This document shows positions 1 through 64,000 of a DNA stretch of 64,000 nucleotides, piece by piece. This stretch comes from Bacteriovorax sp. BSW11_IV (GTDB taxonomy: Bacteria > Bdellovibrionota > Bacteriovoracia > Bacteriovoracales > Bacteriovoracaceae), in the NCBI RefSeq assembly GCF_000447755.1, contig NZ_AUNE01000058.1, positions 1 through 64,000 on the forward strand, written 5' to 3'. The notes below the pieces were generated by a model, which did not search any database, was not told the DNA's origin, and was given only the letters and a program-made list of their open reading frames with translations. The position numbers and the translations under genes are program-made. Each line of letters starts with the position of its first letter. Positions within the stretch are counted from its first letter, which is position 1.

Positions 1-305
1 TGAATGTCGAAAAACTTAAGAAAAAAAGAATCGATGCGATTATTATCGATCAGTACAATCTTTTCTATCTTGATCCCAAGCACCAATTAAAAGTTTTACC
101 TAATTCCCTAAAAGTTTTGCCACTAATGTTAGCGGGTAAAAAAGAGAATGTTGAGTACTTCAATAAACTTCTTATTAAATATAAAGAAAAGAAAAGTATC
201 CAAGAAATGATAGAGTTGAGGTTGAAAGAGTTAGGTCACTTTTATATCGCAAATCATAGAAATTATTTTCTTACTCAATATTTTAATATGCCTTCTTATC
301 TATGA
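1..305 (+). CDS. C-terminal end of a periplasmic solute-binding-type protein (partial)
   Basis: The reading frame is open from base 3, so this is the last ~100 residues of a gene that begins before the window. The segment KKRIDAIIIDQYNLFYL followed by a short strand and two C-terminal helices resembles the end of family 3 extracellular solute-binding proteins, where a 'K-x-x-R-x-D-A' helix closes the second lobe. That family delivers amino acids or similar solutes to ABC permeases, or acts as a stand-alone sensor. Its TGA stop overlaps the next start codon by four bases (ATGA), so it is probably co-transcribed with trmK. The family call rests only on this C-terminal pattern. Confidence 0.55.
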   Translation, partial: NVEKLKKKRIDAIIIDQYNLFYLDPKHQLKVLPNSLKVLPLMLAGKKENVEYFNKLLIKYKEKKSIQEMIELRLKELGHFYIANHRNYFLTQYFNMPSYL

Positions 306-946
306 AAAAAGTTTCTAAACGTATTGAGATCATCGCAAATATCCTTGAGGCAGAAGATAAAAATGTCTGGGATTTATGTTGTGATCACGGACAGCTCGGT
401 TCCTATTTACTCGAAAATAAAAATGTTCGAAAAGTTTTCTTTGTGGATAGAGTTCCAAAAATTATGGATTCATTAGAGAAAATTCTTAATCACTCTTTTT
501 CTAAAGAAAGGTTTGAATGTCAGACTCTTGATGCTCATGAAATTGATCCTACACCTAATGATGTCATTACAATTTGTGGCGTAGGGGGACAGCTCGCGAT
601 TTCTTTGATGAATGCTTTTTTAAAGAAATTAAAAGAAAGTGAATCGACTTATCTTATCTGTGCTCATTATCATATGTATGATTTGCGTTTGTTTTTAAGA
701 GATAATCATTTGAAATTAATTTCGGAGAAATTAATTGAGGATCAGGGGAGAATGTATGAGCTTCTCTATGTTTCACATATGGGAAGTGAGGAAATTCCTC
801 TTATTGGCAGTAAAATGTGGGATTTTTCAAATCTCCATCATATACGCTATTTAGATAAAACTCTTTCTCACTATCAAAAAAAAGGGCACCAAGAAAGTGC
901 CCCATATCTTTTGTACAAAAACTTAAAAGATTCTCTTAAAAATTAA
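302..946 (+). CDS. trmK: tRNA (adenine22-N1)-methyltransferase family protein, TrmK-like
   Basis: Members of this family (COG2384) methylate N1 of adenine 22 in the D-loop of tRNA with S-adenosylmethionine. The 214-residue protein has the Rossmann-type SAM motif DLCCDHGQLGSYL near residues 24-36, an acidic strand end (VFFVDRVP), and the family hallmark CGVGGQL around residue 97, corresponding to the GMGG motif of TrmK. Length fits the catalytic domain without the long C-terminal coiled coil of Bacillus TrmK. Translation is probably coupled to the upstream gene through an ATGA overlap. The 3' end shares a reciprocal TTAA stop overlap with the convergent gene and contains that gene's terminator. 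The catalytic family is fairly clear; the exact tRNA target is inferred. Confidence 0.8.
   Translation: MKKVSKRIEIIANILEAEDKNVWDLCCDHGQLGSYLLENKNVRKVFFVDRVPKIMDSLEKILNHSFSKERFECQTLDAHEIDPTPNDVITICGVGGQLAISLMNAFLKKLKESESTYLICAHYHMYDLRLFLRDNHLKLISEKLIEDQGRMYELLYVSHMGSEEIPLIGSKMWDFSNLHHIRYLDKTLSHYQKKGHQESAPYLLYKNLKDSLKN
876..903 (-). terminator. Rho-independent terminator for the azlCD operon, inside trmK
   Basis: On the minus strand a GC-rich six-base stem (GGGCAC/GTGCCC, 884-902) with a seven-base loop is followed by eight T residues (876-883). It lies 40 bases beyond the stop codon of the small acidic protein gene and within the 3' coding part of trmK on the other strand. Confidence 0.75.
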
Positions 947-1224
947 TATGATTCGTAGTCTTCAGAAGAATCATAGACTTCTTCGCTCTGAGGCTCTGTC
1001 ATGGGAGCTTCTCCAGATTCTTCTTCATCATATTCTTCTTCATTCATTTTCATATTAGGCTTTTTCATTTCGCCTTCCATGGGATTTACCATTGAATCCA
1101 TAGAATCAATTGTTGGTTCTTGTTCCATCATCTCTGGTTCACTTTCGTAATCCTGCGCCATTGACGGCACATTGAACGCCAAAAGAAAAACAAAGAGGGG
1201 TAATAGGCCAATTAACTTCTTCAT
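943..1224 (-). CDS. Small acidic secreted protein, function unknown
   Basis: The 93-residue product starts with a signal peptide (MKKLIGLLPLFVFLLAF, cleavage expected after PSMA) followed by a strongly acidic, low-complexity mature part rich in Glu, Asp, Met, Ser and Tyr, ending DYESY. I chose the start at 1224 because AAAGGA lies seven bases upstream and the signal peptide begins there; an in-frame extension to 1323 would overlap azlD and add no plausible sequence. No family is recognised. The mature chain looks disordered and could bind cations or surfaces. A similar small secreted acidic protein lies at 48202-48441. It is last in the azlC-azlD transcript or has its own promoter in the 90-base gap. 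Confidence 0.6.
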   Translation of the reverse strand: MKKLIGLLPLFVFLLAFNVPSMAQDYESEPEMMEQEPTIDSMDSMVNPMEGEMKKPNMKMNEEEYDEEESGEAPMTEPQSEEVYDSSEDYESY

Positions 1225-1312
1225 TAACACGTCCTTTGTTATCTCTTCATATTTTAACCAAAAATGTAGGATATTCAATTTTAAAAGACTCTGCCTCTCT
1301 AAGTGTTGAGAA

Positions 1313-1633
1313 TTACGATGCAATAAATTTCAATAAGGTCATATAAATGGCCGTGGCAGAGAAAATACTCAAGAGAGTTCTTTCAAAGAGATAGTGAATC
1401 GCGAAGGCATAAACGCCTACAGCAACACGGATAATGTATTCTGGATTAGTTGAAAAATCGCGGTAGCAATAGACGATTAGAAAGAAAATGATTAAGTCTG
1501 TTAAATTCTTTTTGAAAAATTTATGAGCAAAAAATTTCGAAAAACTTTTTTGAAAAATTAAAGGAAGCAGTCTCGTAAGTTGAGTTGAGACGATGAGAAT
1601 TAGAGTGAATGCAATTTTTTCAGTTATCGTCAT
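1313..1633 (-). CDS. azlD: AzlD-type small subunit of a branched-chain amino-acid exporter
   Basis: AzlD proteins pair with AzlC to export branched-chain amino acids and analogues. The 106-residue product is almost wholly hydrophobic with three to four membrane helices, and shows the family start pattern of a helix ending in TRLLPLIF and a second helix LIIFFLIVYCYRDF. The gene overlaps the end of azlC by four bases (ATGA), the usual coupled azlC-azlD arrangement. Family assignment rests on size, hydrophobicity, the TRLLP motif and context. Confidence 0.75.
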   Translation of the reverse strand: MTITEKIAFTLILIVSTQLTRLLPLIFQKSFSKFFAHKFFKKNLTDLIIFFLIVYCYRDFSTNPEYIIRVAVGVYAFAIHYLFERTLLSIFSATAIYMTLLKFIAS

Positions 1634-2154
1634 ATTTTCTTTCTCTTCATATTAGCGGCAAAGATAACAATAAAAAGAGCGATCAAAGAAAACTCGGCAC
1701 CTTTACTCATTTCAATTACTGTTGCTGGTGCCATACTTCCAGCGACACAACCCAATATCCAGTAGAAGTGATTTAAGGCAAAAACTTTAAACCATTCATT
1801 ATTAGTAAAGTTAACTTCATCATAAAAACTCATCATCCCATAGTTTTCATCTGTAAGTGCCATTAGCAAATAGGTTCGTTTCCAATTCTTTTGAAAGAGT
1901 CCTATTTTATTTAAAACATAGAAAATATGGCGTAAATTTAAAGTGAAAATTGTTATGAAGAGAAATGTCCAACTATAATCTGCTTTATAAAATTCTAGAG
2001 CGATAAATTGCGCTGCCCCTGCAAAACAAAATGTCGCAATCAAAAGTGCTTCAAATGGACTACCACCTTTGGCCTGAAATAAAATTCCGTAGGTCAATCC
2101 AAGGGTAAGATAACCTGTAGCAACGGGTAGAGATTTTATAAAATATTCTTTCAT
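1630..2154 (-). CDS. azlC: AzlC-type large subunit of a branched-chain amino-acid exporter, short form
   Basis: AzlC is the large membrane subunit of the AzlCD exporter. Recognisable family segments are LPVATGYLTLGLTYGILF near the N-terminus, the SPFEALLIATFCFAGAAQF stretch, NLRHIFY and the LTDENYGM motif. At 174 residues it is clearly shorter than usual AzlC proteins (roughly 220-250): it stops just after the GAEFSLIALFIVIF helix, so the last membrane helices are missing. The stop codon overlaps the azlD start, so there is no room for a relic of the missing part. It may be a natural short form or a truncated gene. No strong ribosome-binding site is visible before the ATG. Confidence 0.75.
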   Translation of the reverse strand: MKEYFIKSLPVATGYLTLGLTYGILFQAKGGSPFEALLIATFCFAGAAQFIALEFYKADYSWTFLFITIFTLNLRHIFYVLNKIGLFQKNWKRTYLLMALTDENYGMMSFYDEVNFTNNEWFKVFALNHFYWILGCVAGSMAPATVIEMSKGAEFSLIALFIVIFAANMKRKKI

Positions 2155-2249
2155 AGGAATATTTTAAAGATATTAATCAGCGCCGCAAGATTTTTCTTAA
2201 ATTGATTTGTTTCTTTCCACTATCAAATCCTTTCATTACAATATTTTTT

Positions 2250-4361
2250 ATGAAATTAATTACACTTTTCTTTTTTTTACTTCTAAGTACAAGCACAATT
2301 GCGGCGAGAAATTTTTCGCAAACAACAAGTGGAGGCGTTTCCCTTGGAGCTTACCAATCTGGGTATTTGTACTATCTGTCTAATTTTATAAAAAAAGAAA
2401 ATGGCGCACACGTTACCACTGATGTTTTCACTGGTGCATCTGCAGGGGGAATTAATTCACTTATCACATTGATGGAAACATGCTCTGAAGATTTCTCGAA
2501 TCCTATGGATTCTACGCATTGGAAATTTTGGGAGGGAATTGGATTAAATTCTATTTTTAAGGACAAAGATGTTAAGTCCTATAGTATTTTTAATAGACCA
2601 AACTCTCTTCCTTCATTGCAGGCATTAAGACTGAAATGGTTTAGAGGACTCAAAAAGGGATGTACTGTATACCTAGGTCTTTCAGTCACTCGTTTAAAAG
2701 AAGAGATTGTTCATTTAAATGAGAACTTAACTTTGGCCAAGCTTAAAGAGAATCTATCTTTCAAAATCACTGGTCAAGGACCAGGGATTGCACCGAAAGT
2801 CGAAAATTTTCCAATTAATCACAGTGGAAATATGGCCCTACCATTTTCAAAAAATGATGATTTAAAAAATTATGATTTACTTGAAAATATTCTTTATGCT
2901 TCTTCTGCTTTTCCTTTGGCCTTTTCTCCTGTTGAGGTTCAATACTGCTTAGTCAAAGCAGGTGAAAGAAGTTGTGAAGGAAAAGAAATTAGAGATAGCT
3001 TATTTGTAGACGGAGGAATTTTCGATAATACTCCTCTAAATTTTGCTAATAAAATTTTAAAATATTTGAAAAAGGATCAGCGATATGAACATATTGTTAT
3101 GGATTCGAGTTCACATATTCTCACTGTGGAAAATAACGATAAAAAAGAGGCCCTCTCTGATGTCGATATTACAGAACTGACATACTCTTTATTTTCACGT
3201 TTTGTTAATGCTTCACAAAATTATGAGCTTTTAGATTTTGTTAATAATAACCCAGAAAAGTTAAAGAAAGTTCTCGGCACACGAAATGAGTATTCATTAA
3301 TTAGTACTCCTTTATTTCATTTCTTTGGCTTTTTTGAAACAAGTTTCAGAGAGTTCGACTTCTACTTGGGAATGAATGATGCCCGTCAATTCATTCAACA
3401 CCAGTTAAAACTTGAAGACACTCTTCTAAAAGAGCTTACAGCTAGAGATCAGTTGAAACTATCGTGTTTGGAAAACAAGGTGCATTGCTCTAAAGTTAAT
3501 GACCAAAAATTCTTACAGCTTTTTCAAATCTCTCTTTATAAACTTTATTCATATTGTGACCCCAAGATTTTAAAGGACAATGAAGTTAAGGTCTTTAGTC
3601 ATGAATGTAATCTTGCATTGAAAGGTAATAGTGTTCCCATTGTTTATAAGCACAAACTGAAAGATTGGCGTAAATTTGATGATGAAGGACCTCTTAGTTA
3701 TTCAATAAGACTTCTTACCGCCCTCGATTTTAAATTCGATGAAATTATTAAAAGTGATGATCGCAGAGTTGTATTAAAAGATATTAAGAGCAAAATTAAT
3801 CATATGCTTTCAATTTTTATCAGTAAGCAAAAAGACGATTTCTTTTTCAAGCGTGAATCTCTTGGGAAGAATGTTGTTGATTTAATTGCATACACGACTA
3901 AAAAGAATTATTGGTTTGTAAATTTTGGAAAATCACTTGAAATTGGCTACAAGTTAAATCCATCGGATTCAATTTTTTTAGATGATTTCAACTTGAGTCT
4001 TTCATTGATGTATCAAAGTACATTTCCATCAATAAACTCGGATCGTGTTGAACAGTCACTCATTCCAATGGCCGGTCTTTCATATCAAGTACCTTATTTA
4101 AGTTCTCTGGCCTATCAATTTTCATTGGGCCTTAAATATGGTTATCAATTTTCAACAGGAGATGATTCAGGAAAAGGAGAGTGCCAAAATGATTCTAGAA
4201 GCATTGTAGAATGCTCCACCAGCGTGAAGCAGTTTTATGCTTCATTGATGTTTTTAGATAAGTTAGGGCTGACCTATGCTTATCAATTTTATAGAAACCC
4301 TATAACTGACTCACATATTAGAGATAAGTACCTGTTTTTAACGGTTTACATCGATCTTTAA
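2250..4361 (+). CDS. Secreted patatin-like phospholipase with a barrel-like C-terminal region
   Basis: Patatin-family enzymes hydrolyse acyl chains of phospholipids with a Ser-Asp dyad. The 703-residue protein has a signal peptide (MKLITLFFFLLLSTSTIAA), the oxyanion loop SGGVSLGAYQSG (residues 27-38), the nucleophile motif GASAGG (Ser64) and the DGG motif (Asp254). A middle helical region follows. From about residue 560 the sequence turns into alternating amphipathic strands ending in LFLTVYIDL, suggesting an outer-membrane beta-barrel-like tail. The ATG at 2250 is preferred because the signal peptide begins there; an in-frame TTG lies at 2202. Neither start has a clear ribosome-binding site. 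It is divergent from azlC. A role in lipid attack on host or prey, or in autolysis, is inference only. Confidence 0.82.
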   Translation: MKLITLFFFLLLSTSTIAARNFSQTTSGGVSLGAYQSGYLYYLSNFIKKENGAHVTTDVFTGASAGGINSLITLMETCSEDFSNPMDSTHWKFWEGIGLNSIFKDKDVKSYSIFNRPNSLPSLQALRLKWFRGLKKGCTVYLGLSVTRLKEEIVHLNENLTLAKLKENLSFKITGQGPGIAPKVENFPINHSGNMALPFSKNDDLKNYDLLENILYASSAFPLAFSPVEVQYCLVKAGERSCEGKEIRDSLFVDGGIFDNTPLNFANKILKYLKKDQRYEHIVMDSSSHILTVENNDKKEALSDVDITELTYSLFSRFVNASQNYELLDFVNNNPEKLKKVLGTRNEYSLISTPLFHFFGFFETSFREFDFYLGMNDARQFIQHQLKLEDTLLKELTARDQLKLSCLENKVHCSKVNDQKFLQLFQISLYKLYSYCDPKILKDNEVKVFSHECNLALKGNSVPIVYKHKLKDWRKFDDEGPLSYSIRLLTALDFKFDEIIKSDDRRVVLKDIKSKINHMLSIFISKQKDDFFFKRESLGKNVVDLIAYTTKKNYWFVNFGKSLEIGYKLNPSDSIFLDDFNLSLSLMYQSTFPSINSDRVEQSLIPMAGLSYQVPYLSSLAYQFSLGLKYGYQFSTGDDSGKGECQNDSRSIVECSTSVKQFYASLMFLDKLGLTYAYQFYRNPITDSHIRDKYLFLTVYIDL

Positions 4362-4459
4362 TAGATTTAGCTTATTGGTCCATCACTATTATATAATTTA
4401 TTTCAATCGCCTTTCTTGCGATCATAGATACATGACCACTTTGGGGTGGGGGAGTTTCT

Positions 4460-5215
4460 ATGAATACAATTTTTGGATTAGCAGTGATAGGTGGGGTGGT
4501 GAGCTTATTAAGTACATCGCTCGGAGCTGCATTAACCACATTTTTCACATCATCAAATTCTAAGGTAAAAAAGCTGAGTATATCGATGGATTTTACTTTA
4601 GGGGTTATGCTTTCAGCAGTGGCCTTTTCCCTTGTCGGCCCTGAACTTGTTGCTTCTTTTAATGAACAAAGCAAGCTGAGATTAGTATTAGCATCTTTCT
4701 TTGTGGGGATTCTTTTCATTGGTCTTCTAAATAAGTTTGTAAATTTCAAGATGGATCACAATAAAGGACAAAGCAAAGTTTTTAATTCATCAAAGATTGT
4801 TTTGGCGTTGGCACTTATTTTACACAATTTGCCAGAAGGTATGGGGGCCGGAGCTAGTCTTGCGGCCATGGACTTTGCAAAAGCTCTTCCTATTCAAGTT
4901 GTCATTGCTGTTCAAAATATCGTTGAAGGACTTGTTTTAGCATTGTGTTTTATATCTTTTGGTCTTTCTACTAAGAAGGCCATAGCGTTTAGTATTGGAT
5001 CAGGTCTCGTCGAATTATTAGGTGCCATTATCGCAGGAATCGCATTAAATTTCTCATTAATGTGGTTGCCAGCTCTTTTATCAGTGGCCGGTGGGGCAAT
5101 GTTGATGTCAGTGCTTATTGAATTTCAAGAGGGGATTAAAGAGTATCGAACTTTTTCTAAATATCAATTTTTATCGGGGATCTTAATAGTGCCTGCTATC
5201 AATATGTTTTTTTAG
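4460..5215 (+). CDS. ZIP-family divalent metal transporter
   Basis: ZIP transporters import Zn2+, Fe2+ or Mn2+. The 251-residue inner-membrane protein has about eight hydrophobic helices and the two metal-site motifs of the family: HNLPEG in helix 4 and QNIVEG in helix 5, the latter carrying Gln-Asn where HNIPEG-type motifs usually have His. Between helices 3 and 4 there is only a short loop without a His-rich stretch. The ATG is preceded by GGGGAG at seven bases. The gene stands alone between the patatin and a bidirectional terminator shared with the convergent protease. The metal cannot be told from sequence. Confidence 0.85.
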   Translation: MNTIFGLAVIGGVVSLLSTSLGAALTTFFTSSNSKVKKLSISMDFTLGVMLSAVAFSLVGPELVASFNEQSKLRLVLASFFVGILFIGLLNKFVNFKMDHNKGQSKVFNSSKIVLALALILHNLPEGMGAGASLAAMDFAKALPIQVVIAVQNIVEGLVLALCFISFGLSTKKAIAFSIGSGLVELLGAIIAGIALNFSLMWLPALLSVAGGAMLMSVLIEFQEGIKEYRTFSKYQFLSGILIVPAINMFF

Positions 5216-5217
5216 GT

Positions 5218-5252
5218 AAAAAAAAAGGGTGTCTAAGACACCCTTCTTTTTT
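5218..5252. terminator. Bidirectional terminator between ZIP and protease genes
   Basis: A perfect nine-base stem (AAGGGTGTC, loop TAA, GACACCCTT, 5225-5245) is flanked by an A-run on the left and a T-run on the right, so it can stop transcripts from both convergent genes. Confidence 0.85.
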
Positions 5253-5257
5253 AGATA

Positions 5258-6130
5258 TTAGTTTCTAAAGAAGTCGATACTTGTGATTTTTGTAACGTCT
5301 TCACCGCGGCACTCTTCCATTCCACAGTAAACAGGAGCTTGACATGACTTACCGTCTTCCCCTCTTCTCCAAGTATAGTCAGTGTGACCTCTTACAAGGA
5401 TACCTTCAACTTCACCACTTGTAGCATTGAATACAGCTGAACCTGAGTTACCAGCAAATGTATCAAGGTTTGCTACGAAGTAAACATCATTGCTACTTGT
5501 TCTTACGAATGCATCGTCAGCAACTTTTGTTGGAAGACCTGTTGGGTGACCAATAACAAGAATTTCCTCTCCAACTTGAATATCCCCAGACTTTCTGAAA
5601 GTAAGGGCCTCTCTGTCAGTAACAACTCTATCAAGTTCAATAACAGCGTAGTCATCTTGAGTTGAAGAAATTAGTTTTCTTTCAACTAGTTTAGAACAAG
5701 TGTATACACTGCTCTTAGGAACAGTATATTCAGTTTGGTTTTCAGAAGTTTTAGCAAAGTCGAAAACCCAAGCAGTTCTCTTACATGCAGATTGAGAAGT
5801 AACACAGTGACCAGCAGTTACCATATATTGCTTATCATTGTGCTCAACTAAGAAACCAGAACAGCTTGCAGAAGTTACCTGACCATTAAATTTCTCATCA
5901 GAGCAAACTTTAAGTTTTGATCCAGTTAGTTTGTATGTATCGCTTGAAATTTCTTGTAGGTTGCCAGTACTAACCATACCAGCTGTTGATTTTGCTAGTT
6001 TAAGGTGTAGTGGGTTAGTTACTTCGAAAATGTCTAATCTATTATCTTCTCCATAAACTACCTTATCCATGGCGTTTACGTTCACGTTAAGAAGTAAAAC
6101 AGATGCTGTAAAAATCGTCCATAATTTCAT
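5258..6130 (-). CDS. Secreted trypsin-like (S1, V8-type) serine protease
   Basis: The 290-residue protein has a signal peptide (MKLWTIFTASVLLLNVNVNA) and a chymotrypsin-fold domain with the full catalytic triad: His108 in VTAGHC, Asp160 in DDYAVIELD and Ser229 in GNSGSA. Several cysteines (residues 76, 90, 109, 116, 145) suggest disulfides, consistent with export. The layout, with the HPTGLPTKV loop before the serine, resembles V8/glutamyl-endopeptidase-like bacterial proteases. The ATG has an AAGGAT ribosome-binding site. Residues 21-75 before the domain may be a propeptide. Substrate unknown. Confidence 0.85.
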   Translation of the reverse strand: MKLWTIFTASVLLLNVNVNAMDKVVYGEDNRLDIFEVTNPLHLKLAKSTAGMVSTGNLQEISSDTYKLTGSKLKVCSDEKFNGQVTSASCSGFLVEHNDKQYMVTAGHCVTSQSACKRTAWVFDFAKTSENQTEYTVPKSSVYTCSKLVERKLISSTQDDYAVIELDRVVTDREALTFRKSGDIQVGEEILVIGHPTGLPTKVADDAFVRTSSNDVYFVANLDTFAGNSGSAVFNATSGEVEGILVRGHTDYTWRRGEDGKSCQAPVYCGMEECRGEDVTKITSIDFFRN

Positions 6131-6356
6131 AAATCATCCTTGTAATTTTGTTCGAGGTTTCATTATCAGTGATATCAATCTTTTTATGAAGTACTTTTTA
6201 GTACTTGTTTCTTGTTGAAAGAAAATATTAGAAATGTAGAAGACTGTTTTAGTTGGTTATTTGAGAATTCTTAAATTCTGTTTTTCTAATTACTTAACTT
6301 AAAGAATCTCAATCTAAGTCCGATAAACAGGGAAAGGTTTTTTATTAGGATTTGAA
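6131..6356. promoter_or_regulatory. Divergent intergenic region with an inverted repeat
   Basis: This 226-base AT-rich gap must hold the promoters of the protease and the unknown membrane protein. It contains one inverted repeat, AAGTAC-N6-GTACTT at 6189-6206, which could be an operator. I see no RNA gene and no other open frame of note. Confidence 0.35.
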
Positions 6357-7556
6357 ATGAGTCAAAAAGAAGCAAAAGCTGTTTGGTGGATATTCTGTGT
6401 TATTTATTTCATCATACTTCTTGCGGTATTCGTTCTCCATGCAGCTGTTGGATTCAATATTGAGAACCTAGGTTCTTTAAAATATACGTTAGTCTTTATG
6501 GTGCTGGTCTACTTCTTTATTAAGATGATCGCAAAGCACTTCCACGCTCAATGCAGCCCTGTTAAGTATTACTTTATTACTTTGGTCATTTTAGGATTGA
6601 ATTTTCTTTTTCAGAATTCATATGTGAACAAGTACAATTATACTTTTAAAATGGAAGATGAGAAATTCAACCATATTGGTCCGTTCAAAATGGCCAAACT
6701 TCCGTCTACAAGAGTTTATCTGGCCATATATGGCGCAGTTGATGCTCTTTCTTTTCGCAGCATTGATAAGGAGATGATGGATTATATGAGAGAACATCTC
6801 GTTGAGTTTTCTCTTTATGAAGAAATGAAAATTCTTTTAGATCCAGAGCATATCAAAAATACATGTAAGTTTTTTGCTAATGAAAATAATCCTGAAATAG
6901 AGTGCGCTAAGCATTTGATGACGACAATTAATGATCGTTATACTTTTTTGGCCACTGGAACATTTCTAAAAATCCATTTGTTATCAGATTTTGCAAGACT
7001 GTGTCTGGAGAGAAATTCAAACGAGAGATTTCAAAAAATTCTCGATCTTAGAATGGCAAATTATGCATACCGCCTCATCTATGAAACGATGGATATTGAT
7101 CTCAAGACTATGAAAGAGGCCTCACTTTTGGGCTTTGGTTACAGACATGAAAATAAAAATAAACTGACACGTGTGGATCGATATCTTGTTTTAAGAGATA
7201 TTCAGGCCATCCGCGAAATAGTATTAAATCTTGAAAAAAGTGGGCAAGACACAGTAGATAGTTATCTCCAAGATAAAGACTCTTCTGAACTCTTGCGTTT
7301 TAGTGAACTTTGGTACGATGACATTGCTCGTTTAAAAATTGCCGCAAAAAAATATAGTGGTCCACTCTACAGTGAATCTGAATCTGATTTTATGGAAATC
7401 TTTTCAAAAGTAAGATCAGAGTCATTGGTCTATAAATTAATGTCTCAGGTATTTTCATTGGAAACCAATCTTGATGGAAAGAACTATTTACTGGGCCTAG
7501 AAAAAAATTCTAAACAGAATCGTTTCATTAAATTGGTACAATCTTTAGATAAATAG
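6357..7556 (+). CDS. Membrane protein of unknown function
   Basis: I do not recognise this 399-residue protein. Three hydrophobic helices lie in the first ~95 residues (centred near 20, 47 and 78), followed by a roughly 300-residue, mainly helical soluble region with many charged residues and no cysteine-rich or nucleotide-binding motif. The topology suggests an inner-membrane anchor with one large domain on one side. It is a single-gene unit between the divergent protease promoter region and the amino-acid ABC operon. Confidence 0.6.
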   Translation: MSQKEAKAVWWIFCVIYFIILLAVFVLHAAVGFNIENLGSLKYTLVFMVLVYFFIKMIAKHFHAQCSPVKYYFITLVILGLNFLFQNSYVNKYNYTFKMEDEKFNHIGPFKMAKLPSTRVYLAIYGAVDALSFRSIDKEMMDYMREHLVEFSLYEEMKILLDPEHIKNTCKFFANENNPEIECAKHLMTTINDRYTFLATGTFLKIHLLSDFARLCLERNSNERFQKILDLRMANYAYRLIYETMDIDLKTMKEASLLGFGYRHENKNKLTRVDRYLVLRDIQAIREIVLNLEKSGQDTVDSYLQDKDSSELLRFSELWYDDIARLKIAAKKYSGPLYSESESDFMEIFSKVRSESLVYKLMSQVFSLETNLDGKNYLLGLEKNSKQNRFIKLVQSLDK

Positions 7557-7608
7557 TGACCGATCGTTTTCGGCGGATATTTTTTATTCTGGATATCTAG
7601 ACAAAATG

Positions 7609-7635
7609 CTCCTAAAATTAAATAAATTTTAGGAG
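7609..7635 (+). promoter_or_regulatory. Hairpin enclosing the ribosome-binding site of the solute-binding protein gene
   Basis: A perfect 11-base inverted repeat (CTCCTAAAATT, loop AAATA, AATTTTAGGAG) sits just before the gene at 7642. Its right arm contains the AGGAG ribosome-binding site (7631-7635), six bases before the ATG. In RNA it would hide the site. It could also be a DNA operator. Confidence 0.6.
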
Positions 7636-7641
7636 ATTATT

Positions 7642-8415
7642 ATGAAACACATTCTTATTTGTCTATGTTCTCTCTTTTTAACTTCTCAACTTACATTTGC
7701 AAAAGGTGATCTTGCTGCTCTTCAAAAAAGAGGAGTTCTAAAGGTCGCTGTTGATACGACGTATCCCCCAATGGAATACGAAGATGAAAATGGGAAAACG
7801 ATTGGCTTTGATGTTGATATGGCAACAGAGCTGGCTAAACGCATGGGTGTTAAGGCCGAATTTGTTGTTATGCCATGGGATGGTATTTTGGCCGGACTAA
7901 CGGGGAAGAGATACGATGTCATTATATCGAGTATGAATATTACTCAGGACAGATTAAAAGTTGTTAACTTTGTTGAGTACGCAAAAATGGGACAGATCTT
8001 CATCTCAAGACAAAAAGATGAACCTGTAAAGACCGTGAAAGATCTTGCAGGAAAAGTTGTTGCAGTTCAACGAGATACAACTTCGAGTGAAGCTGTAGAT
8101 GGTTTCAAAAAAGATGTCAAAATTAAAGATATTAAAACTTTTGTCGCTGCAACGGATACATTCTCAGCATTGAAATCACGTCAAGCTGATGTCATCGTAA
8201 TTGATGAGCCTGTTGGAAATTATTATGTGGCCCTTGATTCTAAAACATTTGTTGTTACTGGACAGGCCATTGCTCCTGAGCCTATTGGTATTGCAATTCG
8301 TAAATCTGACAGCGAAGTTTATGCTGAGATTTCAAAAGTAATGGCGGCGATGAAAAAAGATGGTTCATTTAATACAATTTATAAAAAATGGTTTGGGACT
8401 GAACCAAAAAATTAA
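7642..8415 (+). CDS. Periplasmic amino-acid-binding protein of an ABC transporter
   Basis: A 257-residue family 3 solute-binding protein: signal peptide (MKHILICLCSLFLTSQLTFA), then the typical start GVLKVAVDTTYPPMEYEDENG and GFDVDMATELAKRMG, with AVQRDTTSSEAV and VIVIDEPVGNYY in the second lobe. Such proteins bind polar or charged amino acids and deliver them to the membrane permease. It is the first gene of a three-gene operon with its own permease (12 bases downstream) and ATPase. A hairpin covering its ribosome-binding site may control its translation. The exact substrate is not visible. Confidence 0.9.
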   Translation: MKHILICLCSLFLTSQLTFAKGDLAALQKRGVLKVAVDTTYPPMEYEDENGKTIGFDVDMATELAKRMGVKAEFVVMPWDGILAGLTGKRYDVIISSMNITQDRLKVVNFVEYAKMGQIFISRQKDEPVKTVKDLAGKVVAVQRDTTSSEAVDGFKKDVKIKDIKTFVAATDTFSALKSRQADVIVIDEPVGNYYVALDSKTFVVTGQAIAPEPIGIAIRKSDSEVYAEISKVMAAMKKDGSFNTIYKKWFGTEPKN

Positions 8416-8427
8416 AAGTAGGATAGT

Positions 8428-9102
8428 TTGGAACAGTTAGGATTTTTAGATTTTTCTTTTCAAGTCGTTATCCCAAGACTCATTCAGGGGATGGGGATAA
8501 CGCTTCAATTAACTCTTATTAGTGCGGCCTGTGGGCTTTTTATTGGATTATTACTCGCTCTTTTTAGAATTAGTAAAAATCCAATACTAGGTGCTTTCTC
8601 TATAAGCTATATTACTTTCTTTAGAGGGACGCCGCTTCTTTTACAAATTCTTTTCATCTATTTCGCAGTTCCCACTATCTTTGATATCACGCTGGATTCA
8701 TTTCCCGCAGGTGTTCTGGGGTTGAGTTTGAATTGTGGTGCTTATTTTGCTGAGATCTTTCGCTCGGCCATCGAGTCTGTGCATAAAGGACAACTCGAAG
8801 CGGCCAGAGCACTTGGTCTTGGTTACTGGCAATCAATGATTAGAATCATTATCCCACAAACTTTTAAGAGACTTATTCCACCTATTGTAAATGAGCTTGC
8901 GGCCCTATCAAAAGATACATCACTTGTCTCTGTTATCTCTCTTGCTGAACTTCTCTATACAACTCAGAGATTAGGGGCAAAGTATTTAAGACCTTGGGAA
9001 GTCTATTTTTGGGCAGCAGTTGGTTACTTATGTATTGTTTTGATGTTCACACTCATCTCAACATATGCTGAGAGACGATTAGAGAGTAAGGGTGGAGTTT
9101 AA
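8428..9102 (+). CDS. Amino-acid ABC transporter permease
   Basis: HisM/GlnP-type inner-membrane permease of 224 residues with about five helices. The N-terminal [20 protein letters not shown], the [12 protein letters not shown] segment and the EAA loop ([21 protein letters not shown]) that contacts the ATPase are all present. It starts with TTG, preceded by AGGA; the annotated frame begins MEQLGFLDF. Only one permease is encoded, so the channel is probably a homodimer, as in GlnP-type systems. Confidence 0.92.
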
Positions 9103-9103
9103 T

Positions 9104-9868
9104 ATGAAAGAAATCATTCAAGTTAAAAATTTGAGAAAAAGTTTTGGCCACCAAGAAATTTTAAAAGGAATTGATCTCTCAATTAACAAAGGTGAAGTTC
9201 TGGTTGTCATCGGCCCAAGTGGTTCAGGGAAATCAACACTTCTTAGATGCGTAAATCACTTAGAGGTTCCAACTTCTGGTGTCGTTTATTTCAATGGTGA
9301 ATCTATTGGCGTTATCGAAAAAAATGGTAAGCACGTTAAGAGAAAAGAAAGTGAACTAGATAAGCAGCGCTCACATATCGGAATGGTTTTTCAATCGTTC
9401 AATTTATTTCCACATATGACTGTTTTGCAAAATATTATTGAAGCGCCAATTAGGGCAAAGAAAATGGATAAGGATAAGGCCATTGCTCTTGCAAAGGAGC
9501 TTTTGGCCAAAGTTGGCCTGGATGAAAAGGCCGATGCTTATCCGCGCTCTCTATCTGGAGGCCAACAACAGCGTGTGGCCATTGCTCGTGCCTTGGCCAT
9601 GGAGCCAACTGTTATGCTCTTTGATGAACCGACTTCGGCCTTGGATCCTGAGCTTGTGGGCGAAGTTCTTGAAGTTATGAAAGATCTCGCAAGAGAGGGC
9701 ATGACCATGATGGTGGTAACCCATGAGATGGGCTTTGCGAAGGAAGTGGGCACCGAAGTGGTTTTTATGGATCATGGCCAAATAGTTGAAAAAGGGAAGC
9801 CTGAGGATGTCTTTTCACACCCTAAGGAGCCGAGAACACAACAATTTCTGGCAAAAATCCTCCATTAG
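9104..9868 (+). CDS. Amino-acid ABC transporter ATP-binding protein, GlnQ-like
   Basis: The 254-residue ATPase energises the uptake system with the two genes before it. Motifs in order: Walker [11 protein letters not shown]-loop [10 protein letters not shown], signature [16 protein letters not shown], Walker [14 protein letters not shown] and H-loop [10 protein letters not shown] start at the ATG at 9104 because GGTGGAG lies seven bases upstream, at the end of the permease gene; an in-frame GTG at 9092 would overlap the permease by 11 bases. This gene is very rich in GGCC (six copies in 9481-9600). Confidence 0.93.
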
Positions 9869-9890
9869 AAAAGTGTCTATTAAATAGTAT

Positions 9891-9926
9891 TACCTTATAG
9901 ATTTTTCTATCTTAAGGTAAATTTTT
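9891..9926 (+). terminator. Probable terminator of the amino-acid ABC operon
   Basis: TACCTTA (9891-9897) pairs with TAAGGTA (9913-9919), with a further TAGA/TCTA inner stem and a small bulge, followed by AATTTTT. The stem is AT-rich, so efficiency is uncertain. Confidence 0.5.
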
Positions 9927-9966
9927 AGGGTTTGAGGTAGGGTGAACTCCACACAATGGAGCACAT

Positions 9967-11007
9967 ATGAAATTCATCCTACTGGCCCTAATATCAAACC
10001 TTATTCTCGTTAATTGCTTTGCTATTGATTTAACTGAAGAGATAAAGCTCTTAAATCGTGACTACGGTAGAGTCATGGATTATCCCATTGTTATCTTTGA
10101 TAAGAAGGAAGTTGTACCCCTGGTGGCAGGAAAATCGGAGAGTGAGAGCTCAGATATTATTAAAAAATATCTCTTAGATAAATATGAAATTCAGGCGACC
10201 GATAATGAAGCGTATAATTTAGTTCCTTATTTCACAGTCATGAATGGCTCCGCAGTTGCTCTTCCTTTTTTTCAAGGAACGTGGAGAGATAAGCGAGTTC
10301 ATTTTTGTGCGGTATTACCTAATGGAAATGATAATGATCTAAAATCTGAAGTGAGACGTATCTTAGGTCACGATTCAAGAACAAACGTTTATGACGGTTT
10401 TGATTTTTCTTATTTTGAAGAGAATTTCACACTAGAAGAGCTTTATCTTTTTTCACTTTATCATGAACTTTCTCATTGTTTAGATACTTACTTTTTACCA
10501 AAAAATTATGAAGGTGAGCCAAGTGGGCACGGAGTCCATAAGTCGGAATCATTTGCTGAAGTTAATGCACTTTTCTTGCTAGCACAAAGAAAAGGCATGA
10601 AGAGGCTGGGAGCAAAAAGAAGTCTTATACGTACGACTTATTCAAAATACATGGGCCCTTATTTTGCAGATAGTGACACTCCCATTTTTGGCGGTCAGCT
10701 TGTTAAACAAGGAGGTGTGATCTACTTCCTAACGCCAGCGATCTTGGCCGCTCAGAGACAACTTGAGAATTTTAATAGAGATGTTGTTGATTACAATCTC
10801 CAGCAAACACTTGAGTTATCGCGAGAAATTGTCGATCACCACGCCATTAACTCAAGAAGTTTTCACGCTCTTTTTATGGCCTACCAAGATGGATTTGAAG
10901 ATGCGGGAGATCACTACAAGAAAATGGCCCAAGAAGTTCCTGAGCTCTTTTTAAATACATACTATGATCTAATATATTATCAGACGATTATTGAGGCGAG
11001 TCTCTAA
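9967..11007 (+). CDS. Secreted protein with zinc-metallopeptidase-like HELSH motif
   Basis: The 346-residue protein has a signal peptide (MKFILLALISNLILVNCFA) and no family I can name. Residues 166-170 read HELSH (HExxH), followed 24 residues later by ESFAE, which could supply the third ligand (Glu194 or Glu198) as in gluzincin-type peptidases. The spacing and the ALFLLAQRKG helix after it support a metallopeptidase core. The rest is unassigned. The ATG has GGAG upstream, and that GGAG can pair with CTCCA at 9947-9951. Its 3' end overlaps the convergent gene by 20 bases. Substrate unknown. Confidence 0.6.
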   Translation: MKFILLALISNLILVNCFAIDLTEEIKLLNRDYGRVMDYPIVIFDKKEVVPLVAGKSESESSDIIKKYLLDKYEIQATDNEAYNLVPYFTVMNGSAVALPFFQGTWRDKRVHFCAVLPNGNDNDLKSEVRRILGHDSRTNVYDGFDFSYFEENFTLEELYLFSLYHELSHCLDTYFLPKNYEGEPSGHGVHKSESFAEVNALFLLAQRKGMKRLGAKRSLIRTTYSKYMGPYFADSDTPIFGGQLVKQGGVIYFLTPAILAAQRQLENFNRDVVDYNLQQTLELSREIVDHHAINSRSFHALFMAYQDGFEDAGDHYKKMAQEVPELFLNTYYDLIYYQTIIEASL

Positions 11008-11329
11008 AAATAAAGAAGACGGCCATCATCAAACACAGGCCCGCATACAAATAATTTTTTGTAATGGGGGCCTTCATATAAAGAATACTAAAAACCACAA
11101 ATACAATCATCGTAATGACTTCTTGAATGATTTTTAACTGCGCCAGAGTGAAGTAATTTGACCCAATTCGGTTAGCAGGGATTTGAAAACAATATTCAAA
11201 AAAAGCAATGGCCCAGCTAATTACAATAACTGTAAATAGAGGGCCAGATTTATGATTTTTGAGATGACCATACCATGCGAAGGTCATGAAGATATTCGAG
11301 AGAGTAAGTAACAGAACAGTTCTTATCAT
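10988..11329 (-). CDS. DUF486/DMT-type small membrane protein
   Basis: The 113-residue protein has four predicted helices and strong DUF486 signatures: NIFMTFAWYGHLK near the start, FFEYCFQIPANRIG in the middle, and LAQLKIIQEVITMIVFVVFS. This family belongs to the drug/metabolite transporter-like superfamily; its substrate is unknown. Its ATG overlaps the stop of the upstream DEAD-box helicase gene (ATGA), so the two are co-transcribed. The last 20 bases overlap the convergent metallopeptidase-like gene. Confidence 0.85.
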   Translation of the reverse strand: MIRTVLLLTLSNIFMTFAWYGHLKNHKSGPLFTVIVISWAIAFFEYCFQIPANRIGSNYFTLAQLKIIQEVITMIVFVVFSILYMKAPITKNYLYAGLCLMMAVFFIFRDSPQ

Positions 11330-13281
11330 GCATTTTCAGACTTTAAGCTAATTTCAATTCGCTTAAGTCTTCCATCTCCAATTGAATTTGTTTGAACATG
11401 CGTATCTTTGCTTAGGTACTCGTGAACAACTCTTCTCTCGGCCGGATTAAGCGGCTTCATTAGAATTGGTTTTTTACCTTTTAGTACTTTACTCTTAAGA
11501 CCATCTACGATGTCAGTAAGAGACTTTTCTACTTTCTTAGAGTCAGTCGAGCGTGCGATCACCTTTAAGTTTCTTGGCATTTGAGTTTTATTGATAAGGT
11601 AGGCCCTTGCCAATTGTTCAAAAGCACTTAAAAGCTCGCCGTTATTTTTAATCAGAACTTTTTCATCTGCACCTGTAAAATTTAAGAAAACAGTATTCTT
11701 TTCAAAACTAACTTTTACAAAAATTTTCAGTCTTAAGTACTTAATAATTTCGATTAAAAAAGGAGTCACTAATTTCTTATAGATTGGTTTTAAAGTTACT
11801 TCATAAGTATTAGTTCTTGGTCCAAAGAAGAAGAATTTCTTACGTCCAAGTTTTTTAATAGCAATATTTAAAAGGTCTTTGTCATTAATCTGAAAATACC
11901 CTAGAGCACTTGTGATAATATCATCTTCACTAGAGGCCATGATTTCAAAACGTCGAGATGATTTTTCTTCAGCAATTGATGGAACAAAACTAGGATATTC
12001 TGCGGCAACAATTGGCTTAAGGTTAACAGGTTTGTCGTCAAATCCTCTTTTGTCTTTTTTACCACCACGACGATCAGATGATTTCTCACTATCTTTATCG
12101 ACAAGTCTAAGTGTCTTGTAATCAATTTTTGGTTTAGGACAAATATCTTCAGCAAAAGAAGATTCATCTAGATCAAGCAGAGGGATTTTTGAATTAATAT
12201 ATTCATAAATCGCATCAAGGCATTGGCAATCTTCAAATGAACAGAAGCTGATGGCCTCTCCCGATTTACCAGCACGTCCAGTTCTACCAATTCTATGAAC
12301 ATAGTTCGCAGCTTCAATAGGCAGATCAAAGTTCACCACAAAGTTAACGTCTTTAATATCAAGACCTCTTGCCGCAACATCAGTACAAACAAGAATAGTA
12401 ACTTCCTTAGAGCGGAAATCTTCCATCAGTTTAGTTCTTTTTTGTTGTTGCAAACGACCAGAGATTGGCTTGGCCTTAAATCCCATTTGAATCAGCCATT
12501 CAGCAAGAAGGTGAGTCTGGTATTGTGTATTACAGAAAATAATTGCGTAAGCATCTTCATGACGACGAAGGAGATTTACAAGAAGTGGCATCTTCTCATC
12601 ACTTTCAATCATCGCAATCTTATGATCAATATGATCCACAAGAATTTTATCTTCGTTAAGTCTTAGCTCTTTTGGGTGAGAGTGGAATTTGTAGGCCGTC
12701 GACAAAACGTCCATATTTGTTGTGGCCGAAACCATGACAAGTTGTCTCTCTCTTGGAACTTTATTTAAAACAAATTCGATATCTTTTTTGAAACCCATGT
12801 CGAAAAGTCTATCGGCCTCATCAAAAACAACACCCTGACATTTTGTACAGTCGATCATTTTTTGTTTAACGAGGTCAACTAAACGACCTGGAGTGGCAAC
12901 GATGACTTGAGGGTTACCTTCAAGAATCTCTTTTTGCTTATCAATGCTCTCGCCACCAATAACGCAAACTGTACGTAGACCTAAGTCTGCTCCAATTTGG
13001 CTGAATACTTTATCCGTTTGTTGGGCGAGCTCTCTTGTCGGGCTGATGACAAAGTAGAGACCTTCCATATTATTTTGAATAAGCTTTTGTGTGATGGGAA
13101 TGGCAAATGATCCCGTCTTACCGCTACCTGTTTCTGCTAGGGCGAAAATATCATCACCTGCAAGAACTGGTTCAAGCGTCATTTCTTGAATACCAGAGGC
13201 GTGTGTAAAACCAATTTTTTCAAGTGCGTTAATAAGAGTTGAGTCTAACTGAAATTCTGTAAATGCTAATTTTTTATCCAT
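11326..13281 (-). CDS. DEAD-box ATP-dependent RNA helicase with long C-terminal extension
   Basis: The first ~370 residues form a standard DEAD-box helicase core: Q motif near GIQEMTLEP, AETGSGKT (49-56), PTRELAQQ, DEAD in VFDEADRLFDMGF, SAT, and HRIGRTGRAG. The core unwinds RNA duplexes using ATP, for example in ribosome assembly or mRNA decay. A basic linker (SSDRRGGKKDKRGFD) leads to a ~270-residue C-terminal part without a motif I can name; it may be an RNA-binding module. Total length 651. It heads a two-gene minus-strand operon with the DUF486 gene. The specific paralogue (RhlE, DbpA, CsdA) cannot be fixed. Confidence 0.88.
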   Translation of the reverse strand: MDKKLAFTEFQLDSTLINALEKIGFTHASGIQEMTLEPVLAGDDIFALAETGSGKTGSFAIPITQKLIQNNMEGLYFVISPTRELAQQTDKVFSQIGADLGLRTVCVIGGESIDKQKEILEGNPQVIVATPGRLVDLVKQKMIDCTKCQGVVFDEADRLFDMGFKKDIEFVLNKVPRERQLVMVSATTNMDVLSTAYKFHSHPKELRLNEDKILVDHIDHKIAMIESDEKMPLLVNLLRRHEDAYAIIFCNTQYQTHLLAEWLIQMGFKAKPISGRLQQQKRTKLMEDFRSKEVTILVCTDVAARGLDIKDVNFVVNFDLPIEAANYVHRIGRTGRAGKSGEAISFCSFEDCQCLDAIYEYINSKIPLLDLDESSFAEDICPKPKIDYKTLRLVDKDSEKSSDRRGGKKDKRGFDDKPVNLKPIVAAEYPSFVPSIAEEKSSRRFEIMASSEDDIITSALGYFQINDKDLLNIAIKKLGRKKFFFFGPRTNTYEVTLKPIYKKLVTPFLIEIIKYLRLKIFVKVSFEKNTVFLNFTGADEKVLIKNNGELLSAFEQLARAYLINKTQMPRNLKVIARSTDSKKVEKSLTDIVDGLKSKVLKGKKPILMKPLNPAERRVVHEYLSKDTHVQTNSIGDGRLKRIEISLKSENA

Positions 13282-13424
13282 GGCCCTTTATACCCGAATT
13301 TTATCCTTCTGACTAAATATTGTTCGTAAAACCCTAAAAAAAACTTGATTAAGGCATTTTTGATTCCAATGTGCCCTAACTGTTAGTTATAATTACTTTA
13401 AAAGTATGAAGCTGCGGAGGAATC

Positions 13425-14315
13425 ATGAAAAATCTAGAGGAAATTGTACAAGGGATAAATCCTGTTTATGAGCAGTATTTAAATAACCCTGAGCAACATT
13501 CTGGTTTTTTCATTGAAGATGACTTTCAGCTACTAATCTTGCGTGGATTGAAATTTGACGCAGAGGGATTACATATCCATTCCTACGGCTTTTTGATTAA
13601 AGAGCACAATATCTACGCTTATAATCGCAAGGATCAATGTTTGTATGAAATAGATAATTCTTACCTCGGTCTTTATGAGCGCATTAGGCCTTACTATGAT
13701 CGAAACCATAAAATTTTGGGAAGTTATATCGAGGAGATTGATAAAGTTGAAGATGAACTTTATGCGATGAGAGCTCCTGCCCACTTTATGGAGACGTGGT
13801 TTAATTTGAAAAAAGATGTGTCGCGCATTGAGCGCTACTATTCTCGAAATATCGATGTCATTGATGAGTTTTTAGAGTGGGTGGAGAAGTTTGATTTCAC
13901 AGGTCTTTCTGAGTTTAGATCTATTCGTGAGAAAATTGCTTCTCAAATTGCCCAGTGTCAGTCGCAAATGAATAAACTCGAATCGCTATATAATTATTTT
14001 ATTTCAATCAAGAATGACCGATTAAATAAAAATATTTATCTGCTCACAATCATTTCGGGGATTTTCTTACCGCTAAATCTTATTGTAGGTTTTTTCGGTA
14101 TGAATACTGAGAATCTTTTTTTCAAAGAAAATCCTTTTGGAACTAATTATGTGCTTATGATATTGGCTGGGGTCTTCTTGTTTTTCATTATCGGTTTTCC
14201 GATCGTGAAATTTGCTGATTTTATCTTGTCTAAGGTTTTTGGGCGTAGCCGCATTTACAAAAACATTTCCAAAAAAGTAGAAAATATCTCAGATGCATTC
14301 AAGCTCGACTTGTAA
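13425..14315 (+). CDS. corA: CorA-family Mg2+/divalent cation channel
   Basis: CorA proteins are pentameric inner-membrane channels for Mg2+ (sometimes Co2+, Ni2+ or Zn2+). The 296-residue product has a long N-terminal cytosolic alpha/beta-plus-helical region, a long stalk helix (about residues 180-210), and two C-terminal membrane helices. The first helix ends in the hallmark GMN motif (VGFFGMNTEN). The ATG follows GGAGG at five bases. The divergent gap to the helicase gene (13282-13424) holds its promoter. The metal could differ, because ZntB-type members share the same fold. Confidence 0.85.
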   Translation: MKNLEEIVQGINPVYEQYLNNPEQHSGFFIEDDFQLLILRGLKFDAEGLHIHSYGFLIKEHNIYAYNRKDQCLYEIDNSYLGLYERIRPYYDRNHKILGSYIEEIDKVEDELYAMRAPAHFMETWFNLKKDVSRIERYYSRNIDVIDEFLEWVEKFDFTGLSEFRSIREKIASQIAQCQSQMNKLESLYNYFISIKNDRLNKNIYLLTIISGIFLPLNLIVGFFGMNTENLFFKENPFGTNYVLMILAGVFLFFIIGFPIVKFADFILSKVFGRSRIYKNISKKVENISDAFKLDL

Positions 14316-14402
14316 TTTCAGTTAACTAGCATATCTGGAGGCCCCATCGTATTGGCTAGACGCATAAGCTGTGGTAGTTTTCGTTAAATCAAGTTGGGAA
14401 TA

Positions 14403-16211
14403 ATGGACAGACAGAAACAACTCAAAAAATTGCTCAAAGAAGTCTTTGGCTACAAGGACTTTCGTCTTGAGCAATCTAATATCATAAATTCAGTTCTAGA
14501 TGGCAATGATACCATGGCCATTATGCCTACAGGTGGTGGGAAGTCTTTGTGCTATCAGATACCAGCACTTTTTGGCGATGGGCTTTGTGTTGTAATCTCA
14601 CCATTGATTTCTTTGATGAAAGATCAAGTTATCAACTTGAAACAAAATGGTGTCGAAGGCCATTTTTTAAATAGCTCCCTTTCCAGCGACGAAAGAAGGG
14701 AAGTTGAGAGAAAATTGAGAAGAGGGGAAGTTAAAATCCTCTATATCGCTCCCGAAGGAATTTTATCTCAGTATATTTTAAATCTTTTAAGTGAAGTGAA
14801 GTTGAATCTCTTTGCTATTGATGAGGCTCATTGTGTATCACAATGGGGCCATGAGTTTAGAAAAGATTATACAAAACTCTCAATTTTGAAAGATACTTTT
14901 CCAAGTGTGCCGATCCTGGCCCTTACTGCAACTGCTGATAAGCGTACCCGTGAGGATATGGCCCATCAGTTGCGATTGAAAAACTTCAATACCTATATTT
15001 GTTCTTTTGATAGACCAAATATTCAATATACGATTTGTGAAAGAGAAAATGAAATTGAACAGCTTGATGAATTCATTCAAAAATTTCATAAAAATGACAC
15101 TGGTATTGTGTACTGTCTTTCGCGGAAAAAAGTTGAAACGATTACAGAGAAGTTAAAAGATCTTGGTTATCACGCCATTTCCTACCATGCAGGTCTTTCG
15201 TCTGAAGAGAGAAATCGCAATCAAGAAATTTTCTCAAGTGCAGATCAAGTAATCGTCGTTGCAACAATTGCTTTTGGAATGGGGATTGATCGTCCTGATG
15301 TGCGCTTTGTTGCCCATTTAGATTTGCCCAAGAGCTTAGAGAGTTACTATCAAGAAACGGGTCGTGCTGGACGTGATGGAAAAGAGGCCAGCGCTTGGAT
15401 GCTTTATGGCCTATCAGATGTGGTAAAGCTTTCTCGTATGCTTGAGATGACAGAGGCCAGTGAAGAATACAAACAGTATGCCCGCTTTAAATTAGATTTC
15501 ATGTTGTCATTATGTGAAACAACTAGTTGTCGCAGAAAAATGCTTCTAAGTTACTTTGATGAACATATTGATGATTGCGGCAACTGTGATTGTTGCCTAG
15601 AACCTCAAGAAATGTGGGATGCCACAAAAGAAGCGCAGATGATGCTCTCATGTGTTTATCGTACAGGTCAGCTTTATGGTTCTAGCTATCTCATCGAAGT
15701 TCTAAGAGGCAGCAAAAATGCCAAAGTTCTCGATAGAGGTCACGATACTCTAAGTGTTTATGGCATAGGTAAAGATGTCGATAAAAAAGTTTGGGATGCT
15801 TTATTGAGACAGCTTCTCATGACTAATTATATTGCCATTAAAAATTTCGAATATAGAACACTCGCTCTAACTTCTCGTAGTAAAGAACTTCTAAGAGGTG
15901 AAGTGTCTCTTAAACTTCGTAAGAAAAAAGAAGAAGGCCAAGTTAAAATTATTCAAAAAATCCTATCGGGAAGTGCTCATACAAGTCATGGGCGCGAGGA
16001 TCTGTTTGAAAAACTAAGAGGCCTTCGAATGGATATTGCTAAAGAAATGAAAGTCCCACCTTATGTGATTTTTAACGACAAAACTCTTCATGATATGTGC
16101 AATATCATGCCAAGATCAAAAGATGAGATGTTGATGGTTAATGGCGTAGGGCAAAGTAAGCATGAAAAATATGGTGACCAATTTTTAAAGGTCATAGGAG
16201 AGTATATTTAA
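14403..16211 (+). CDS. recQ: ATP-dependent DNA helicase RecQ
   Basis: RecQ unwinds DNA 3'-5' in recombination and fork repair. The 602-residue protein has N-terminal FRLEQ, Walker A MPTGGGKS (41-48), DEAH in AIDEAHCVSQWGHEFR with the aromatic-rich RecQ loop, then motif VI GRAGRDG. The RecQ-Ct zinc site follows (CRRKMLLSYF and CGNCDCC), then a winged helix and a C-terminal HRDC-like domain ending in MLMVNGVGQSKHEKYG. I prefer the ATG at 14403; a TTG nine bases upstream is in frame, but GGGA upstream suits the ATG. It overlaps the rhlE-like gene by one base (TAATG). Confidence 0.95.
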   Translation: MDRQKQLKKLLKEVFGYKDFRLEQSNIINSVLDGNDTMAIMPTGGGKSLCYQIPALFGDGLCVVISPLISLMKDQVINLKQNGVEGHFLNSSLSSDERREVERKLRRGEVKILYIAPEGILSQYILNLLSEVKLNLFAIDEAHCVSQWGHEFRKDYTKLSILKDTFPSVPILALTATADKRTREDMAHQLRLKNFNTYICSFDRPNIQYTICERENEIEQLDEFIQKFHKNDTGIVYCLSRKKVETITEKLKDLGYHAISYHAGLSSEERNRNQEIFSSADQVIVVATIAFGMGIDRPDVRFVAHLDLPKSLESYYQETGRAGRDGKEASAWMLYGLSDVVKLSRMLEMTEASEEYKQYARFKLDFMLSLCETTSCRRKMLLSYFDEHIDDCGNCDCCLEPQEMWDATKEAQMMLSCVYRTGQLYGSSYLIEVLRGSKNAKVLDRGHDTLSVYGIGKDVDKKVWDALLRQLLMTNYIAIKNFEYRTLALTSRSKELLRGEVSLKLRKKKEEGQVKIIQKILSGSAHTSHGREDLFEKLRGLRMDIAKEMKVPPYVIFNDKTLHDMCNIMPRSKDEMLMVNGVGQSKHEKYGDQFLKVIGEYI

Positions 16212-17437
16212 TGAAATTCAGTGATATGGCCCTTTGTGAAACTTTGCTGAAAAATGTAGAAAAGCTTCACTATAAGAGTCCAACACCTATTCAAGAAAAA
16301 TCTATTCCTCATCTATTATTAGGAAAAGATCTTATTGGAGTAGCTGAAACAGGTTCAGGAAAAACAGCTTCGTTTTTATTACCGCTTCTTCAATATTTTC
16401 ATTTGAATCCTCGCGAATTGAATGAAAAGCGCAAGATTAAAGCTCTTATTTTGGCCCCTACAAGAGAGCTTGCTCATCAAATCAATGATAGTATCTCTCG
16501 TTATGGGAAAGGTCTTGGGCTTAAGTCGACAGTTATCATCGGTGGTGTTGGTCCCAATCCACAGCTTAAAGAGATTAAATTAGGTGTTGATATTCTCGTT
16601 GCAACAACTGGCCGCTTAGTTGATTTTTTACGCACAGATGAAGTCGATCTTTCTCTCGTAGAATATTTTGTTTTAGATGAAGCTGATAAAATGCTTGATC
16701 TTGGATTTAGTGCAGACGTTGAGAGAATTGTAAAAAAACTCCCTAAAAAAAGACAAACGGCCATCTATTCGGCAACAATGCCTGATCGTGTAGATGAGTT
16801 GTGTGAGAAAATTCTTACTGATCCAATTCGAGTTGAAGTTGGAATTCAAAATGTTCCAATTGATAGAATTGAGCAGAAAATTTATTTTGTTCGTACAGAG
16901 AAAAAAGAGCGACTCTTGGCCGTTCTTCTTGATAAAGAGAATATTAAAAAGGCCCTTGTCTTCACTAGAACAAAAGAAGCCGCTAATCAACTCGTTATCG
17001 ATATAGCAAGGCATGGATTTAAGGCGCTTGCTATTCATGGCAATAAAACAAATGGTGCCCGCATGAAATCACTTAATGATTTCAAAAAAGGGGAAATTGA
17101 AGTTCTTATAGCTACCGATATTGCGGCCCGAGGAATTGATGTTCCTGATGTTGAATGTGTTTTTAATTTTGAACTTCCAAATGAAGTTGAAAACTATGTC
17201 CATAGAATCGGAAGAACAGCGAGAGCAGGTAAGAATGGTCGCGCTATTAGCTTTTGTGATATGGATGAAGAAGAAGAATATCTTACAGCTATTGAAGATT
17301 ATTTAGAGTTTTCAATCCCTGTTGATGAAAATCTGCCTTATCTTGGTGGAAATAATGTCATCAAAAGAACAAAGCACAATAAAAAAAGGCCACAACAAAA
17401 AGGTGGCCCTGTTAAGAAGACAAATAAGAGAAGGTAA
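16211..17437 (+). CDS. rhlE: DEAD-box RNA helicase, RhlE-like
   Basis: A compact 408-residue DEAD-box RNA helicase. It starts MKFSDMALCETLLKNVEKL with the Q motif TPIQEKSIP, Walker A AETGSGKT (45-52), PTRELAHQ, DEAD in VLDEADKMLDLGF, SAT, and HRIGRTARAGKNG. It ends in a short basic tail (KKRPQQKGGPVKKTNKRR) that probably binds RNA. It is co-transcribed and translationally coupled with recQ through a TAATG overlap. The last codons and stop lie inside a perfect 32-base palindrome that terminates transcription. Assignment to the RhlE subgroup rests on overall pattern and is less sure than the DEAD-box call. Confidence 0.9.
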   Translation: MKFSDMALCETLLKNVEKLHYKSPTPIQEKSIPHLLLGKDLIGVAETGSGKTASFLLPLLQYFHLNPRELNEKRKIKALILAPTRELAHQINDSISRYGKGLGLKSTVIIGGVGPNPQLKEIKLGVDILVATTGRLVDFLRTDEVDLSLVEYFVLDEADKMLDLGFSADVERIVKKLPKKRQTAIYSATMPDRVDELCEKILTDPIRVEVGIQNVPIDRIEQKIYFVRTEKKERLLAVLLDKENIKKALVFTRTKEAANQLVIDIARHGFKALAIHGNKTNGARMKSLNDFKKGEIEVLIATDIAARGIDVPDVECVFNFELPNEVENYVHRIGRTARAGKNGRAISFCDMDEEEEYLTAIEDYLEFSIPVDENLPYLGGNNVIKRTKHNKKRPQQKGGPVKKTNKRR

Positions 17438-17453
17438 TTACCTTCTCTTATTT
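17422..17453. terminator. Perfect 32-base palindrome acting as bidirectional terminator
   Basis: Two 16-base arms are exact reverse complements with no spacer, centred between 17437 and 17438. The centre TAATTA holds the stop codons of both convergent genes, and the outer arms give AAATAA/TTATTT flanks followed by TTTAATTTT. Because of the symmetry both encoded proteins end in Asn-Lys-Arg-Arg. Confidence 0.8.
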
Positions 17454-18178
17454 AATTTTGATAGAAGTCTTAGAATTTCAAGATATAACCAAATAAGTGT
17501 AATCAGTAGACCAAAGGCCGAGAACCATTCCATATATTTTGGAGATCTCATTCTGGCCGATTGCTCGATAAAATCAAAATCCATAATTAAATTCAAGGCC
17601 GCAAGACCAACTACAAATAAACTAAAGCCAATTCCAATTGGGCCAGCTGAGTGAATCATTGGAATTGATGTTCCAAAAAATGACATGATAAAGCCTACGA
17701 GATAGACAATACCAATGGCCGCAGTCCCAAAGAAAACACATTTTTTAAACATTGGAGTGGCCTTTAGAAAGCCCCAACGATAACTCAGTAGCATTACGGC
17801 AAAAACAGCAAAAGTCAGAGTTACAGCATTGAAGACAATTCCAGGCATACGCAGTTCATACATTGAAGAAATTGTACCAAGAATAACACCTTCAACTAGT
17901 GCGTATACAGGTGCCGTGATTGGGGCCCAATTCTTTTTGAAGATCGTCACTAAGTAAAGTACGAAACCAAAGATAGCACTTCCAATAATCATTGGCATAA
18001 CATTGCCAACGAGTCCTTCTGTCATTATTTGGTTCCATGTATAAATAAAAGTACAAAGAAGAAGTGCAAAGAGAATGAGCGTTTTATTAACAGTTCCAGT
18101 GATTGTCATATTATCACTTGAAGCTCCTGCCATATTATAGTTTTTTGTTTGAAGCATTGGATTTGATGATCGGAACAT
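17438..18178 (-). CDS. Bax inhibitor-1 / YccA-family membrane protein
   Basis: The 246-residue inner-membrane protein has about seven hydrophobic helices after a ~30-residue cytosolic start. It fits the larger YccA/Bax-inhibitor group (COG4760 type) by segments such as PVYALVEGVILGTISSMYE and LNLIMDFDFIE near the end. Eukaryotic and bacterial relatives are Ca2+-leak channels or interact with membrane proteases; the role here is not known. Its ribosome-binding site GAGGAG lies in the last codons of the KirBac gene six bases upstream, so the two form an operon. Confidence 0.85.
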   Translation of the reverse strand: MFRSSNPMLQTKNYNMAGASSDNMTITGTVNKTLILFALLLCTFIYTWNQIMTEGLVGNVMPMIIGSAIFGFVLYLVTIFKKNWAPITAPVYALVEGVILGTISSMYELRMPGIVFNAVTLTFAVFAVMLLSYRWGFLKATPMFKKCVFFGTAAIGIVYLVGFIMSFFGTSIPMIHSAGPIGIGFSLFVVGLAALNLIMDFDFIEQSARMRSPKYMEWFSAFGLLITLIWLYLEILRLLSKLNKRR

Positions 18179-18181
18179 AAG

Positions 18182-19018
18182 TTACTCCTCGTATACTTTA
18201 TTAAAATTTGCAAAATCAATTGTGCGTGATCCATCTTCTTCACGATTTAAAATATCAGCGAAGCGAGCACCACAGATGATGTCGTTAGATTGATACATTT
18301 TCACAGCGTGAATTGTTTGACCATAAGTATCGTCAAGACCTAAAAGTGAAACAACAAGTTCAATTGTCGAAGAAGAAATTTTTTCATCTGACATTTCAAA
18401 TAATGGGCTATTCTCATCTATGATGTGAACACCTGTTAAACTTAATGAGAAAAATGGTGTTTTAGATTTTCTTAATTTTAACTCTTCAAATTTTCTAAGA
18501 TGAATCCCTTCTTTAGAAACTGTATCATAGAGCATTGTAAGACCAATTTCAGCATTCATGATACGGTTGCTGCGAGCATTGGCCAAGCGAAACATTAGGG
18601 CCCTTTGTCCTTCAAAATTTGTGATAATCATATTTTTAGTGAACATGATATGGACTTTTGGCAAAGAGAACTTGGAAAAAATAAGGCCCGTCATTAAGGC
18701 AATTGAGAGCATACCGCTAAACATTTCTATGACAGAGATAAGGTTTCCGTAAAAGCTAATGGGGTGTATTGAGCCATAGCCAACAGTCGAGAGCGTTTGG
18801 ACGCTAAAGAAAAAGCTATTAAGAAATGTGTGTTCGCCACTTATTGAATTTGGCATTACAAAGTACAGGGTGGCGAAAATAATATTTAATGAAAAGTACA
18901 CTAAAAGAAAGAAGAGAATGAACTTAGCCCAACTTAGTTTCATCAGGTGAAAGTAAAGATCATCTTTTAATGAAAGAGGGGCATTCTTTTTCTTTATATT
19001 GTATAGGTTTTCGCGCAT
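18182..19018 (-). CDS. Inward-rectifier potassium channel, KirBac type
   Basis: The 278-residue protein shows the KirBac layout: an N-terminal slide-helix region, first membrane helix (about 32-54), pore helix and K+ selectivity filter TVGYG (78-82), second membrane helix (about 90-110), and a C-terminal cytosolic immunoglobulin-like domain beginning FSKFSLPKVHIMFTKN with the RLANARSN segment typical of this family. It should form a tetrameric K+ channel in the inner membrane. No strong ribosome-binding site is seen before the ATG. It precedes the Bax-inhibitor gene with a three-base gap. Confidence 0.9.
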   Translation of the reverse strand: MRENLYNIKKKNAPLSLKDDLYFHLMKLSWAKFILFFLLVYFSLNIIFATLYFVMPNSISGEHTFLNSFFFSVQTLSTVGYGSIHPISFYGNLISVIEMFSGMLSIALMTGLIFSKFSLPKVHIMFTKNMIITNFEGQRALMFRLANARSNRIMNAEIGLTMLYDTVSKEGIHLRKFEELKLRKSKTPFFSLSLTGVHIIDENSPLFEMSDEKISSSTIELVVSLLGLDDTYGQTIHAVKMYQSNDIICGARFADILNREEDGSRTIDFANFNKVYEE

Positions 19019-19058
19019 GTATTAATTCTAGTGGTAGTCTTTAACATACGCAATGACT

Positions 19059-19646
19059 CTAGGCGCTACGATTTCCTTCAAAATATGTAATGGACAGAAC
19101 CTTTATAAGGGCCAATTTTAGGGCCTCATTTATAGGGTAAAGCTTATTGCCTAAATAGGGGTCGAGGAGTGTGATTTTTTTTGCGAAATCCCCAATGACA
19201 GGAGCGTCAATGGGGTCTAGGTTTTTTATTGTTTCAGGAAAGGCTTCCTTAATATATTTACAGATACTCATGCTTTTGTTGCCGTTTTTATCTCTCAGGG
19301 CGGCGGCCCCAAAAGATCGGCAAACAGATGGTCGAAACTCGTAATTCGTGCAATGTCCTTTTTTACCGTCCAGCGAAAGGCGTTTGTAGAAGACACAGAC
19401 AAAGTCTTGTGAATTTTCTAATTGTTGTAGAAATTGTTCTGCGAACTCTACGCCGTTTTTATCTACAACTGAAAACGCCGTTGGAAGCATTTCTAAAATA
19501 CTTGCACTGATTTCAGGACTAAGGCAGCATGCCCCGCACCCACTTAAACAAGGAAGTCCCATTTGTTGTTGATAGTTGGAGAAAGTCTCATTGGACTCTC
19601 TATAGATCGACTCAATATGCCCCGCGATTTCTCTATGCCAATTCAT
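19059..19646 (-). CDS. YkgJ-family cysteine-cluster protein
   Basis: A 195-residue soluble protein with the zinc/iron-chelating cysteine pattern of the YkgJ (UPF0153) family: CLSGCGACCLSPEIS near residue 34 and, about 85 residues later, CTNYEFRPSVCRSFG. Family members are presumed to bind a metal through these cysteines; no function is established. It is divergent from the YceI gene at 19782 with a 135-base gap. It is transcribed in the same direction as KirBac, whose start lies 40 bases downstream of this gene's stop. Confidence 0.8.
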   Translation of the reverse strand: MNWHREIAGHIESIYRESNETFSNYQQQMGLPCLSGCGACCLSPEISASILEMLPTAFSVVDKNGVEFAEQFLQQLENSQDFVCVFYKRLSLDGKKGHCTNYEFRPSVCRSFGAAALRDKNGNKSMSICKYIKEAFPETIKNLDPIDAPVIGDFAKKITLLDPYLGNKLYPINEALKLALIKVLSITYFEGNRSA

Positions 19647-19781
19647 TGCAAAACCTACACACGTAAAAGCCGAGACGAATTCTATTTAGAAATAAAATTT
19701 TGGCAAGAAAAATCGTTCGAAATAGGTGTCCCACCTGTCTTTTTTTCAGTAGAATGGCGGTGTTTACTTAAAGGAGTTCAT

Positions 19782-20819
19782 ATGAAGTTTTTAATAGCTA
19801 ATATGCTGTTTCTATTGGCATTTAATGCCTTTGCTAGTGAAAAATGGGCCATCAACCGCCACCATTCAGAAATTGTTTTTAAAGTTCCCTATATGAGTCT
19901 TTCAGAAGTCTCTGGTCGTTTCCAGATGTTTAGAGGGAGTATGGACTACGATAGAAATAGAGACGAGTTTAATAATGTCTCAATTGATATTGACGTCTCT
20001 TCAATTTTCACTGGCAATAAAATGCGTGATGAGCATTTACGAGAAAATGATTTTTTCGCTGTTGGGACTTATCCTACAATTACTTTCAAATCAAAGAGCA
20101 TTGTTGAAAATAAGGGTGAGTTGAAAGTGATCGGAGATATGACAATTCATGGAGTCACAAAAGAGGTGGTCTTTACTGGAAAGAAAACGCCATTAGAAAG
20201 AGATACATGGGGTTACGAAAATATTTTTGTTGGCCTGCAAACAGATCTTCAAAGAGAAGATTTTGGACTTGTTTGGAATAAGACATTAGAGGCCAGTGGT
20301 TATCTTGTAGGAAAGACTGTCAAAGTTAATGTTACTTTTCAAATTCAACCTCTCGCTCGAATGACTCCTTTTAGCAAGCATAAGATTCCAGATACAAAAA
20401 CGATACGTCTGCGTGAACAATATGCTCGTGGTGAAATCTCATTAGAGAAATATAAAGAATTATCAGGTGAGAAAACGGCCTATGAGGTGATTGTAGACAC
20501 AGAAGATAAGCCTGTTAAAGAAGTTGAATTACTAAAAGAAAACGATAAACCTAAGGCCATTATTGCAGAAGCTCAGTCTCATAAAGAAAATTATCAACAG
20601 TTTAATAAAAACGGTCCACTGTACTACCTTAGTTCAATTGCTCTAGGTGTATTGGCCCTTTTTGGAACCGTTTCTTCATTTGTCTTTGTTGGAAGAAAGT
20701 TCTCTAATGTTGGTTTGAAATACACCCTTCAAGGTGTCATTGTTGTGATCTTTTCGTTGGCCTTCTATATTGTTGTGTTCGACGATTTTATGGCCTTAAC
20801 AACATCTTTGTTTCAATAA
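19782..20819 (+). CDS. YceI-family periplasmic protein with C-terminal membrane anchor
   Basis: YceI domains are lipocalin-like barrels that bind isoprenoid or other amphiphilic molecules. The 345-residue product has a signal peptide (MKFLIANMLFLLAFNAFA), a YceI domain at about residues 20-190 (WAINRHHSEIVFKVPYM, DYPTITFKS-like core, GDMTIHGVTKEV), a charged linker, and two membrane helices near the end (YYLSSIALGVLALFGTVSS and LQGVIVVIFSLAFYIVVF). The tail is not usual for YceI proteins. I start at 19782 because AAGGAG lies six bases upstream; an in-frame extension to 19563 overlaps the divergent gene. Confidence 0.85.
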   Translation: MKFLIANMLFLLAFNAFASEKWAINRHHSEIVFKVPYMSLSEVSGRFQMFRGSMDYDRNRDEFNNVSIDIDVSSIFTGNKMRDEHLRENDFFAVGTYPTITFKSKSIVENKGELKVIGDMTIHGVTKEVVFTGKKTPLERDTWGYENIFVGLQTDLQREDFGLVWNKTLEASGYLVGKTVKVNVTFQIQPLARMTPFSKHKIPDTKTIRLREQYARGEISLEKYKELSGEKTAYEVIVDTEDKPVKEVELLKENDKPKAIIAEAQSHKENYQQFNKNGPLYYLSSIALGVLALFGTVSSFVFVGRKFSNVGLKYTLQGVIVVIFSLAFYIVVFDDFMALTTSLFQ

Positions 20820-20843
20820 AGTATGCCTCTTACGAGGCATACT
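20820..20843. terminator. Hairpin between convergent YceI and FtsX-like genes
   Basis: A perfect ten-base stem (AGTATGCCTC, loop TTAC, GAGGCATACT) fills most of the 28-base gap. T-runs are short on both sides (CATTTTA on the right), so it is a plausible bidirectional terminator. Confidence 0.65.
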
Positions 20844-20847
20844 CATT

Positions 20848-23358
20848 TTATAGATCAGAAAAAACGTCGTGTACTTTTTTTGTAACGATTCTTGATACAA
20901 CCGTAGAGTTGATAAAGTAAATTACTGCCAAGATTGTAAGAGAGATAATACTTATTTCTAAAGTATTGAATGAGAATGTGCTCTTAAAGATGACTCTTGA
21001 TAATGTAAAGGCCATCACTAGGCTCATTGTGACTCCCGCTAAAACTCCCAAGAATGATTGGATCAGAATTTCTTCATTGAGAATGCGAGAAATTCTTTCT
21101 CCTTTTAGACCCAGAATTTTGTATAAAGATATGTCTACGGCCCTTGTTCTTGCCTGATGGGAGATCAAAGAGAATACGACTAAAAGACCCGCGACAAAAG
21201 TCACTGCGGCCATGATAAGTAGAATTATACTCATGCTCTCTATGATGCCAGAAATCTTATCGACAACTCTCTTAACATCAATAACAGAGACGTTAGAGAG
21301 ATCTTTTGCCGTTTCACTTTGAAAGGCATTAATGTCACTATCTTTGGGGTTTGAGAGGGCCATAAGATAAGTTTTTGGAGCATCTTCAAGAACACCTGGT
21401 CCAAAGTTGATAAAAAAGTTGGGAAGAAAGCTCGTCCAACGAACTTGTCTAAGTCCAACGACCTTGGCCTTAATGGGTATGTCTAGAATATCGAAGAGAA
21501 GCATATCATTTAATTTTGCTCCAATTCTTGACGCATAGTTTTGTTCTAGCGTGACCTCTGCAAATGGATCTTCTGGTGAATAAGAATGAGGAAGCCTTCC
21601 TTCAATTAATATTTCACTTGGTCCAATTGTATTTCTAAAAGTCAGATTGACTCCTCTGTTTCTCATTCGAACTTCACGCTGTTCTTCACGAGTGAGGGCC
21701 TCTTTTGTATCTGTTTTGAGGATTTCTCCATTAATTGAAATAAGTCTGGCACTTACCATTGGTGAGAGGCTTAATTCTCCCATTTCATATTTTTTTGCCA
21801 AAGAAGTTAGACTGCCAATTTGTTCTTCTTGAATGTCAAAAAGAAATAAAGATGGGCCATTCCCTTTGGTTGGCATTTCCAGCTCTTTTTCAAGTGAGCT
21901 TTTAATTGTTGGGATAAGAATCATCAAGAATGTAGAAAGAAAGATCGAACTAAAGACAAAAAGTGTCGTTACTCTGTGGCGTACAATATAAGTAAGAGCA
22001 AGCTTTCTTTCGAGTGGCCTTTTAGAGCGAGGGACACTGATTTTTTGAAGTAAGATATTTCCCAAAGGAAAGCCAATAATAGTCAGAACGCTAAATGTTC
22101 CTACAAAAATTGATCCAATGATAAATGAATTAGAAAGATAGACACTGACTACCCAGTAAAAAAGTACCATTGGCAAAAAGAGAAAATAATCGCGCCATTT
22201 CTTTTGAACTTCATCTGTAAAAGAAAAGAGAATCTTATAATCAATTCCAAGATATGGCAGTAAGAGTGCTGGAGCAAGTATTAGAGTCGAACCAATTCCA
22301 ATTGCCAGTACTACAAAGATGCTTTTCATATTTAGTGAAAAGCTAACTTCTTGACCAGATACGCTAGTCAGTATCGTTGAAATAAGTGGAGAAGCTCCAA
22401 GTCCAAGAAGTGTTCCAATAACACTTCCGACTAATCCTAAAATGAGAAGTTCTCCGAAATAAATGAAGAAGATTTTACTTTTTTTGAGTCCAAGGAATTT
22501 AAATATGGCAAATTCCTTTCTTCTTTCGTGAAGAAAGCTTCTAAATAGATAGATGAGACCAAAAGAACTTAGAAAGAGCCCACATAGGCTAACGAGACCT
22601 AAAAAATCATTGAGATAAGTAAGAACTCTCGACACTTGCTGGCTTGTTGTCGCAGGAATTTCTACACGTATAGCATTGTCATCGATCTCTTTTGTTATTT
22701 CTTCTTTAACTTTATCGAGGTCTTTAACTTTGTTTCCAAGTTTAAAGTAATATGAATAAAATGCGGTTGAGCCTTTTTGAAGAAGTTTTGCTCTTTCTAA
22801 TCCTTCAAGTGAAATATATCCACGTGGCGCCAGAGCACCAAATTGCATATTTTGACCTGGATCATCGGCAATAAAATCTTTTACCTTGAATTGGGCCTCA
22901 CCAATTTTAAGAAGCTCTCCAACTTTCAAACCCATTTGTGGAATGAGCTCCTGATACAAATAGATCTCGTCGTCTTTCATATCTTTTAGTTCATTACCAC
23001 TTAAAAGAGTGATCTTTCCGTAATAGGGAAAGCCTTCACCCATGGCCTTGATATTGATTAGTTTTGACTGTCCATTATAAAGACCCATGGAAAAGAGTGA
23101 GACGACCTTAGTGCTTGCTTCTACAGGAAGTCTTTGGCGGATGAGTTCTTCTTTGTCTGAATGAATTTTAATGCGTGAGCTTAGGGCCAAATCTGCACCT
23201 AAAATCGCTTTGGACTTTGAGGCAAGCTCTTCATTAAAACCTTGTTTTAAAAATTCAATGGCCGCAAGACCCATAAGACCAATCGCTAGGTTTAGAACAA
23301 ATAAGAGTATAAACTTTGGAGAGCTCTTGAGTTCTCTATGAATTATTTTCAAGATCAT
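20848..23358 (-). CDS. FtsX-like ABC transporter permease, YbbP-type
   Basis: A ~836-residue inner-membrane protein with two repeats of FtsX-type helices. There is one N-terminal helix (FILLFVLNLAIGLMGLAAIEFL), a large periplasmic domain, a three-helix block near residues 255-360, more helices and a second periplasmic domain, then a final three-helix block (LLIMAAVTFVAGLLVVFSLISHQ onward). This matches E. coli YbbP, the partner of YbbA. Such pairs are linked to lipoprotein or lipid handling in the envelope, with unclear substrate. I use the ATG at 23358 (GGAA seven bases upstream); an ATG at 23370 is also possible. The start lies inside the ATPase gene. Confidence 0.88.
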   Translation of the reverse strand: MILKIIHRELKSSPKFILLFVLNLAIGLMGLAAIEFLKQGFNEELASKSKAILGADLALSSRIKIHSDKEELIRQRLPVEASTKVVSLFSMGLYNGQSKLINIKAMGEGFPYYGKITLLSGNELKDMKDDEIYLYQELIPQMGLKVGELLKIGEAQFKVKDFIADDPGQNMQFGALAPRGYISLEGLERAKLLQKGSTAFYSYYFKLGNKVKDLDKVKEEITKEIDDNAIRVEIPATTSQQVSRVLTYLNDFLGLVSLCGLFLSSFGLIYLFRSFLHERRKEFAIFKFLGLKKSKIFFIYFGELLILGLVGSVIGTLLGLGASPLISTILTSVSGQEVSFSLNMKSIFVVLAIGIGSTLILAPALLLPYLGIDYKILFSFTDEVQKKWRDYFLFLPMVLFYWVVSVYLSNSFIIGSIFVGTFSVLTIIGFPLGNILLQKISVPRSKRPLERKLALTYIVRHRVTTLFVFSSIFLSTFLMILIPTIKSSLEKELEMPTKGNGPSLFLFDIQEEQIGSLTSLAKKYEMGELSLSPMVSARLISINGEILKTDTKEALTREEQREVRMRNRGVNLTFRNTIGPSEILIEGRLPHSYSPEDPFAEVTLEQNYASRIGAKLNDMLLFDILDIPIKAKVVGLRQVRWTSFLPNFFINFGPGVLEDAPKTYLMALSNPKDSDINAFQSETAKDLSNVSVIDVKRVVDKISGIIESMSIILLIMAAVTFVAGLLVVFSLISHQARTRAVDISLYKILGLKGERISRILNEEILIQSFLGVLAGVTMSLVMAFTLSRVIFKSTFSFNTLEISIISLTILAVIYFINSTVVSRIVTKKVHDVFSDL

Positions 23359-24013
23359 GAAGAGTTCCATTTTCTAGGATTAGAATTCGATCACATTTGT
23401 GAGCTAGCTCTTGGTTGTGAGTCACTAGGATAAGCGCCATATCTGTGTTTTTAACAAGATCAAAAATAAGTCCCATCACTTCGTCACCAGTCTTTTCATC
23501 TAAGCTTCCACTAGGCTCATCGGCAAGGAGAACATTGGGTGTGTTGACAATTGATCTGGCGATAGCAACTCTTTGTTTTTCACCACCACTTAGTTCAGAA
23601 GGAAAGTGAGACGCTCTTTGATCTATTCCAACTTTTTTTAGGGCCTCGATGGCCTTTTCTTCTGCTGCTTCGACATTATTAATTTCAAGAGGAAGCATTA
23701 CATTTTCTAGTGCACTTAAATGTTCAATCAGATGGAATTGTTGAAAGATAACGCCAATTTTTTTTGAGCGAAGCTCTGTGATTTTGTTTTCGCTTAAGTG
23801 AGTGATCTCTGTGCCATCGTAAAAGATTTGACCAAAGTCAGCTCTATCAATTCCACATAAAAGTGAAAGAAGTGTTGATTTTCCACTACCTGATTTTCCG
23901 AGAATAGCGATGGATTCTCCTCTTTCTACTGCGAGATCTAGGCCTCTAAGTACTTCAATGATATTTTGACCTTGTTTGTATTTTCTTTCTATTCCTACTG
24001 CTTCAATAATCAT
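23336..24013 (-). CDS. ABC transporter ATPase, YbbA/LolD-like
   Basis: The 225-residue ATPase carries Walker A LGKSGSGKST, Q-loop FQQFHLIEHLSALENVMLPLE, signature LSGGEKQRVAIARSIV, Walker B VLLADEPSGSLDE and H-loop LVTHNQELA. The 'HLIEHLSALENV-LPL' region is typical of the MacB/LolD/YbbA group that drives FtsX-type permeases. It overlaps tesA by four bases upstream (ATGA) and the permease gene downstream, giving the order tesA-ATPase-permease seen as tesA-ybbA-ybbP in enterobacteria. Confidence 0.92.
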   Translation of the reverse strand: MIIEAVGIERKYKQGQNIIEVLRGLDLAVERGESIAILGKSGSGKSTLLSLLCGIDRADFGQIFYDGTEITHLSENKITELRSKKIGVIFQQFHLIEHLSALENVMLPLEINNVEAAEEKAIEALKKVGIDQRASHFPSELSGGEKQRVAIARSIVNTPNVLLADEPSGSLDEKTGDEVMGLIFDLVKNTDMALILVTHNQELAHKCDRILILENGTLHDLENNS

Positions 24014-24627
24014 TTCTTTTCCTTTAAAACCGAAAGTAGAGTTGGCATAACATTCTTGGCCATTTGCACATGACCTTTCTCATTAGGGTGAATTCCATCT
24101 TCTTGGTTGTAGTCTTTTTCTCCGGCCACTTTTTCCAGAAGAAAGGGAACAGACTTTAGATGGTGTTTTGTGAGAAGATCGCTAAACATTTTTTTAAATG
24201 AACTCGTATATTGTTCTCCATAATTTGGAGGCATTTGCATACCGACTAAGATCACTTGGATATTATTTTCTTTGGCAATACTGATTGTTTGTTCAAGATT
24301 CTTTTTAGTGTCTTCTACTTTAAATCCGCGTAGACCATCATTGGCCCCAAGAGCAAGCACTAAGACTTGTGGTTTTGCTTTCAAATACCATTTAAGTCTT
24401 GAAGGCCCACTTGCTGAAGTTGAACCGGAGATACTGCCATTGATTATTTTGGCATCAATTTTATGAGTTTCTTTTAACTCTTTTTCTACCAGTGAAGGGT
24501 AGGAGTGTTCTTTTTGAACTCCGTAACCTGCTGTAAGAGAATCCCCGATGAAGAGGACATTGGTTTGCGCAAAAGTAATTGTATTTAGTAAAACTAAACT
24601 TACAATTAGAAGGGGTTTCATATTCAT
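24010..24627 (-). CDS. tesA: Periplasmic SGNH-hydrolase arylesterase/lysophospholipase, TesA-like
   Basis: TesA is a broad-specificity periplasmic esterase, thioesterase and lysophospholipase. The 205-residue product has a signal peptide (MNMKPLLIVSLVLLNTITFA), block I FIGDSLTAGYGV with the catalytic Ser, block II Gly (ISGSTSASG), block III GANDGLRG and block V DGIHPNEKGH with the Asp/His pair. AAGGA lies seven bases before the start. It is the first gene of the YbbA/YbbP-type operon. Confidence 0.9.
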   Translation of the reverse strand: MNMKPLLIVSLVLLNTITFAQTNVLFIGDSLTAGYGVQKEHSYPSLVEKELKETHKIDAKIINGSISGSTSASGPSRLKWYLKAKPQVLVLALGANDGLRGFKVEDTKKNLEQTISIAKENNIQVILVGMQMPPNYGEQYTSSFKKMFSDLLTKHHLKSVPFLLEKVAGEKDYNQEDGIHPNEKGHVQMAKNVMPTLLSVLKEKK

Positions 24628-24664
24628 TGTTCAATCCTTGTAAGCAATTATTTTAACCCGAAAC

Positions 24665-24686
24665 TGCACTTAGTGTCCTAAGTGCA
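24665..24686 (-). terminator. Hairpin between threonine dehydratase and tesA genes
   Basis: A perfect nine-base stem (TGCACTTAG, four-base loop, CTAAGTGCA) lies in the 92-base gap. On the minus strand it is followed by GTTTCGGGTT rather than a clean T-run, so it is a weak terminator or a processing site. Confidence 0.4.
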
Positions 24687-24719
24687 ATGTCAATTCTTTG
24701 TCATAAGTTCAATTCACGT

Positions 24720-25928
24720 TTAAGAGCGAGTCACCTCAAGCCCTTTATCTTTGATGGCCTTAATCACAGTTTCAATGTGTTCTTGGCCCTTCGTCTCAAG
24801 AGTGAAGTGAACGGCCGTTTGACCGAGATGCGTATTTGAGAATGTTCTGTTGTGATAGATATCAACAATATTAGCGCCAAAGCTTGCCACAATTGTTGCA
24901 ATTTCCGCAATGATTCCAGGAGAGTCAGGAACTATAATTTTAAGACTACAAAGTCTTCCATCCTCAGAAAGTCCTCTTTCAAGAACTTTTGAAAGGAAAT
25001 TCAAATCAATATTTCCACCTGAGATAACAATTCCAACTTTTTTATTTTTTATATTATCAATTTTTCCGGCCATAAGAGCTGCAAACCCAACACTTCCAGC
25101 ACCCTCAACTAAAACCTTTTCAATTTCTAGAAGTTTCATAATAGCATGGGCCATTTCAAGCTCTGTAACGGTGACAATTTCATCAACGTATTTTTTAACA
25201 ATCGAAAAAGTATTCTCTTTTACTGTTGTAACGGCAATGCCGTCAGCAATTGTTTTTTTCTTATCGATTGTAACAATCTTTCCTTCTTCAACCGATTTTT
25301 TCATGGCCGGCATTTGTTCTGCCTCAACACCAACGATGCGAATATTCGGATTTTGTTCTTTTAATGCAGTGGCCACTCCTGAAATAAGACCGCCACCACC
25401 GATCGGAACAATAACAACATCTAAATCTTTATTGGCCTCATACATTTCTAGACCAATCGTTCCTTGGCCAGCAATAATATCAAAATCATTAAAAGGGTGA
25501 ATAAATGTTTGACCGGTTTGTTTTTGAATTTCTAATGCTTTTTGGTAAGCATCATCATAAAAATTTCCATGAAGTATTACTTGGGCACCAAATTTTTTTG
25601 TCCCTTGGATTTTGGAAAGTGGAGTTGTTTCAGGCATTACGATTGTCGCCTTTATTCCAAATTTCTTGGCCGCAAGAGCTACACCTTGAGCGTGATTTCC
25701 TGCCGAAGAGGCAATGACACCTTTACTTCTTTCTTCTTCAGATAGTTTGCCAATTCTATTTAAGGCACCACGAACTTTATAGGCCCCTGTAAACTGCAAG
25801 TTTTCTAATTTTAAGTAAACTTTGCAATCAACAAGCTCACTTAACATCGTTGAGTAGGTGGTAGGTGTTTTGATAATTTGCGAGTCGATACGCTCTTTGG
25901 CGTTTTCAATATCATTTAATGTGATCAT
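24720..25928 (-). CDS. ilvA: Threonine ammonia-lyase (threonine dehydratase) with ACT domain
   Basis: The PLP enzyme deaminates threonine to 2-oxobutanoate, the first step toward isoleucine. The 402-residue protein has the PLP lysine in TGAYKVRGA (Lys51), the substrate loop SSAGNHAQG (74-82), the phosphate-binding glycine loop PIGGGGLISG, and a C-terminal ACT domain (about 325-402, starting LKIIVPDSPGIIAEIATIV). The single ACT domain matches the shorter ilvA/tdcB-type enzymes rather than the two-domain E. coli IlvA. It is a single gene divergent to nothing, with FxsA behind it on the same strand. Confidence 0.93.
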   Translation of the reverse strand: MITLNDIENAKERIDSQIIKTPTTYSTMLSELVDCKVYLKLENLQFTGAYKVRGALNRIGKLSEEERSKGVIASSAGNHAQGVALAAKKFGIKATIVMPETTPLSKIQGTKKFGAQVILHGNFYDDAYQKALEIQKQTGQTFIHPFNDFDIIAGQGTIGLEMYEANKDLDVVIVPIGGGGLISGVATALKEQNPNIRIVGVEAEQMPAMKKSVEEGKIVTIDKKKTIADGIAVTTVKENTFSIVKKYVDEIVTVTELEMAHAIMKLLEIEKVLVEGAGSVGFAALMAGKIDNIKNKKVGIVISGGNIDLNFLSKVLERGLSEDGRLCSLKIIVPDSPGIIAEIATIVASFGANIVDIYHNRTFSNTHLGQTAVHFTLETKGQEHIETVIKAIKDKGLEVTRS

Positions 25929-25996
25929 AGGGGTCTCATAAGTTATTTTGTTCCCCTATGATAGTTCACACAATGTCTTTAGAGAAGAAAATGCGA

Positions 25997-26512
25997 TTAT
26001 TTTTTTTCGTGAAATTCCGCCTCAAATGTATCTGGTGCAACTTGTCTTGGACCATTCGGGCGAGCGTAGTTTGTCCCATTTTCATAGCTGTTATATGAAA
26101 AACCACCACCACGCCCCATGCCAAAAGTTGAAAATTGGACATTTCCTGATTGGATGGCCTTGGCAAAGTATTTTTGAGCAAAGGCGGCCAGAATGTGACG
26201 TGAACCTGGAACAACCATGGCAAGTCCCATAATATCAGTGACAAAGCCCGGAGTCATAAGAAGAAGACCACCTGCGAAAATCATAAGTCCATGGATGATT
26301 TGTTGGGCCGGGATTGCGCCAGTCTGAAGTTTTTGTTGGATTTCCGCTAAGATACTAAGACCTTGCGAGCGAGCTAGTCCAGCACCAACAAATCCTGTCG
26401 TTAGAACGATTATCAATGTATTTATTCCCCCAATTTCACCGCCAATAGAAAAAAGTAGATAAATCTCCAAGGCCGGCAAAAGGGTAAATAGAAAAACTAA
26501 AGGTAAAAACAT
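25997..26512 (-). CDS. fxsA: FxsA-family membrane protein
   Basis: FxsA proteins are small inner-membrane proteins; E. coli FxsA, when overexpressed, eases exclusion of phage T7 by the F plasmid. The 171-residue product shows the family pattern: an N-terminal helix pair (LPALEIYLLFSIGGEIG), then TTGFVGAGLARSQGL, and LLMTPGFVTDIMGLAMVVPGSR. The C-terminal 55 residues are polar and Gly/Asn-rich. GAGG lies five bases before the ATG. Confidence 0.88.
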   Translation of the reverse strand: MFLPLVFLFTLLPALEIYLLFSIGGEIGGINTLIIVLTTGFVGAGLARSQGLSILAEIQQKLQTGAIPAQQIIHGLMIFAGGLLLMTPGFVTDIMGLAMVVPGSRHILAAFAQKYFAKAIQSGNVQFSTFGMGRGGGFSYNSYENGTNYARPNGPRQVAPDTFEAEFHEKK

Positions 26513-26686
26513 AATGCCTCAATTGTTATTTGTAGAACCATAAAATGGTATTGCTTACATATATGTCAAGGTTTGAGGCCAATTTATCGAAATTCCTACA
26601 AAAAATTTACATTTAATTGATTTGTGAAAAAAAAGTGTCACATTTAAAATAGGTTCAGCACAGATGTTTATTTTGAAAAGGTCAAT

Positions 26687-27157
26687 ATGAGTAACAAAAC
26701 GAAAGAACAAAACTACGAACTCCTTTTAAAAGAAGCGAAGGCGCTCTTGTTGCCAAGTGATCACTTTGTTTCTCGTTTAGCAAATGCTTGTGCTCTTATT
26801 CAAAAATACTTCAATCACCATTGGGTTGGTTTTTATCTCGTTGATGATAGTAAAAATATGCTTTACTTAGGCCCATTCCAAGGACCTATTGCCTGCACCC
26901 AGATTCCTTTTGATAAGGGAGTGTGTGGATCTGCTTGGGCAAGAAGGGAAACGTTGGTTGTTGATGATGTTCATCAATTCCCTGGGCATATCGCTTGCAG
27001 CTCTCTTTCAAATTCTGAGATTGTTGTTCCAATGATTAACGATGAGAACAAAGTGATAGGAGTTCTAGATATTGATTCAGTTAATTTTGGCTCGTTTAAT
27101 AAAACCGACAAAGAATCTCTAGAGTCTTTGTGTCGTATGATTTGCCAATCAGTTTAA
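26687..27157 (+). CDS. msrC: Free methionine-(R)-sulfoxide reductase (GAF-domain fRMsr)
   Basis: This enzyme reduces free methionine-R-sulfoxide. The 156-residue GAF-fold protein keeps the three family cysteines Cys70 (IACTQIPF), Cys80 (GVCGSAW) and Cys104 (HIACSS); the 10- and 24-residue spacings match the three cysteines of E. coli fRMsr. FPGHIAC and the C-terminal VIGVLDIDS are also typical. It is preceded by a 174-base divergent gap with no clear motif. The last nine bases overlap the convergent gene. Confidence 0.92.
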   Translation: MSNKTKEQNYELLLKEAKALLLPSDHFVSRLANACALIQKYFNHHWVGFYLVDDSKNMLYLGPFQGPIACTQIPFDKGVCGSAWARRETLVVDDVHQFPGHIACSSLSNSEIVVPMINDENKVIGVLDIDSVNFGSFNKTDKESLESLCRMICQSV

Positions 27158-27568
27158 ATCAAGCCAATTAATTTTTCCAAAACCTTGAATGAAGTGGGCC
27201 TGTGAAATTGTAATTTCACAAAAGTAGAAACCGTGGGTATTTGAAAAATTCTTAGAATTTGGAAATTGTTCGAAGTATAAATCTTGATATTTGAAATCAC
27301 CTTGATGAATTTTTGCTTCTCCCATTAGGCATATTCTTTTTTCACTTTGTGGATTTTCTTTAGAACTATCGTAAAGAGTAAATGAAGTTTTAGAATTACT
27401 TACAATATTTTTATAATGTTGGGCGAGAGTAGAAATATAGATAATAATTTTGTTTTCATGGCGAACAAAGGGGACTATCGAGCCATAAGGATGACCGTCC
27501 ATAAGTGTTCCTAAGACTGCACTTTTTTGAGTATCGATGAAATTAAAGGCCTCTTGTTTTAAAGTCAT
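27149..27568 (-). CDS. Pyridoxamine-phosphate-oxidase-like FMN-binding split-barrel protein
   Basis: The 139-residue protein matches the PNPOx-like split-barrel fold used by FMN proteins such as HugZ-type haem oxygenases. It begins AFNFIDTQKSAVLGTLMDGHPYGSIVPFV, then IIIYISTLAQHYKNI (the 'S-x-L-a-x-H' strand that contacts FMN phosphate), and RICLMGEAKI. It is about as long as a minimal split-barrel domain. The reaction is unknown. AAGGA precedes the start. Confidence 0.75.
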   Translation of the reverse strand: MTLKQEAFNFIDTQKSAVLGTLMDGHPYGSIVPFVRHENKIIIYISTLAQHYKNIVSNSKTSFTLYDSSKENPQSEKRICLMGEAKIHQGDFKYQDLYFEQFPNSKNFSNTHGFYFCEITISQAHFIQGFGKINWLDLN

Positions 27569-27673
27569 TTCAAATCCTTATGTAGTTTTATAAAGTATAA
27601 CTATCTTCTTTGTTAATTTGAAGACATCTTATCGAAAATTGTCTATCATAACTCAAAATAATTGAAGGATTGA

Positions 27674-28315
27674 ATGATGAAATATATAGCACTTTTTTTT
27701 ACGATGGTATTTTGTTTTACATCTGCTTCATTGGCCAATAACTGGCAACATGTGGCCACCTATGAAGGTGTAGAGCTTTATAGTATGGAACACAATGAGC
27801 AGGGGCTTCTACCATTTAAGGCCGTAAGAGAATCAGAATTTCCGATTGAAAGCTTTGTGAAGTTGTTGATTGATTATGAACATAAATCAAAATGGGCACC
27901 TAAGTTAAAAAATGTAAAACTTCATAAAGAGCTTGGGGCCAATAAATATATCTTTAGTGAATATTACACAACTCCATGGCCGTTTTATGATCGCGAATTT
28001 TTACTACAAGGTGAAATTAAAAAAGTTGGTAGCAAAGTTATTTTTGAAGGAATTGAAATTCCTGATGATTCATTTAAAGATAATGATCATGTGAAGGCCA
28101 ATGTACGTGTGCTAACTGTAACACTAACTCCTAATAAGTCTGGGACTCATATTGAATTTGAATTTATTGGCGACATGGGTGGGGCCATCCCTCATTTTGT
28201 ATCGAATATTATTCAAAAAAAATGGCCAGTGCGTTTTATTCAAGCAATGGAAAAAACAATTAAAGAAGGCGACGTGAGAAATACTAAGGCCTATAACTCA
28301 TTTGTCGCTAATTAA
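27674..28315 (+). CDS. Secreted START-domain protein
   Basis: The 213-residue product has a signal peptide (ending SASLA) and a START-like lipid-binding domain. It shows GVELYSMEHN, FKAVRESEFPIESFVKLLID, KSKWAPKLKNVKLHKELG and the TPWPFYDREFLLQGE strand characteristic of bacterial START proteins, and a C-terminal helix covering the cavity. The ligand is likely a lipid, by family. AAGGA precedes tandem ATGs at 27674 and 27677; the second has better spacing. It overlaps the next gene by one base (TAATG). Confidence 0.8.
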   Translation: MMKYIALFFTMVFCFTSASLANNWQHVATYEGVELYSMEHNEQGLLPFKAVRESEFPIESFVKLLIDYEHKSKWAPKLKNVKLHKELGANKYIFSEYYTTPWPFYDREFLLQGEIKKVGSKVIFEGIEIPDDSFKDNDHVKANVRVLTVTLTPNKSGTHIEFEFIGDMGGAIPHFVSNIIQKKWPVRFIQAMEKTIKEGDVRNTKAYNSFVAN

Positions 28316-28752
28316 TGAAATCTGCGAGTGTTCTATTTGTTATATTATTACATTTAATAATAGGGCCACTCGCTCAAATTTTTGTTCTTGTCTTTGTTCT
28401 TTACCTCTTTTTTGAAGTCTTATTTTCGAAGCGAAAAAGAAAAAATAGTGCGCTATCAATTCCAATGGTTATTCTTTTAGGTGTGAGCTTTAGATTTTAC
28501 TTTATTTGGTATGGAGACTATCGCTTAAAAGAAGAAGGGGACAAGGTAAGAAAATATTTCATTAAAAATTTGCATTATCCCACAAAAATTGATGCTAGGC
28601 TTTTTACCTGCTTATTTTGCGAGGGGGTTAAGTATGAAACAAAATTGGACAATCAAAAGTATCCTATACTCTATTACAATCTTTCTTATCCATTTGAGCG
28701 AAGACGGTTTGTCTTTGATCCAAATTCAAGCGACAAGATCAAAGATTTTTGA
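28315..28752 (+). CDS. Small membrane protein, function unknown
   Basis: The 145-residue protein has two to three hydrophobic helices in the first ~60 residues (VLFVILLHLIIGPLAQIFVLVFVLYLFFEV and IPMVILLGVSFRFYFIWYG), then a polar C-terminal domain of ~80 residues with two cysteines (LFTCLFCEGVKY). I do not recognise a family. It is translationally coupled to the START-domain gene, so it may work with it in the envelope. Its 3' end overlaps the convergent response-regulator gene by 27 bases. Confidence 0.6.
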   Translation: MKSASVLFVILLHLIIGPLAQIFVLVFVLYLFFEVLFSKRKRKNSALSIPMVILLGVSFRFYFIWYGDYRLKEEGDKVRKYFIKNLHYPTKIDARLFTCLFCEGVKYETKLDNQKYPILYYNLSYPFERRRFVFDPNSSDKIKDF

Positions 28753-29103
28753 AATTAGAGTGTGAAGTTGATATGGCTTCACCAGTGCAAAGCTAATTTC
28801 TTTTCCAATCAATTTAACCAACTCCTCCGTGAAAAAGGCACTTACCATAATTACTGGAGTCGCCACATTAACATGTTTGTAGCTTGAGCGAATGGCATAG
28901 ATAAAGTCTTTGCCCGTCCCAGTCTTCAAATGCATGTCTGTCACAATACAATCGAATTTTTGCATGGAGGCCTTAAATAGTGCTTCACTCAGAGTCGCAC
29001 AGTGAGTGACATGAATATTGTTCTCACTGAGCTCATCAATCAAACACTCGGCAAGCATGGGATCGTCTTCAATGTATAAAATGTTTTTCCCCAATTTATT
29101 CAT
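28726..29103 (-). CDS. Stand-alone response-regulator receiver domain
   Basis: The 125-residue CheY-like protein contains only a receiver domain: acidic pair Asp13/Asp14 (IEDDPML), phospho-acceptor Asp56 (IVTDMHL), Ser88 at the Thr/Ser switch position and Lys109 (LVKP). There is no output domain. No histidine kinase gene lies next to it; the nearest kinase in the window is at 38290. It could act in a phosphorelay or by binding a partner. Confidence 0.9.
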   Translation of the reverse strand: MNKLGKNILYIEDDPMLAECLIDELSENNIHVTHCATLSEALFKASMQKFDCIVTDMHLKTGTGKDFIYAIRSSYKHVNVATPVIMVSAFFTEELVKLIGKEISFALVKPYQLHTLISKIFDLVA

Positions 29104-29207
29104 ATAGTAATTGTAAATTATTCTTGAAAATCTGAGTCAAGCAAACACACTTACAGGAGGTTAGCCTCTGAAAAAAGTTAAAAAGCTGCCATGATTAAAA
29201 GGCGATC

Positions 29208-30578
29208 TTATTTATTATTAAGTTTTTCTTTTAGATGTTTTGAAAAAGCATTCATAACCCATTTGTGGGCCAAGGCCTGGGAAAAACGATAGACGTACCA
29301 AGGAAGAGCGGGGATGAATTCGTGTATGGCCGCCAGTGTATATTTCTTATGATCCACTTGTCTAAATTCTAACCAACCAGTATTTGTCGTGCGACTTAAA
29401 ACTCCACCTACTATGTGAAATTTTCTGCGATCTTCTTCAATATCACTTGGAATATATTGTAAAATGAGAAGTGGACTCTCTATCATCGGAAGGTTGAATG
29501 AAATAATATTTTCATCCTGTTTATTTTCTTTTACATGCACAATCGTTTTCATGTAATGAGGCAGCCAATTTAAGTATTCGTCAGCAATTTCACCACAATT
29601 GGCATTTATTTCATTTCCTAATCTTTGAACAGAGCGTACAGAATTTTCTTGCTGAACAGCTCTTTGCTTTCTAGGGATTTTTTCTTCAGAAAGATTGAAT
29701 TTTCCAAGCATAGAGTAGAACGTTTTGTGTTCAATTAATTTTGATACTCTTGGATCACTGTTACTCACTGGTAAATCGCAGAGTAGACTATCTAATAAAG
29801 GAGAAACAAGTTCATAAGAGGATTGACCAAAGATTGTGACCCATAGTTTTGAAAATTCAATTGAAGTAACTGGTACAGAAAGTAATAGGGGTGACTTATT
29901 AAGTTTACTGGCCATCTGAATGATCAAATCTCTGTAGTTTAAATCCTCACCCGTAACCACATTCAAGGTTGAGTTTTTAAAATCTTCATTATCAATCATA
30001 TTAGATATAACTCTAATGAGGTCACTTATGTAAATGACTTGGGTTCTATTCTGAGTCCACTGTGGTAGTACCATTATTGGTAGATTCAACACAAGATGAC
30101 GTAAAATTTCAAATGAAGAACCACCATTACCCACAACCATTCCTGCCCTTAGGACAGTGACAGGTACACCACTACTTCTGAGAACTCCTTCTACTTCGTT
30201 TCTACTTTTTAAGTGCTCACTAATATGGCCTTCGGGAACAATCCCTCCAAGGTAAATGATTTGCTTAATGTTATTTTCTTTTGCAGCTCTTGCAAAATTA
30301 TCTGCAAGCAAAAGGTCTGTGTCTTCGAAATCACCTTGAAAAAGACGAGTAGATGGCATCATAGAATGAACGAGATAGATAGCAACATCAGCATCTTTAA
30401 GTGAATTTGATGTGCTTGTTAATGAGAATAAATCAGTTTTACGCCATTCAATATTATCTTCGTTCTTTCTATCGGAGCGTGAAAGGGCAATGATGTCAAA
30501 ATCAGTTTTAATTTTTTCAATGAGATTTTTTCCAACAAAGCCTGTGGCGCCGGCAATGGCAATTTTCAATTTTTCCAT
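29208..30578 (-). CDS. NAD(P)-binding NmrA/SDR protein with DUF2867 domain, YbjT-like
   Basis: The 456-residue protein begins with a Rossmann dinucleotide site (IAGATGFVGKNLIEKI) of the atypical-SDR/NmrA group, continues with YLVHSMM, IYLGGIVP and TVLRAGMVVG, and ends in a DUF2867-type domain that carries FRQVDHKKYTLAAIHEF and ALPWYVYRF. This two-domain layout matches YbjT-like proteins, whose function is not established. It is the third gene of the minus-strand operon with the SDR and M14 genes, three bases after the M14 stop. Confidence 0.8.
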   Translation of the reverse strand: MEKLKIAIAGATGFVGKNLIEKIKTDFDIIALSRSDRKNEDNIEWRKTDLFSLTSTSNSLKDADVAIYLVHSMMPSTRLFQGDFEDTDLLLADNFARAAKENNIKQIIYLGGIVPEGHISEHLKSRNEVEGVLRSSGVPVTVLRAGMVVGNGGSSFEILRHLVLNLPIMVLPQWTQNRTQVIYISDLIRVISNMIDNEDFKNSTLNVVTGEDLNYRDLIIQMASKLNKSPLLLSVPVTSIEFSKLWVTIFGQSSYELVSPLLDSLLCDLPVSNSDPRVSKLIEHKTFYSMLGKFNLSEEKIPRKQRAVQQENSVRSVQRLGNEINANCGEIADEYLNWLPHYMKTIVHVKENKQDENIISFNLPMIESPLLILQYIPSDIEEDRRKFHIVGGVLSRTTNTGWLEFRQVDHKKYTLAAIHEFIPALPWYVYRFSQALAHKWVMNAFSKHLKEKLNNK

Positions 30579-30581
30579 GGC

Positions 30582-31577
30582 CTATTTTACAGCAGCACTT
30601 GTAGTATTTGGAACCTGTATAGGCTTTGTCGGGCCGAATTTTTTTATACTTTGAGGTGTTCTTTCGATTTTCTTAAGAGAGTAGAGCAAAGATCTTACAA
30701 TGTGGGTCATCATCTTCATTTGCCTTTGGGGAGGCATTTGCTTTTCACCTTTATTTGTTTTCAACATACCTGGATATTCAAGAGTATAAGAATAGGGAAT
30801 ACCTAGATTGTTATAATATGTTTTTAGTGTGCCTAAGGATTGGGAAAGAGTCTCACCTGGGGAAAAAAGTGTATAGGAGCCATTTTGCCCAGGAAATTCA
30901 TTGAGTCTTTCTCCTTCTTCGGTTTTGGGAAAAAGGAGGTCCTTTTTTTGCAATGACTTTAGCGCCTCTCTGGCAAGCCCTCTGTCTTCATCGGCCTTAA
31001 TGGCAAAGAACTCACTCTTGGTATTTGCCCCATGTAAGTCAATGGCCATATCAAAGTCACTATCTTTTGCTAAAAGCTCTCTTAGAGCACTTGAAGCTTC
31101 AACCCAATGCCCATCTTTAAATGATCGATTTAAGTCGATATCGGCCCTTGTTCTTCTTGTACTATCGATAAGTCCCGTTGGATTTATCATAGGTATGAAA
31201 GTAAATTCAAAATCTTTAAACTCATCTCTATTTTTTAGAAGTGTTTCAAGAAAATTCATGGCCGTTATGACACCCATAGGTTCATTGCCATGGACGCCAC
31301 TAGATATCATAATACGATATTTTTTTCTTTGATCTTTGTAATGAAAAACATTGAGGGCCAAAAGATCTTCACCTTCAGAAGTCCCAAACTTGTGAATCTT
31401 TATGTGTTCAGGAAATTGCTTTTGAATTTCATAGAGTCGTTTATAAGTTGCAGATACATCCAAAACAGGAGCAACATTTCGTTCTTTATTTTGAAATGTT
31501 GATAAAAGATCCAAGCAATTTTTGGCAAATGTATTATGAACAAAGGTAAGAATTGTAAAAATGATTAGTGCTCTCAT
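30582..31577 (-). CDS. Secreted M14-family zinc carboxypeptidase
   Basis: The 331-residue product has a signal peptide (MRALIIFTILTFVHNTFA) and the M14 active site: zinc ligands His96 and Glu99 (GVHGNEPMG), substrate-binding region RRTRADIDLNRSF (Asn150, Arg151), third zinc ligand His182 (DLHGAN) and catalytic Glu267 (YTLEYPG). The catalytic domain is compact, as in murein-peptide amidase or succinylglutamate-desuccinylase-like M14 enzymes; a peptidoglycan peptide substrate is possible but not shown. The start codon sits in the loop of a hairpin (31564-31588), and no ribosome-binding site is visible upstream. Confidence 0.85.
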   Translation of the reverse strand: MRALIIFTILTFVHNTFAKNCLDLLSTFQNKERNVAPVLDVSATYKRLYEIQKQFPEHIKIHKFGTSEGEDLLALNVFHYKDQRKKYRIMISSGVHGNEPMGVITAMNFLETLLKNRDEFKDFEFTFIPMINPTGLIDSTRRTRADIDLNRSFKDGHWVEASSALRELLAKDSDFDMAIDLHGANTKSEFFAIKADEDRGLAREALKSLQKKDLLFPKTEEGERLNEFPGQNGSYTLFSPGETLSQSLGTLKTYYNNLGIPYSYTLEYPGMLKTNKGEKQMPPQRQMKMMTHIVRSLLYSLKKIERTPQSIKKFGPTKPIQVPNTTSAAVK

Positions 31578-31588
31578 TGAGCACTAAT
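31564..31588 (-). promoter_or_regulatory. Hairpin presenting the M14 carboxypeptidase start codon in its loop
   Basis: A perfect ten-base inverted repeat (ATTAGTGCTC / GAGCACTAAT) surrounds a five-base loop that contains most of the start region: the ATG is 31575-31577. On the minus strand it is followed by CATTTTTAC, so it could also act as an attenuator after the SDR gene. Confidence 0.5.
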
Positions 31589-31596
31589 CGACATTT

Positions 31597-32397
31597 TTAA
31601 TGGCGTCCTTTAAACTTTTCCATTGATGAGTTAACCCCAAAAAAAGAGAGAAGAGCATCAAAAACTCGCGGCGGCAATATCTTGATTAAAAAGATCGAGT
31701 AAACGAAAATGGGAAGGACTACTCTGTCGTCTTTATGGATAATCGCTCTGTAAATTTTCTCCACAACGTAGTCAGGTTTTAGAATGGGCAGAAGAAATGG
31801 AAACCTCGTTTTTACACCATCAAACATCCCAGTGTTGATATAAAATGGACAGATGGCCGTTGTTCTCACCCTTGATTTCATTTCTTTCAATTCTAGTCTT
31901 AGGCTTTCATCCATACTTAAAATGGCCGCCTTACTAGCAGCATAGTCTGATAGTTTCGGCACTCCAACAAGAGAGCTGGCCGAGCAAAGATTAATAATAT
32001 GACCTTCATTTCTTTTGATCATAGATTTAGCTGCTGATTGTGCGAGAAAGAAGGGTGCGAAGACGTTTACTTGGAAAGTTTTTTCAACATCGCTTTTTTC
32101 CAAATCAATGAAATTCTTGCCTGAAACAACTCCAGCATTATTAACTAAAATATCAACAGGTCTCTCTCCGTTTTCTATATAGTTTTGAACTTTCACCATT
32201 TCAAACTTATCGCATAGATCGGCAGCAATAGTTGTAAAAGAGTCCGAAAACGCGATGTTTTCGTCCGCGAAGTTGTCAAGGCCAGTTTTATTCAAATCAA
32301 TTAGTGTTACATAGAGACCGTGGGTTAAACATTTTTTTGCGAGAAGTTTTCCTATTCCACTGGCCGCGCCTGTGATGACGATATGCTTTTTACTCAT
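31597..32397 (-). CDS. Short-chain dehydrogenase/reductase
   Basis: A 266-residue classical SDR: cofactor motif TGAASGIG near the start, an Asp after the second strand (VTLIDLN) favouring NAD(H), NNAGV, the catalytic Ser in NLCSASSLVG and YAASK. The C-terminal ~70 residues include a hydrophobic segment (LPIFVYSIFLIKILPP) like the membrane-associated retinol-dehydrogenase or 17-beta-HSD group. The substrate is likely lipophilic (inference). I start at 32397 because GAGG lies four to five bases upstream; a longer frame to 32466 overlaps the radD promoter region. Confidence 0.88.
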   Translation of the reverse strand: MSKKHIVITGAASGIGKLLAKKCLTHGLYVTLIDLNKTGLDNFADENIAFSDSFTTIAADLCDKFEMVKVQNYIENGERPVDILVNNAGVVSGKNFIDLEKSDVEKTFQVNVFAPFFLAQSAAKSMIKRNEGHIINLCSASSLVGVPKLSDYAASKAAILSMDESLRLELKEMKSRVRTTAICPFYINTGMFDGVKTRFPFLLPILKPDYVVEKIYRAIIHKDDRVVLPIFVYSIFLIKILPPRVFDALLSFFGVNSSMEKFKGRH

Positions 32398-32458
32398 ATT
32401 TTCCTCTGTCAAAAGATTATCTCTTGCTATTTGGATATGGTACTGGCACTTTTTCAAT

Positions 32459-34183
32459 ATGTACAAATTAAGACCTTATCAAAATGAAGCTGTGGCCAGT
32501 GTCGTCAAACACTTTAGGCGCCATAAAACACCTGCGGTTGTCGTTTTACCAACTGGAGCGGGGAAAAGTTTGGTCATTGCTGAGTTGGCACGTATAGCCA
32601 AAGGTCGTGTTCTTGTACTTACTCACGTCAAAGAGCTCGTTGAACAAAATTATCTAAAATACAAAAGTTACGATCTCGTTGCGGGCATTTATTCCGCAGG
32701 ACTTGGGCGAAAAGAAAAGAGCGAAAAAGTTATCTTTTCTTCAATTCAATCCGTTGCCAGAGCATCGGAAGATTTCTTTGAGAATTTCTCTCTTGTGATT
32801 GTCGATGAGTGTCACCGCATTTCTCTAGATGAAAAAACTCAATATCAACAAGTCTTTGATATTCTCAAAAAGAAAAACGACAAAGTTTTCTTCTTGGGAC
32901 TTACCGCCACTCCCTATCGTCTTGGAATGGGGTGGATTTATAACTATCACTATAAAGGCTCTCTCAAAAGCGAAGGTGATTGCTTTTTTCGCGACTGTAT
33001 CTATGAACTCCCATTAAGTTATATGATCGATAATGGCTATCTCACTCGACCTGTTAAGATCGATTCACCTGTAGCTTGTTATGATTTTAGTAAATTAGAA
33101 CTTGATAAAAAGACTGGGCTCTATTCTATTTCAGATATTGAAGAAATTCTAAAGGATAATGAACGGGTTACTCCTGGGATTATTGGCCATATCATCGAAA
33201 CGGCCCAAGAAAGACAAGGAGTGATGATTTTTACCTCCACAGTTCGCCATGCTCGAGAAATTTTGGGCCTACTGCCTCTTGGTCAAAGTGAAATTGTTAC
33301 AGGTGATACTCCGATAAAAGAAAGAGATGAAATCATCAATAACTTCAAAGATAAGAAAATTAAATATCTTGTGAATGTCTCCGTTTTAACAACGGGCTTC
33401 GATGCCCCCCATGTTGATCTTATTGCGGTTTTAAGACCCACCGAATCTGTTGGTCTCTATCAACAAATCGTGGGCAGGGGGCTGCGTCTTGCTGCCAATA
33501 AAGAAGACTGCCTGATTCTTGATTATACTGGGCAAGGGCATAATTTATTCTCGCCAGAAGTAGGCGATATCCCGCCAGATAAAGAAAGTGTACCTGTTGA
33601 AGTTCCATGTCCAGAATGTGGGCATAATAATTTATTCTGGGGAAAAGTGGATGATGAAGGTGAAGTGGTTGAGCACTTTGGAAGAAAGTGTAGAGGTGCT
33701 CACGAAGATCCAGTCACCCTTCACATTGAAGCTTGTGGTTTCCGTTTTCGTTTTAAAATTTGTGAAGATTGTGGCGCTGAAAATGATATTGCCGCAAGAG
33801 TCTGCAATGGATGTGATGCGACTTTAGTTGATCCAGATAAAAAACTACAAGAAGCGATGAAATTAACGAATGCTCATGTGCTACGAGTTGATTTTATGGA
33901 TTTCATGAAAACAACGGATCGCAAAGGCAGAGAAAGATTAGAAATTCGCTATTATGATTACGATGGCCAATTCTTGGCAGAATTCTATTTTTTAAATGGA
34001 AAGTCTTCTCAGTTAGCGTTTTATCATAATTTTGTACGACCTCATTTGAAATATCCGGGAAGAGTTTATGATTCTTTGGACATAGACAGAGCGATTTTAT
34101 TAAAAGATCACTTTCGAACTCCTAAATTTGTCATAGCTAGAAAAGTTGAAAGATATTGGAAAATTAGGGAAAAAGTTTTTTAA
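32459..34183 (+). CDS. radD: RadD (YejH) superfamily 2 helicase-like DNA-repair ATPase
   Basis: RadD is a RecQ-like repair ATPase that works with SSB and RecA in recombination and crossover clean-up. The 574-residue protein is unmistakably RadD: MYKLRPYQNEAV, HFRRHKTPAVVVLPTGAGKS (Walker A 32-37), DECH (116-119), LTATPYRLGMGWIY, LTTGFDAPHVDLIAVLRPTE, QQIVGRGLRLA. C-terminal zinc-ribbon cysteines follow (PCPECGHNN and CEDCGAENDIAARVCNGC), and it ends RYWKIREKVF. I start at 32459; the upstream in-frame extension has no similarity to RadD. No clear ribosome-binding site is present. Confidence 0.96.
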   Translation: MYKLRPYQNEAVASVVKHFRRHKTPAVVVLPTGAGKSLVIAELARIAKGRVLVLTHVKELVEQNYLKYKSYDLVAGIYSAGLGRKEKSEKVIFSSIQSVARASEDFFENFSLVIVDECHRISLDEKTQYQQVFDILKKKNDKVFFLGLTATPYRLGMGWIYNYHYKGSLKSEGDCFFRDCIYELPLSYMIDNGYLTRPVKIDSPVACYDFSKLELDKKTGLYSISDIEEILKDNERVTPGIIGHIIETAQERQGVMIFTSTVRHAREILGLLPLGQSEIVTGDTPIKERDEIINNFKDKKIKYLVNVSVLTTGFDAPHVDLIAVLRPTESVGLYQQIVGRGLRLAANKEDCLILDYTGQGHNLFSPEVGDIPPDKESVPVEVPCPECGHNNLFWGKVDDEGEVVEHFGRKCRGAHEDPVTLHIEACGFRFRFKICEDCGAENDIAARVCNGCDATLVDPDKKLQEAMKLTNAHVLRVDFMDFMKTTDRKGRERLEIRYYDYDGQFLAEFYFLNGKSSQLAFYHNFVRPHLKYPGRVYDSLDIDRAILLKDHFRTPKFVIARKVERYWKIREKVF

Positions 34184-34226
34184 AAATACCGATGACTTTA
34201 TTTTTTTTCTTCTCTAAGATTAAGAG

Positions 34227-37200
34227 ATGAAAAGAATATTTATTGTCTTATTGTACCTCATTCCTTTTATCTCATTTGCAAATTCAACTTGCCCAGTTAA
34301 GAGTAAGTTGATTGATCAGTACGAAACGAAAAAGGACTTTTATTCAAAATCCATCGAAGGAATCGATCAGATTCTGAGTGGGAATTTCACAACTCAGATG
34401 CCTTTAACCACGATTTTTGGTCCTGAAATCGCGGGCGAGGATGTTCAAACTCTAATAACGACATATAAAAAACAAGTAGAAGACATTTCACACGTCCCTG
34501 ATGAATTAGAATATCTTGCCAATTGCCTAAGAGAAGTTAAAGAAGATACCAAGTATATTGAGTTGATCAATTCTTGGCGCAGACTTTATTTAAAGAAAAT
34601 TGAGCTTCTTGAAAAAAACAGCAATTTAGATAGCCTCTTGAAGAAGACCATGGCCAATGCTCAGGCGCTACCTGAATTTGCAGATAAAATAAGCCGTGAA
34701 AAAGAACAAGATGAAAAACTAAAGCAAGAGATCACTGAAAAGATTAGTGATACCCAGGCCCAAATGGTGGCCACAGAAGATCAAAATTTAAAAGACATAA
34801 AAGCGGCCATTGTTGAATTGGAAAAAGTGAAGGTTCAAATACTAAATATCAACTTGGCCCAAGCAAAAATCCTTGAAGATGAATTGCGCTTTTATAAAGA
34901 CAAGTCTCTTGTGGTTGGCCGCGTTTCCGGAGAAATCGACAAGATTAAAGGGGTGGCCTTAGAAGATACTTTCTTTGAAGTTACGACGATTTGGGAAGAT
35001 GTTGTAAAAAAAGGATTTCATCTTTTTTCAAAACAGTTAAAGTCCCTAAACTTTCCAGAAATGCCATCGAGATCAAATTTTGCTGAAAGTAGTGATGAGG
35101 CAAAAAAAGAAATTGAAAATATAAACCGTGTTGTTCTTGAAATAGAAAATCTTAAAGAAAAGACTCTCGCATCTATTTCATTGAAGAGTGATCAAGAACT
35201 CCAAATGCACTACAATTTGTTGTTTCAGGTTAGTTCCACAAGACAGGCCCTTTATGAAAGGTTAGGAAAGAGTTTTATTTTTGAGAAAGTCTTTACCATG
35301 AGATTTTGGCAAGATTTAAAATATGAGCTGTTGTCAGTGCCCTACAAGATTGTATCTTTTCTGTATTCGCGAGTCATTTATGTCAAAGATGCACTTTCTC
35401 TAGGTAAAAAAGGAGTGCGTCGCCTTATTTTTGATGGGCTTGGATTTGTTGTATTTTTACTTGGTCTTTACGTCATTTCTCTGGGTGTTAATTATTCAGA
35501 ACATAAAATTGATAAAGTAAAGAGTGCGCTTCTAATCTCTGAAAAATTTCGTTCTACAGGAAGACTGTTTTCTATTTGGTGGCAAAGGTTACGCCCGGCC
35601 TATCGCTTACTCTTATGGCTCTATATTACTTATCTTATAGAGAATCATTATTACTTCACTCATATTGAAGATTTGCGCTTTATTATCCCATTTGTACAAG
35701 TCTTTATTGTCTATTCAATCTTTAAAATTGCCATTGTTGGTTTTTTAAGTTCAATTGCTATTCTCGAAATTCGCAATATCCACGCCTTTAGAATTAAGGC
35801 CTATCACTCTGCCAATTCACTCGGAAAGATTTTCCTTTACTACTTTATTTCATTAATTCTACTGGAAGAAAGTTTGGGGAAAGTTTACGTTTATTCAATT
35901 ATTTCTCTAATGGCCTTTGGTCTTACTCTTTATAGAGTCAGTATTCTTGCGACAGATTGGCACGACACTATTTTAAGATTTCTTGAAAAGAAAGTTTCGA
36001 CAAAGGTTTACACTCTAATTGAGATGATTGAAAAAAAATGCCCTCCCTGGATGGCCTCTTTTGTTCTCTTAATTATCAGTGTTATTGTCATGCTCTTTAA
36101 TGTCTTTATTTCATTAACAGAAAATCTCGAAGTTTCTAAGAAATTATCGGCCAAGTTATTTAGAAGACAACTTGAGAACATTGAAGTCGCAACAGTTGAA
36201 GTCGGTCGTGATAAATTACCCCAAGATTACTTAGATATTTTCACGATACGCTCTCTAGAAGAGTCAGATCTACTCATTGCTCCGGACCCTCAATTATCCC
36301 AAGGTATTTGTGATGAGATCAATGAATGGCTGGGCGAGCGCGCTGAAGAGCATTCACTGGTTCTCTATGGTGACAAGGGTGTTGGGAAGACGACGCTCAT
36401 GAAATATGTCATGAGTACTTATGAGGACAACAATGATGTGAATGTTATCTATCATAAGGTTCCTGCCAAATTAGCGACGAGAGATGGACTGCGAAATTAT
36501 ATTAAAGAACTTCTTGGTTTCAAAGAAGAAGAGCGATTTGATATTTTAAGTATCGATAATAGATTAGAGAAAAAAACGGTGGTCTTTTTAGATGAAGTTC
36601 AAAATGTTTTTTTATCTCGCTCTGGAGGATTTGAGGCCTATAACGAGCTAATAAATCTTGTGAATCTTGGGACAAAAAATATATTTTGGTGCTTTTCTTT
36701 CAATCGTTATAGTTGGATTTACTTAGATAGGGCCTTTGGAAGAAATCAGTTTTTCAGAAATGTTTTTGCCTTATCAGGTTGGTCTGATGAGAGAATTAAA
36801 GAGCTTATTATGAAACGTCATAATAAGACCGATTATAAATTGTCTTTTGATTTTCTCATTAGCGCCACAAATGGAAGTGAAGAAATTGATAGTTATGCTT
36901 CCATTGAATCCCGTTTTTTTAAACTTCTATGGGAGCTCTCTAACGGAAACCCTCGATGCGCAATCTCTCTATGGGTTTCAGCCCTGAGAAAAAGAGGAGA
37001 GAAGTCATTTGTCGTAAATGTTCCCAAACTCTACGATGGTGATGAATTAATGGGTCTTTCTGATGATACGCTCTTTGTTTTGGCAGAGGTCTTAAAGCAT
37101 GAAAACCTCTCAGCGAAGGAAATTACATTAACAACATATTTACCAATAGGTCTTGTACGCAATGCTATTAAAGTCGCCTCTGAAGGGGGGCTACTCTATA

Positions 37201-37292
37201 AAGACACAAGAGGGCGTTTTATGCTCGATATCTTGAGTCAGTACAGTATTATTAAATTTTTAAAGTCAAAGAATTTCATCTATGGAAACTAA
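34227..37292 (+). CDS. Large envelope protein: periplasmic coil, multi-helix membrane part and cytosolic P-loop NTPase
   Basis: I do not recognise this 1021-residue protein as a whole. It has a signal peptide (MKRIFIVLLYLIPFISFA), a ~370-residue, mostly helical and coiled-coil, Lys/Glu-rich region, then about six membrane helices between residues ~400 and ~632, and a C-terminal cytosolic NTPase domain. Walker A is LYGDKGVGKTTL (about 711-721), Walker B is VVFLDEVQNVF (about 785-795), and CFSFNRYSW may be sensor 1. A winged-helix-like end follows. The periplasmic-coil-plus-helices layout resembles the front part of MscK/KefA channels. The last 11 bases overlap an MscS channel gene, so the two products probably work together, perhaps as an NTPase-controlled channel. 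Confidence 0.7.
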   Translation: MKRIFIVLLYLIPFISFANSTCPVKSKLIDQYETKKDFYSKSIEGIDQILSGNFTTQMPLTTIFGPEIAGEDVQTLITTYKKQVEDISHVPDELEYLANCLREVKEDTKYIELINSWRRLYLKKIELLEKNSNLDSLLKKTMANAQALPEFADKISREKEQDEKLKQEITEKISDTQAQMVATEDQNLKDIKAAIVELEKVKVQILNINLAQAKILEDELRFYKDKSLVVGRVSGEIDKIKGVALEDTFFEVTTIWEDVVKKGFHLFSKQLKSLNFPEMPSRSNFAESSDEAKKEIENINRVVLEIENLKEKTLASISLKSDQELQMHYNLLFQVSSTRQALYERLGKSFIFEKVFTMRFWQDLKYELLSVPYKIVSFLYSRVIYVKDALSLGKKGVRRLIFDGLGFVVFLLGLYVISLGVNYSEHKIDKVKSALLISEKFRSTGRLFSIWWQRLRPAYRLLLWLYITYLIENHYYFTHIEDLRFIIPFVQVFIVYSIFKIAIVGFLSSIAILEIRNIHAFRIKAYHSANSLGKIFLYYFISLILLEESLGKVYVYSIISLMAFGLTLYRVSILATDWHDTILRFLEKKVSTKVYTLIEMIEKKCPPWMASFVLLIISVIVMLFNVFISLTENLEVSKKLSAKLFRRQLENIEVATVEVGRDKLPQDYLDIFTIRSLEESDLLIAPDPQLSQGICDEINEWLGERAEEHSLVLYGDKGVGKTTLMKYVMSTYEDNNDVNVIYHKVPAKLATRDGLRNYIKELLGFKEEERFDILSIDNRLEKKTVVFLDEVQNVFLSRSGGFEAYNELINLVNLGTKNIFWCFSFNRYSWIYLDRAFGRNQFFRNVFALSGWSDERIKELIMKRHNKTDYKLSFDFLISATNGSEEIDSYASIESRFFKLLWELSNGNPRCAISLWVSALRKRGEKSFVVNVPKLYDGDELMGLSDDTLFVLAEVLKHENLSAKEITLTTYLPIGLVRNAIKVASEGGLLYKDTRGRFMLDILSQYSIIKFLKSKNFIYGN

Positions 37293-38109
37293 TTCAGAAA
37301 AAAGCGTTCTCTATGTTTTAGACATTTTGAAGATTGATAAAATCATCATGTTTGCATTGGCCATTTTTGCCATTGTGCTCTTTGTGAGACTACTCAACCA
37401 CTGGTCTATATATGTGCAGAAGAAGTTTTCATCTAAGAGATTAATGATCTTACAAGTTACAACTATCATCTCATTCATTGCATATCTTTTTGGCTCAGTT
37501 GGTTTTTTCTATATAATATTTGAGCCCACAAAAGAAATTATGGTGGCAGTTGGTGGTACTGCGGCCGTAGCTTTCGGTTTTGCTCTAAAGGATCTCGTTG
37601 GTTCTGTTATTGCTGGTTTCATTTTATTATTTGATCGTCCATTTCAAGTGGGAGATCGTGTTGAATTTGATAGCTATTACGGTGAAATTAAGAGTATTGG
37701 CCTACGAACAGTTCGTTTACAGACCTTAGATGATAATCAGATTACAATTCCAAATTTAAAATTTTTATCTGACTGTGTATCAAGTGGAAATACTGGTGCC
37801 CTAGATATGATGATTGTTAGCACTTTTTATGTTTCCATTTTTGAAGACTTATCAAAGGTCAAAGACATCCTCTATGAAGTCGTTATCACAAGTCGATTCG
37901 CTTATCTCGAAAAGAATGTTTCTATTGCGTTTGAAGAGATCGCCATTTCAAATACTTTTGCCATCAAAGTTGGGGTAAAGGCCTATGTTTTAGATGTAAA
38001 ATATGAAAAGGCCTTCCAAAGTGATGTGGTTTCCCGTGGTAATTTGGAGCTCAATAATCATGGCATAAAAAGGCCAATATTGCCTCAAGTTCAAGGCGAG
38101 AGCGTATAA
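37282..38109 (+). CDS. MscS-family mechanosensitive ion channel
   Basis: The 275-residue protein has about three membrane helices and the MscS pore and beta-domain signature: VGGTAAVAFGFALKDLVGS (pore helix TM3, Gly/Ala-rich), ILLFDRPFQVGDRVEF, then GEIKSIGLRTVRLQTLDD and ITIPNLKFL. MscS forms a heptamer that opens under membrane tension and releases solutes. There is no long N-terminal periplasmic domain; that part seems to be supplied by the preceding gene. Its ATG lies inside the upstream gene (overlap 37282-37292). Confidence 0.93.
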   Translation: METNSEKSVLYVLDILKIDKIIMFALAIFAIVLFVRLLNHWSIYVQKKFSSKRLMILQVTTIISFIAYLFGSVGFFYIIFEPTKEIMVAVGGTAAVAFGFALKDLVGSVIAGFILLFDRPFQVGDRVEFDSYYGEIKSIGLRTVRLQTLDDNQITIPNLKFLSDCVSSGNTGALDMMIVSTFYVSIFEDLSKVKDILYEVVITSRFAYLEKNVSIAFEEIAISNTFAIKVGVKAYVLDVKYEKAFQSDVVSRGNLELNNHGIKRPILPQVQGESV

Positions 38110-38289
38110 ATTAGATTTCCTAATAATTGCTCTGCTAGAAACCAATTGATTAGGATACTACTATCTAGATTTCTTGATGAAGATGTAAAAAAGTATATGA
38201 GGTTTTACTCTTTTTGTTTTTAAGCATAAATTGGCTTATTATTTTAAGTTATCAAATGGCCATTTTTATAAATGAGATAAGAAGGGAAG
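38110..38289 (+). other. Gap between mscS-type gene and histidine kinase
   Basis: This 180-base AT-rich stretch contains an imperfect inverted repeat (CCTAATAATTG at 38119-38129 against CAATTGATTAGG at 38143-38154) without a T-run. It probably holds the kinase promoter. No small gene or RNA is evident. Confidence 0.3.
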
Positions 38290-39630
38290 ATGAATATTAA
38301 CCTCAATTTAGTAGGTGAATTCAAAGATAAGGTTAGTGAATCTTATTTCCAGAATGAACTCTGGAAGAAGAATAAGCACTATACTTTTCTTTCTTACTTC
38401 CTATGCTGCCTCTTCTTTCTTTTCGCAGGGATTCTAGGCGATTATCAGCGCCCCTTTTACTTTGGTAGTGCCAACGATCTTTCTGTCATCAGAATTGTAT
38501 TACTTGTTTTTTCGATAGTGTTCTTCATTGTTGAACGCAATAGTGTCACTCGCCCAAAGTTTCTTGAGTGGTGGTTAGGCACAATGAAGATAACTTCAAC
38601 TCTTGTTATTCTTATTTTAACGATTTGGACTAAGGGGACAAGCTTAACTCTTCTTCCAGGAATTATGATGATGGTCGGTTCATTTTTTATGATTCTACCC
38701 GGTCGTATTCATTCAACAGTTTTTTGCGCCATCATTTTATTTTTAACATTTACCTTTTTCCAAGAACCAACGGCAACTTTTGGATTTCAACTGCATCGCT
38801 ATATGATTTTCATGCTTTTTGCGATTGAAGTTCTATTATTGTTTTTCAAAATTAAATCAGACTCTTTATTGCGTCGTGAATTTATGACAAATCTCAATTT
38901 AGAAGAAGTCAATTTGGCCAAGGATAAAATTCTTGCGACTCTTGCTCACGATATTCGCAATCCTCTTTCAATCATTCAAATGCGCTCTGAGAGGTCATTA
39001 AAACGTGCAAATAATATTAATGATGAAATGATCATTAAGGACCAAAACTCAATTATGGTTTCTATTCGCAATATCGATTCGCTCATTAAAGAGCTTCTTG
39101 ATTGGGCCTTAACTGAATTAACACATGGTAGTTTGGTATTAAAAAGTGCCTCAGTGAAATCGACCATCAAACATGCCATCGACTTTTTAGATGAAAGCAT
39201 TATGGATAAAGGAATCGTTTTAAAGTTTGATGCTGAAGATTGTGTTTTCGAACATGATCCAAAAATGCTTGCGACTTGTGTGCGCAATATTGTTTCAAAT
39301 GCGATTAAATTTTCTCCCTCAAAAAGTTGTATAAGTGTGCGTGGTATGGCCAAAGATTCGGCCCGCTATATAATTGAGATTCAAGATGAAGGTAACGGCA
39401 TCTCTCATGAAGTTATGGAAAAGATTCTTTCTGGTTCATTAACTATTTCTCAAAAAGGTGAACGTGGTGAAAAAGGGGTGGGTTTAGGCCTAAAGTTGGT
39501 CCTAAATGTCATCAAAAGGCATCGTGGGAAGATGGAAATTGAGTCTGAAAGGGGGAAGGGGACGACCTTTCGACTTGTCCTGCCTTTAGAGAACCTTCGT
39601 AAAAACATAGGGTTATCGGAAATAGTATAA
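38290..39630 (+). CDS. Membrane-bound sensor histidine kinase
   Basis: The 446-residue kinase has about six membrane helices in residues ~35-195 with almost no periplasmic loop, so it probably senses a membrane or intramembrane signal. The HisKA domain follows with phospho-acceptor His220 (LAHDIRNPLSIIQM), then the HATPase domain: N box NIVSNAIKFSP (about 334), G1 DEGNGIS, and G2 KGVGLGLKLV. No response-regulator gene is adjacent; the stand-alone receiver at 28726 is a possible but unproven partner. It sits downstream of the NTPase/MscS pair but 180 bases away. Confidence 0.9.
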   Translation: MNINLNLVGEFKDKVSESYFQNELWKKNKHYTFLSYFLCCLFFLFAGILGDYQRPFYFGSANDLSVIRIVLLVFSIVFFIVERNSVTRPKFLEWWLGTMKITSTLVILILTIWTKGTSLTLLPGIMMMVGSFFMILPGRIHSTVFCAIILFLTFTFFQEPTATFGFQLHRYMIFMLFAIEVLLLFFKIKSDSLLRREFMTNLNLEEVNLAKDKILATLAHDIRNPLSIIQMRSERSLKRANNINDEMIIKDQNSIMVSIRNIDSLIKELLDWALTELTHGSLVLKSASVKSTIKHAIDFLDESIMDKGIVLKFDAEDCVFEHDPKMLATCVRNIVSNAIKFSPSKSCISVRGMAKDSARYIIEIQDEGNGISHEVMEKILSGSLTISQKGERGEKGVGLGLKLVLNVIKRHRGKMEIESERGKGTTFRLVLPLENLRKNIGLSEIV

Positions 39631-39839
39631 AAAAATATTTTTTTTACGATGAAATATCCTCTACCCGCATCAAATAGATTATGATACTTAAGTATTGTTT
39701 CTTTTTCTGTGAGGCGAAAAGGTCATACCGACCTGAAAATTTAAGTAACTAATCTAATAAAAATTCCATTACATTTTTTATATAAACTTTTTCCCTATTG
39801 GGAAAAGATAAATAACGAGTTTGTTTTTAAGGAGCAACA
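39631..39839 (+). promoter_or_regulatory. Long structured 5' region of the RRM gene
   Basis: This 209-base region before the RRM gene holds two short hairpins: AGGTC-N5-GACCT at 39720-39734, and CTTTTTCCC-TATT-GGGAAAAG with a bulged T at 39787-39807. The ribosome-binding site AAGGAG follows at 39831-39836. A long leader of this kind could mediate temperature or self-regulation. It matches no riboswitch I know. Confidence 0.35.
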
Positions 39840-40142
39840 ATGAGCGCAAAAATTTATGTAGGTAACCTTTCTTATTCAGTTGACGATGCACAACTTACTG
39901 AGTTGTTCTCTCAATTCGGGACTGTAAAGTCTGCAAAGGTTATCAAAGATCGTGAAACTGGTCGCGCCAAAGGTTTCGCGTTTGTAGAAATGTCTTCTGC
40001 TGATGAAGCACAAGAAGCTATTTCTGAACTAGATGGTAAAGAGTCTTTCGGTCGCAATCTTAAAGTTAATGAAGCTAAAGATGACGATCGTCCAAAAAGA
40101 TCTTTCAACGGTCCAAAAAGAAATTTTTCTGAAAGAAGATAA
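39840..40142 (+). CDS. RRM-type RNA-binding protein
   Basis: The 100-residue protein is a single RNA-recognition motif: RNP2 IYVGNLSY at residue 5, RNP1 KGFAFVEM around residue 43, followed by a short basic tail (RPKRSFNGPKRNFSERR). Such glycine-poor single-RRM proteins occur in cyanobacteria and some proteobacteria and are often induced by cold. It has a strong AAGGAG site, a long leader and a clear terminator, which point to a monocistronic, well-expressed mRNA. Confidence 0.95.
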   Translation: MSAKIYVGNLSYSVDDAQLTELFSQFGTVKSAKVIKDRETGRAKGFAFVEMSSADEAQEAISELDGKESFGRNLKVNEAKDDDRPKRSFNGPKRNFSERR

Positions 40143-40151
40143 TATCTAAGA

Positions 40152-40177
40152 GGGTCGGCCAGTCCGGCCCTTTTTTT
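40152..40177 (+). terminator. Rho-independent terminator of the RRM gene
   Basis: A GC-rich seven-base stem (GGGTCGG pairing with CCGGCCC, one G-U pair, five-base loop) is followed by seven T residues, ten bases after the stop codon. Confidence 0.9.
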
Positions 40178-40266
40178 AATGATAGCTTAAATCTATCATT
40201 TCGTTTCAAAAGTAATAATATCTATAAATCGAATCTTAGTTCACAATAAGTCCAGTGGAGGATTTT

Positions 40267-40974
40267 ATGAAGACAACAAGATTTGATTCAAACTCAAGAG
40301 GTCACGCCAATCACGGTTGGTTAGAGGCCAGACATACCTTTAGCTTCGCAAACTATTACAACCCTAAGAGAATGGGCTTTGGTGCCCTGAGAGTTCTCAA
40401 TGACGATATTATAGCTCCTAAAATGGGTTTTGGGCTTCACCCCCACAGCAATATGGAGATCATTTCAATTCCTTTGGCCGGCTCTCTTGCACACGCCGAT
40501 AGTATGGGTCACGAGAAAGTTATCCGTAAAGGTGAGGTTCAAGTTATGTCTGCGGGAACAGGAATAGTTCACAGTGAGTACAACCACTCACATCAAGAAA
40601 ATGTCAATTTATTGCAAATTTGGGTTCTGCCTAGAGACATAAATGTTGAGCCCCGTTATGATCAAAGGGAGTTTTCTTTAGAGCAAAGAAAGAACAAATG
40701 GCAACTTGTTGTTTCGCCAGATGGCCGTGACAACAGTTTGATGGTTCACCAAGATACTTTCTTTTCTTTAACAGAATTAGATGCTCAAACTGAAATCAAT
40801 TACAGTTCACCCGTTTCTGGGCTTGGAACTTATGTTTTTGTAATTAGTGGTAATATTGAACTTCTTGGGGAAGAACTCGACAATAGAGATGCTTTATCGA
40901 TTGAAGGGACCCAAGAACTAAAAATAAAAGCAAATGAAAAAAGTGAAATTCTAATTATAAATGTACCTATTTAA
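40267..40974 (+). CDS. Pirin-family bicupin protein
   Basis: Pirins are iron-binding bicupin proteins; bacterial members include quercetin 2,3-dioxygenases and regulators. The 235-residue product has RGHANHGWLEARHTFSFANY at its start, metal ligands in GFGLHPHSNMEI, and GTGIVHSEYNHS with the second His and the Glu, followed by LQIWVLP. I use the ATG at 40267, since GTGGAGG lies five bases upstream; the in-frame GTG at 40255 is part of that site. The YceI gene starts 10 bases after its stop, so they form an operon. Confidence 0.92.
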   Translation: MKTTRFDSNSRGHANHGWLEARHTFSFANYYNPKRMGFGALRVLNDDIIAPKMGFGLHPHSNMEIISIPLAGSLAHADSMGHEKVIRKGEVQVMSAGTGIVHSEYNHSHQENVNLLQIWVLPRDINVEPRYDQREFSLEQRKNKWQLVVSPDGRDNSLMVHQDTFFSLTELDAQTEINYSSPVSGLGTYVFVISGNIELLGEELDNRDALSIEGTQELKIKANEKSEILIINVPI

Positions 40975-40984
40975 GGAGATTAAA

Positions 40985-41521
40985 ATGAAAAGGTTATTTG
41001 TATTAATTGCAGCGATGGCTTCTCTTACAGCATTTGGTGCTGATGTTGATGTAAAAAACAGTGTTTTCCAATGGACAGGAAAAAAAGTAACTGGACAACA
41101 TACGGGAAAAATCTTTCTTAAAAGCGGAAGTGTTGAAGTTGAAAAAGAAAAGTTAACAGGCGGATCATTTGTTATTGATGTAAATACAGTAACTGTTGAA
41201 GACCTATCTGGTGAATGGAAAGATAAATTTCTTACTCACATGAAAAGCCCGGACTTTTTTACTGTAGATAAATTTCCTGAAGCAAAACTTGTTATCAAGT
41301 CTGTGAAAGGAAATGATGTTACTGCTGATTTAACAATCAAAGGGAAAACAAACCCAGTTAACTTCAAATACAAAAAAGATGGAAATGCATTTTCTGGAAC
41401 TCTCGTTTTTGATAGAACAAAATTTGATATGGTTTACGGTTCGGGAGACTTCTTCAAAGGTCTTGGCGATAAGATGATCTATAATGATGTTTCACTTGAA
41501 TTTAAAGTCGTAACAAAATAA
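40985..41521 (+). CDS. YceI-family secreted lipid-binding protein
   Basis: A 178-residue periplasmic YceI protein: signal peptide (MKRLFVLIAAMASLTAFG), then VDVKNSVFQWTGKKVTGQHTG, GGSFVIDVNTVTVEDL, FFTVDKFPEAKLVIKSV and a closing VSLEFKVVT strand. The family fold is a lipocalin-like barrel that holds an isoprenoid or similar ligand. AAGGAG lies seven bases before the ATG at 40985; an in-frame ATG at 40961 lies within the pirin gene. It is shorter than the anchored YceI protein at 19782. Confidence 0.92.
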   Translation: MKRLFVLIAAMASLTAFGADVDVKNSVFQWTGKKVTGQHTGKIFLKSGSVEVEKEKLTGGSFVIDVNTVTVEDLSGEWKDKFLTHMKSPDFFTVDKFPEAKLVIKSVKGNDVTADLTIKGKTNPVNFKYKKDGNAFSGTLVFDRTKFDMVYGSGDFFKGLGDKMIYNDVSLEFKVVTK

Positions 41522-41527
41522 ATAAGG

Positions 41528-41551
41528 AAGGCCACTTTTGTGGCCTTTTTT
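41528..41551 (+). terminator. Terminator of the pirin-YceI operon
   Basis: AAGGCCAC, loop TTTT, GTGGCCTT gives an eight-base stem followed by a T-run, seven bases after the YceI stop. In reverse it may weakly serve the convergent LysR gene. Confidence 0.85.
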
Positions 41552-41552
41552 A

Positions 41553-42440
41553 TTAATCAAATACATATTTCTTTTCTTCTAAATATTCTAAAAATGCTCT
41601 AGTTTTCGATGAAAGAAACTCTCTAGAAGGATAAATTGCATATAGGGGAACATCTCCCGCTTGCCAGTCTGTCATAACTTTATTCAAAGGCCCATTTTTG
41701 AAATCAGATTGAAACATAAAGTTTGGTAGCAAACCAATGCCAACTCCATTAATAATTGCATTACGAATGATCAGAAGATTGTTTGCCCCAAGACGCGGAT
41801 TTTTTATCAAGAGCTGACATTCTTCTTCTCCATTTTTTAATTTCACATCTTTAGCGTGGAGACTCATATTAGTTACCCATGGCAGAGACTCTAATTCTTT
41901 GGGGTGCTTCATTTGTTTTATTTTTTTAGCGAAATCGTTATTGGCAACAATTGAAAATTTACCAAGGCCAACTTGTTTACAGATAAGATTTGAGTTTTGA
42001 ATTTTCCCTGGCCTTAGGGCCAAATCAAACCTTTCTTTAACGATATCTTTTTTAATCGTAGAGATGTCTAAGTCAATTTGGATGTCGGGATATTTTTTGA
42101 GAAAGCCTGGGATGATTTCAAATGAAACAAATTGTCCTAATGCAATGGCGGTCGTAATTCTAAGTCTTCCTTGGGGTGCACTGTTTAGTGATTGCACCGC
42201 CATCTTTGCATCATTGAGACCATCCATTAAATTATGTGTTCTTTCGTAAAAAGCTCGACCCTCTTCGGTCAAAGAAAGTGAACGGGTGGTTCTGTTAAGG
42301 AGCTTAACTTCGAGAGCTTTTTCGAGATTGGCGATGCGACGACTGACAAGAGACTTTTGTAATCTCAATGATTCAGCTGCTTTAGTAAAGCTTCCATACT
42401 CAAGGAGCTTCACAAATAAATAAACATCATTCAAGTCCAT
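41553..42440 (-). CDS. LysR-family transcriptional regulator
   Basis: The 295-residue regulator has an N-terminal winged helix-turn-helix (MDLNDVYLFVKLLEYGSF, AAESLRLQKSLVSRRIANLEKAL) and a C-terminal periplasmic-binding-like effector domain (LRITTAIALGQFVSFEIIPGF onward). I start at the ATG at 42440, which has GGAGG four bases upstream and the usual LysR start pattern; an ATG at 42452 is possible but lies on the edge of a palindrome. It is divergent from a MATE exporter and convergent with the pirin-YceI operon, and it may control either. Confidence 0.92.
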   Translation of the reverse strand: MDLNDVYLFVKLLEYGSFTKAAESLRLQKSLVSRRIANLEKALEVKLLNRTTRSLSLTEEGRAFYERTHNLMDGLNDAKMAVQSLNSAPQGRLRITTAIALGQFVSFEIIPGFLKKYPDIQIDLDISTIKKDIVKERFDLALRPGKIQNSNLICKQVGLGKFSIVANNDFAKKIKQMKHPKELESLPWVTNMSLHAKDVKLKNGEEECQLLIKNPRLGANNLLIIRNAIINGVGIGLLPNFMFQSDFKNGPLNKVMTDWQAGDVPLYAIYPSREFLSSKTRAFLEYLEEKKYVFD

Positions 42441-42450
42441 AGACCCTCCC

Positions 42451-42472
42451 ATTGTCCTAATTATAGGACAAT
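42451..42472. promoter_or_regulatory. Perfect palindromic operator candidate between LysR and MATE genes
   Basis: ATTGTCCTA - ATTA - TAGGACAAT is a perfect nine-base inverted repeat in the divergent gap, just upstream of the LysR start. Position and size fit a binding site for the LysR protein, although it lacks the classic T-N11-A core. Confidence 0.5.
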
Positions 42473-42544
42473 GAGTTTTATTTTAAAGCATTTATTTCAG
42501 TATCTGAAACTAATATACTAGTAATGTTGCTATGGAGGCCTACC

Positions 42545-43882
42545 TTGAAAGCTAAACTCACTACAGGCAATGAAGTGAAACATCTTTTGAATCTCTCTCT
42601 ACCCATGATGGTAGGCATCCTCGCAATATTCGGGTTTAACCTGGTTGATACGTATTTTGTCGGTCAGCTTGGTAGCACTGAGCTGGCCGCCATCTCTTTT
42701 ACCTTTCCAGTCGTATCCATTTTAGGAAGTATCGCTTTTGGCCTAGGCCTTGGTGTTACAAGTCTTATTTCCCGTGCAATTGGCAGGGGGGATCACGAGT
42801 ATGTAAAAGAGATTGCAACAGATGGATTGTCCCTCGCTTTTTTAACGATTACAGTTGTCAGCGTAATTTGTTACTTCAACATTGATCCTATTTTTAGACT
42901 TCTCGGTGCTAGTGATGAGCTTCTTCCCTATATTCGCGACTACATGGAAATTTGGTTTTTCACGATGCTCTTTGTTGTCGTACCAATGGTAGGCAATGGG
43001 GCCATTAGAGCAACAGGAAATACAAAATTTCCCGCTATCATTATGATCGCTGCTGGAGTGATTAACTTTATTCTCGATCCGATTATGATTTTTGGACTTT
43101 ATGGAATGCCGAGAATGGAGTTGCAAGGGGCCGCTCTTGCGACTGTGATTTCACGCTTTTTTTCTATGTGTGCAGCTATTTTCTTTTTGCACTATAAACT
43201 CAAGATGTTAACGAATCCGTTTCGTCAATTCTCTAGTGTTCTTAAAAACTGGCGCGCCATTTTAGACCTTGGGATTCCAGGGGCCCTAAATAATGCTATT
43301 ATTCCGCTTTCGCTTGGATTTATCACAAGACTTGTATCGGCCCATGGTAATGACGCCGTGGCAGGTTTTGGTGTGGCCACACGAATTGAATCTTTCATTA
43401 TGATTTGTATTATTGGGGTGGCAGCGAGTTTGTCTCCCTTTATTGGCCAAAATTGGGGAGCAAGAGAATTTGCTCGTATTGAAAAGGCCATGCTGACTTC
43501 AAATATTTTTGCTTTCTTGTGGTCTATATTTGCTTTTGGTGTTTTCTATATTTTCTCAGGTCCGATTGTGGCCGCTTTCTCTCAAAGTGCGGCCGTTCAA
43601 AATGTGGCGAAGTTTTATTTAGAAATTATGATTTTGACCTTCATTTTTGCAGGCATCATGCTCAATATAAATTCTTCATTTAATGCGATTGGTCGACCAA
43701 AGGTTTCACTAGTTCTGACCCTTGTAAGGATTGGAATTCTTTATGTGCCTCTGGCCTATATCCTAGACAGCTTTTTCAGTGAGAAGGGGATTTTTGTTGC
43801 TGGGGCCCTAGCAAATGTCCTTGTTGGTCTAGGGGCCATGGTTGTTTATAAGAATAAATTTTTTAACAGTAGGACTTTGTAG
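42545..43882 (+). CDS. MATE-family multidrug/Na+ antiporter
   Basis: MATE transporters export cationic drugs or metabolites using Na+ or H+. The 445-residue protein has 12 predicted helices in two bundles, with NLVDTYFVGQLGSTELAAIS in the first and GFGVATRIESFIM in the second, typical of the NorM/DinF-like branch. I start at the TTG at 42545, which has GGAGG six bases upstream; the in-frame ATG at 42524 has no ribosome-binding site. It is divergent from the LysR gene, with a palindrome between them. Confidence 0.9.
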   Translation: MKAKLTTGNEVKHLLNLSLPMMVGILAIFGFNLVDTYFVGQLGSTELAAISFTFPVVSILGSIAFGLGLGVTSLISRAIGRGDHEYVKEIATDGLSLAFLTITVVSVICYFNIDPIFRLLGASDELLPYIRDYMEIWFFTMLFVVVPMVGNGAIRATGNTKFPAIIMIAAGVINFILDPIMIFGLYGMPRMELQGAALATVISRFFSMCAAIFFLHYKLKMLTNPFRQFSSVLKNWRAILDLGIPGALNNAIIPLSLGFITRLVSAHGNDAVAGFGVATRIESFIMICIIGVAASLSPFIGQNWGAREFARIEKAMLTSNIFAFLWSIFAFGVFYIFSGPIVAAFSQSAAVQNVAKFYLEIMILTFIFAGIMLNINSSFNAIGRPKVSLVLTLVRIGILYVPLAYILDSFFSEKGIFVAGALANVLVGLGAMVVYKNKFFNSRTL

Positions 43883-43942
43883 TTTCCCAATCCCTTGAAA
43901 TTTGCTATCAGTGTTTAAATTTCTTTTATGGAAGGAGCATTG

Positions 43943-44149
43943 ATGAAAGATTTTAGTGATTTAAGCGAATGGAGCCCAAAGAGATTGAGAACTCTTCGCA
44001 ACAATCTAAATAACAGAATTGAAACGTTTAAGAATAATCCAAATAACCCAAAAGCACTTCAACCAAGTCACGCGCTTTATGGTATGGAAGAAGGCGAGTG
44101 CCAAGAGCTTCTTAAAAAAGTAAGAGAATTACTTCTTAAATTAAAATAA
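43943..44149 (+). CDS. Small conserved-looking protein, function unknown
   Basis: The 68-residue protein (MKDFSDLSEWSPKRLRTL at its start) is basic and helical, with an Asn-rich middle (NNLNNRIETFKNNPNNPK) and a C-terminal helix. GAAGGAG lies five bases before the ATG at 43943, and a clear terminator follows the stop, so it is very likely a real gene. No family is recognised. It may bind nucleic acid or a protein partner, but nothing in the sequence proves it. Confidence 0.65.
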   Translation: MKDFSDLSEWSPKRLRTLRNNLNNRIETFKNNPNNPKALQPSHALYGMEEGECQELLKKVRELLLKLK

Positions 44150-44172
44150 GGTCCAAAGTTGGACCTTTTCTA
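44148..44172 (+). terminator. Terminator of the small 68-residue protein gene
   Basis: AAGGTCCA, short loop, TGGACCTT and then TTTC; the stem starts on the last base of the stop codon region. Confidence 0.75.
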
Positions 44173-44253
44173 TACTCTCGATTCAATTGTTCTAAAAATG
44201 TTCTCATTATTCACATTTTCATTATAATAAAAGGGATAGACTAAGGAGTCCCA

Positions 44254-46422
44254 TTGTCCGCAGAAAGTTTGAATTCTTATTTTCAAAAAATTGAAGAACA
44301 TCTTGTCCAAGTACAAAATGTTATCAACAAAATTCCCACGCTTAATCTCGATACTCTCTATCGTTTAGAAAAAGATATGGAGGCCCTACGCCTTGAGGCA
44401 AAATATTGTAAGGCCGATGATTTGCCTGGGATTATGGATCAGATGAACAACCTTCATAATCTCATTGTGAAGTTTTCAAAACCATTGAAACTCCCAGATG
44501 GCGCTTCACCGTTTTTTGGGCATATGAGAATTTTTCAAGATAAAAAAGAAAAAGATATTTATCTTGGCCACGTTTCTTTGATGCATGAACAAATGAAATT
44601 CAAGATTATCGATTGGAAACGCGCACCACTGGCGAAAGTTTTCTATCAATACGATGAAGGCGATGACTTTGACTTTGATGTAGAAGATCGAACAGTTGAA
44701 GGACAAATCTTAGAAAAATCCGTTATTACAATTGTAAATGGAAAGTTGTATCGCATTGATCGCAACGATGAGACCTATGTGAAGAAAGAGGGGAAATGGA
44801 CTTCTTCAAATGAAGAAAAAGTTCATCTCTCTGGTGGTCAAGGTCAGTCTTATGGTGAGATTGCCATTGGGACAGGAAATACTGATCACAAAAATCCTGA
44901 TGTTATTTCAATGCTCGATAAAGAGCAGTTTAAAATCGTTGAGGCCGACGCTAAGGCCCCTTTACTTATTGTTGGGGGAGCGGGAAGTGGAAAAACGACA
45001 GTTGCCCTTTATCGCATGGCAAGGCTGCTTGAAAATAGGGCCTTTGGTGAGAGCGAAGCAGTGATTATTGTTCCAAATCTTGGGCTTATTCGACTTGCTG
45101 AAACTCTTTTAGAGAAAATGGGACTCTACTCAGTCAAAGTTCGCGCTTTAGATGAAGTCTTTTCAACATTAGTAAGACAGGCCGTAAAGGGTGTTCCTGC
45201 TAAGGTTTACGAAGAAGCACCATTGGTATCAGGAATAATTAAAAGACATCATTCGACACTACACATCTTATCTCGTTATGTGCAAAAGATTGAAAGAGAC
45301 CTTATCCACGATTTGAAAAAAATTGATCTGGATCTAACTTTCCAAAGGATGAAAGGTCCTGTGGGCAGAAGACTTGAAGAGCTCTCTTTTAGGGCCGATG
45401 GAATTAAAGCGATTAAACTTAAAGAAATGAGACAAAATCTCAATAATATTTTAGAGCTTTATTTTAATTTCCTATCTAGTTCTGTTTTTCAAGCTCAGAT
45501 TGTTGAGGCCTCTGGTGATGTCATTAGTCAGCGCATGATGAGTGAATTTAGTCATCACTTCAATCGTCAAATTAATAGCTTTGATAGTGATAAGGAATAT
45601 CTTGAAAGAGAAATTGAAGGCGTTCAAAAGAGCCATGGTCATCTCGATATGGATGACTATCCATTGTTGTTGGAATTAAGAAGACAAGTTTGGGGATCGT
45701 TCTTAAGTGATCGCTCTGGGGCACAAAAACAATACAAGCATATTTTCCTCGATGAGGCGCAAGAGCTCTCTCCTGTACAATTGGGAATTGTTGGTGGCCT
45801 TATTCATAAGGAAGGAAATATCACTGTTGCTGGAGATGCTGTTCAACAAATTGATCCAACGATTAGTTTCGATTCTTGGGATAAAGTTCTTGATCATCTT
45901 GGTGTTGAAAATGTCGGAGTAACAGAGCTTAATGTTTCATACCGCTCGCCAAAAGAAGTTGTGGAATTTTCACATCAGGTTCTTGGACCTCTCAGCACAG
46001 GGGAGCTTCCTAAGACGAAGAAAACATCTGGACCTGTTGTTAAAACTCAAATTCAACATCTTGGTCATGCAACTGTGGTTATTGGTAAGGCCCTTGAAGA
46101 TCTCGTTAAGAGGGAGCCAAAAGCGACTGTGGCCATTATTTGTAATAAGCTCGACGCTGCAAGAACTATTGCTGACGACCTTGGTGACTTGCCAAATGTA
46201 AGACTTGTGGAAAATGCCGATTTCAAGTTTACACCGGGAATTGATGTGACGAGCGTTGATCAAATTAGAGGGCTCGAGTTTGATTATGTCATTATTCCAG
46301 ATTGTGATCGTGTGAATTACCCAGAAAATGCTCGCGCTAGAAAGAGGCTTCACCTTGCGGCCACTAGGGCCATGCACCAGTTGTGGGTTTTGTATCCAAG
46401 TGAGAGAACTCTTTTATTCTAA
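44254..46422 (+). CDS. UvrD/Rep-like superfamily 1 helicase of the HelD type
   Basis: HelD proteins bind RNA polymerase and release it from stalled complexes. The 722-residue product has the HelD layout: an N-terminal coiled-coil arm (about 1-70), a segment like the family's 'PYFGRI...IYIGHVSL' (here SPFFGHMRIF and YLGHVSLMHE, then IIDWKRAPLAKVFY), Walker A VGGAGSGKTTVAL (about 242-254), a long insertion, then FLDEAQELSPVQLG, VAGDAVQQIDP, and the C-terminal SF1 motifs with VDQIRGLEFDYVII and LAATRAMHQLWV. It starts at TTG with AAGGAG six bases upstream. A plain Rep-type DNA helicase is the alternative. Confidence 0.82.
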   Translation: MSAESLNSYFQKIEEHLVQVQNVINKIPTLNLDTLYRLEKDMEALRLEAKYCKADDLPGIMDQMNNLHNLIVKFSKPLKLPDGASPFFGHMRIFQDKKEKDIYLGHVSLMHEQMKFKIIDWKRAPLAKVFYQYDEGDDFDFDVEDRTVEGQILEKSVITIVNGKLYRIDRNDETYVKKEGKWTSSNEEKVHLSGGQGQSYGEIAIGTGNTDHKNPDVISMLDKEQFKIVEADAKAPLLIVGGAGSGKTTVALYRMARLLENRAFGESEAVIIVPNLGLIRLAETLLEKMGLYSVKVRALDEVFSTLVRQAVKGVPAKVYEEAPLVSGIIKRHHSTLHILSRYVQKIERDLIHDLKKIDLDLTFQRMKGPVGRRLEELSFRADGIKAIKLKEMRQNLNNILELYFNFLSSSVFQAQIVEASGDVISQRMMSEFSHHFNRQINSFDSDKEYLEREIEGVQKSHGHLDMDDYPLLLELRRQVWGSFLSDRSGAQKQYKHIFLDEAQELSPVQLGIVGGLIHKEGNITVAGDAVQQIDPTISFDSWDKVLDHLGVENVGVTELNVSYRSPKEVVEFSHQVLGPLSTGELPKTKKTSGPVVKTQIQHLGHATVVIGKALEDLVKREPKATVAIICNKLDAARTIADDLGDLPNVRLVENADFKFTPGIDVTSVDQIRGLEFDYVIIPDCDRVNYPENARARKRLHLAATRAMHQLWVLYPSERTLLF

Positions 46423-47036
46423 AAGATCATCTCATCATCGCGCACCCAAGACGTAATGGCCCATCTTTCATCATGGGATACAGTCACTTCATGATAAATA
46501 TCCTCACTTAAAAAACAGACAAAGGTCCCTGATTCAGGGGCCACGACGGTCTCAACTTGCATCTTGTCTTCGGGGGAGTAAATAATGAGCTCGCCTTCAC
46601 CCTTTGGTGCGGTATTGAGGTAGAGGATACAGGTTATTTTCCTATTCTTAGAGTCTTGGTGGAAATCGATATGCTTTTTGTAAAAGGAGCCATTTTTATA
46701 GAGTGAAAAATGGGATTCGTGTCGTTTTAATGATTGGAAGAAGTGGTAGTTAACGGCCTCTCTGAGCGATGTTAGGAACTCATCGTAGAGGCCTAACTGC
46801 GGGATCTCGTCCCAGCTCTCTATCCACATAATATTATCAGTTCGAATGTTTGTGCGTTGTTTTTGGTTTGTTGCCCTGCCTGTTTCGGCCTTTTTGAAGA
46901 GGTCCATTTCCCACTGCTTTTGGGCATAAGCAGTGAGTTCATGGCAAAAGTCTTGGTCGATAAGCCTCTTTCCCACAAAGTATTTCTTTGTCTCAAGGGA
47001 CTCTAAAATTGTTGAAAAGCTCTCAATCAATGCCAT
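46419..47036 (-). CDS. 2-oxoglutarate/Fe(II) oxygenase, prolyl-4-hydroxylase-like
   Basis: The 205-residue protein fits the P4Hc domain: Fe ligands His122 and Asp124 (YKKHIDFHQDS), a distal His182 (DIYHEV) and the 2-oxoglutarate-binding Arg191 (DERWAIT), with the strand ITCILYLN and GELIIY between. Such enzymes hydroxylate proteins or small molecules; in bacteria one target is ribosomal proteins or EF-Tu. The substrate is unknown here. The stop overlaps that of the HelD-like gene (CTAA). Confidence 0.85.
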   Translation of the reverse strand: MALIESFSTILESLETKKYFVGKRLIDQDFCHELTAYAQKQWEMDLFKKAETGRATNQKQRTNIRTDNIMWIESWDEIPQLGLYDEFLTSLREAVNYHFFQSLKRHESHFSLYKNGSFYKKHIDFHQDSKNRKITCILYLNTAPKGEGELIIYSPEDKMQVETVVAPESGTFVCFLSEDIYHEVTVSHDERWAITSWVRDDEMIF

Positions 47037-47235
47037 GGGTGGTTCTCTAAAAATGTTCGAGATAAATACACCGAATTAATAGTGTAATTCAAGCGGAAAG
47101 TGGCCGTGTCGTCAAAATTAGTTTAGACTCCAAAATATACATTCATTTGTCAGCATTTGGTCGAATTTGATTGTCAAAAAATCACTTTGGGACTAAATGA
47201 TGGGACTAAAATTAAACACTTTCCACGGGAATTGC
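47037..47235. promoter_or_regulatory. Divergent intergenic region before the deoxyhypusine-synthase-like gene
   Basis: This ~200-base gap holds promoters for the oxygenase and the synthase-like gene. It includes a direct repeat GGGACTAAA (47188-47196 and 47201-47209) flanking the alternative start at 47197. No RNA gene is evident. Confidence 0.3.
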
Positions 47236-48201
47236 ATGAGCACTATTACTAATTTTATCGAGCACAATTACAGACACTTTAACGCTGCTGCATTAAGAGA
47301 TGCTGCTAGAGCGTACAAGAAGCATATTGAAGATGGTAAGCCAATGATTATCACTCTTGCTGGTGCTATGAGTACTGCAGAATTAGGTCTAAGCTTAGCA
47401 GACATGATTCGCGAAGGAAAAGTTCAAGCGATTTCTTGTACAGGTGCAAACTTGGAAGAAGATGTATTCAACCTTGTTGCTCACAATCACTATGAGCGTA
47501 TCCCTAACTATAGAAACTTAACAGAAGAGCAAGAAGAAGATCTTCTTAATCGTCACCTAAACCGTGTAACTGATACTTGTATTCCAGAAGAAGAGGCCAT
47601 CAGAAGAATTGAGCGCGCTGTTTTAAAATCGTGGCAAAAAGCTTCAGATGCAGGAACGTCAAAATTCCCACACGAGTACTTATACGAAATTCTTCTTTCT
47701 GGTGAACTAGAAGAAAAATATCAAATTGATAAAAAGAATTCATGGCTACTTGCTGCTGCTGAAAAAAATCTTCCAATGATCGTTCCGGGTTGGGAAGATT
47801 CAACTCTTGGTAATATTTTTGCTGGTAGAGTTATCGAAGGAAAAATTAAAAGAGAGTGTATGAAGACGGGAATCGATTATATGATCTTCCTATCGAAGTG
47901 GTACCCTGAAAACTGTGGAAAAACAGGAATTGGTTTCTTCCAAATCGGTGGAGGTATCGCAGGTGATTTCCCAATTTGTGTAGTACCAATGATTGAACAA
48001 GATCTTGAGCTAGATGTTCCTAAGTGGAATTTTTTCTGCCAAATCTCAGACTCAACAACAAGTTACGGGTCTTACTCTGGAGCGGTTCCTAACGAGAAAA
48101 TTACTTGGGGTAAACTAGAGACAAGCTCGCCTAAGTTTATTATTGAGTCGGACGCAACGATTGTTGCGCCCCTGATTTTCGCTTACGTTCTAGGACGTTA
48201 A
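47236..48201 (+). CDS. Deoxyhypusine-synthase-like enzyme (possible homospermidine synthase)
   Basis: Members of this family transfer an aminobutyl group from spermidine, NAD-dependently, to a lysine of eIF5A in eukaryotes and archaea. Bacteria lack eIF5A, and their relatives often make homospermidine from putrescine. The ~321-residue product has GAMSTAELGLSLADMI, CTGANLEEDVFNLVAHNHY, PMIVPGWEDSTLGN, GGGIAGDFPICVV and SDSTTSYGSYSGA. The Lys in ITWGKLE (Lys293) aligns with the catalytic Lys of human deoxyhypusine synthase. The start at 47236 (GGGA upstream) matches usual homologue starts; 47197 is an alternative. Confidence 0.88.
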   Translation: MSTITNFIEHNYRHFNAAALRDAARAYKKHIEDGKPMIITLAGAMSTAELGLSLADMIREGKVQAISCTGANLEEDVFNLVAHNHYERIPNYRNLTEEQEEDLLNRHLNRVTDTCIPEEEAIRRIERAVLKSWQKASDAGTSKFPHEYLYEILLSGELEEKYQIDKKNSWLLAAAEKNLPMIVPGWEDSTLGNIFAGRVIEGKIKRECMKTGIDYMIFLSKWYPENCGKTGIGFFQIGGGIAGDFPICVVPMIEQDLELDVPKWNFFCQISDSTTSYGSYSGAVPNEKITWGKLETSSPKFIIESDATIVAPLIFAYVLGR

Positions 48202-48441
48202 TTACTCAACTTCGTAAATTTCTTCAGAAGGGGCATCAGCAGGTGCTGTTGATTCCTCTTCTTCTTCAGAAGTTACTGAAAACGGTGAAGATTCAGATGA
48301 AGAAGATGATTCTTCATTGTATTGTTGAGAGTTTGAACTGTCCGTAGTTGTGGTAGAATCATCCATGGCCATTACACCAACGTTAAGTGTAAGAGCAACT
48401 AGGGCACAAAGTAGAGAAGAGATTAAGTTTTTTCTATTCAT
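48202..48441 (-). CDS. Small acidic Ser/Glu-rich secreted protein, function unknown
   Basis: The 79-residue product has a signal peptide (MNRKNLISSLLCALVALTL, cleavage near GVMA) and a low-complexity mature part: Thr/Ser, then Glu-Ser runs (EESSSSSES, SEEEEES) and a C-terminal YEVE. I use the ATG at 48441, with GGAG seven bases upstream. The theme (tiny, secreted, acidic, ending with Tyr and Glu) matches the protein at 943-1224, though sequence identity is low. No family recognised. Its stop abuts that of the convergent synthase-like gene (TAATTA). Confidence 0.65.
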   Translation of the reverse strand: MNRKNLISSLLCALVALTLNVGVMAMDDSTTTTDSSNSQQYNEESSSSSESSPFSVTSEEEEESTAPADAPSEEIYEVE

Positions 48442-48566
48442 TGAGGTCTCCGCGTTAATGAATAACAATATCAACTTATTTTCGCTCTTTTTTTAGTTCG
48501 TGATAAATCGTTTTAATGCCATGGATTATTAGTTTAAAGTTAATTATAAGGTATAGGTTTAGGTAA

Positions 48567-49283
48567 ATGAAAAATGAGATTGCGGCCTTTGACTTTGAAG
48601 AAGGAAAGATCCTTTCTAGCAAGTATGAAGTTGTCTCAAAACTCGGTGGTGGTTATGAAGGTGAGGTTTACCTCGTCAGAGAAATGGGGACGGGAATTGA
48701 GCGCGCAGCGAAGTTTTTCTACCCTAAGCACCAGTGGAATACTCGTACAATTCAGGCCTATGCTAAAAAACTCCATAAATTGAGATCTTGTAATTCTCTA
48801 ATTAAATATATTTCTAAGGAAACCCTGAAATATAAAAATCATGAGATCACATACCTCCTTTCTGAATTCGTAGAGGGTATGACCCTTACTGAATATCTTA
48901 AGACATACCACCCCAAGGGGATGCCTTTCTATCAGGCCTTACACTTGATGTATGCCCTTGTGAAGGCCACCGAAGAACTTCATCTTAAGAAAGAATCCCA
49001 TGGTGATATCCATGAGGACAATATCATTATGCAAAAGAAGGGGCTTCACTACGAATTGAAACTTATTGATGTTTTTCATAAGCGTAGAGGTTCAGTTCAA
49101 GCGGATGTCATTTATTTGTGTCAGTTATTGCATCTTATTTCAGGTGGCCCGAAGAAGTACGCAGGCCAGCCTCCCATTATTAAGAGTATTTGCTTAGGCC
49201 TAAAGCAAGGGTTAATTCGTCGTAAGTTCAAGAACTCGACCATGCTTAGGGTTTATCTTGAAAATACTCCATGGGAAGAATAA
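48567..49283 (+). CDS. Ser/Thr protein-kinase-like protein
   Basis: The 238-residue protein has a eukaryotic-type kinase fold in short form: a Gly-rich loop KLGGGYEGEVYL (25-36), the ATP-binding Lys49 (RAAKFF), the catalytic loop HGDIHEDN (Asp147, Asn152) and metal-binding Asp168 in IDVF, which replaces DFG. The C-lobe is reduced after that, so substrate binding differs from standard kinases; it might act on a small molecule or be a lipopolysaccharide-type kinase. All catalytic residues are present. Confidence 0.78.
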   Translation: MKNEIAAFDFEEGKILSSKYEVVSKLGGGYEGEVYLVREMGTGIERAAKFFYPKHQWNTRTIQAYAKKLHKLRSCNSLIKYISKETLKYKNHEITYLLSEFVEGMTLTEYLKTYHPKGMPFYQALHLMYALVKATEELHLKKESHGDIHEDNIIMQKKGLHYELKLIDVFHKRRGSVQADVIYLCQLLHLISGGPKKYAGQPPIIKSICLGLKQGLIRRKFKNSTMLRVYLENTPWEE

Positions 49284-49352
49284 GAAAGTCATTGAACTCT
49301 ATTCTAAAATTCACTACTCTCTAGGTGTAACCAATTTTAGCGGAGTCTAAAA

Positions 49353-49745
49353 ATGTATAGCCTTCATGAGAGATTAGAAAACGATACTATTCAATGTACA
49401 CAACTAGAGCTTTGTGAACTTAGGATTATGCCTGATTCAGAGTGCCCTTGGGTTGTTCTTATTCCAAAGAAAGATAACGTAAGGGAGATTTTTCAACTTA
49501 CTACTGATGAGCAAGTTAAGCTTATTAAGGAAATCGCCCTCGTTTCTAAAAAGCTTCAAACAACTTTTGATGCTGATAAAATGAACGTAGGAGCACTTGG
49601 AAATATGGTTCCTCAGCTTCATATTCATATTATTGCGAGATTTGAAAGAGATCGCGCATGGCCAGGGGCCCTATGGGGTGTTCCTGATGAGTACGATGAT
49701 GAGAAAAAAGATCGTTTCGTTCAAAAAATTAAGGCCCTTTTTTAA
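49353..49745 (+). CDS. HIT-domain nucleotide hydrolase
   Basis: HIT proteins cleave nucleotide phosphoramidates or dinucleoside polyphosphates. The 130-residue product has the motif QLHIHII (His90, His92), in which the first histidine of HxHxH is Gln88, as in the proteobacterial subgroup with AWPGALWG after the motif. The start has GGAG seven bases upstream. Its stop overlaps reciprocally with the convergent Gre-family gene (TTAA). Confidence 0.88.
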   Translation: MYSLHERLENDTIQCTQLELCELRIMPDSECPWVVLIPKKDNVREIFQLTTDEQVKLIKEIALVSKKLQTTFDADKMNVGALGNMVPQLHIHIIARFERDRAWPGALWGVPDEYDDEKKDRFVQKIKALF

Positions 49746-50233
49746 TAAAGGGCCAGTATTTCAACTTCTTTAACTCCACCAGGAGTTTCAAGTTCAATAA
49801 TGTCATTTACTTCTAGTCTCATCAATTCACTTCCTAGGGGAGAGTGGATTGAGAGGACCTGAATTTCCTTGCCGTCACACTCTAGAGTTACGCCACCATT
49901 CGAAGGAACGATAAAGTAGAGATGATCTTTTTTCTTTTTTCCCATGGTCTCACAACAGTGAACGAGGGCGCCGGGGCCGATTTCATCGTCATCAGTGTAC
50001 TCAAGAAGTTCAAAAGCTTTAAGTATTTGGACATCTTGTTTTAAGATTTCAAGGCGGCGACCTTGAGCTCCGGCCAAGTAACTGGCTTCAATGCGGCGGG
50101 TGTCGTATTTGCCTTCTTGCTGCATATCCTTTTCTGAGATGTAGTCTCTTGCTAAGGCAACAGTTGTTTCTACTTTTTCTTTTTCATGCTCAAAATAAGC
50201 TAGAAGATCCGCGAGGATTTTACTCTTATTCAT
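49742..50233 (-). CDS. GreA/GreB-family transcription elongation factor
   Basis: The 163-residue protein fits the Gre layout: an N-terminal coiled coil (about 1-80) with acidic tip residues, and a C-terminal FKBP-like domain (about 85-163, GALVHCCETMGKKKKDHLYFIVPS, IQVLSIHSPLGSELM). Gre factors stimulate transcript cleavage in backtracked RNA polymerase. The coiled-coil tip here, SEKDMQQEGKYD, differs from the canonical tip, so it may be a Gre-like regulator instead. I start at 50233, with AAGGA eight bases upstream; that AAGGA lies in the GIY-YIG gene's 3' end. Confidence 0.82.
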   Translation of the reverse strand: MNKSKILADLLAYFEHEKEKVETTVALARDYISEKDMQQEGKYDTRRIEASYLAGAQGRRLEILKQDVQILKAFELLEYTDDDEIGPGALVHCCETMGKKKKDHLYFIVPSNGGVTLECDGKEIQVLSIHSPLGSELMRLEVNDIIELETPGGVKEVEILALY

Positions 50234-50495
50234 TTTTAGATTCCTTAATAAGCGCATCTTTTTGGGGGCGAGTGAGCGATTTTATATGGGCCTCTCTTTT
50301 ACTGGCCTCGCTGCGATTTTTGCAAACTTCCGTGTACATAATTTTTACGGGGGTGTTGCCTCTAAAGAATTTTGCGCCTTTTTTACCTGATTTATGCTCT
50401 TCAAAACGTCGCTCCACATCGGTTGTAATACCGGTATAGAGCTTATTGTTTTTAGTTTTGATGATGTAGAGAAACCAGTTTTTTTCGTTTGTCAT
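50226..50495 (-). CDS. GIY-YIG nuclease-superfamily protein, YhbQ-like
   Basis: An 89-residue single GIY-YIG domain: FLYIIKTKNNKLYTGITTDVERRFEEHKSGKKGAKF with the GIY and YIG equivalents (LYII ... LYTGIT), the Arg/His (RRFEEH), and a Glu further on (ASKREAHIK). This is the UPF0213/YhbQ group, linked in E. coli to DNA-damage response. It overlaps the GNAT/C39 gene by four bases and the Gre gene by eight, so it lies mid-operon. Confidence 0.9.
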   Translation of the reverse strand: MTNEKNWFLYIIKTKNNKLYTGITTDVERRFEEHKSGKKGAKFFRGNTPVKIMYTEVCKNRSEASKREAHIKSLTRPQKDALIKESKNE

Positions 50496-51592
50496 TTCTT
50501 ATAAATGGCCACGATTGATTTAATTTGTTTGCTCCCAAATTTGGCCATCTTTTCAAATTCGTCACGTCTTACGGGAACGTCCATATTATCGTAGGCCGTT
50601 TGGTCTTTGGCAAGGTCTGGGTCTGGGTCATGGAAGTAAATAAAGTCGTCTTCAATACCCGTTATTGTAATCCAGTGGGGAGACTTGGTTTCAGTAAGGC
50701 GATATGAACTAATCAGAACTAGAGGGATTCCGCCATTGGCAAAAATACGTTTTAGGGTTTTCCAGTCGTACTCGTCATAAATCACTTTGATTTTGTTCTT
50801 TTTGATTTCTTTTTCAAAGCCTTCTTGAACAATTTTAATAATATCTTTTTTCTCTTCATCGCGAACGCTGTTTACAAAGAGATATGATTTCGTATTGAGG
50901 TAGAGCTCTACTTGAAAGCCGCGATGATGGGCCGAAAGAGCTAAACCATGGGGACCACAGCCCCCGTGACCTGAGGTCATAAAAACTGTCGTCGCTTCAC
51001 GCCAGATTTGAATTTCTTCTAGTCTAGAAAATTGGATTTTTTTATTTAAGGCCTTCATTCCCATCATTAAAGATGAAGGGCCACAAGTAAATTCTGTGGT
51101 TTGCATATAGTAGGGAACTTTAACAATTTTTTTCGTAACTTGTTTACGAATTTTTTTCTCGTAACAAATGGCATCTTTATGATCTTCGTAATAGTCAACT
51201 TTGTGAGCAAACTTGCGATAACCCAGTTTTTCATACAACTTTATGGCGCCAATATTGTCGGTGCGAACTTCTAGTCTGATGTAAGTACTTTCTTCACCTA
51301 GGGCCACCTTTTCAAGATGTTCCATAAGGTGGCGCCCAACTTTTAGGTCGCGAAAATTAGGGTCAACAGCAATGGAGTAGAGTCGGGCCAGGGAAGTCGA
51401 GCGGTGAAAAAGCAGCAGCGCATATCCCGCCAGTTCTTTATTGTACTCTGCGACAATAAGAGAAGCATGGGCCTTCTCTAAGAAATACTTAAAATTTTTG
51501 TCGCTTAGTTTATCCGACTTGAAACATGCGTTTTCAATATCGACTAACTTCTTGATATCACCATGACCTGCAGGTCTAAACTTGATCACCAT
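50492..51592 (-). CDS. GNAT acetyltransferase fused to C39-like peptidase
   Basis: A 366-residue two-domain protein. Residues ~1-155 form a RimI-like GNAT acetyltransferase (IKFRPAGHGDIKKLVDIE, LYSIAVDPNFRDLKVGRHLMEH, EVRTDNIGAIKLYEKLGYRK). Residues ~160-366 form a papain-like C39 peptidase domain: the catalytic Cys in TEFTCGPSSLMM, the His in HWITITGI, and the Asp in YFHDPDPD. In many proteobacteria this fusion neighbours a RimK-type ligase, as here (divergent, 86 bases away), and the pair is predicted to modify or make peptides. I start at the ATG at 51592 with GGAG eight bases upstream. Confidence 0.88.
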   Translation of the reverse strand: MVIKFRPAGHGDIKKLVDIENACFKSDKLSDKNFKYFLEKAHASLIVAEYNKELAGYALLLFHRSTSLARLYSIAVDPNFRDLKVGRHLMEHLEKVALGEESTYIRLEVRTDNIGAIKLYEKLGYRKFAHKVDYYEDHKDAICYEKKIRKQVTKKIVKVPYYMQTTEFTCGPSSLMMGMKALNKKIQFSRLEEIQIWREATTVFMTSGHGGCGPHGLALSAHHRGFQVELYLNTKSYLFVNSVRDEEKKDIIKIVQEGFEKEIKKNKIKVIYDEYDWKTLKRIFANGGIPLVLISSYRLTETKSPHWITITGIEDDFIYFHDPDPDLAKDQTAYDNMDVPVRRDEFEKMAKFGSKQIKSIVAIYKK

Positions 51593-51678
51593 TTTTCCCA
51601 CTCCAATTAGAATATAGGCTACCTCACTTTTGATTTTTGGTATATTGTTTCTATAAAAATATTTAACCGGAAAAGGGT

Positions 51679-53163
51679 GTGAAGGACTTAATTTTAATTG
51701 TAGACAAAAAAGAAGATTGGCAACCGTTTTATTCGACTGATCAGGTGGTAACGGCCGAAGAATATCTTTTCGAAGCGAAGTATCAGATCAAAGAAAAATT
51801 TCAAGTTATTAACTTGTGCCACAATGTTCGTTATCTCTCGTTGGGATATTATTGTTCACTTTTAGGAGAGGCTAAAAAACATAAGATCTTTCCAAATATT
51901 AAAACGATTAATGACCTTAGTAAAAAACGTTTTTACCTCTATGATCTTGAAGAGCTTCAGCATGCAGCGGAACATCTTGCTAAGAGAAAAGTTGGTAATG
52001 ATAATCATATCAAGGCCATTGGTTTTAGAATTTTCTTTGGTCAAACGAAAGATCAAGAATTTAAATCTCTAGCAAAACAAATTTTTGATGCCTACCCAGC
52101 ACCTTTATTAGAAGTAAGGATCGTTCATAAAGGAAGTTGGCAAATTGATTCTCTGGTTCCTTTTGGGATTCGTGATCTTACTGAAGTCGAAGAAGATTTT
52201 TTTGCAGAAGCACTTGATCGCTTTAGTTCGAAAATTTGGAGACTGCCAAAACTTAGAAAAATTTATCGCTACGATCTTGCTGTTCTTCATGATCCAGAAG
52301 AAAAACTTCCTCCGAGTGATCCGAAGGCCCTTAAACTTTTTCAACAGGCCTGTAAAGCTCAGGGGATTTACTGCGAGTTTATTACGAAAAAAGATCTGCC
52401 TCGTATTTCAGAATTCGATGCTCTTTTCATTCGTGAGACTACGGCAATTAATAATCACACTTACAAATTTGCTAAACGTGCAGAGAATGAAGGCCTTGTT
52501 GTTATTGATGACACAAGATCAATTATCAAATGTACGAATAAAATTTTCTTAGACAACTTGCTTACAGGTCACAACGTTCCTTGTATTCCAAGTTATTTTA
52601 CATCAGATGCGGACGATGAAACCATTGATCTTCTTGAGAAGAAATTTGGCTTTCCAATGGTTATGAAAATTCCCGATGGCTCATTTTCTATTGGTGTAAC
52701 AAAAGTAAAAGATAGAAAAGAGTTGCAAGATAACTTGAAGAGAATTTTAAAACAAACAGCTCTCGTTCTTGTTCAAAAATTTCTTTACACGTCATTTGAC
52801 TGGAGAATTGGTGTTCTTAATGGGAAACCTCTCTTTGCTTGTAAATACTATATGAGTAAAGATCATTGGCAGATTTACAATCATGCTAAAAAGAACAACG
52901 AGGTTTCTGGGGCAGCCGATACGTTGGCCATTGAGGACGTTCCTAAGCACGTAATGAAATCTGCTCTCGATGCTGCAAACTTAATTGGTAATAGTCTTTA
53001 TGGCGTGGATATTAAAGAGGTTGATGGCATAGCTTACGTTGTTGAAGTTAATGACAATCCAAATATCGATCACGATGTGGAAGATCGTGTGGGCAAAAAA
53101 GATATTTATGCGACTATCGTGAGTGAATTTATTCGTCGTATAGAAGAAAGCAAAAATAACTAA
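51679..53163 (+). CDS. RimK-family ATP-grasp ligase with RLAN N-terminal domain
   Basis: The 494-residue protein starts LILIVDKKEDWQPFYST, typical of the RimK-like ATP-grasp N-terminal (RLAN) domain, and ends in a RimK-type ATP-grasp domain (about residues 285-490: FGFPMVMKIPDGSFSIGV, FDWRIGVLNGKPLFACKYYM, VEVNDNPNIDHDVED). The family ligates amino acids to proteins or peptides using ATP. Its divergent neighbour, the GNAT/C39 fusion, is a recurrent partner. It starts with GTG after GGAAAAGG. Substrate unknown. It is translationally coupled to the HNH gene (TAATG). Confidence 0.9.
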   Translation: MKDLILIVDKKEDWQPFYSTDQVVTAEEYLFEAKYQIKEKFQVINLCHNVRYLSLGYYCSLLGEAKKHKIFPNIKTINDLSKKRFYLYDLEELQHAAEHLAKRKVGNDNHIKAIGFRIFFGQTKDQEFKSLAKQIFDAYPAPLLEVRIVHKGSWQIDSLVPFGIRDLTEVEEDFFAEALDRFSSKIWRLPKLRKIYRYDLAVLHDPEEKLPPSDPKALKLFQQACKAQGIYCEFITKKDLPRISEFDALFIRETTAINNHTYKFAKRAENEGLVVIDDTRSIIKCTNKIFLDNLLTGHNVPCIPSYFTSDADDETIDLLEKKFGFPMVMKIPDGSFSIGVTKVKDRKELQDNLKRILKQTALVLVQKFLYTSFDWRIGVLNGKPLFACKYYMSKDHWQIYNHAKKNNEVSGAADTLAIEDVPKHVMKSALDAANLIGNSLYGVDIKEVDGIAYVVEVNDNPNIDHDVEDRVGKKDIYATIVSEFIRRIEESKNN

Positions 53164-53456
53164 TGACCCAGCTTGCTCATTGCAACCTTGGAAGAAGATG
53201 GCACATGTGGATGAAGACAAAGACATGTGCCCTTTGCCACCAAGAAATCGTTTCTTATGAAGATTGCTCCGTTGATCACATTGTCCCCAAATCCTTAGGG
53301 GGAAGTGATCACGGGAATAATCTGCAAATCACTCACACCTGGTGCAACCATCTCAAAGACAATTTGTCTCCATGGCAGGCCAAAATTTTCTTTTTCATTA
53401 ACCGCTACTTCTTTCCCATTAAAAAAGGAAAGCTCTCGCGCCGCCCTAAATCGTGA
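53163..53456 (+). CDS. HNH endonuclease-domain protein
   Basis: The 97-residue protein has a zinc-binding Cys pair (TCALCHQ), the HNH core DHIVPKSLGGSDHGNNLQITHTWCNHLKDN and a basic C-terminus (KKGKLSRRPKS). It is a minimal HNH domain, like those in McrA-type or anti-phage nucleases, but no partner nuclease or methylase lies nearby. It overlaps the RimK gene by one base (TAATG), so it is made with the ligase; whether they work together is unknown. Confidence 0.85.
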   Translation: MTQLAHCNLGRRWHMWMKTKTCALCHQEIVSYEDCSVDHIVPKSLGGSDHGNNLQITHTWCNHLKDNLSPWQAKIFFFINRYFFPIKKGKLSRRPKS

Positions 53457-53586
53457 AGAATTGTTTATTGCAAAGAGTCTTTATCATTATTTTTTGCTTA
53501 TATTGGCAAAAATACAGGTCCGTGCAGTGACACATAGAGCATAATTTTGTAGAATTTTGCGAATTCAATTAAATCGAGGTTTATCT

Positions 53587-55206
53587 ATGTTAAGCGTGGC
53601 CAATATCACTAAGGCCCAAAGTGGGGAAGTTCTTTACTCTGGGGCATCATTTCAAATCAATCCTGGGGAAAAAGTTGGTCTTGTTGGTCCAAACGGCGCC
53701 GGGAAAACAACACTTTTTAGAATGATTATTGGTGAAGAAAGACCTGATGAGGGACAAATTTCTCTTCCTCAACAGACACGTTGGGCCTATTTCTCACAAA
53801 AAGTGGGTGAGATGGCCGGAAAGACAGCACTTCAAGAAGTTATGGACGGTGATAAGAAAATTGCCGAGCTTCAAGTGCAACTCAAAGAATTTGAAGAAAG
53901 ACTTGTTGATTGTGCCAATATGTCTGACGATGAGATGAATGATCTTCTCGCAAAAATGGGGGACGTTCAATCAGAGTTTGAAAAGCGTGGCGGATACGAT
54001 TTAGAAAATAGAGCAGAAGAAATTTTAACAGGTCTTGGTATCACTCCTGAGGAGCATAGAAAACAAGTTCAAGAGTTTTCTGGTGGATGGAAGATGAGAA
54101 TTGCCCTCGCGAAAGTTCTTGTTATGAATCCAGATCTGATCATTATGGATGAGCCTACTAACTACCTTGATATGGAAACGATTCTTTGGATTGAAGAGTG
54201 GTTGAAGAATTTCAAAGGTGCGATCTTCATGACAACTCACGATCGTGACTTCATGAATAACGTTTGTAAAAAAATTATTGAAATTTCTCACGGTAAAGTG
54301 ACTACTTACTCTGGGAACTATGACTTCTATCTTCAAGATAAAGAAGTTCGTATGCAACAGTTAAAGGCCGAAGCAGCAAGACAACAAGAGATGCTTTCAA
54401 AAGAAGAAGAATTCATCGCTAAGTTTAAGGCACGCGCCTCTCACGCAGCTCAAGTTCAGTCTCGAGTAAAGAAGCTTGAAAAAATTGATCGCATTGAAGT
54501 TCCAACTGAAGAAGAGACAATCAGTTTTCAATTCCCAACTCCTCCAAGAGGTGGTGATGACGTTGTAGGAATTGAGTCTCTCTCTAAAAATTGGCAAACT
54601 CCAAATGGTGAAGTGAAAGAAGTTTTTAATGGCCTAACAACATTAGTTAAGCGTTTGGATAAAATTGCTGTTGTTGGTGTTAACGGGGCCGGTAAGTCGA
54701 CTCTTCTAAAGTGTCTGACTGGATTTACTGAACCAACAAGTGGTGAAGTAAAAATTGGGCCAAGTGTGAAGATTGGATACTTTTCTCAATACTCACTTGA
54801 AGTTCTTGAACCAGAAAATACTGTTTTTGATGAAGTAAGAAAGGGCCTCGCTGCGGCCAGTGATGGTTATGTCAGAAACCTTCTTGCTGCATTCTTGTTT
54901 CGCGGTGACGATGTTAAGAAAAAAGTAAAATACTTATCTGGAGGGGAGAAGTCGAGACTTGTGCTTGCTGTTCTACTTTCTCAAAATAATAATTGTCTTG
55001 TTCTGGATGAGCCTACCAACCACCTTGATATTAAATCTCGTGAAGTTCTTCTAGATGCTCTTAAAAGATATGAAGGGACAATTATTTTTGTAAGTCACGA
55101 CCGTCACTTCTTGCATGCACTTGCAGAGAAAGTATACGAAGTGGATAAGGGTGAAGTTAGAATTTACCCAGGAAATTATAGTTACTATCTTGGAAAGGTG
55201 GATTAG
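53587..55206 (+). CDS. ABC-F family ribosome-associated ATPase
   Basis: The 539-residue protein has two ABC domains without membrane helices: Walker A GPNGAGKTT and GVNGAGKST, signatures FSGGWKMRIALAK and LSGGEKSRLVLAV, Walker B IIMDEPTNYLD and LVLDEPTNHLD. An interdomain linker (about residues 240-320, basic, ASHAAQVQSRVKKLEK) would contact ribosomal RNA. The layout suits the YbiT/EttA side of ABC-F. The ATG at 53587 has GAGG seven bases upstream. A parvulin gene overlaps its stop. Confidence 0.93.
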   Translation: MLSVANITKAQSGEVLYSGASFQINPGEKVGLVGPNGAGKTTLFRMIIGEERPDEGQISLPQQTRWAYFSQKVGEMAGKTALQEVMDGDKKIAELQVQLKEFEERLVDCANMSDDEMNDLLAKMGDVQSEFEKRGGYDLENRAEEILTGLGITPEEHRKQVQEFSGGWKMRIALAKVLVMNPDLIIMDEPTNYLDMETILWIEEWLKNFKGAIFMTTHDRDFMNNVCKKIIEISHGKVTTYSGNYDFYLQDKEVRMQQLKAEAARQQEMLSKEEEFIAKFKARASHAAQVQSRVKKLEKIDRIEVPTEEETISFQFPTPPRGGDDVVGIESLSKNWQTPNGEVKEVFNGLTTLVKRLDKIAVVGVNGAGKSTLLKCLTGFTEPTSGEVKIGPSVKIGYFSQYSLEVLEPENTVFDEVRKGLAAASDGYVRNLLAAFLFRGDDVKKKVKYLSGGEKSRLVLAVLLSQNNNCLVLDEPTNHLDIKSREVLLDALKRYEGTIIFVSHDRHFLHALAEKVYEVDKGEVRIYPGNYSYYLGKVD

Positions 55207-55478
55207 TGAAAACTATCGTCGCTTCTCACATTTTAGTGGCCCATGAATATGAGGTTTCTGATTTACAAAGAAAGTTAAGTGAAGGGGTAAGCTTTGAAGA
55301 GCTTGCCCGTGATTATTCTCTTTGTCCTTCTGGTAAGCAAGGCGGAAATTTAGGACGCTTTAGTCCTGGTCAAATGGTTAAACCTTTTTCTCTTGCTGCT
55401 TTTAAATTAGAAGTGGGAGAGATTTCGGAACCTGTTCGCACTCAATTTGGATTTCATTTAATTAAAAGAATTGAATAG
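55206..55478 (+). CDS. Parvulin-type peptidyl-prolyl isomerase
   Basis: A 90-residue single parvulin domain: SHILVAHEYEVSDLQRKLSEG, FEELARDYSLCPSGKQGGNLGRFSPGQMVKPF, and ISEPVRTQFGFHLIKRIE, matching PpiC. It lacks a signal peptide, so it is cytosolic. It starts with GTG, overlapping the ABC-F stop (TAGTG), which couples the two genes. Confidence 0.93.
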   Translation: MKTIVASHILVAHEYEVSDLQRKLSEGVSFEELARDYSLCPSGKQGGNLGRFSPGQMVKPFSLAAFKLEVGEISEPVRTQFGFHLIKRIE

Positions 55479-55514
55479 CTTGAGTCAAACTTTGATGTCG
55501 GTTATACTTTTTTG

Positions 55515-56195
55515 GTGACTAAATTATCTGATAAACTCATTTGGAATAACGATTTTGACTTACTTGTTCGTAAGCTTTTGGACTCTCTTAATATTGGAGA
55601 GTCTGCTACGCTTTGGCAAAATAATGGTCAAAAACGAATCACTGCAGAGGGAAGAATTGAGAGTATCGACCCTGAAAAGCGTGAGATTTTTATTACCCAC
55701 ACTAGTGAGAATGCAAAATTATTTAATCCCAATGATTTTCTTTATTTTCACTGTCCTCGTACAGGACTTTTGTTTAAAACCAGTTTAATCACAAGCGAAG
55801 AAAATAACTCATTAACGGCCAAGCTTCCAGACAACTATAGAATGCTTGAGCTAAGGCTTGAGACAAGACTTGCTGTGGCCCCTCAGATCATAAGGGCCCT
55901 AATGGACGTATCTTTTAGTAGCTATGAAGAAGAAGTTGAATTTGATGTCATCGACATCAGTCCAAGTGGATTGGGCCTTCTCTTGCTAAGCAGACAAAAT
56001 GAATATTTTGTTGGTCAGAAGCTTTTTCTTAAAAAAATTGGTGATTTCGGTTTTGACTATGTGATGCCGAGCGAAATTGCTCATTTGACTCCGATTCGTG
56101 ATTTTTCAGCTGAAAATGATGGGAAAATTCATATGGGGCTACGCTTTATTGGTGAATTACCTGCTGAAATCCTGTTTGACCTTATTGAAATCTAA
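55515..56195 (+). CDS. PilZ-like domain protein, possible c-di-GMP effector
   Basis: The 226-residue protein has an N-terminal region resembling the YcgR N-domain (WQNNGQKRITAEGRIESIDPE), and a C-terminal part with PilZ-like marks: ELRLETRLAV (RxxxR-like) and VIDISPSGLGLLL (the D/NxSxxG motif). PilZ proteins bind c-di-GMP and change motility or envelope functions. The arginine motif is not textbook, so ligand binding is unproven. The start is uncertain: TTG at 55512 or GTG at 55515, neither with a ribosome-binding site. Confidence 0.65.
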   Translation: MTKLSDKLIWNNDFDLLVRKLLDSLNIGESATLWQNNGQKRITAEGRIESIDPEKREIFITHTSENAKLFNPNDFLYFHCPRTGLLFKTSLITSEENNSLTAKLPDNYRMLELRLETRLAVAPQIIRALMDVSFSSYEEEVEFDVIDISPSGLGLLLLSRQNEYFVGQKLFLKKIGDFGFDYVMPSEIAHLTPIRDFSAENDGKIHMGLRFIGELPAEILFDLIEI

Positions 56196-56279
56196 ATTTC
56201 CGAATTAATTTATGCCTTGCAACTAGTTAATATTTTTTTGTTAGGATATGGTTTTGCCCTAATATTTGGAGCACGAACT

Positions 56280-57746
56280 ATGACACCTGAAATCTTTAAG
56301 TATTTGCTGGTTACACTTTTTGTAGCAGCAACATTTTGGTTTTCTTACTTAGGTATGAAGAAGACCAGCGGATTAAAATCTTTTTCAATTGGTAATAAAG
56401 ATATGGGCCCTTACCTCATTGGTATCACAATGGCGGCCTCAATTTCTTCAACAGCAACTTTTGTCATCAATCCTGGGTTTGTTTATACCCACGGTCTATC
56501 GGCGTATCTGCACTATGGTGTAGGAGCATCGTTAGGGATTCTAACGGCCTTTATGCTACTCACAAGAGGCTTTAGAGAAGTTGGTGAGAAGACGCAAGCT
56601 CTAACTATTCCTGATTGGATTTACCATAGATATGGATCGCGCAAGCTGTCTTTATTTTTTGCTCTAATCAATCTTTTGAGCATTACTTTTGTAGTACTCA
56701 TTCTTGTGGGCTGCTCAATTTTAATGAGCTCGATTTTCCCTGTAAGCCAGAAGATGGCCCTCGTCATTTCACTATTATTTGTTTTTAGTTATGTTTTGAT
56801 GGGGGGAAGCTACGCTCACGCCTATACAAATGCCTTTCAAGGTCTAATGATGATCGCTATCAGTCTTGTACTTTTTTTCAATGGGATGAAGTATTTTGAC
56901 GGAGATTTTATAGGCACACTCACACAATTTGGTGCCAACTACGCGAGTGCCTTTAATTCTGAAAGTAATCTTTACTATGATTTCTTCTCAGTATTTGGCT
57001 CAAGTTTCGTCATCAGTTTTGCTCTAATGATGCAGCCACATATCTTTACTAAGGTTCTTTACTTAAAAGAAGATAAAGATGTGAACAAGTTTATTCTGAC
57101 AACGATCGTTGTTGGGGTTGTTTTCTCACTAATGCTCTTTATTGGCTTCTTTGCCAAAATTTCAGGTCTCGTGGTGGATAGGCAAGATCTTGTTGTGAGC
57201 TCTTATATCATTAAGGAGTTCGGTCAAAATGGTCTTGGTCAATACTTCCTGACCTTTGTGACCATTGGACTTTTGGCAGCTGGTTTAAGTACTCTTGATG
57301 GAATTCTCGTGGCCCTTTCTAGTATGGCCGTTAATGATATCTATATGCCTTTTGCTAAGAATAAATCAGATGATGGCAAAGCTGGGCTTCTTCTTTCAAG
57401 AATTGTTCTCGTGGGAATTGGATTGGTTTCATTCGCACTGGCCTGGAATCCGCCTCAACTTGTCGGTCTATTTGCTCAAAAAGGCGTTTATGCATTGGCC
57501 GCAGCAAGTATGGCCCCAATTTGTTTTGGTGTTCTAATTAAAAGAAAAATTCCAGTTCAAATTGTAGCGATTGCTTCTATGATTGGTTTCTTTGGCCATT
57601 TGATTCTTAATCTATTTATGGGCGTTTATAATCCGAGTGTGTCTAGCTCATATAGTATTATCGCTTCACTATCGTTCATCGTGTTCTATCTTCTTTTAAC
57701 TCATGGTCCAAAGATCAATGAGTCAGTTGTTTACTTAGAAGATTAA
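56280..57746 (+). CDS. Sodium/solute symporter (SSS family)
   Basis: The 488-residue inner-membrane protein has about 13 helices and the SSS pattern: SIGNKDMGPYLIGITMAASISSTATFVINPGFVY with the conserved family Gly/Ser, LTIPDWIYHRYGSRKLS, and AAGLSTLDGILVALSSM near helix 8, which carries Na+-site residues. Substrates in this family range from proline and pantothenate to acetate; none can be chosen. I start at the ATG at 56280 (GGAG eight bases upstream); an in-frame TTG at 56217 has no support. Confidence 0.9.
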   Translation: MTPEIFKYLLVTLFVAATFWFSYLGMKKTSGLKSFSIGNKDMGPYLIGITMAASISSTATFVINPGFVYTHGLSAYLHYGVGASLGILTAFMLLTRGFREVGEKTQALTIPDWIYHRYGSRKLSLFFALINLLSITFVVLILVGCSILMSSIFPVSQKMALVISLLFVFSYVLMGGSYAHAYTNAFQGLMMIAISLVLFFNGMKYFDGDFIGTLTQFGANYASAFNSESNLYYDFFSVFGSSFVISFALMMQPHIFTKVLYLKEDKDVNKFILTTIVVGVVFSLMLFIGFFAKISGLVVDRQDLVVSSYIIKEFGQNGLGQYFLTFVTIGLLAAGLSTLDGILVALSSMAVNDIYMPFAKNKSDDGKAGLLLSRIVLVGIGLVSFALAWNPPQLVGLFAQKGVYALAAASMAPICFGVLIKRKIPVQIVAIASMIGFFGHLILNLFMGVYNPSVSSSYSIIASLSFIVFYLLLTHGPKINESVVYLED

Positions 57747-57756
57747 ATGTTACAAT

Positions 57757-57787
57757 GGCACCTACTGAATAAAAAACAATAGGTGCC
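57757..57787 (+). promoter_or_regulatory. Hairpin covering the ribosome-binding site of the aldehyde dehydrogenase gene
   Basis: GGCACCTA (57757-57764) and TAGGTGCC (57780-57787) are a perfect eight-base inverted repeat with a 15-base AT-rich loop. The right arm holds AGGTG just before the ATG at 57791. It could also terminate or stabilise the symporter mRNA. Confidence 0.5.
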
Positions 57788-57790
57788 TAT

Positions 57791-59194
57791 ATGAAAAATT
57801 ATACGATCACTAATCTTCAAGATGTTTTTTCCACTCAACGCCAAGTCTTTAGAAATAACCCATACCCAACGCGCGAATTTAGAAAAGAACAATTAAAAAA
57901 ACTAAAACGATTAATTCTCGAAAATAAAAAAGAAATCATTCAGGCCATGAGTGATGATTTTGGATATCGCAGTGAATATGATTCTCTGTTTGGCGATATT
58001 GTTCCCACTGTGAATAATATCAACTACTGCATTAAGCATCTGGGAAAGTGGATGAAGACAGAGCGTAGAAGTCCTGGCCTCGCTCTTTTTCCTGCAAAAA
58101 TAGAAGTCATGTATCAACCCAAGGGAGTTGTGGGTATTATTGTTCCTTGGAATTTTCCCATTATGCTCTCTCTTGCTCCTTTAGCAAATGCCTTGGCCGC
58201 AGGGAATAGAGTTATTATAAAAATGTCCGAACTTTCAGTGAACTTAACTAACGTTTTAGATAAATTATTTCGTAAATATTTTTCAGAAAATGAAGTTTTG
58301 ATCTATGGTGGAGATGCTGCAATTGCAGAGGCCTTTACAAGACTTCCGTTTGATCACATTCTTTTTACAGGATCGACTCGCGTAGGAAAGATGGTGATGA
58401 AGGCCTGTAGTGAAAACTTAACTCCTGTCACACTAGAGCTTGGTGGGAAGTCGCCAGTTATCATTGATGATAAAATCGATATGGAAATGGCCGTAGAAAG
58501 AGTTATTTTTGGAAAGAGCTTAAATGCTGGTCAGATTTGTGTGGCACCAGATTATATTCTTATTCCTGAAAATAGAGTCACAGATTTCTGTGATACTTAC
58601 AAAAAGCAATTTTTATCAATGTATAAAAAACTCGATAATGACTTCACTCATATAATAAATGAAGGTCATTATGAGAGGATTAGTAAGTGGAAAGATGAAG
58701 CAAAAAATAATGGTGCTTTAATTCTCGATATTGACTCAGATTCATCACAGAATCGTCGTATGACAACAAAGCTTATTCTCAATGCCCAAGAAGATGATCA
58801 AGTTTTAAAGGAAGAAATTTTTGGACCTCTTCTACCAATCGTTCCTTATCACACAATTGATGAGGCCATTAAATATGTAAATTCCAGACCTCGACCACTG
58901 GCCCTCTACTTAATGAGTATGGACCGCCACTTACAAAAGCGCGTATTAAAAGAAATTCATAGTGGTGGGGTGGGGTTAAATGAGACCCTTATGCAAGTGG
59001 CCGCTGATGATGCGCCATTTGGTGGAATTGGGCCTTCTGGGCTAGGCCATTACCACGGTAAAGAAGGTTTTCTCACTTTCTCACATGCTAAAACAATTAT
59101 TAAAAGAGGGAAGTATTTCAATACAACAAAGCTTCTTTATCCGCCTTACGGAACCTTTATTCAAAGGTTTATCTTAAAGTTTTTCTTGCGCTAA
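57791..59194 (+). CDS. Aldehyde dehydrogenase (NAD(P)-dependent)
   Basis: The 467-residue enzyme oxidises aldehydes to acids. Key motifs are VPWNFPIMLSLAPLANALAAGN, FTGSTRVGKMVM, the catalytic Glu in TLELGGKSPVII, and the catalytic Cys in GQICVAPDYIL. It matches the coniferyl-aldehyde-dehydrogenase-type, class 3-like branch, which lacks a long N-terminal extension; there is a hydrophobic C-terminal end (FIQRFILKFFL) that may touch the membrane. It is monocistronic, with a hairpin over its ribosome-binding site. Confidence 0.93.
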   Translation: MKNYTITNLQDVFSTQRQVFRNNPYPTREFRKEQLKKLKRLILENKKEIIQAMSDDFGYRSEYDSLFGDIVPTVNNINYCIKHLGKWMKTERRSPGLALFPAKIEVMYQPKGVVGIIVPWNFPIMLSLAPLANALAAGNRVIIKMSELSVNLTNVLDKLFRKYFSENEVLIYGGDAAIAEAFTRLPFDHILFTGSTRVGKMVMKACSENLTPVTLELGGKSPVIIDDKIDMEMAVERVIFGKSLNAGQICVAPDYILIPENRVTDFCDTYKKQFLSMYKKLDNDFTHIINEGHYERISKWKDEAKNNGALILDIDSDSSQNRRMTTKLILNAQEDDQVLKEEIFGPLLPIVPYHTIDEAIKYVNSRPRPLALYLMSMDRHLQKRVLKEIHSGGVGLNETLMQVAADDAPFGGIGPSGLGHYHGKEGFLTFSHAKTIIKRGKYFNTTKLLYPPYGTFIQRFILKFFLR

Positions 59195-59202
59195 TTTTTT
59201 CC

Positions 59203-59231
59203 TTGCTTCGATCTGAACTTAGGATTATATT
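59203..59231 (+). promoter_or_regulatory. Sigma-70-type promoter of the copZ-copA-csoR operon
   Basis: TTGCTT (59203-59208) and TATATT (59226-59231) are separated by 17 bases. The expected start site falls inside the CsoR-type operator just downstream. Confidence 0.6.
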
Positions 59232-59233
59232 TT

Positions 59234-59258
59234 CCATATACCCCATGGGGGTATATGG
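59234..59258 (+). promoter_or_regulatory. CsoR-type copper operator, perfect inverted repeat
   Basis: CCATATACCCC - ATG - GGGGTATATGG is a perfect 11-base inverted repeat with a G/C tract core, the form bound by CsoR/RcnR-family repressors. It lies between the promoter and the copZ ribosome-binding site (GGAGG, 59257-59261). The repressor gene is the third gene of the same operon. Confidence 0.85.
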
Positions 59259-59265
59259 AGGATGA

Positions 59266-59484
59266 ATGAAAAATCTAATGTACACAGTAGAAGGTATGAA
59301 ATGTGGAGGTTGTTCCTCTAAAATTGAAAACCGTTTTAAAGCGATGCCGGAAATTACAACAGTTGAAATTGCACTCGATGCAAAGACTGTAAAAGTAACG
59401 GCATCAGACGAAGTTTCTCCTATGAATCTTAAAAAAGAGCTAGAGGGACTGGGATTCCAAGTTGTAAAAATGGAGAAATTTTAA
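59266..59484 (+). CDS. copZ: Copper chaperone (HMA-domain), CopZ-like
   Basis: A 72-residue heavy-metal-associated domain with the metal site [11 protein letters not shown] (Cys-x-x-Cys at residues 13 and 16) and a ferredoxin-like fold. It should bind Cu(I) in the cytosol and pass it to the P-type ATPase encoded next. GGAGG precedes the ATG by four bases. It overlaps copA by one base (TAATG). Confidence 0.92.
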
Positions 59485-61652
59485 TGTCTCAATTACAACT
59501 TAAAATTGGAGGCATGAGCTGTGCAAGCTGTGCCTCTAATATCGAAAAAAGTGTTAAGACCATTGCTGGTGTTGAAAAGGCCAGTGTTAATTTCGCCACT
59601 GAAAGTGCTGCCATTGAAGTCTCATCAGAAGATATCGCTAAAAAAGTTGAAGAAAATATCATTTCTCTTGGTTATTCCGTATTAAAAGAGGGAGGCGAAA
59701 ATAAGGTCGTTCAAGAAAATGACTTTTTAAAATTTATCATCTCCTTTACATTGTCAGTTATTCTCTTTTTATTTGCCATGGGTCCGCTCATGCATTATCC
59801 CTCACATCTTGCAAATTGGTGGATTCAACTTGTTCTCGCTCTTCCAATTTGGTTATGGATTGGGGTTTCATTTCAAAAATCAGTTTTTCATTTCTTTAAA
59901 ACTGGTCAATCTAATATGAACACATTGATCGGATTAGGAACGTCATCGGCCTTTTTATATAGTGCATTCGTGACAATCTTTAACGATTTTTCTATAGAGC
60001 ATGGTTTAACTCAAACAGTTTATTTTGAGGCCGTGGGATTCATTATTTCATTTGTTTTCTTAGGACAATTTTTTGAGAAAAAAGCAAAGAAAAAAGCGAA
60101 AGAGGCCCTCGACGCACTTTTAAAATTAGGGGCCAAAAAAGCAACTCTTATTAAAGATGGTAAAGAGGTTGTTGTTGATATTAGTGACGTTGTGATTGGC
60201 GACATTATTAGAGTTAGGCCAGGTGAGAAAATTGCTGTAGATGGAGTTGTAACTAAAGGAACAAGTTCTATCGATGAGTCTATGATCTCTGGAGAGCCTT
60301 TACCTGTATATAAGAATGAAGGTGATAGTGTCTTCGCTGCAACAATAAATAATGAAGGAGTCATGGAGTATAGGGCCACAAAAGTTGGTAGTGATACTTT
60401 TCTTTCTCACATTGTTCAATTCGTAGAGAATGCGCAAAATTCTAAACCTTCAATTCAAAGATATGCCGATAAAATCAGCTCCATCTTTGTACCGATTGTT
60501 ATCATTATTGCAATTTTAACTTTTGTACTGTGGTTTTTCTTAGGGCCTGAACCAAAGTGGGGTCTTTCCATTTCAAACTTAATTGCCGTTCTTGTTATTG
60601 CTTGTCCTTGTGCTCTTGGATTAGCAACGCCTACTGCAGTTGTTGTTGCAACAGGAAAAGCCAGTCAAAGAGGATTACTTATTGGTGGAGGGGAAGTTAT
60701 AGAAAAGGCCACTAAAGTAGATGCCATTATTTTTGATAAAACGGGAACACTCACTGTCGGAAAACCAAGTGTTATAGAGTTTAAAGCGATCGCTGATGAT
60801 GAACTGATTCTAAATCATGTCGCTTCCATTGAGGCATTCTCAGAACATCCCATTTCTAAAGCAATAGTTAAATTTGCCCAAGATAAGAATCATGATCTTG
60901 TTGAACCTGACCTGTTTGAAATAGTCGCAGGGAAAGGGATTAAAGCAAGTATTGGTGATGATGACTATGTAATAGGTTCGAAAAAGCTATTAGTAGAAAA
61001 TAATATTTCGGCCGATGATAATGAGCTACATTCCAATAAAGTTGGGACTAAAGTTTTAGTCGCAAAAAACCAAAAATTGATTGCAAGCTTTACCATTGGA
61101 GATGAGATTAAATTTGAGGCCAAAGATGTTATGACTCATCTTCATGGTTTAGGAGTTGAAACATGGCTAATTACAGGTGATAACGAGTTTGTTGCTCATG
61201 ATGTTGCAAAAAACCTTGGTATCGACAACGTTGTCGCAAATGCATTGCCAATGGATAAATTAGAGTATGTGAAAAAGCTTCAAGCACAAGGTAAAAAAGT
61301 TTGTATGCTTGGAGACGGAGTTAATGATGCTCCCGCTCTTAGTCTTGCGGATCTTTCTATGGCCATGGGAACAGGGACGGATGTGGCCATGAATGCTTCT
61401 GATGTCACAATCATTGGTGGAGACTTATCTAAAGTTGTGAGTTTTCTCATTCTAAGTAATAAGACGATGAGAGTAATTAAAGAAAATTTACTTCTTTCAA
61501 TGATCTATAATTCGTTATTAATACCAATTGCAGCGGGACTATTGTATCCTATTAATGGACAGCTCCTGCCACCTGTTCTTGCATCAGTGGCCATGGGGTT
61601 GAGCAGTATTTCAGTTGTTACAAATAGTTTGAGAATTAGGAAGTTTATTTAA
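59484..61652 (+). CDS. copA: Cu(I)-exporting P1B-type ATPase, CopA
   Basis: CopA pumps Cu(I) out of the cytosol. The 722-residue protein has one N-terminal HMA domain ([13 protein letters not shown]), eight membrane helices, the membrane metal motif CPC (374-376), phosphorylation site DKTGTLT (Asp418), the HP motif (SEHPIS) and the hinge [10 protein letters not shown]. The final helix region, with MALxxSS-like [17 protein letters not shown], matches Cu-type P1B-1 ATPases. It is part of the copZ-copA-csoR operon under the CsoR-type operator. Confidence 0.96.
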
Positions 61653-61930
61653 TGGCACATCATGCAGATCATAAAAAAGTTGTAAACCGTCTTAAAAGAG
61701 TTGAAGGACAAGTCAGAGGACTTGTCCAAATGGTGGAAGGGGAAAAGTATTGCATGGATATTTTGACTCAAATTAAAGCTGCAAGAAGCGCTTTAAAGTC
61801 TATCGAATTAGAAATTCTTGAAGGACACGTTGATCACTGTGTTCAGCATGCCATTGAAAGTAATGATAGGAAAGAAGCTAAGAAAAAAATGGATGAAATA
61901 ATGGAGCTTCTAAGAAGAAGCTCCAAGTAA
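61652..61930 (+). CDS. csoR: CsoR/RcnR-family metal-sensing repressor
   Basis: The 92-residue DUF156 repressor is all-helical: NRLKRVEGQVRGLVQMVE, then the Cu(I) ligands Cys (YCMDILTQ), and the His/Cys pair of GHVDHCV, in the Cys-His-Cys pattern of CsoR. Metal binding releases it from DNA and lets the operon express. The operator at 59234-59258 is its likely target. It is translationally coupled to copA (TAATG). Its 3' end overlaps the convergent gene by 21 bases within a hairpin. Confidence 0.93.
   Translation: MAHHADHKKVVNRLKRVEGQVRGLVQMVEGEKYCMDILTQIKAARSALKSIELEILEGHVDHCVQHAIESNDRKEAKKKMDEIMELLRRSSK
61903..61924. other. Hairpin in the overlapping 3' ends of csoR and the membrane-protein gene
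   Basis: GGAGCTTCT and AGAAGCTCC form a perfect nine-base stem with a four-base loop within both coding ends. No T-run follows, so a terminator role is weak; it may stabilise 3' ends. Confidence 0.45.
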
Positions 61931-62443
61931 TCTATATTTAAGTTTTGAACTTAGAATAAAAAGAACAATCTGAGAAATAAGTGCCCCAATTGTCCAGTAT
62001 ATTACTGAGTTCAAATAGAACTGAGCACCAACTAAGTACATACCACTTAAGGCCGCAGCAGAAAGAGACAGAGCATAGAGATATTTTGAATTTAAAATAT
62101 GTTTTCTTTCTGCACTATTAAGGACAAGGCCCGCAACAAAGGCGCCACTTCCAAGAAATATTGAACCACAAATGATCATACAAACAGAGTGGCCAAAAGT
62201 TCTGTGAAAGAAGTGAAAAAGATCATAGTTATTTGTTAAGCTCATTTCAAATTGTGGACAAAAAAGCATCGTGAGGATTCCAATGAATCCTTGCACTCCA
62301 AGAATTTTTGAAAAAACAACCGAATGAGAAACTTGAAGCTCATTTGAAATTAAAGTCATTACTTTTGAGTCAAGATGCTCTGGCGTCTTATGACTTTCAT
62401 CTAAGAAATTTTTAAAATCTTTGTGGTTATTATTCATTTTCAT
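61910..62443 (-). CDS. Membrane protein, probable anti-sigma partner
   Basis: The 177-residue protein has a ~40-residue soluble N-terminus (KDFKNFLDESHKTPEHLDSKVM) followed by about four membrane helices. Location directly after an ECF sigma gene, with a 14-base overlap, fits a membrane-bound anti-sigma factor, but I see no ZAS zinc motif or RskA-like signature, so this is by context only. Three cysteines lie in or near the helices (PQFEM follows a Cys; VCMIIC). Confidence 0.55.
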   Translation of the reverse strand: MKMNNNHKDFKNFLDESHKTPEHLDSKVMTLISNELQVSHSVVFSKILGVQGFIGILTMLFCPQFEMSLTNNYDLFHFFHRTFGHSVCMIICGSIFLGSGAFVAGLVLNSAERKHILNSKYLYALSLSAAALSGMYLVGAQFYLNSVIYWTIGALISQIVLFILSSKLKYRLLGASS

Positions 62444-62954
62444 CTCCCGTTAGGGCCTTTTTAATTTTCAAAAGAGCGCGAGAAATGATCTTTCTCGAAT
62501 TCGACTCACTGGTTCCAATGAGTTGTGCCATCTCTTCATATTCTAGATCATCTACAAATCGCATTTTTATGGCCTCTTTTTCTTTTGGCCTTAGATTGTA
62601 TTGATCTAAATTAATTTCTTCATCTGCATTACTATCTGTAATAGCAACTTCTACTTCTTCAACAAAGAGGGGTTGCTTTTTCTCTTTCTTAAAATAGTCG
62701 AGCAGAACACTTTTGCAAATTGTGTAAAGCCAAGGAAGAACTTCATATTTATCATCATAAAGACCTCTGCTCTTATGGAGCTTGATGAATGTTCCCTGGA
62801 AGAGGTCCTCGACAACGTCGGTCTGGACTCTCTTATAAAGGTAGGAATAGATCTTGTCTTTGTGTCTCATGTAGAGGACTTCAAAGGCCATCTGTTCTCC
62901 GTCTTTGTAGAGATTCATCAGTTTTTTATCTTCTAGATGATGAAATGGATTCAC
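62430..62954 (-). CDS. ECF-type RNA polymerase sigma factor
   Basis: The 174-residue protein has only sigma regions 2 and 4: DGEQMAFEVLYMRHKDKIYSYLYKRVQ and LFQGTFIKLHKSRGLY with WLYTICKSVLLDYFKKEK (region 2), and LRPKEKEAIKMRFVDDLEYEEMAQLIGTSESNSRKIISRALLKIK (region 4). It starts with GTG (GAAGG six bases upstream). Divergent from it is a TolC-type efflux gene; both share a GTCACA-N16-CGTA motif. It probably controls the efflux operon. Confidence 0.93.
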   Translation of the reverse strand: MNPFHHLEDKKLMNLYKDGEQMAFEVLYMRHKDKIYSYLYKRVQTDVVEDLFQGTFIKLHKSRGLYDDKYEVLPWLYTICKSVLLDYFKKEKKQPLFVEEVEVAITDSNADEEINLDQYNLRPKEKEAIKMRFVDDLEYEEMAQLIGTSESNSRKIISRALLKIKKALTGDENE

Positions 62955-62967
62955 CTCTGACCTTCTT

Positions 62968-62993
62968 TACGACAAGAAATCACATTTTGTGAC
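62968..62993 (-). promoter_or_regulatory. Candidate ECF-sigma promoter of the sigma operon
   Basis: On the minus strand, GTCACA (62993-62988), 16 bases, CGTA (62971-62968), preceded by a T-run. The same two boxes and the same spacing are found on the plus strand before the TolC-type gene. The -10 box is only 13 bases from the GTG, which is tight. Confidence 0.5.
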
Positions 62994-63005
62994 AAAAATT
63001 AAATA

Positions 63006-63020
63006 AATAGGTAACCTATT
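63006..63020. promoter_or_regulatory. Inverted repeat in the divergent region
   Basis: AATAGGT-A-ACCTATT is a perfect seven-base inverted repeat between the two ECF-type motifs and could bind a further regulator. Confidence 0.3.
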
Positions 63021-63055
63021 AATATCTCATTATTTTATCTCTTTTATTTTTTTTT

Positions 63056-63081
63056 GTCACAGAATTAAAACTCTGATCGTA
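63056..63081 (+). promoter_or_regulatory. Candidate ECF-sigma promoter of the efflux operon
   Basis: GTCACA (63056-63061), 16 bases, CGTA (63078-63081), preceded by an eight-T run; 33 bases upstream of the TTG start at 63115. Matches the minus-strand motif at 62968-62993. Confidence 0.6.
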
Positions 63082-63114
63082 TTTGCATATGAGTTTTGAT
63101 TAAAGGAGTGAACT

Positions 63115-64000
63115 TTGAAATTAGCACTTGCAACTTGCTCATTATTATTAGTTACATTAAGTGCCAACGCGCTTGAGGTGATTAGTTATGAGAAAGCGAC
63201 TCAGGCATTGAATAATCATGAAATAGTACAAGGTGGTATTAATAGGGCCGCCGCAATATCTGCCATGGGCGAAATGGAAGGTTCTTGGGGAGATCCTGTT
63301 TTAAAACTTGGAATAAAAAATCTTCCTAAAGATAGCTTGGCCCAAGATGTGACACCAATGTCTGGAATTGATATTGGGCTTTCGCAAAAAATTGCACTCA
63401 CCACAAAATATGGAAATCTTAGAAGAAGCTTTGAAATGGAATCAAAGAGTGCTCTTGCAGATTCGATGGAAGCAAAAGAAGTTCTTTTAAGGGATTTATG
63501 GAATTTATTACTTGATAAAAAGCAGGTGGGTGAGGATCTTAAGGTCATCGGTGAAAACAAAAATTGGATACAAAAGATGTTGGCCGTAAGTAAAAAACTC
63601 TACTCAAATGGAAAAATTGGTCAAGCGGCCCTTTTCGATATTCAAATTCGTAAGAATGATATTGAAACTTCTATAGCGAAATTAGAACTAAAAAATAAAG
63701 AACTTGATGCCGCTATTTCCTATTACATAGGAGAAGAGAAAGAGATTGATTTGAAATCTGTTCCTTGGAAAAAAATAGCAAAAGAATCAAAGAGTCAGAA
63801 AGATAATCGTTTAGAAAAGTTTGAGAACAAACTCAAAGGTAGAGAATATGATCTTTCTGCAAAACGCTTGAATTATATTCCCGATATCAATGTGGGATTA
63901 ACATATACAAAAAGAGAAAACCTTGATGGTAAAGGTGATTTTGTTGGCGCGAGTATCAGCTTTCCTCTCCCATTTTCTGATAAAACGAGCAGTGCTCATG
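63115..64000 (+). CDS. TolC/CusC-type outer-membrane efflux protein (partial, runs off window)
   Basis: The frame is open from a TTG at 63115 (AAAGGAG before it) to the last base, at least 295 residues. A signal peptide (MKLALATCSLLLVTLSANA) is followed by a TolC-type helical barrel region: INRAAAISAMGEMEGSWGDPVLKLGIKNLP is the pattern of heavy-metal CusC-like members, where a 'PDPVLxLGxxNLP' stretch recurs, and later there are coiled-coil helices. It would be the outer-membrane channel of an RND-type metal efflux pump; the membrane-fusion and pump genes probably follow beyond the window. Near the copper operon, Cu or Ag is likely, by inference. Confidence 0.85.
   Translation, partial: MKLALATCSLLLVTLSANALEVISYEKATQALNNHEIVQGGINRAAAISAMGEMEGSWGDPVLKLGIKNLPKDSLAQDVTPMSGIDIGLSQKIALTTKYGNLRRSFEMESKSALADSMEAKEVLLRDLWNLLLDKKQVGEDLKVIGENKNWIQKMLAVSKKLYSNGKIGQAALFDIQIRKNDIETSIAKLELKNKELDAAISYYIGEEKEIDLKSVPWKKIAKESKSQKDNRLEKFENKLKGREYDLSAKRLNYIPDINVGLTYTKRENLDGKGDFVGASISFPLPFSDKTSSAH

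Follow-up and report, generated by a model that had tools for sequence, protein, structure and literature searches.

A pair of overlapping genes, the first encoding a membrane protein that ends in an AAA+ NTPase with a winged helix and the second a channel of the MscS family, recurs in about 75 genomes that belong to several groups of bacteria. This conservation suggests that it forms a type of release valve not yet described, with ATP-dependent control. In the window, i.e. the whole 64-kb stretch of DNA that was analysed, the front gene (34227..37292; all features given here lie on the + strand) is an ORF of 1021 aa and the predicted MscS channel gene (37282..38109; ORF, PF00924 and AlphaFold2 model) one of 275 aa. 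Their overlap of 11 bp, ATGGAAACTAA (37282..37292), is seen directly in the sequence, where the ORF coordinates bear out what the preliminary description of this locus had reported, and it suggests translational coupling. No MscS-AAA+/NTPase system was found described in the literature searched or in family databases, and no known family covers the layout, in agreement with the earlier claim of novelty.

Products of the two genes

The front protein starts with a putative signal peptide (residues 1-20, MKRIFIVLLYLIPFISFANS; 34227..34286), with a hydrophobic peak at residue 13, followed by a periplasmic coil modelled as helices by AlphaFold2 (residues 21-395; 34287..35411) and by a membrane part (residues 396-640; 35412..36146) for which hydropathy and loop charges indicate ca. 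six hydrophobic helices, with hydropathy peaks at residues 409, 469, 498, 541, 563 and 618. Fold comparison and Pfam then assign residues 690-930 (36294..37016), among them a GNPR motif, to an Orc/Cdc6/TnsC-type AAA+ NTPase, in which sequence and alignment locate a Walker A, GDKGVGKTT (residues 715-723; 36369..36395), and a Walker B, VVFLDE (residues 785-790, with FLDE at 787-790; 36579..36596). The winged-helix end (residues 935-1021; 37029..37289) was assigned from the secondary structure of the model and aligns with the C-terminal parts of Orc2 and TnsC. The AlphaFold2 model of the whole chain (mean pLDDT 89.3) displays a long helical coil, membrane helices, an alpha/beta NTPase and a winged helix at ca. 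938-1000, so that hydropathy, Pfam and structure prediction together support the layout read earlier from the letters (signal peptide, coil, about six helices, Walker A and B, winged-helix-like end). Because six crossing helices placed after a signal peptide and a periplasmic domain would leave the NTPase outside the cell, either the helix count must be wrong or one helix must be non-crossing, as judged from loop charges and hydropathy. In the coil, Cys22 and Cys100 occur in 38 and 40 of 64 homologues, respectively, with gaps in nearly all others; by the aligned sequences, both are conserved wherever the predicted periplasmic coil is present. In front versions of 620-780 aa this coil is much shorter or missing.

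The presence of an NTPase, proposed in the preliminary description, is confirmed by a match to Pfam AAA_22 (E 1.9e-9, residues 708-817), by the Walker residues and by the AAA+ fold of the model. When compared by VIA-align to A. pernix Orc2, the NTPase and winged helix gave a Z of 15.8 over 328 residues (rmsd 5.9, 15% identity). G715, G718 and G720 are invariant among the 64 homologues, K721 is found in 62 and D789 in 61, while R910, a candidate sensor-2 arginine, occurs in 46 and the arginine-finger candidate R844 in 43, with Gly in its place in 16. Damaged motifs were also detected, K721 being replaced by Arg in two homologues (L064 and L073) and D789 missing in three; together with the occurrence of Gly at R844, these indicate that ATP hydrolysis is perhaps dispensable in some members. 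The alignment of the 64 further revealed a conserved C-terminal motif, L...KNFIY (residues 1012-1019; 37260..37283), with L1012 in all 64, N1016 in 63 and Y1019 in 60. Soluble gammaproteobacterial versions end in a similar tail, which is not retained in alphaproteobacterial front proteins, and KNFIY is a possible docking peptide. The DNA encoding it shares part with the MscS start codon.

The product of the second gene matches the MscS beta-domain (PF00924; 37591..37773) with 66.7 bits against a cut-off of 20.2, and MS_channel_2nd with an E of 1.9e-18. Its AlphaFold2 model (pLDDT 86.3) has three TM helices, the N-terminus being expected in the periplasm, and cytosolic beta and alpha-beta domains; the core of E. 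coli MscK is its top match among solved structures (Z 17.2), followed by MscS (Z 15-16), in alignments that span about 250-265 residues. Based on the beta-domain cut-off and the overall predicted fold, it is a member of the MscS family. Three TM helices, beta and alpha-beta domains and the Gly/Ala pattern of the pore helix are conserved with MscS of E. coli, T. tengcongensis and H. pylori, from which it differs by an obligate AAA+ partner gene and by a cytosolic residue signature of its own. Indeed, N170, G172, L174, M177, E199, S204, K211, Y235, V239, E242 and R252 are typical of paired MscS and uncommon in unpaired ones; most lie in the cytosolic alpha-beta part, and they are common to MscS with soluble-type partners. 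In the MscS tree, the partners of the membrane-front type and those of the soluble type do not form one clade together. The source genome has three further MscS genes, each without an AAA+ partner of this type.

Occurrence of the pair and exchange of the membrane front

Of 369 Bdellovibrionota genomes, 64 encode a partner-type MscS (240-434 bits), and the front gene is present in every one of these. Within the order, front gene homologues occur in 43 of 129 genomes and the front gene precedes MscS in each of the 40 testable loci, with an overlap of 11 bp in 29 of them and of 8 bp in seven; this gene order is kept in the wider contig survey. Every front gene with readable downstream DNA has a partner-type MscS behind it, and the four strong front matches without MscS are all located at contig ends. 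The next-best MscS (153-156 bits, in G271 and G276) are stand-alone genes; their surroundings were checked for an overlooked AAA+ gene of the kind described here, and none was found. The same order also occurs in Alphaproteobacteria, Gammaproteobacteria, Gallionellaceae and one spirochaete MAG, although the order-level searches around two gammaproteobacterial genomes covered too few genomes for an estimate of prevalence. Isolates carrying the pair include Novosphingobium sp. PP1Y, N. pentaromativorans US6-1, Caulobacter sp. NIBR2454 and Bacteriovorax sp. DB6_IX. One candidate relative (L198, in G457) was rejected as an ExeA-like ATPase. The two genes thus lie side by side well beyond this genome, so that adjacency in this genome alone, named in the preliminary description as a refuting case, does not apply, and the recurring order, overlap and co-occurrence rule out chance adjacency. 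Pairwise distances of the NTPase and winged helix correlate with those of MscS (r 0.87) more closely than those of the coil do (r 0.79), common descent contributing to the correlation.

In distant versions, a Cdc6/Orc/TnsC-like AAA+ with winged helix is found with MscS directly behind, and what precedes the NTPase varies from coil and helices (as here) to helices only, a CPA2 cation/proton antiporter or nothing at all (soluble, ca. 400 aa). Five gammaproteobacterial genomes encode the NTPase and winged helix without a membrane front, and three Bdellovibrionota genomes encode them fused to a CPA2 antiporter, in both cases with an MscS-type gene directly downstream; one of the fusions has TrkA-TrkH directly upstream. 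Since the NTPase, winged helix and MscS persist with the front swapped or missing, what stays constant is the AAA+ together with MscS, and the membrane and coil part is, by comparison of the sequences, one among several attachments to the AAA+. Obligate pairing, front exchange and the paired-MscS signature are shown by these loci, and the folds are as predicted by the models. The fusions, with an MscS-like gene behind, recall Kef-type CPA2 antiporters and Trk, but Pfam finds no TrkA_N domain in them, the NTPase ends the chain, and the front protein of the present locus has no exchanger.

Relation to MscK and to other AAA+ proteins

MscK consists of one 1120-aa chain that has eleven TM helices and lacks an NTPase (PMC9653487); the single chain and the missing NTPase agree with the preliminary description. 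The pair shares with MscK/KefA and MscM the MscS core, a helical domain in the periplasm and additional helices at the periphery of the membrane part, but these are split over two genes in every locus examined here, and an AAA+ domain absent from MscK comes after the membrane part. The TM1-TM2 region of the front protein aligned with MscK/MscM by hhalign at 53.6% (score 47.6, 76 columns), which is under the usual confidence level, the best of 31 decoys (one reversed, 30 shuffled) scoring 28.7. Pfam gave no match to PF12794 (MscS_TM) at E up to 1, and a sequence search against solved structures returned generic P-loop or coiled-coil matches only; in the fold search the AAA+ domain filled the match list, so that the absence of MscK there is uninformative for the coil and membrane parts. 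Of the earlier reading as a split MscK that had gained an NTPase, the NTPase and a remote MscK/MscM profile similarity stand, while a front half that gained an NTPase does not hold in general, given the soluble and CPA2-fused versions.

AAA+ fold, lid, winged helix and both Walker motifs are common to the front protein and to Orc/Cdc6, TnsC and other initiator-clade AAA+ proteins (Z 14-16), which differ in that here a channel gene is coupled, identity is ca. 15% and the constant surroundings hold no replication or transposition genes. With STAND and nSTAND NTPases the front protein shares P-loop, GNP motif and winged helix, but it has no repeat sensor domains, and its several matches to STAND, NACHT and NB-ARC models all fall below the curated Pfam cut-off.

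Proposed function and alternatives

On balance, we consider it somewhat more likely than not that MscS and a dedicated AAA+ regulator form one membrane complex in which the nucleotide state of the AAA+ tunes the channel, in osmotic or ion homeostasis. We infer physical contact between the two products, their stoichiometry, ATP use, an effect on gating and the physiological role. The AAA+ and winged helix would lie in the cytosol beside the alpha-beta cage of MscS, docking on it probably in part via the KNFIY tail, and the nucleotide state would shift the opening tension up or down, or reset an opened channel, thereby coupling solute release to cellular energy or signalling status. Here the bundle of membrane helices and the coil in the periplasm, which may derive from MscK, would pass tension or signals from the periplasm (ion, cell-wall) on to the assembly; elsewhere the input module would be a CPA2 antiporter or absent. 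This reading draws on the mutual dependence and fixed order of the two genes, the persistence of NTPase, winged helix and MscS through front swaps, the correlated distances, the paired-MscS signature, the lack of a constant third gene and the ion and osmolyte neighbours. Against it weigh the topology conflict, the damaged NTPase motifs of some members, the share of common descent in the distances, the KNFIY codons that run into the MscS start and are not kept in Alphaproteobacteria, the divided MscS tree and the few, partly related genomes behind the osmolyte context.

Alternatively, the AAA+ protein might be an assembly or quality-control factor that helps the MscS heptamer to be inserted, put together or taken apart, and would not set its gating. 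AAA+ proteins often remodel their partners, and the fold and obligate pairing would fit, but three other MscS genes of the genome do without such a partner, initiator-clade AAA+ are usually switches and not unfoldases, and the swapped membrane inputs (coil, antiporter) suit signalling more; this is held to be unlikely.

A defence or cell-death effector, in which a STAND-like infection sensor opens the MscS pore and kills or arrests the cell, had also been envisaged and would agree with the GNP motif, the winged helix, the degenerate Walker B of some members, the weak Pfam matches and the patchy distribution. However, PADLOC gave no full-length match to the pair and only partial P-loop matches (E 1e-4 or worse), the neighbours in the window matched no defence systems other than through generic helicases, a scan of viral contigs found no copies, the two proteins diverge steadily together, and the informative neighbours are of ion or osmolyte type; this improbable role was therefore rejected. 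Among those neighbours, sucrose-6-phosphate phosphatase adjoins the pair in two gammaproteobacteria and additional MscS genes lie near several pairs, the osmolyte context coming from few, partly related genomes. A third gene constant beside the pair was looked for across the loci and not found, and RimK/aspartoacylase/RimB-like genes recur near it in only about eight loci.

Orc/Cdc6-like AAA+ and winged helix, paired for DNA binding in Orc/Cdc6 and TnsC, could also denote a membrane-tied transcription regulator with the channel as tension sensor, but this is very improbable, as no conserved target gene adjoins the pair and an MscS-type gene accompanies the AAA+ in every soluble or antiporter-fused form. 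Finally, that the operon serves expression alone and the products act separately, contact between them being deduced, is scarcely credible against co-occurrence in 64/64 genomes, adjacency in 40/40 loci, a conserved overlap and a pair that survives membrane-front swaps in several phyla.

Channels of the MscS family are viewed as passive tension-driven valves, at times tuned by a domain of the same chain. Regulation by a partner AAA+ may extend to a new class of mechanosensitive channel, found in several phyla, in which an AAA+ bound to the cytosolic cage governs opening, as an energy- or signal-gated release valve, and receives exchangeable inputs (an MscK-like periplasmic and membrane paddle, a CPA2 antiporter or none), a proposal to which we give a little under an even chance. 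If true, some bacteria would actively set or reset an MscS valve via a partner ATPase, the very large MscK-type front parts would have a possible purpose, and channel control would be tied, through one exchangeable module, to the transport of cations (Trk, CPA2) and the synthesis of osmolytes.

The gene pair and its distribution

The two genes are carried by contig C58 of a 3.65-Mb genome whose relatives are Bacteriovoracales-type MAGs. The front gene (34227-37292, forward strand) encodes 1021 residues and overlaps by 11 bp an MscS channel gene (37282-38109, forward strand), the same reading frames and overlap as in the preliminary description. The NTPase proposed there for the front protein was recovered with Pfam as an AAA_22 match (residues 708-817, E 1.9e-9) and the second product carries an MscS beta-domain (E 1.9e-18); for neither protein did NCBIfam give a name above cut-offs.

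The adjacency, first described from this genome, extends to the order, the phylum and other phyla. The front gene is present in 43 of 129 genomes of the order and, when its loci were fetched and searched for both genes, the partner MscS was found immediately 3' in all 40 that extend past it. Junctions are overlaps of 11 bp (29 loci), 8 bp (7) or 14 bp (2), the remaining two being a 10-bp gap and a 47-bp overlap (8 bp with the next ATG). Across Bdellovibrionota, partner-type MscS (240-434 bits) occurs in 64 of 369 genomes, all 64 having the front gene, and no AAA+ neighbour of this type was found beside the two next-best MscS of the phylum (about 155 bits); the four strong front-gene matches lacking MscS in the phylum search are all at contig ends. 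The same gene order was seen again across the genome_contigs loci, with Gallionellaceae, further proteobacterial MAGs and a single spirochaete MAG among them (MAG taxa as named in their records), and on plasmid or chromid records of Caulobacter sp. NIBR2454, Novosphingobium sp. PP1Y and N. pentaromativorans US6-1. Where these records are annotated, the first gene is called an ATP-binding protein or AAA family ATPase and the second a mechanosensitive channel.

Several loci show additional features. On the Caulobacter plasmid (L203, 6729-8572) two MscS-type genes, unlike each other, stand in tandem behind the AAA+ gene, and about 8 of 65 loci (L043, L046, L049, L058, L063, L073, L116, L156) have a further MscS gene, distinct from the partner, at most a few genes away from the pair. 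In one genome (G033; loci L062 and L096) an in-frame stop splits the front gene (137 aa and 619 aa in L096) next to an intact MscS. RimK-like ATP-grasp, aspartoacylase-like and RimB-like genes adjoin the pair in about eight genomes (L035, L039, L047, L048, L053 and others).

A possible relation of the front protein to MscK

MscK combines some 500 periplasmic residues, forming one domain, with eleven TM helices, the outer six of which form a peripheral bundle (PMC9653487). In systems of the window type, pore and MscK-like sensor half may reside on separate chains. Aligned by hhalign to E. coli MscK, MscM and 30 gammaproteobacterial relatives, the front membrane part matched over 76 columns covering TM1, a charged loop and TM2 (probability 53.6%, score 47.6; maximum 28.7 for the reversed and 30 block-shuffled alignments), which is suggestive of relatedness, not proof.

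Modelled with AlphaFold2 from a 64-row alignment (mean pLDDT 89.3, pTM 0.67), the front protein shows an extended helical coil and a bundle of membrane helices, as well as an alpha/beta NTPase domain and a winged helix (WH). The fold search was informative for the C-terminal part, best matched by Orc/Cdc6 and TnsC (Orc2, Z 15.8 over 328 residues), and barely probed the coil and membrane part; the MscS model (pLDDT 86.3) matched E. coli MscK (Z 17.2) and MscS (Z 15-16). Residues 396-655 (35412-36190) comprise six hydrophobic helices, of which the first, third and fifth are each followed by a positively charged loop. These charges assign the three loops to the inside, so that a crossing sixth helix would place the NTPase outside, at odds with a cytosolic location; one of the six probably does not cross the membrane.

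A constant core with variable fronts

A profile built from the NTPase-WH half only (A7) retrieved further relatives. In three Bdellovibrionota genomes this half forms the C-terminal end of 1406-1417-aa proteins that start with a CPA2 cation/proton exchanger (the two proteins scanned match PF00999 at 1e-28 and 3e-23), with an MscS-like gene directly 3' (PF00924, about 1e-7). In one of the three (G201; L153, 61-7667), TrkA and TrkH lie directly upstream and all four genes form a single run, possibly a combined operon for K+ uptake, exchange and release. NTPase-WH proteins devoid of a membrane front were found in 5 of 274 sampled gammaproteobacterial genomes, four of 392-428 aa and a fifth, of 791 aa, whose N-terminus looks helical; in each case MscS lies directly 3' (198-224 bits, partner profile). 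In two of the five the pair is adjoined by genes for sucrose-6-phosphate phosphatase and alpha-glucan phosphorylase (L194, 4335-7340; L195, 4669-7702). Within Bdellovibrionota, fronts range from about 1020 aa (coil and helices) through about 760 aa to 620-640 aa (helices, scarcely any coil).

Since CPA2-fused, soluble and shortened versions are all followed by an MscS-type gene, the constant part is AAA+-WH plus MscS, to which we read coil, membrane helices and exchanger as attached input modules. The preliminary view of a split MscK having gained an NTPase thus keeps its separate sensor half as a possibility for the window-type system, and does not hold in general. Its remark that no described system with such a layout is known to its author agrees with our literature search, which found no AAA+/MscS system; "undescribed" refers to the literature searched, with subscription journals mostly outside its coverage.

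Possible signs of contact and a proposed mechanism

Paired MscS carry residues mostly missing from unpaired MscS of related genomes (N170, G172, L174, M177, E199, S204, K211, Y235, V239, E242, R252); soluble-type partners have them too, and the majority fall within cytosolic domains. The AAA+ proteins end in an L...[KR]N[FL][IL]Y tail (L1012 in 64/64, N1016 in 63/64, Y1019 in 60/64); soluble versions have a similar tail, there mostly clear of the next start codon, and alphaproteobacterial ones lack it. NTPase-WH and MscS have correlated pairwise distances (r 0.87), much of which is expected from common descent alone. Tail, signature and co-varying distances would be signs of a working interface. 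A phylogeny built from 63 paired and 15 unpaired MscS groups the membrane-front partners together (support 0.71) and, separately, the soluble-type partners (0.997), with no single clade uniting the two; several origins of the pairing are thus possible, as is poor resolution of the tree.

Walker A is altered in three front genes (L064, L073, L074), by a change of its Lys to Arg or by loss of the Thr/Ser after it, and L073 and L074 also lost the Walker B Asp, the pair being kept in each; this decay suggests that some lineages can do without nucleotide binding or hydrolysis.

Both MscS and MscK assemble from seven subunits (PMC9653487). TnsC, a structural relative, is heptameric in some structures, one of them among the fold-search matches, so that an AAA+ ring matching the channel is conceivable, as speculation. 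We propose that MscS and its AAA+ regulator would assemble as a hetero-oligomer, in which the regulator's nucleotide state would shift the channel's tension threshold or change its inactivation or recovery.
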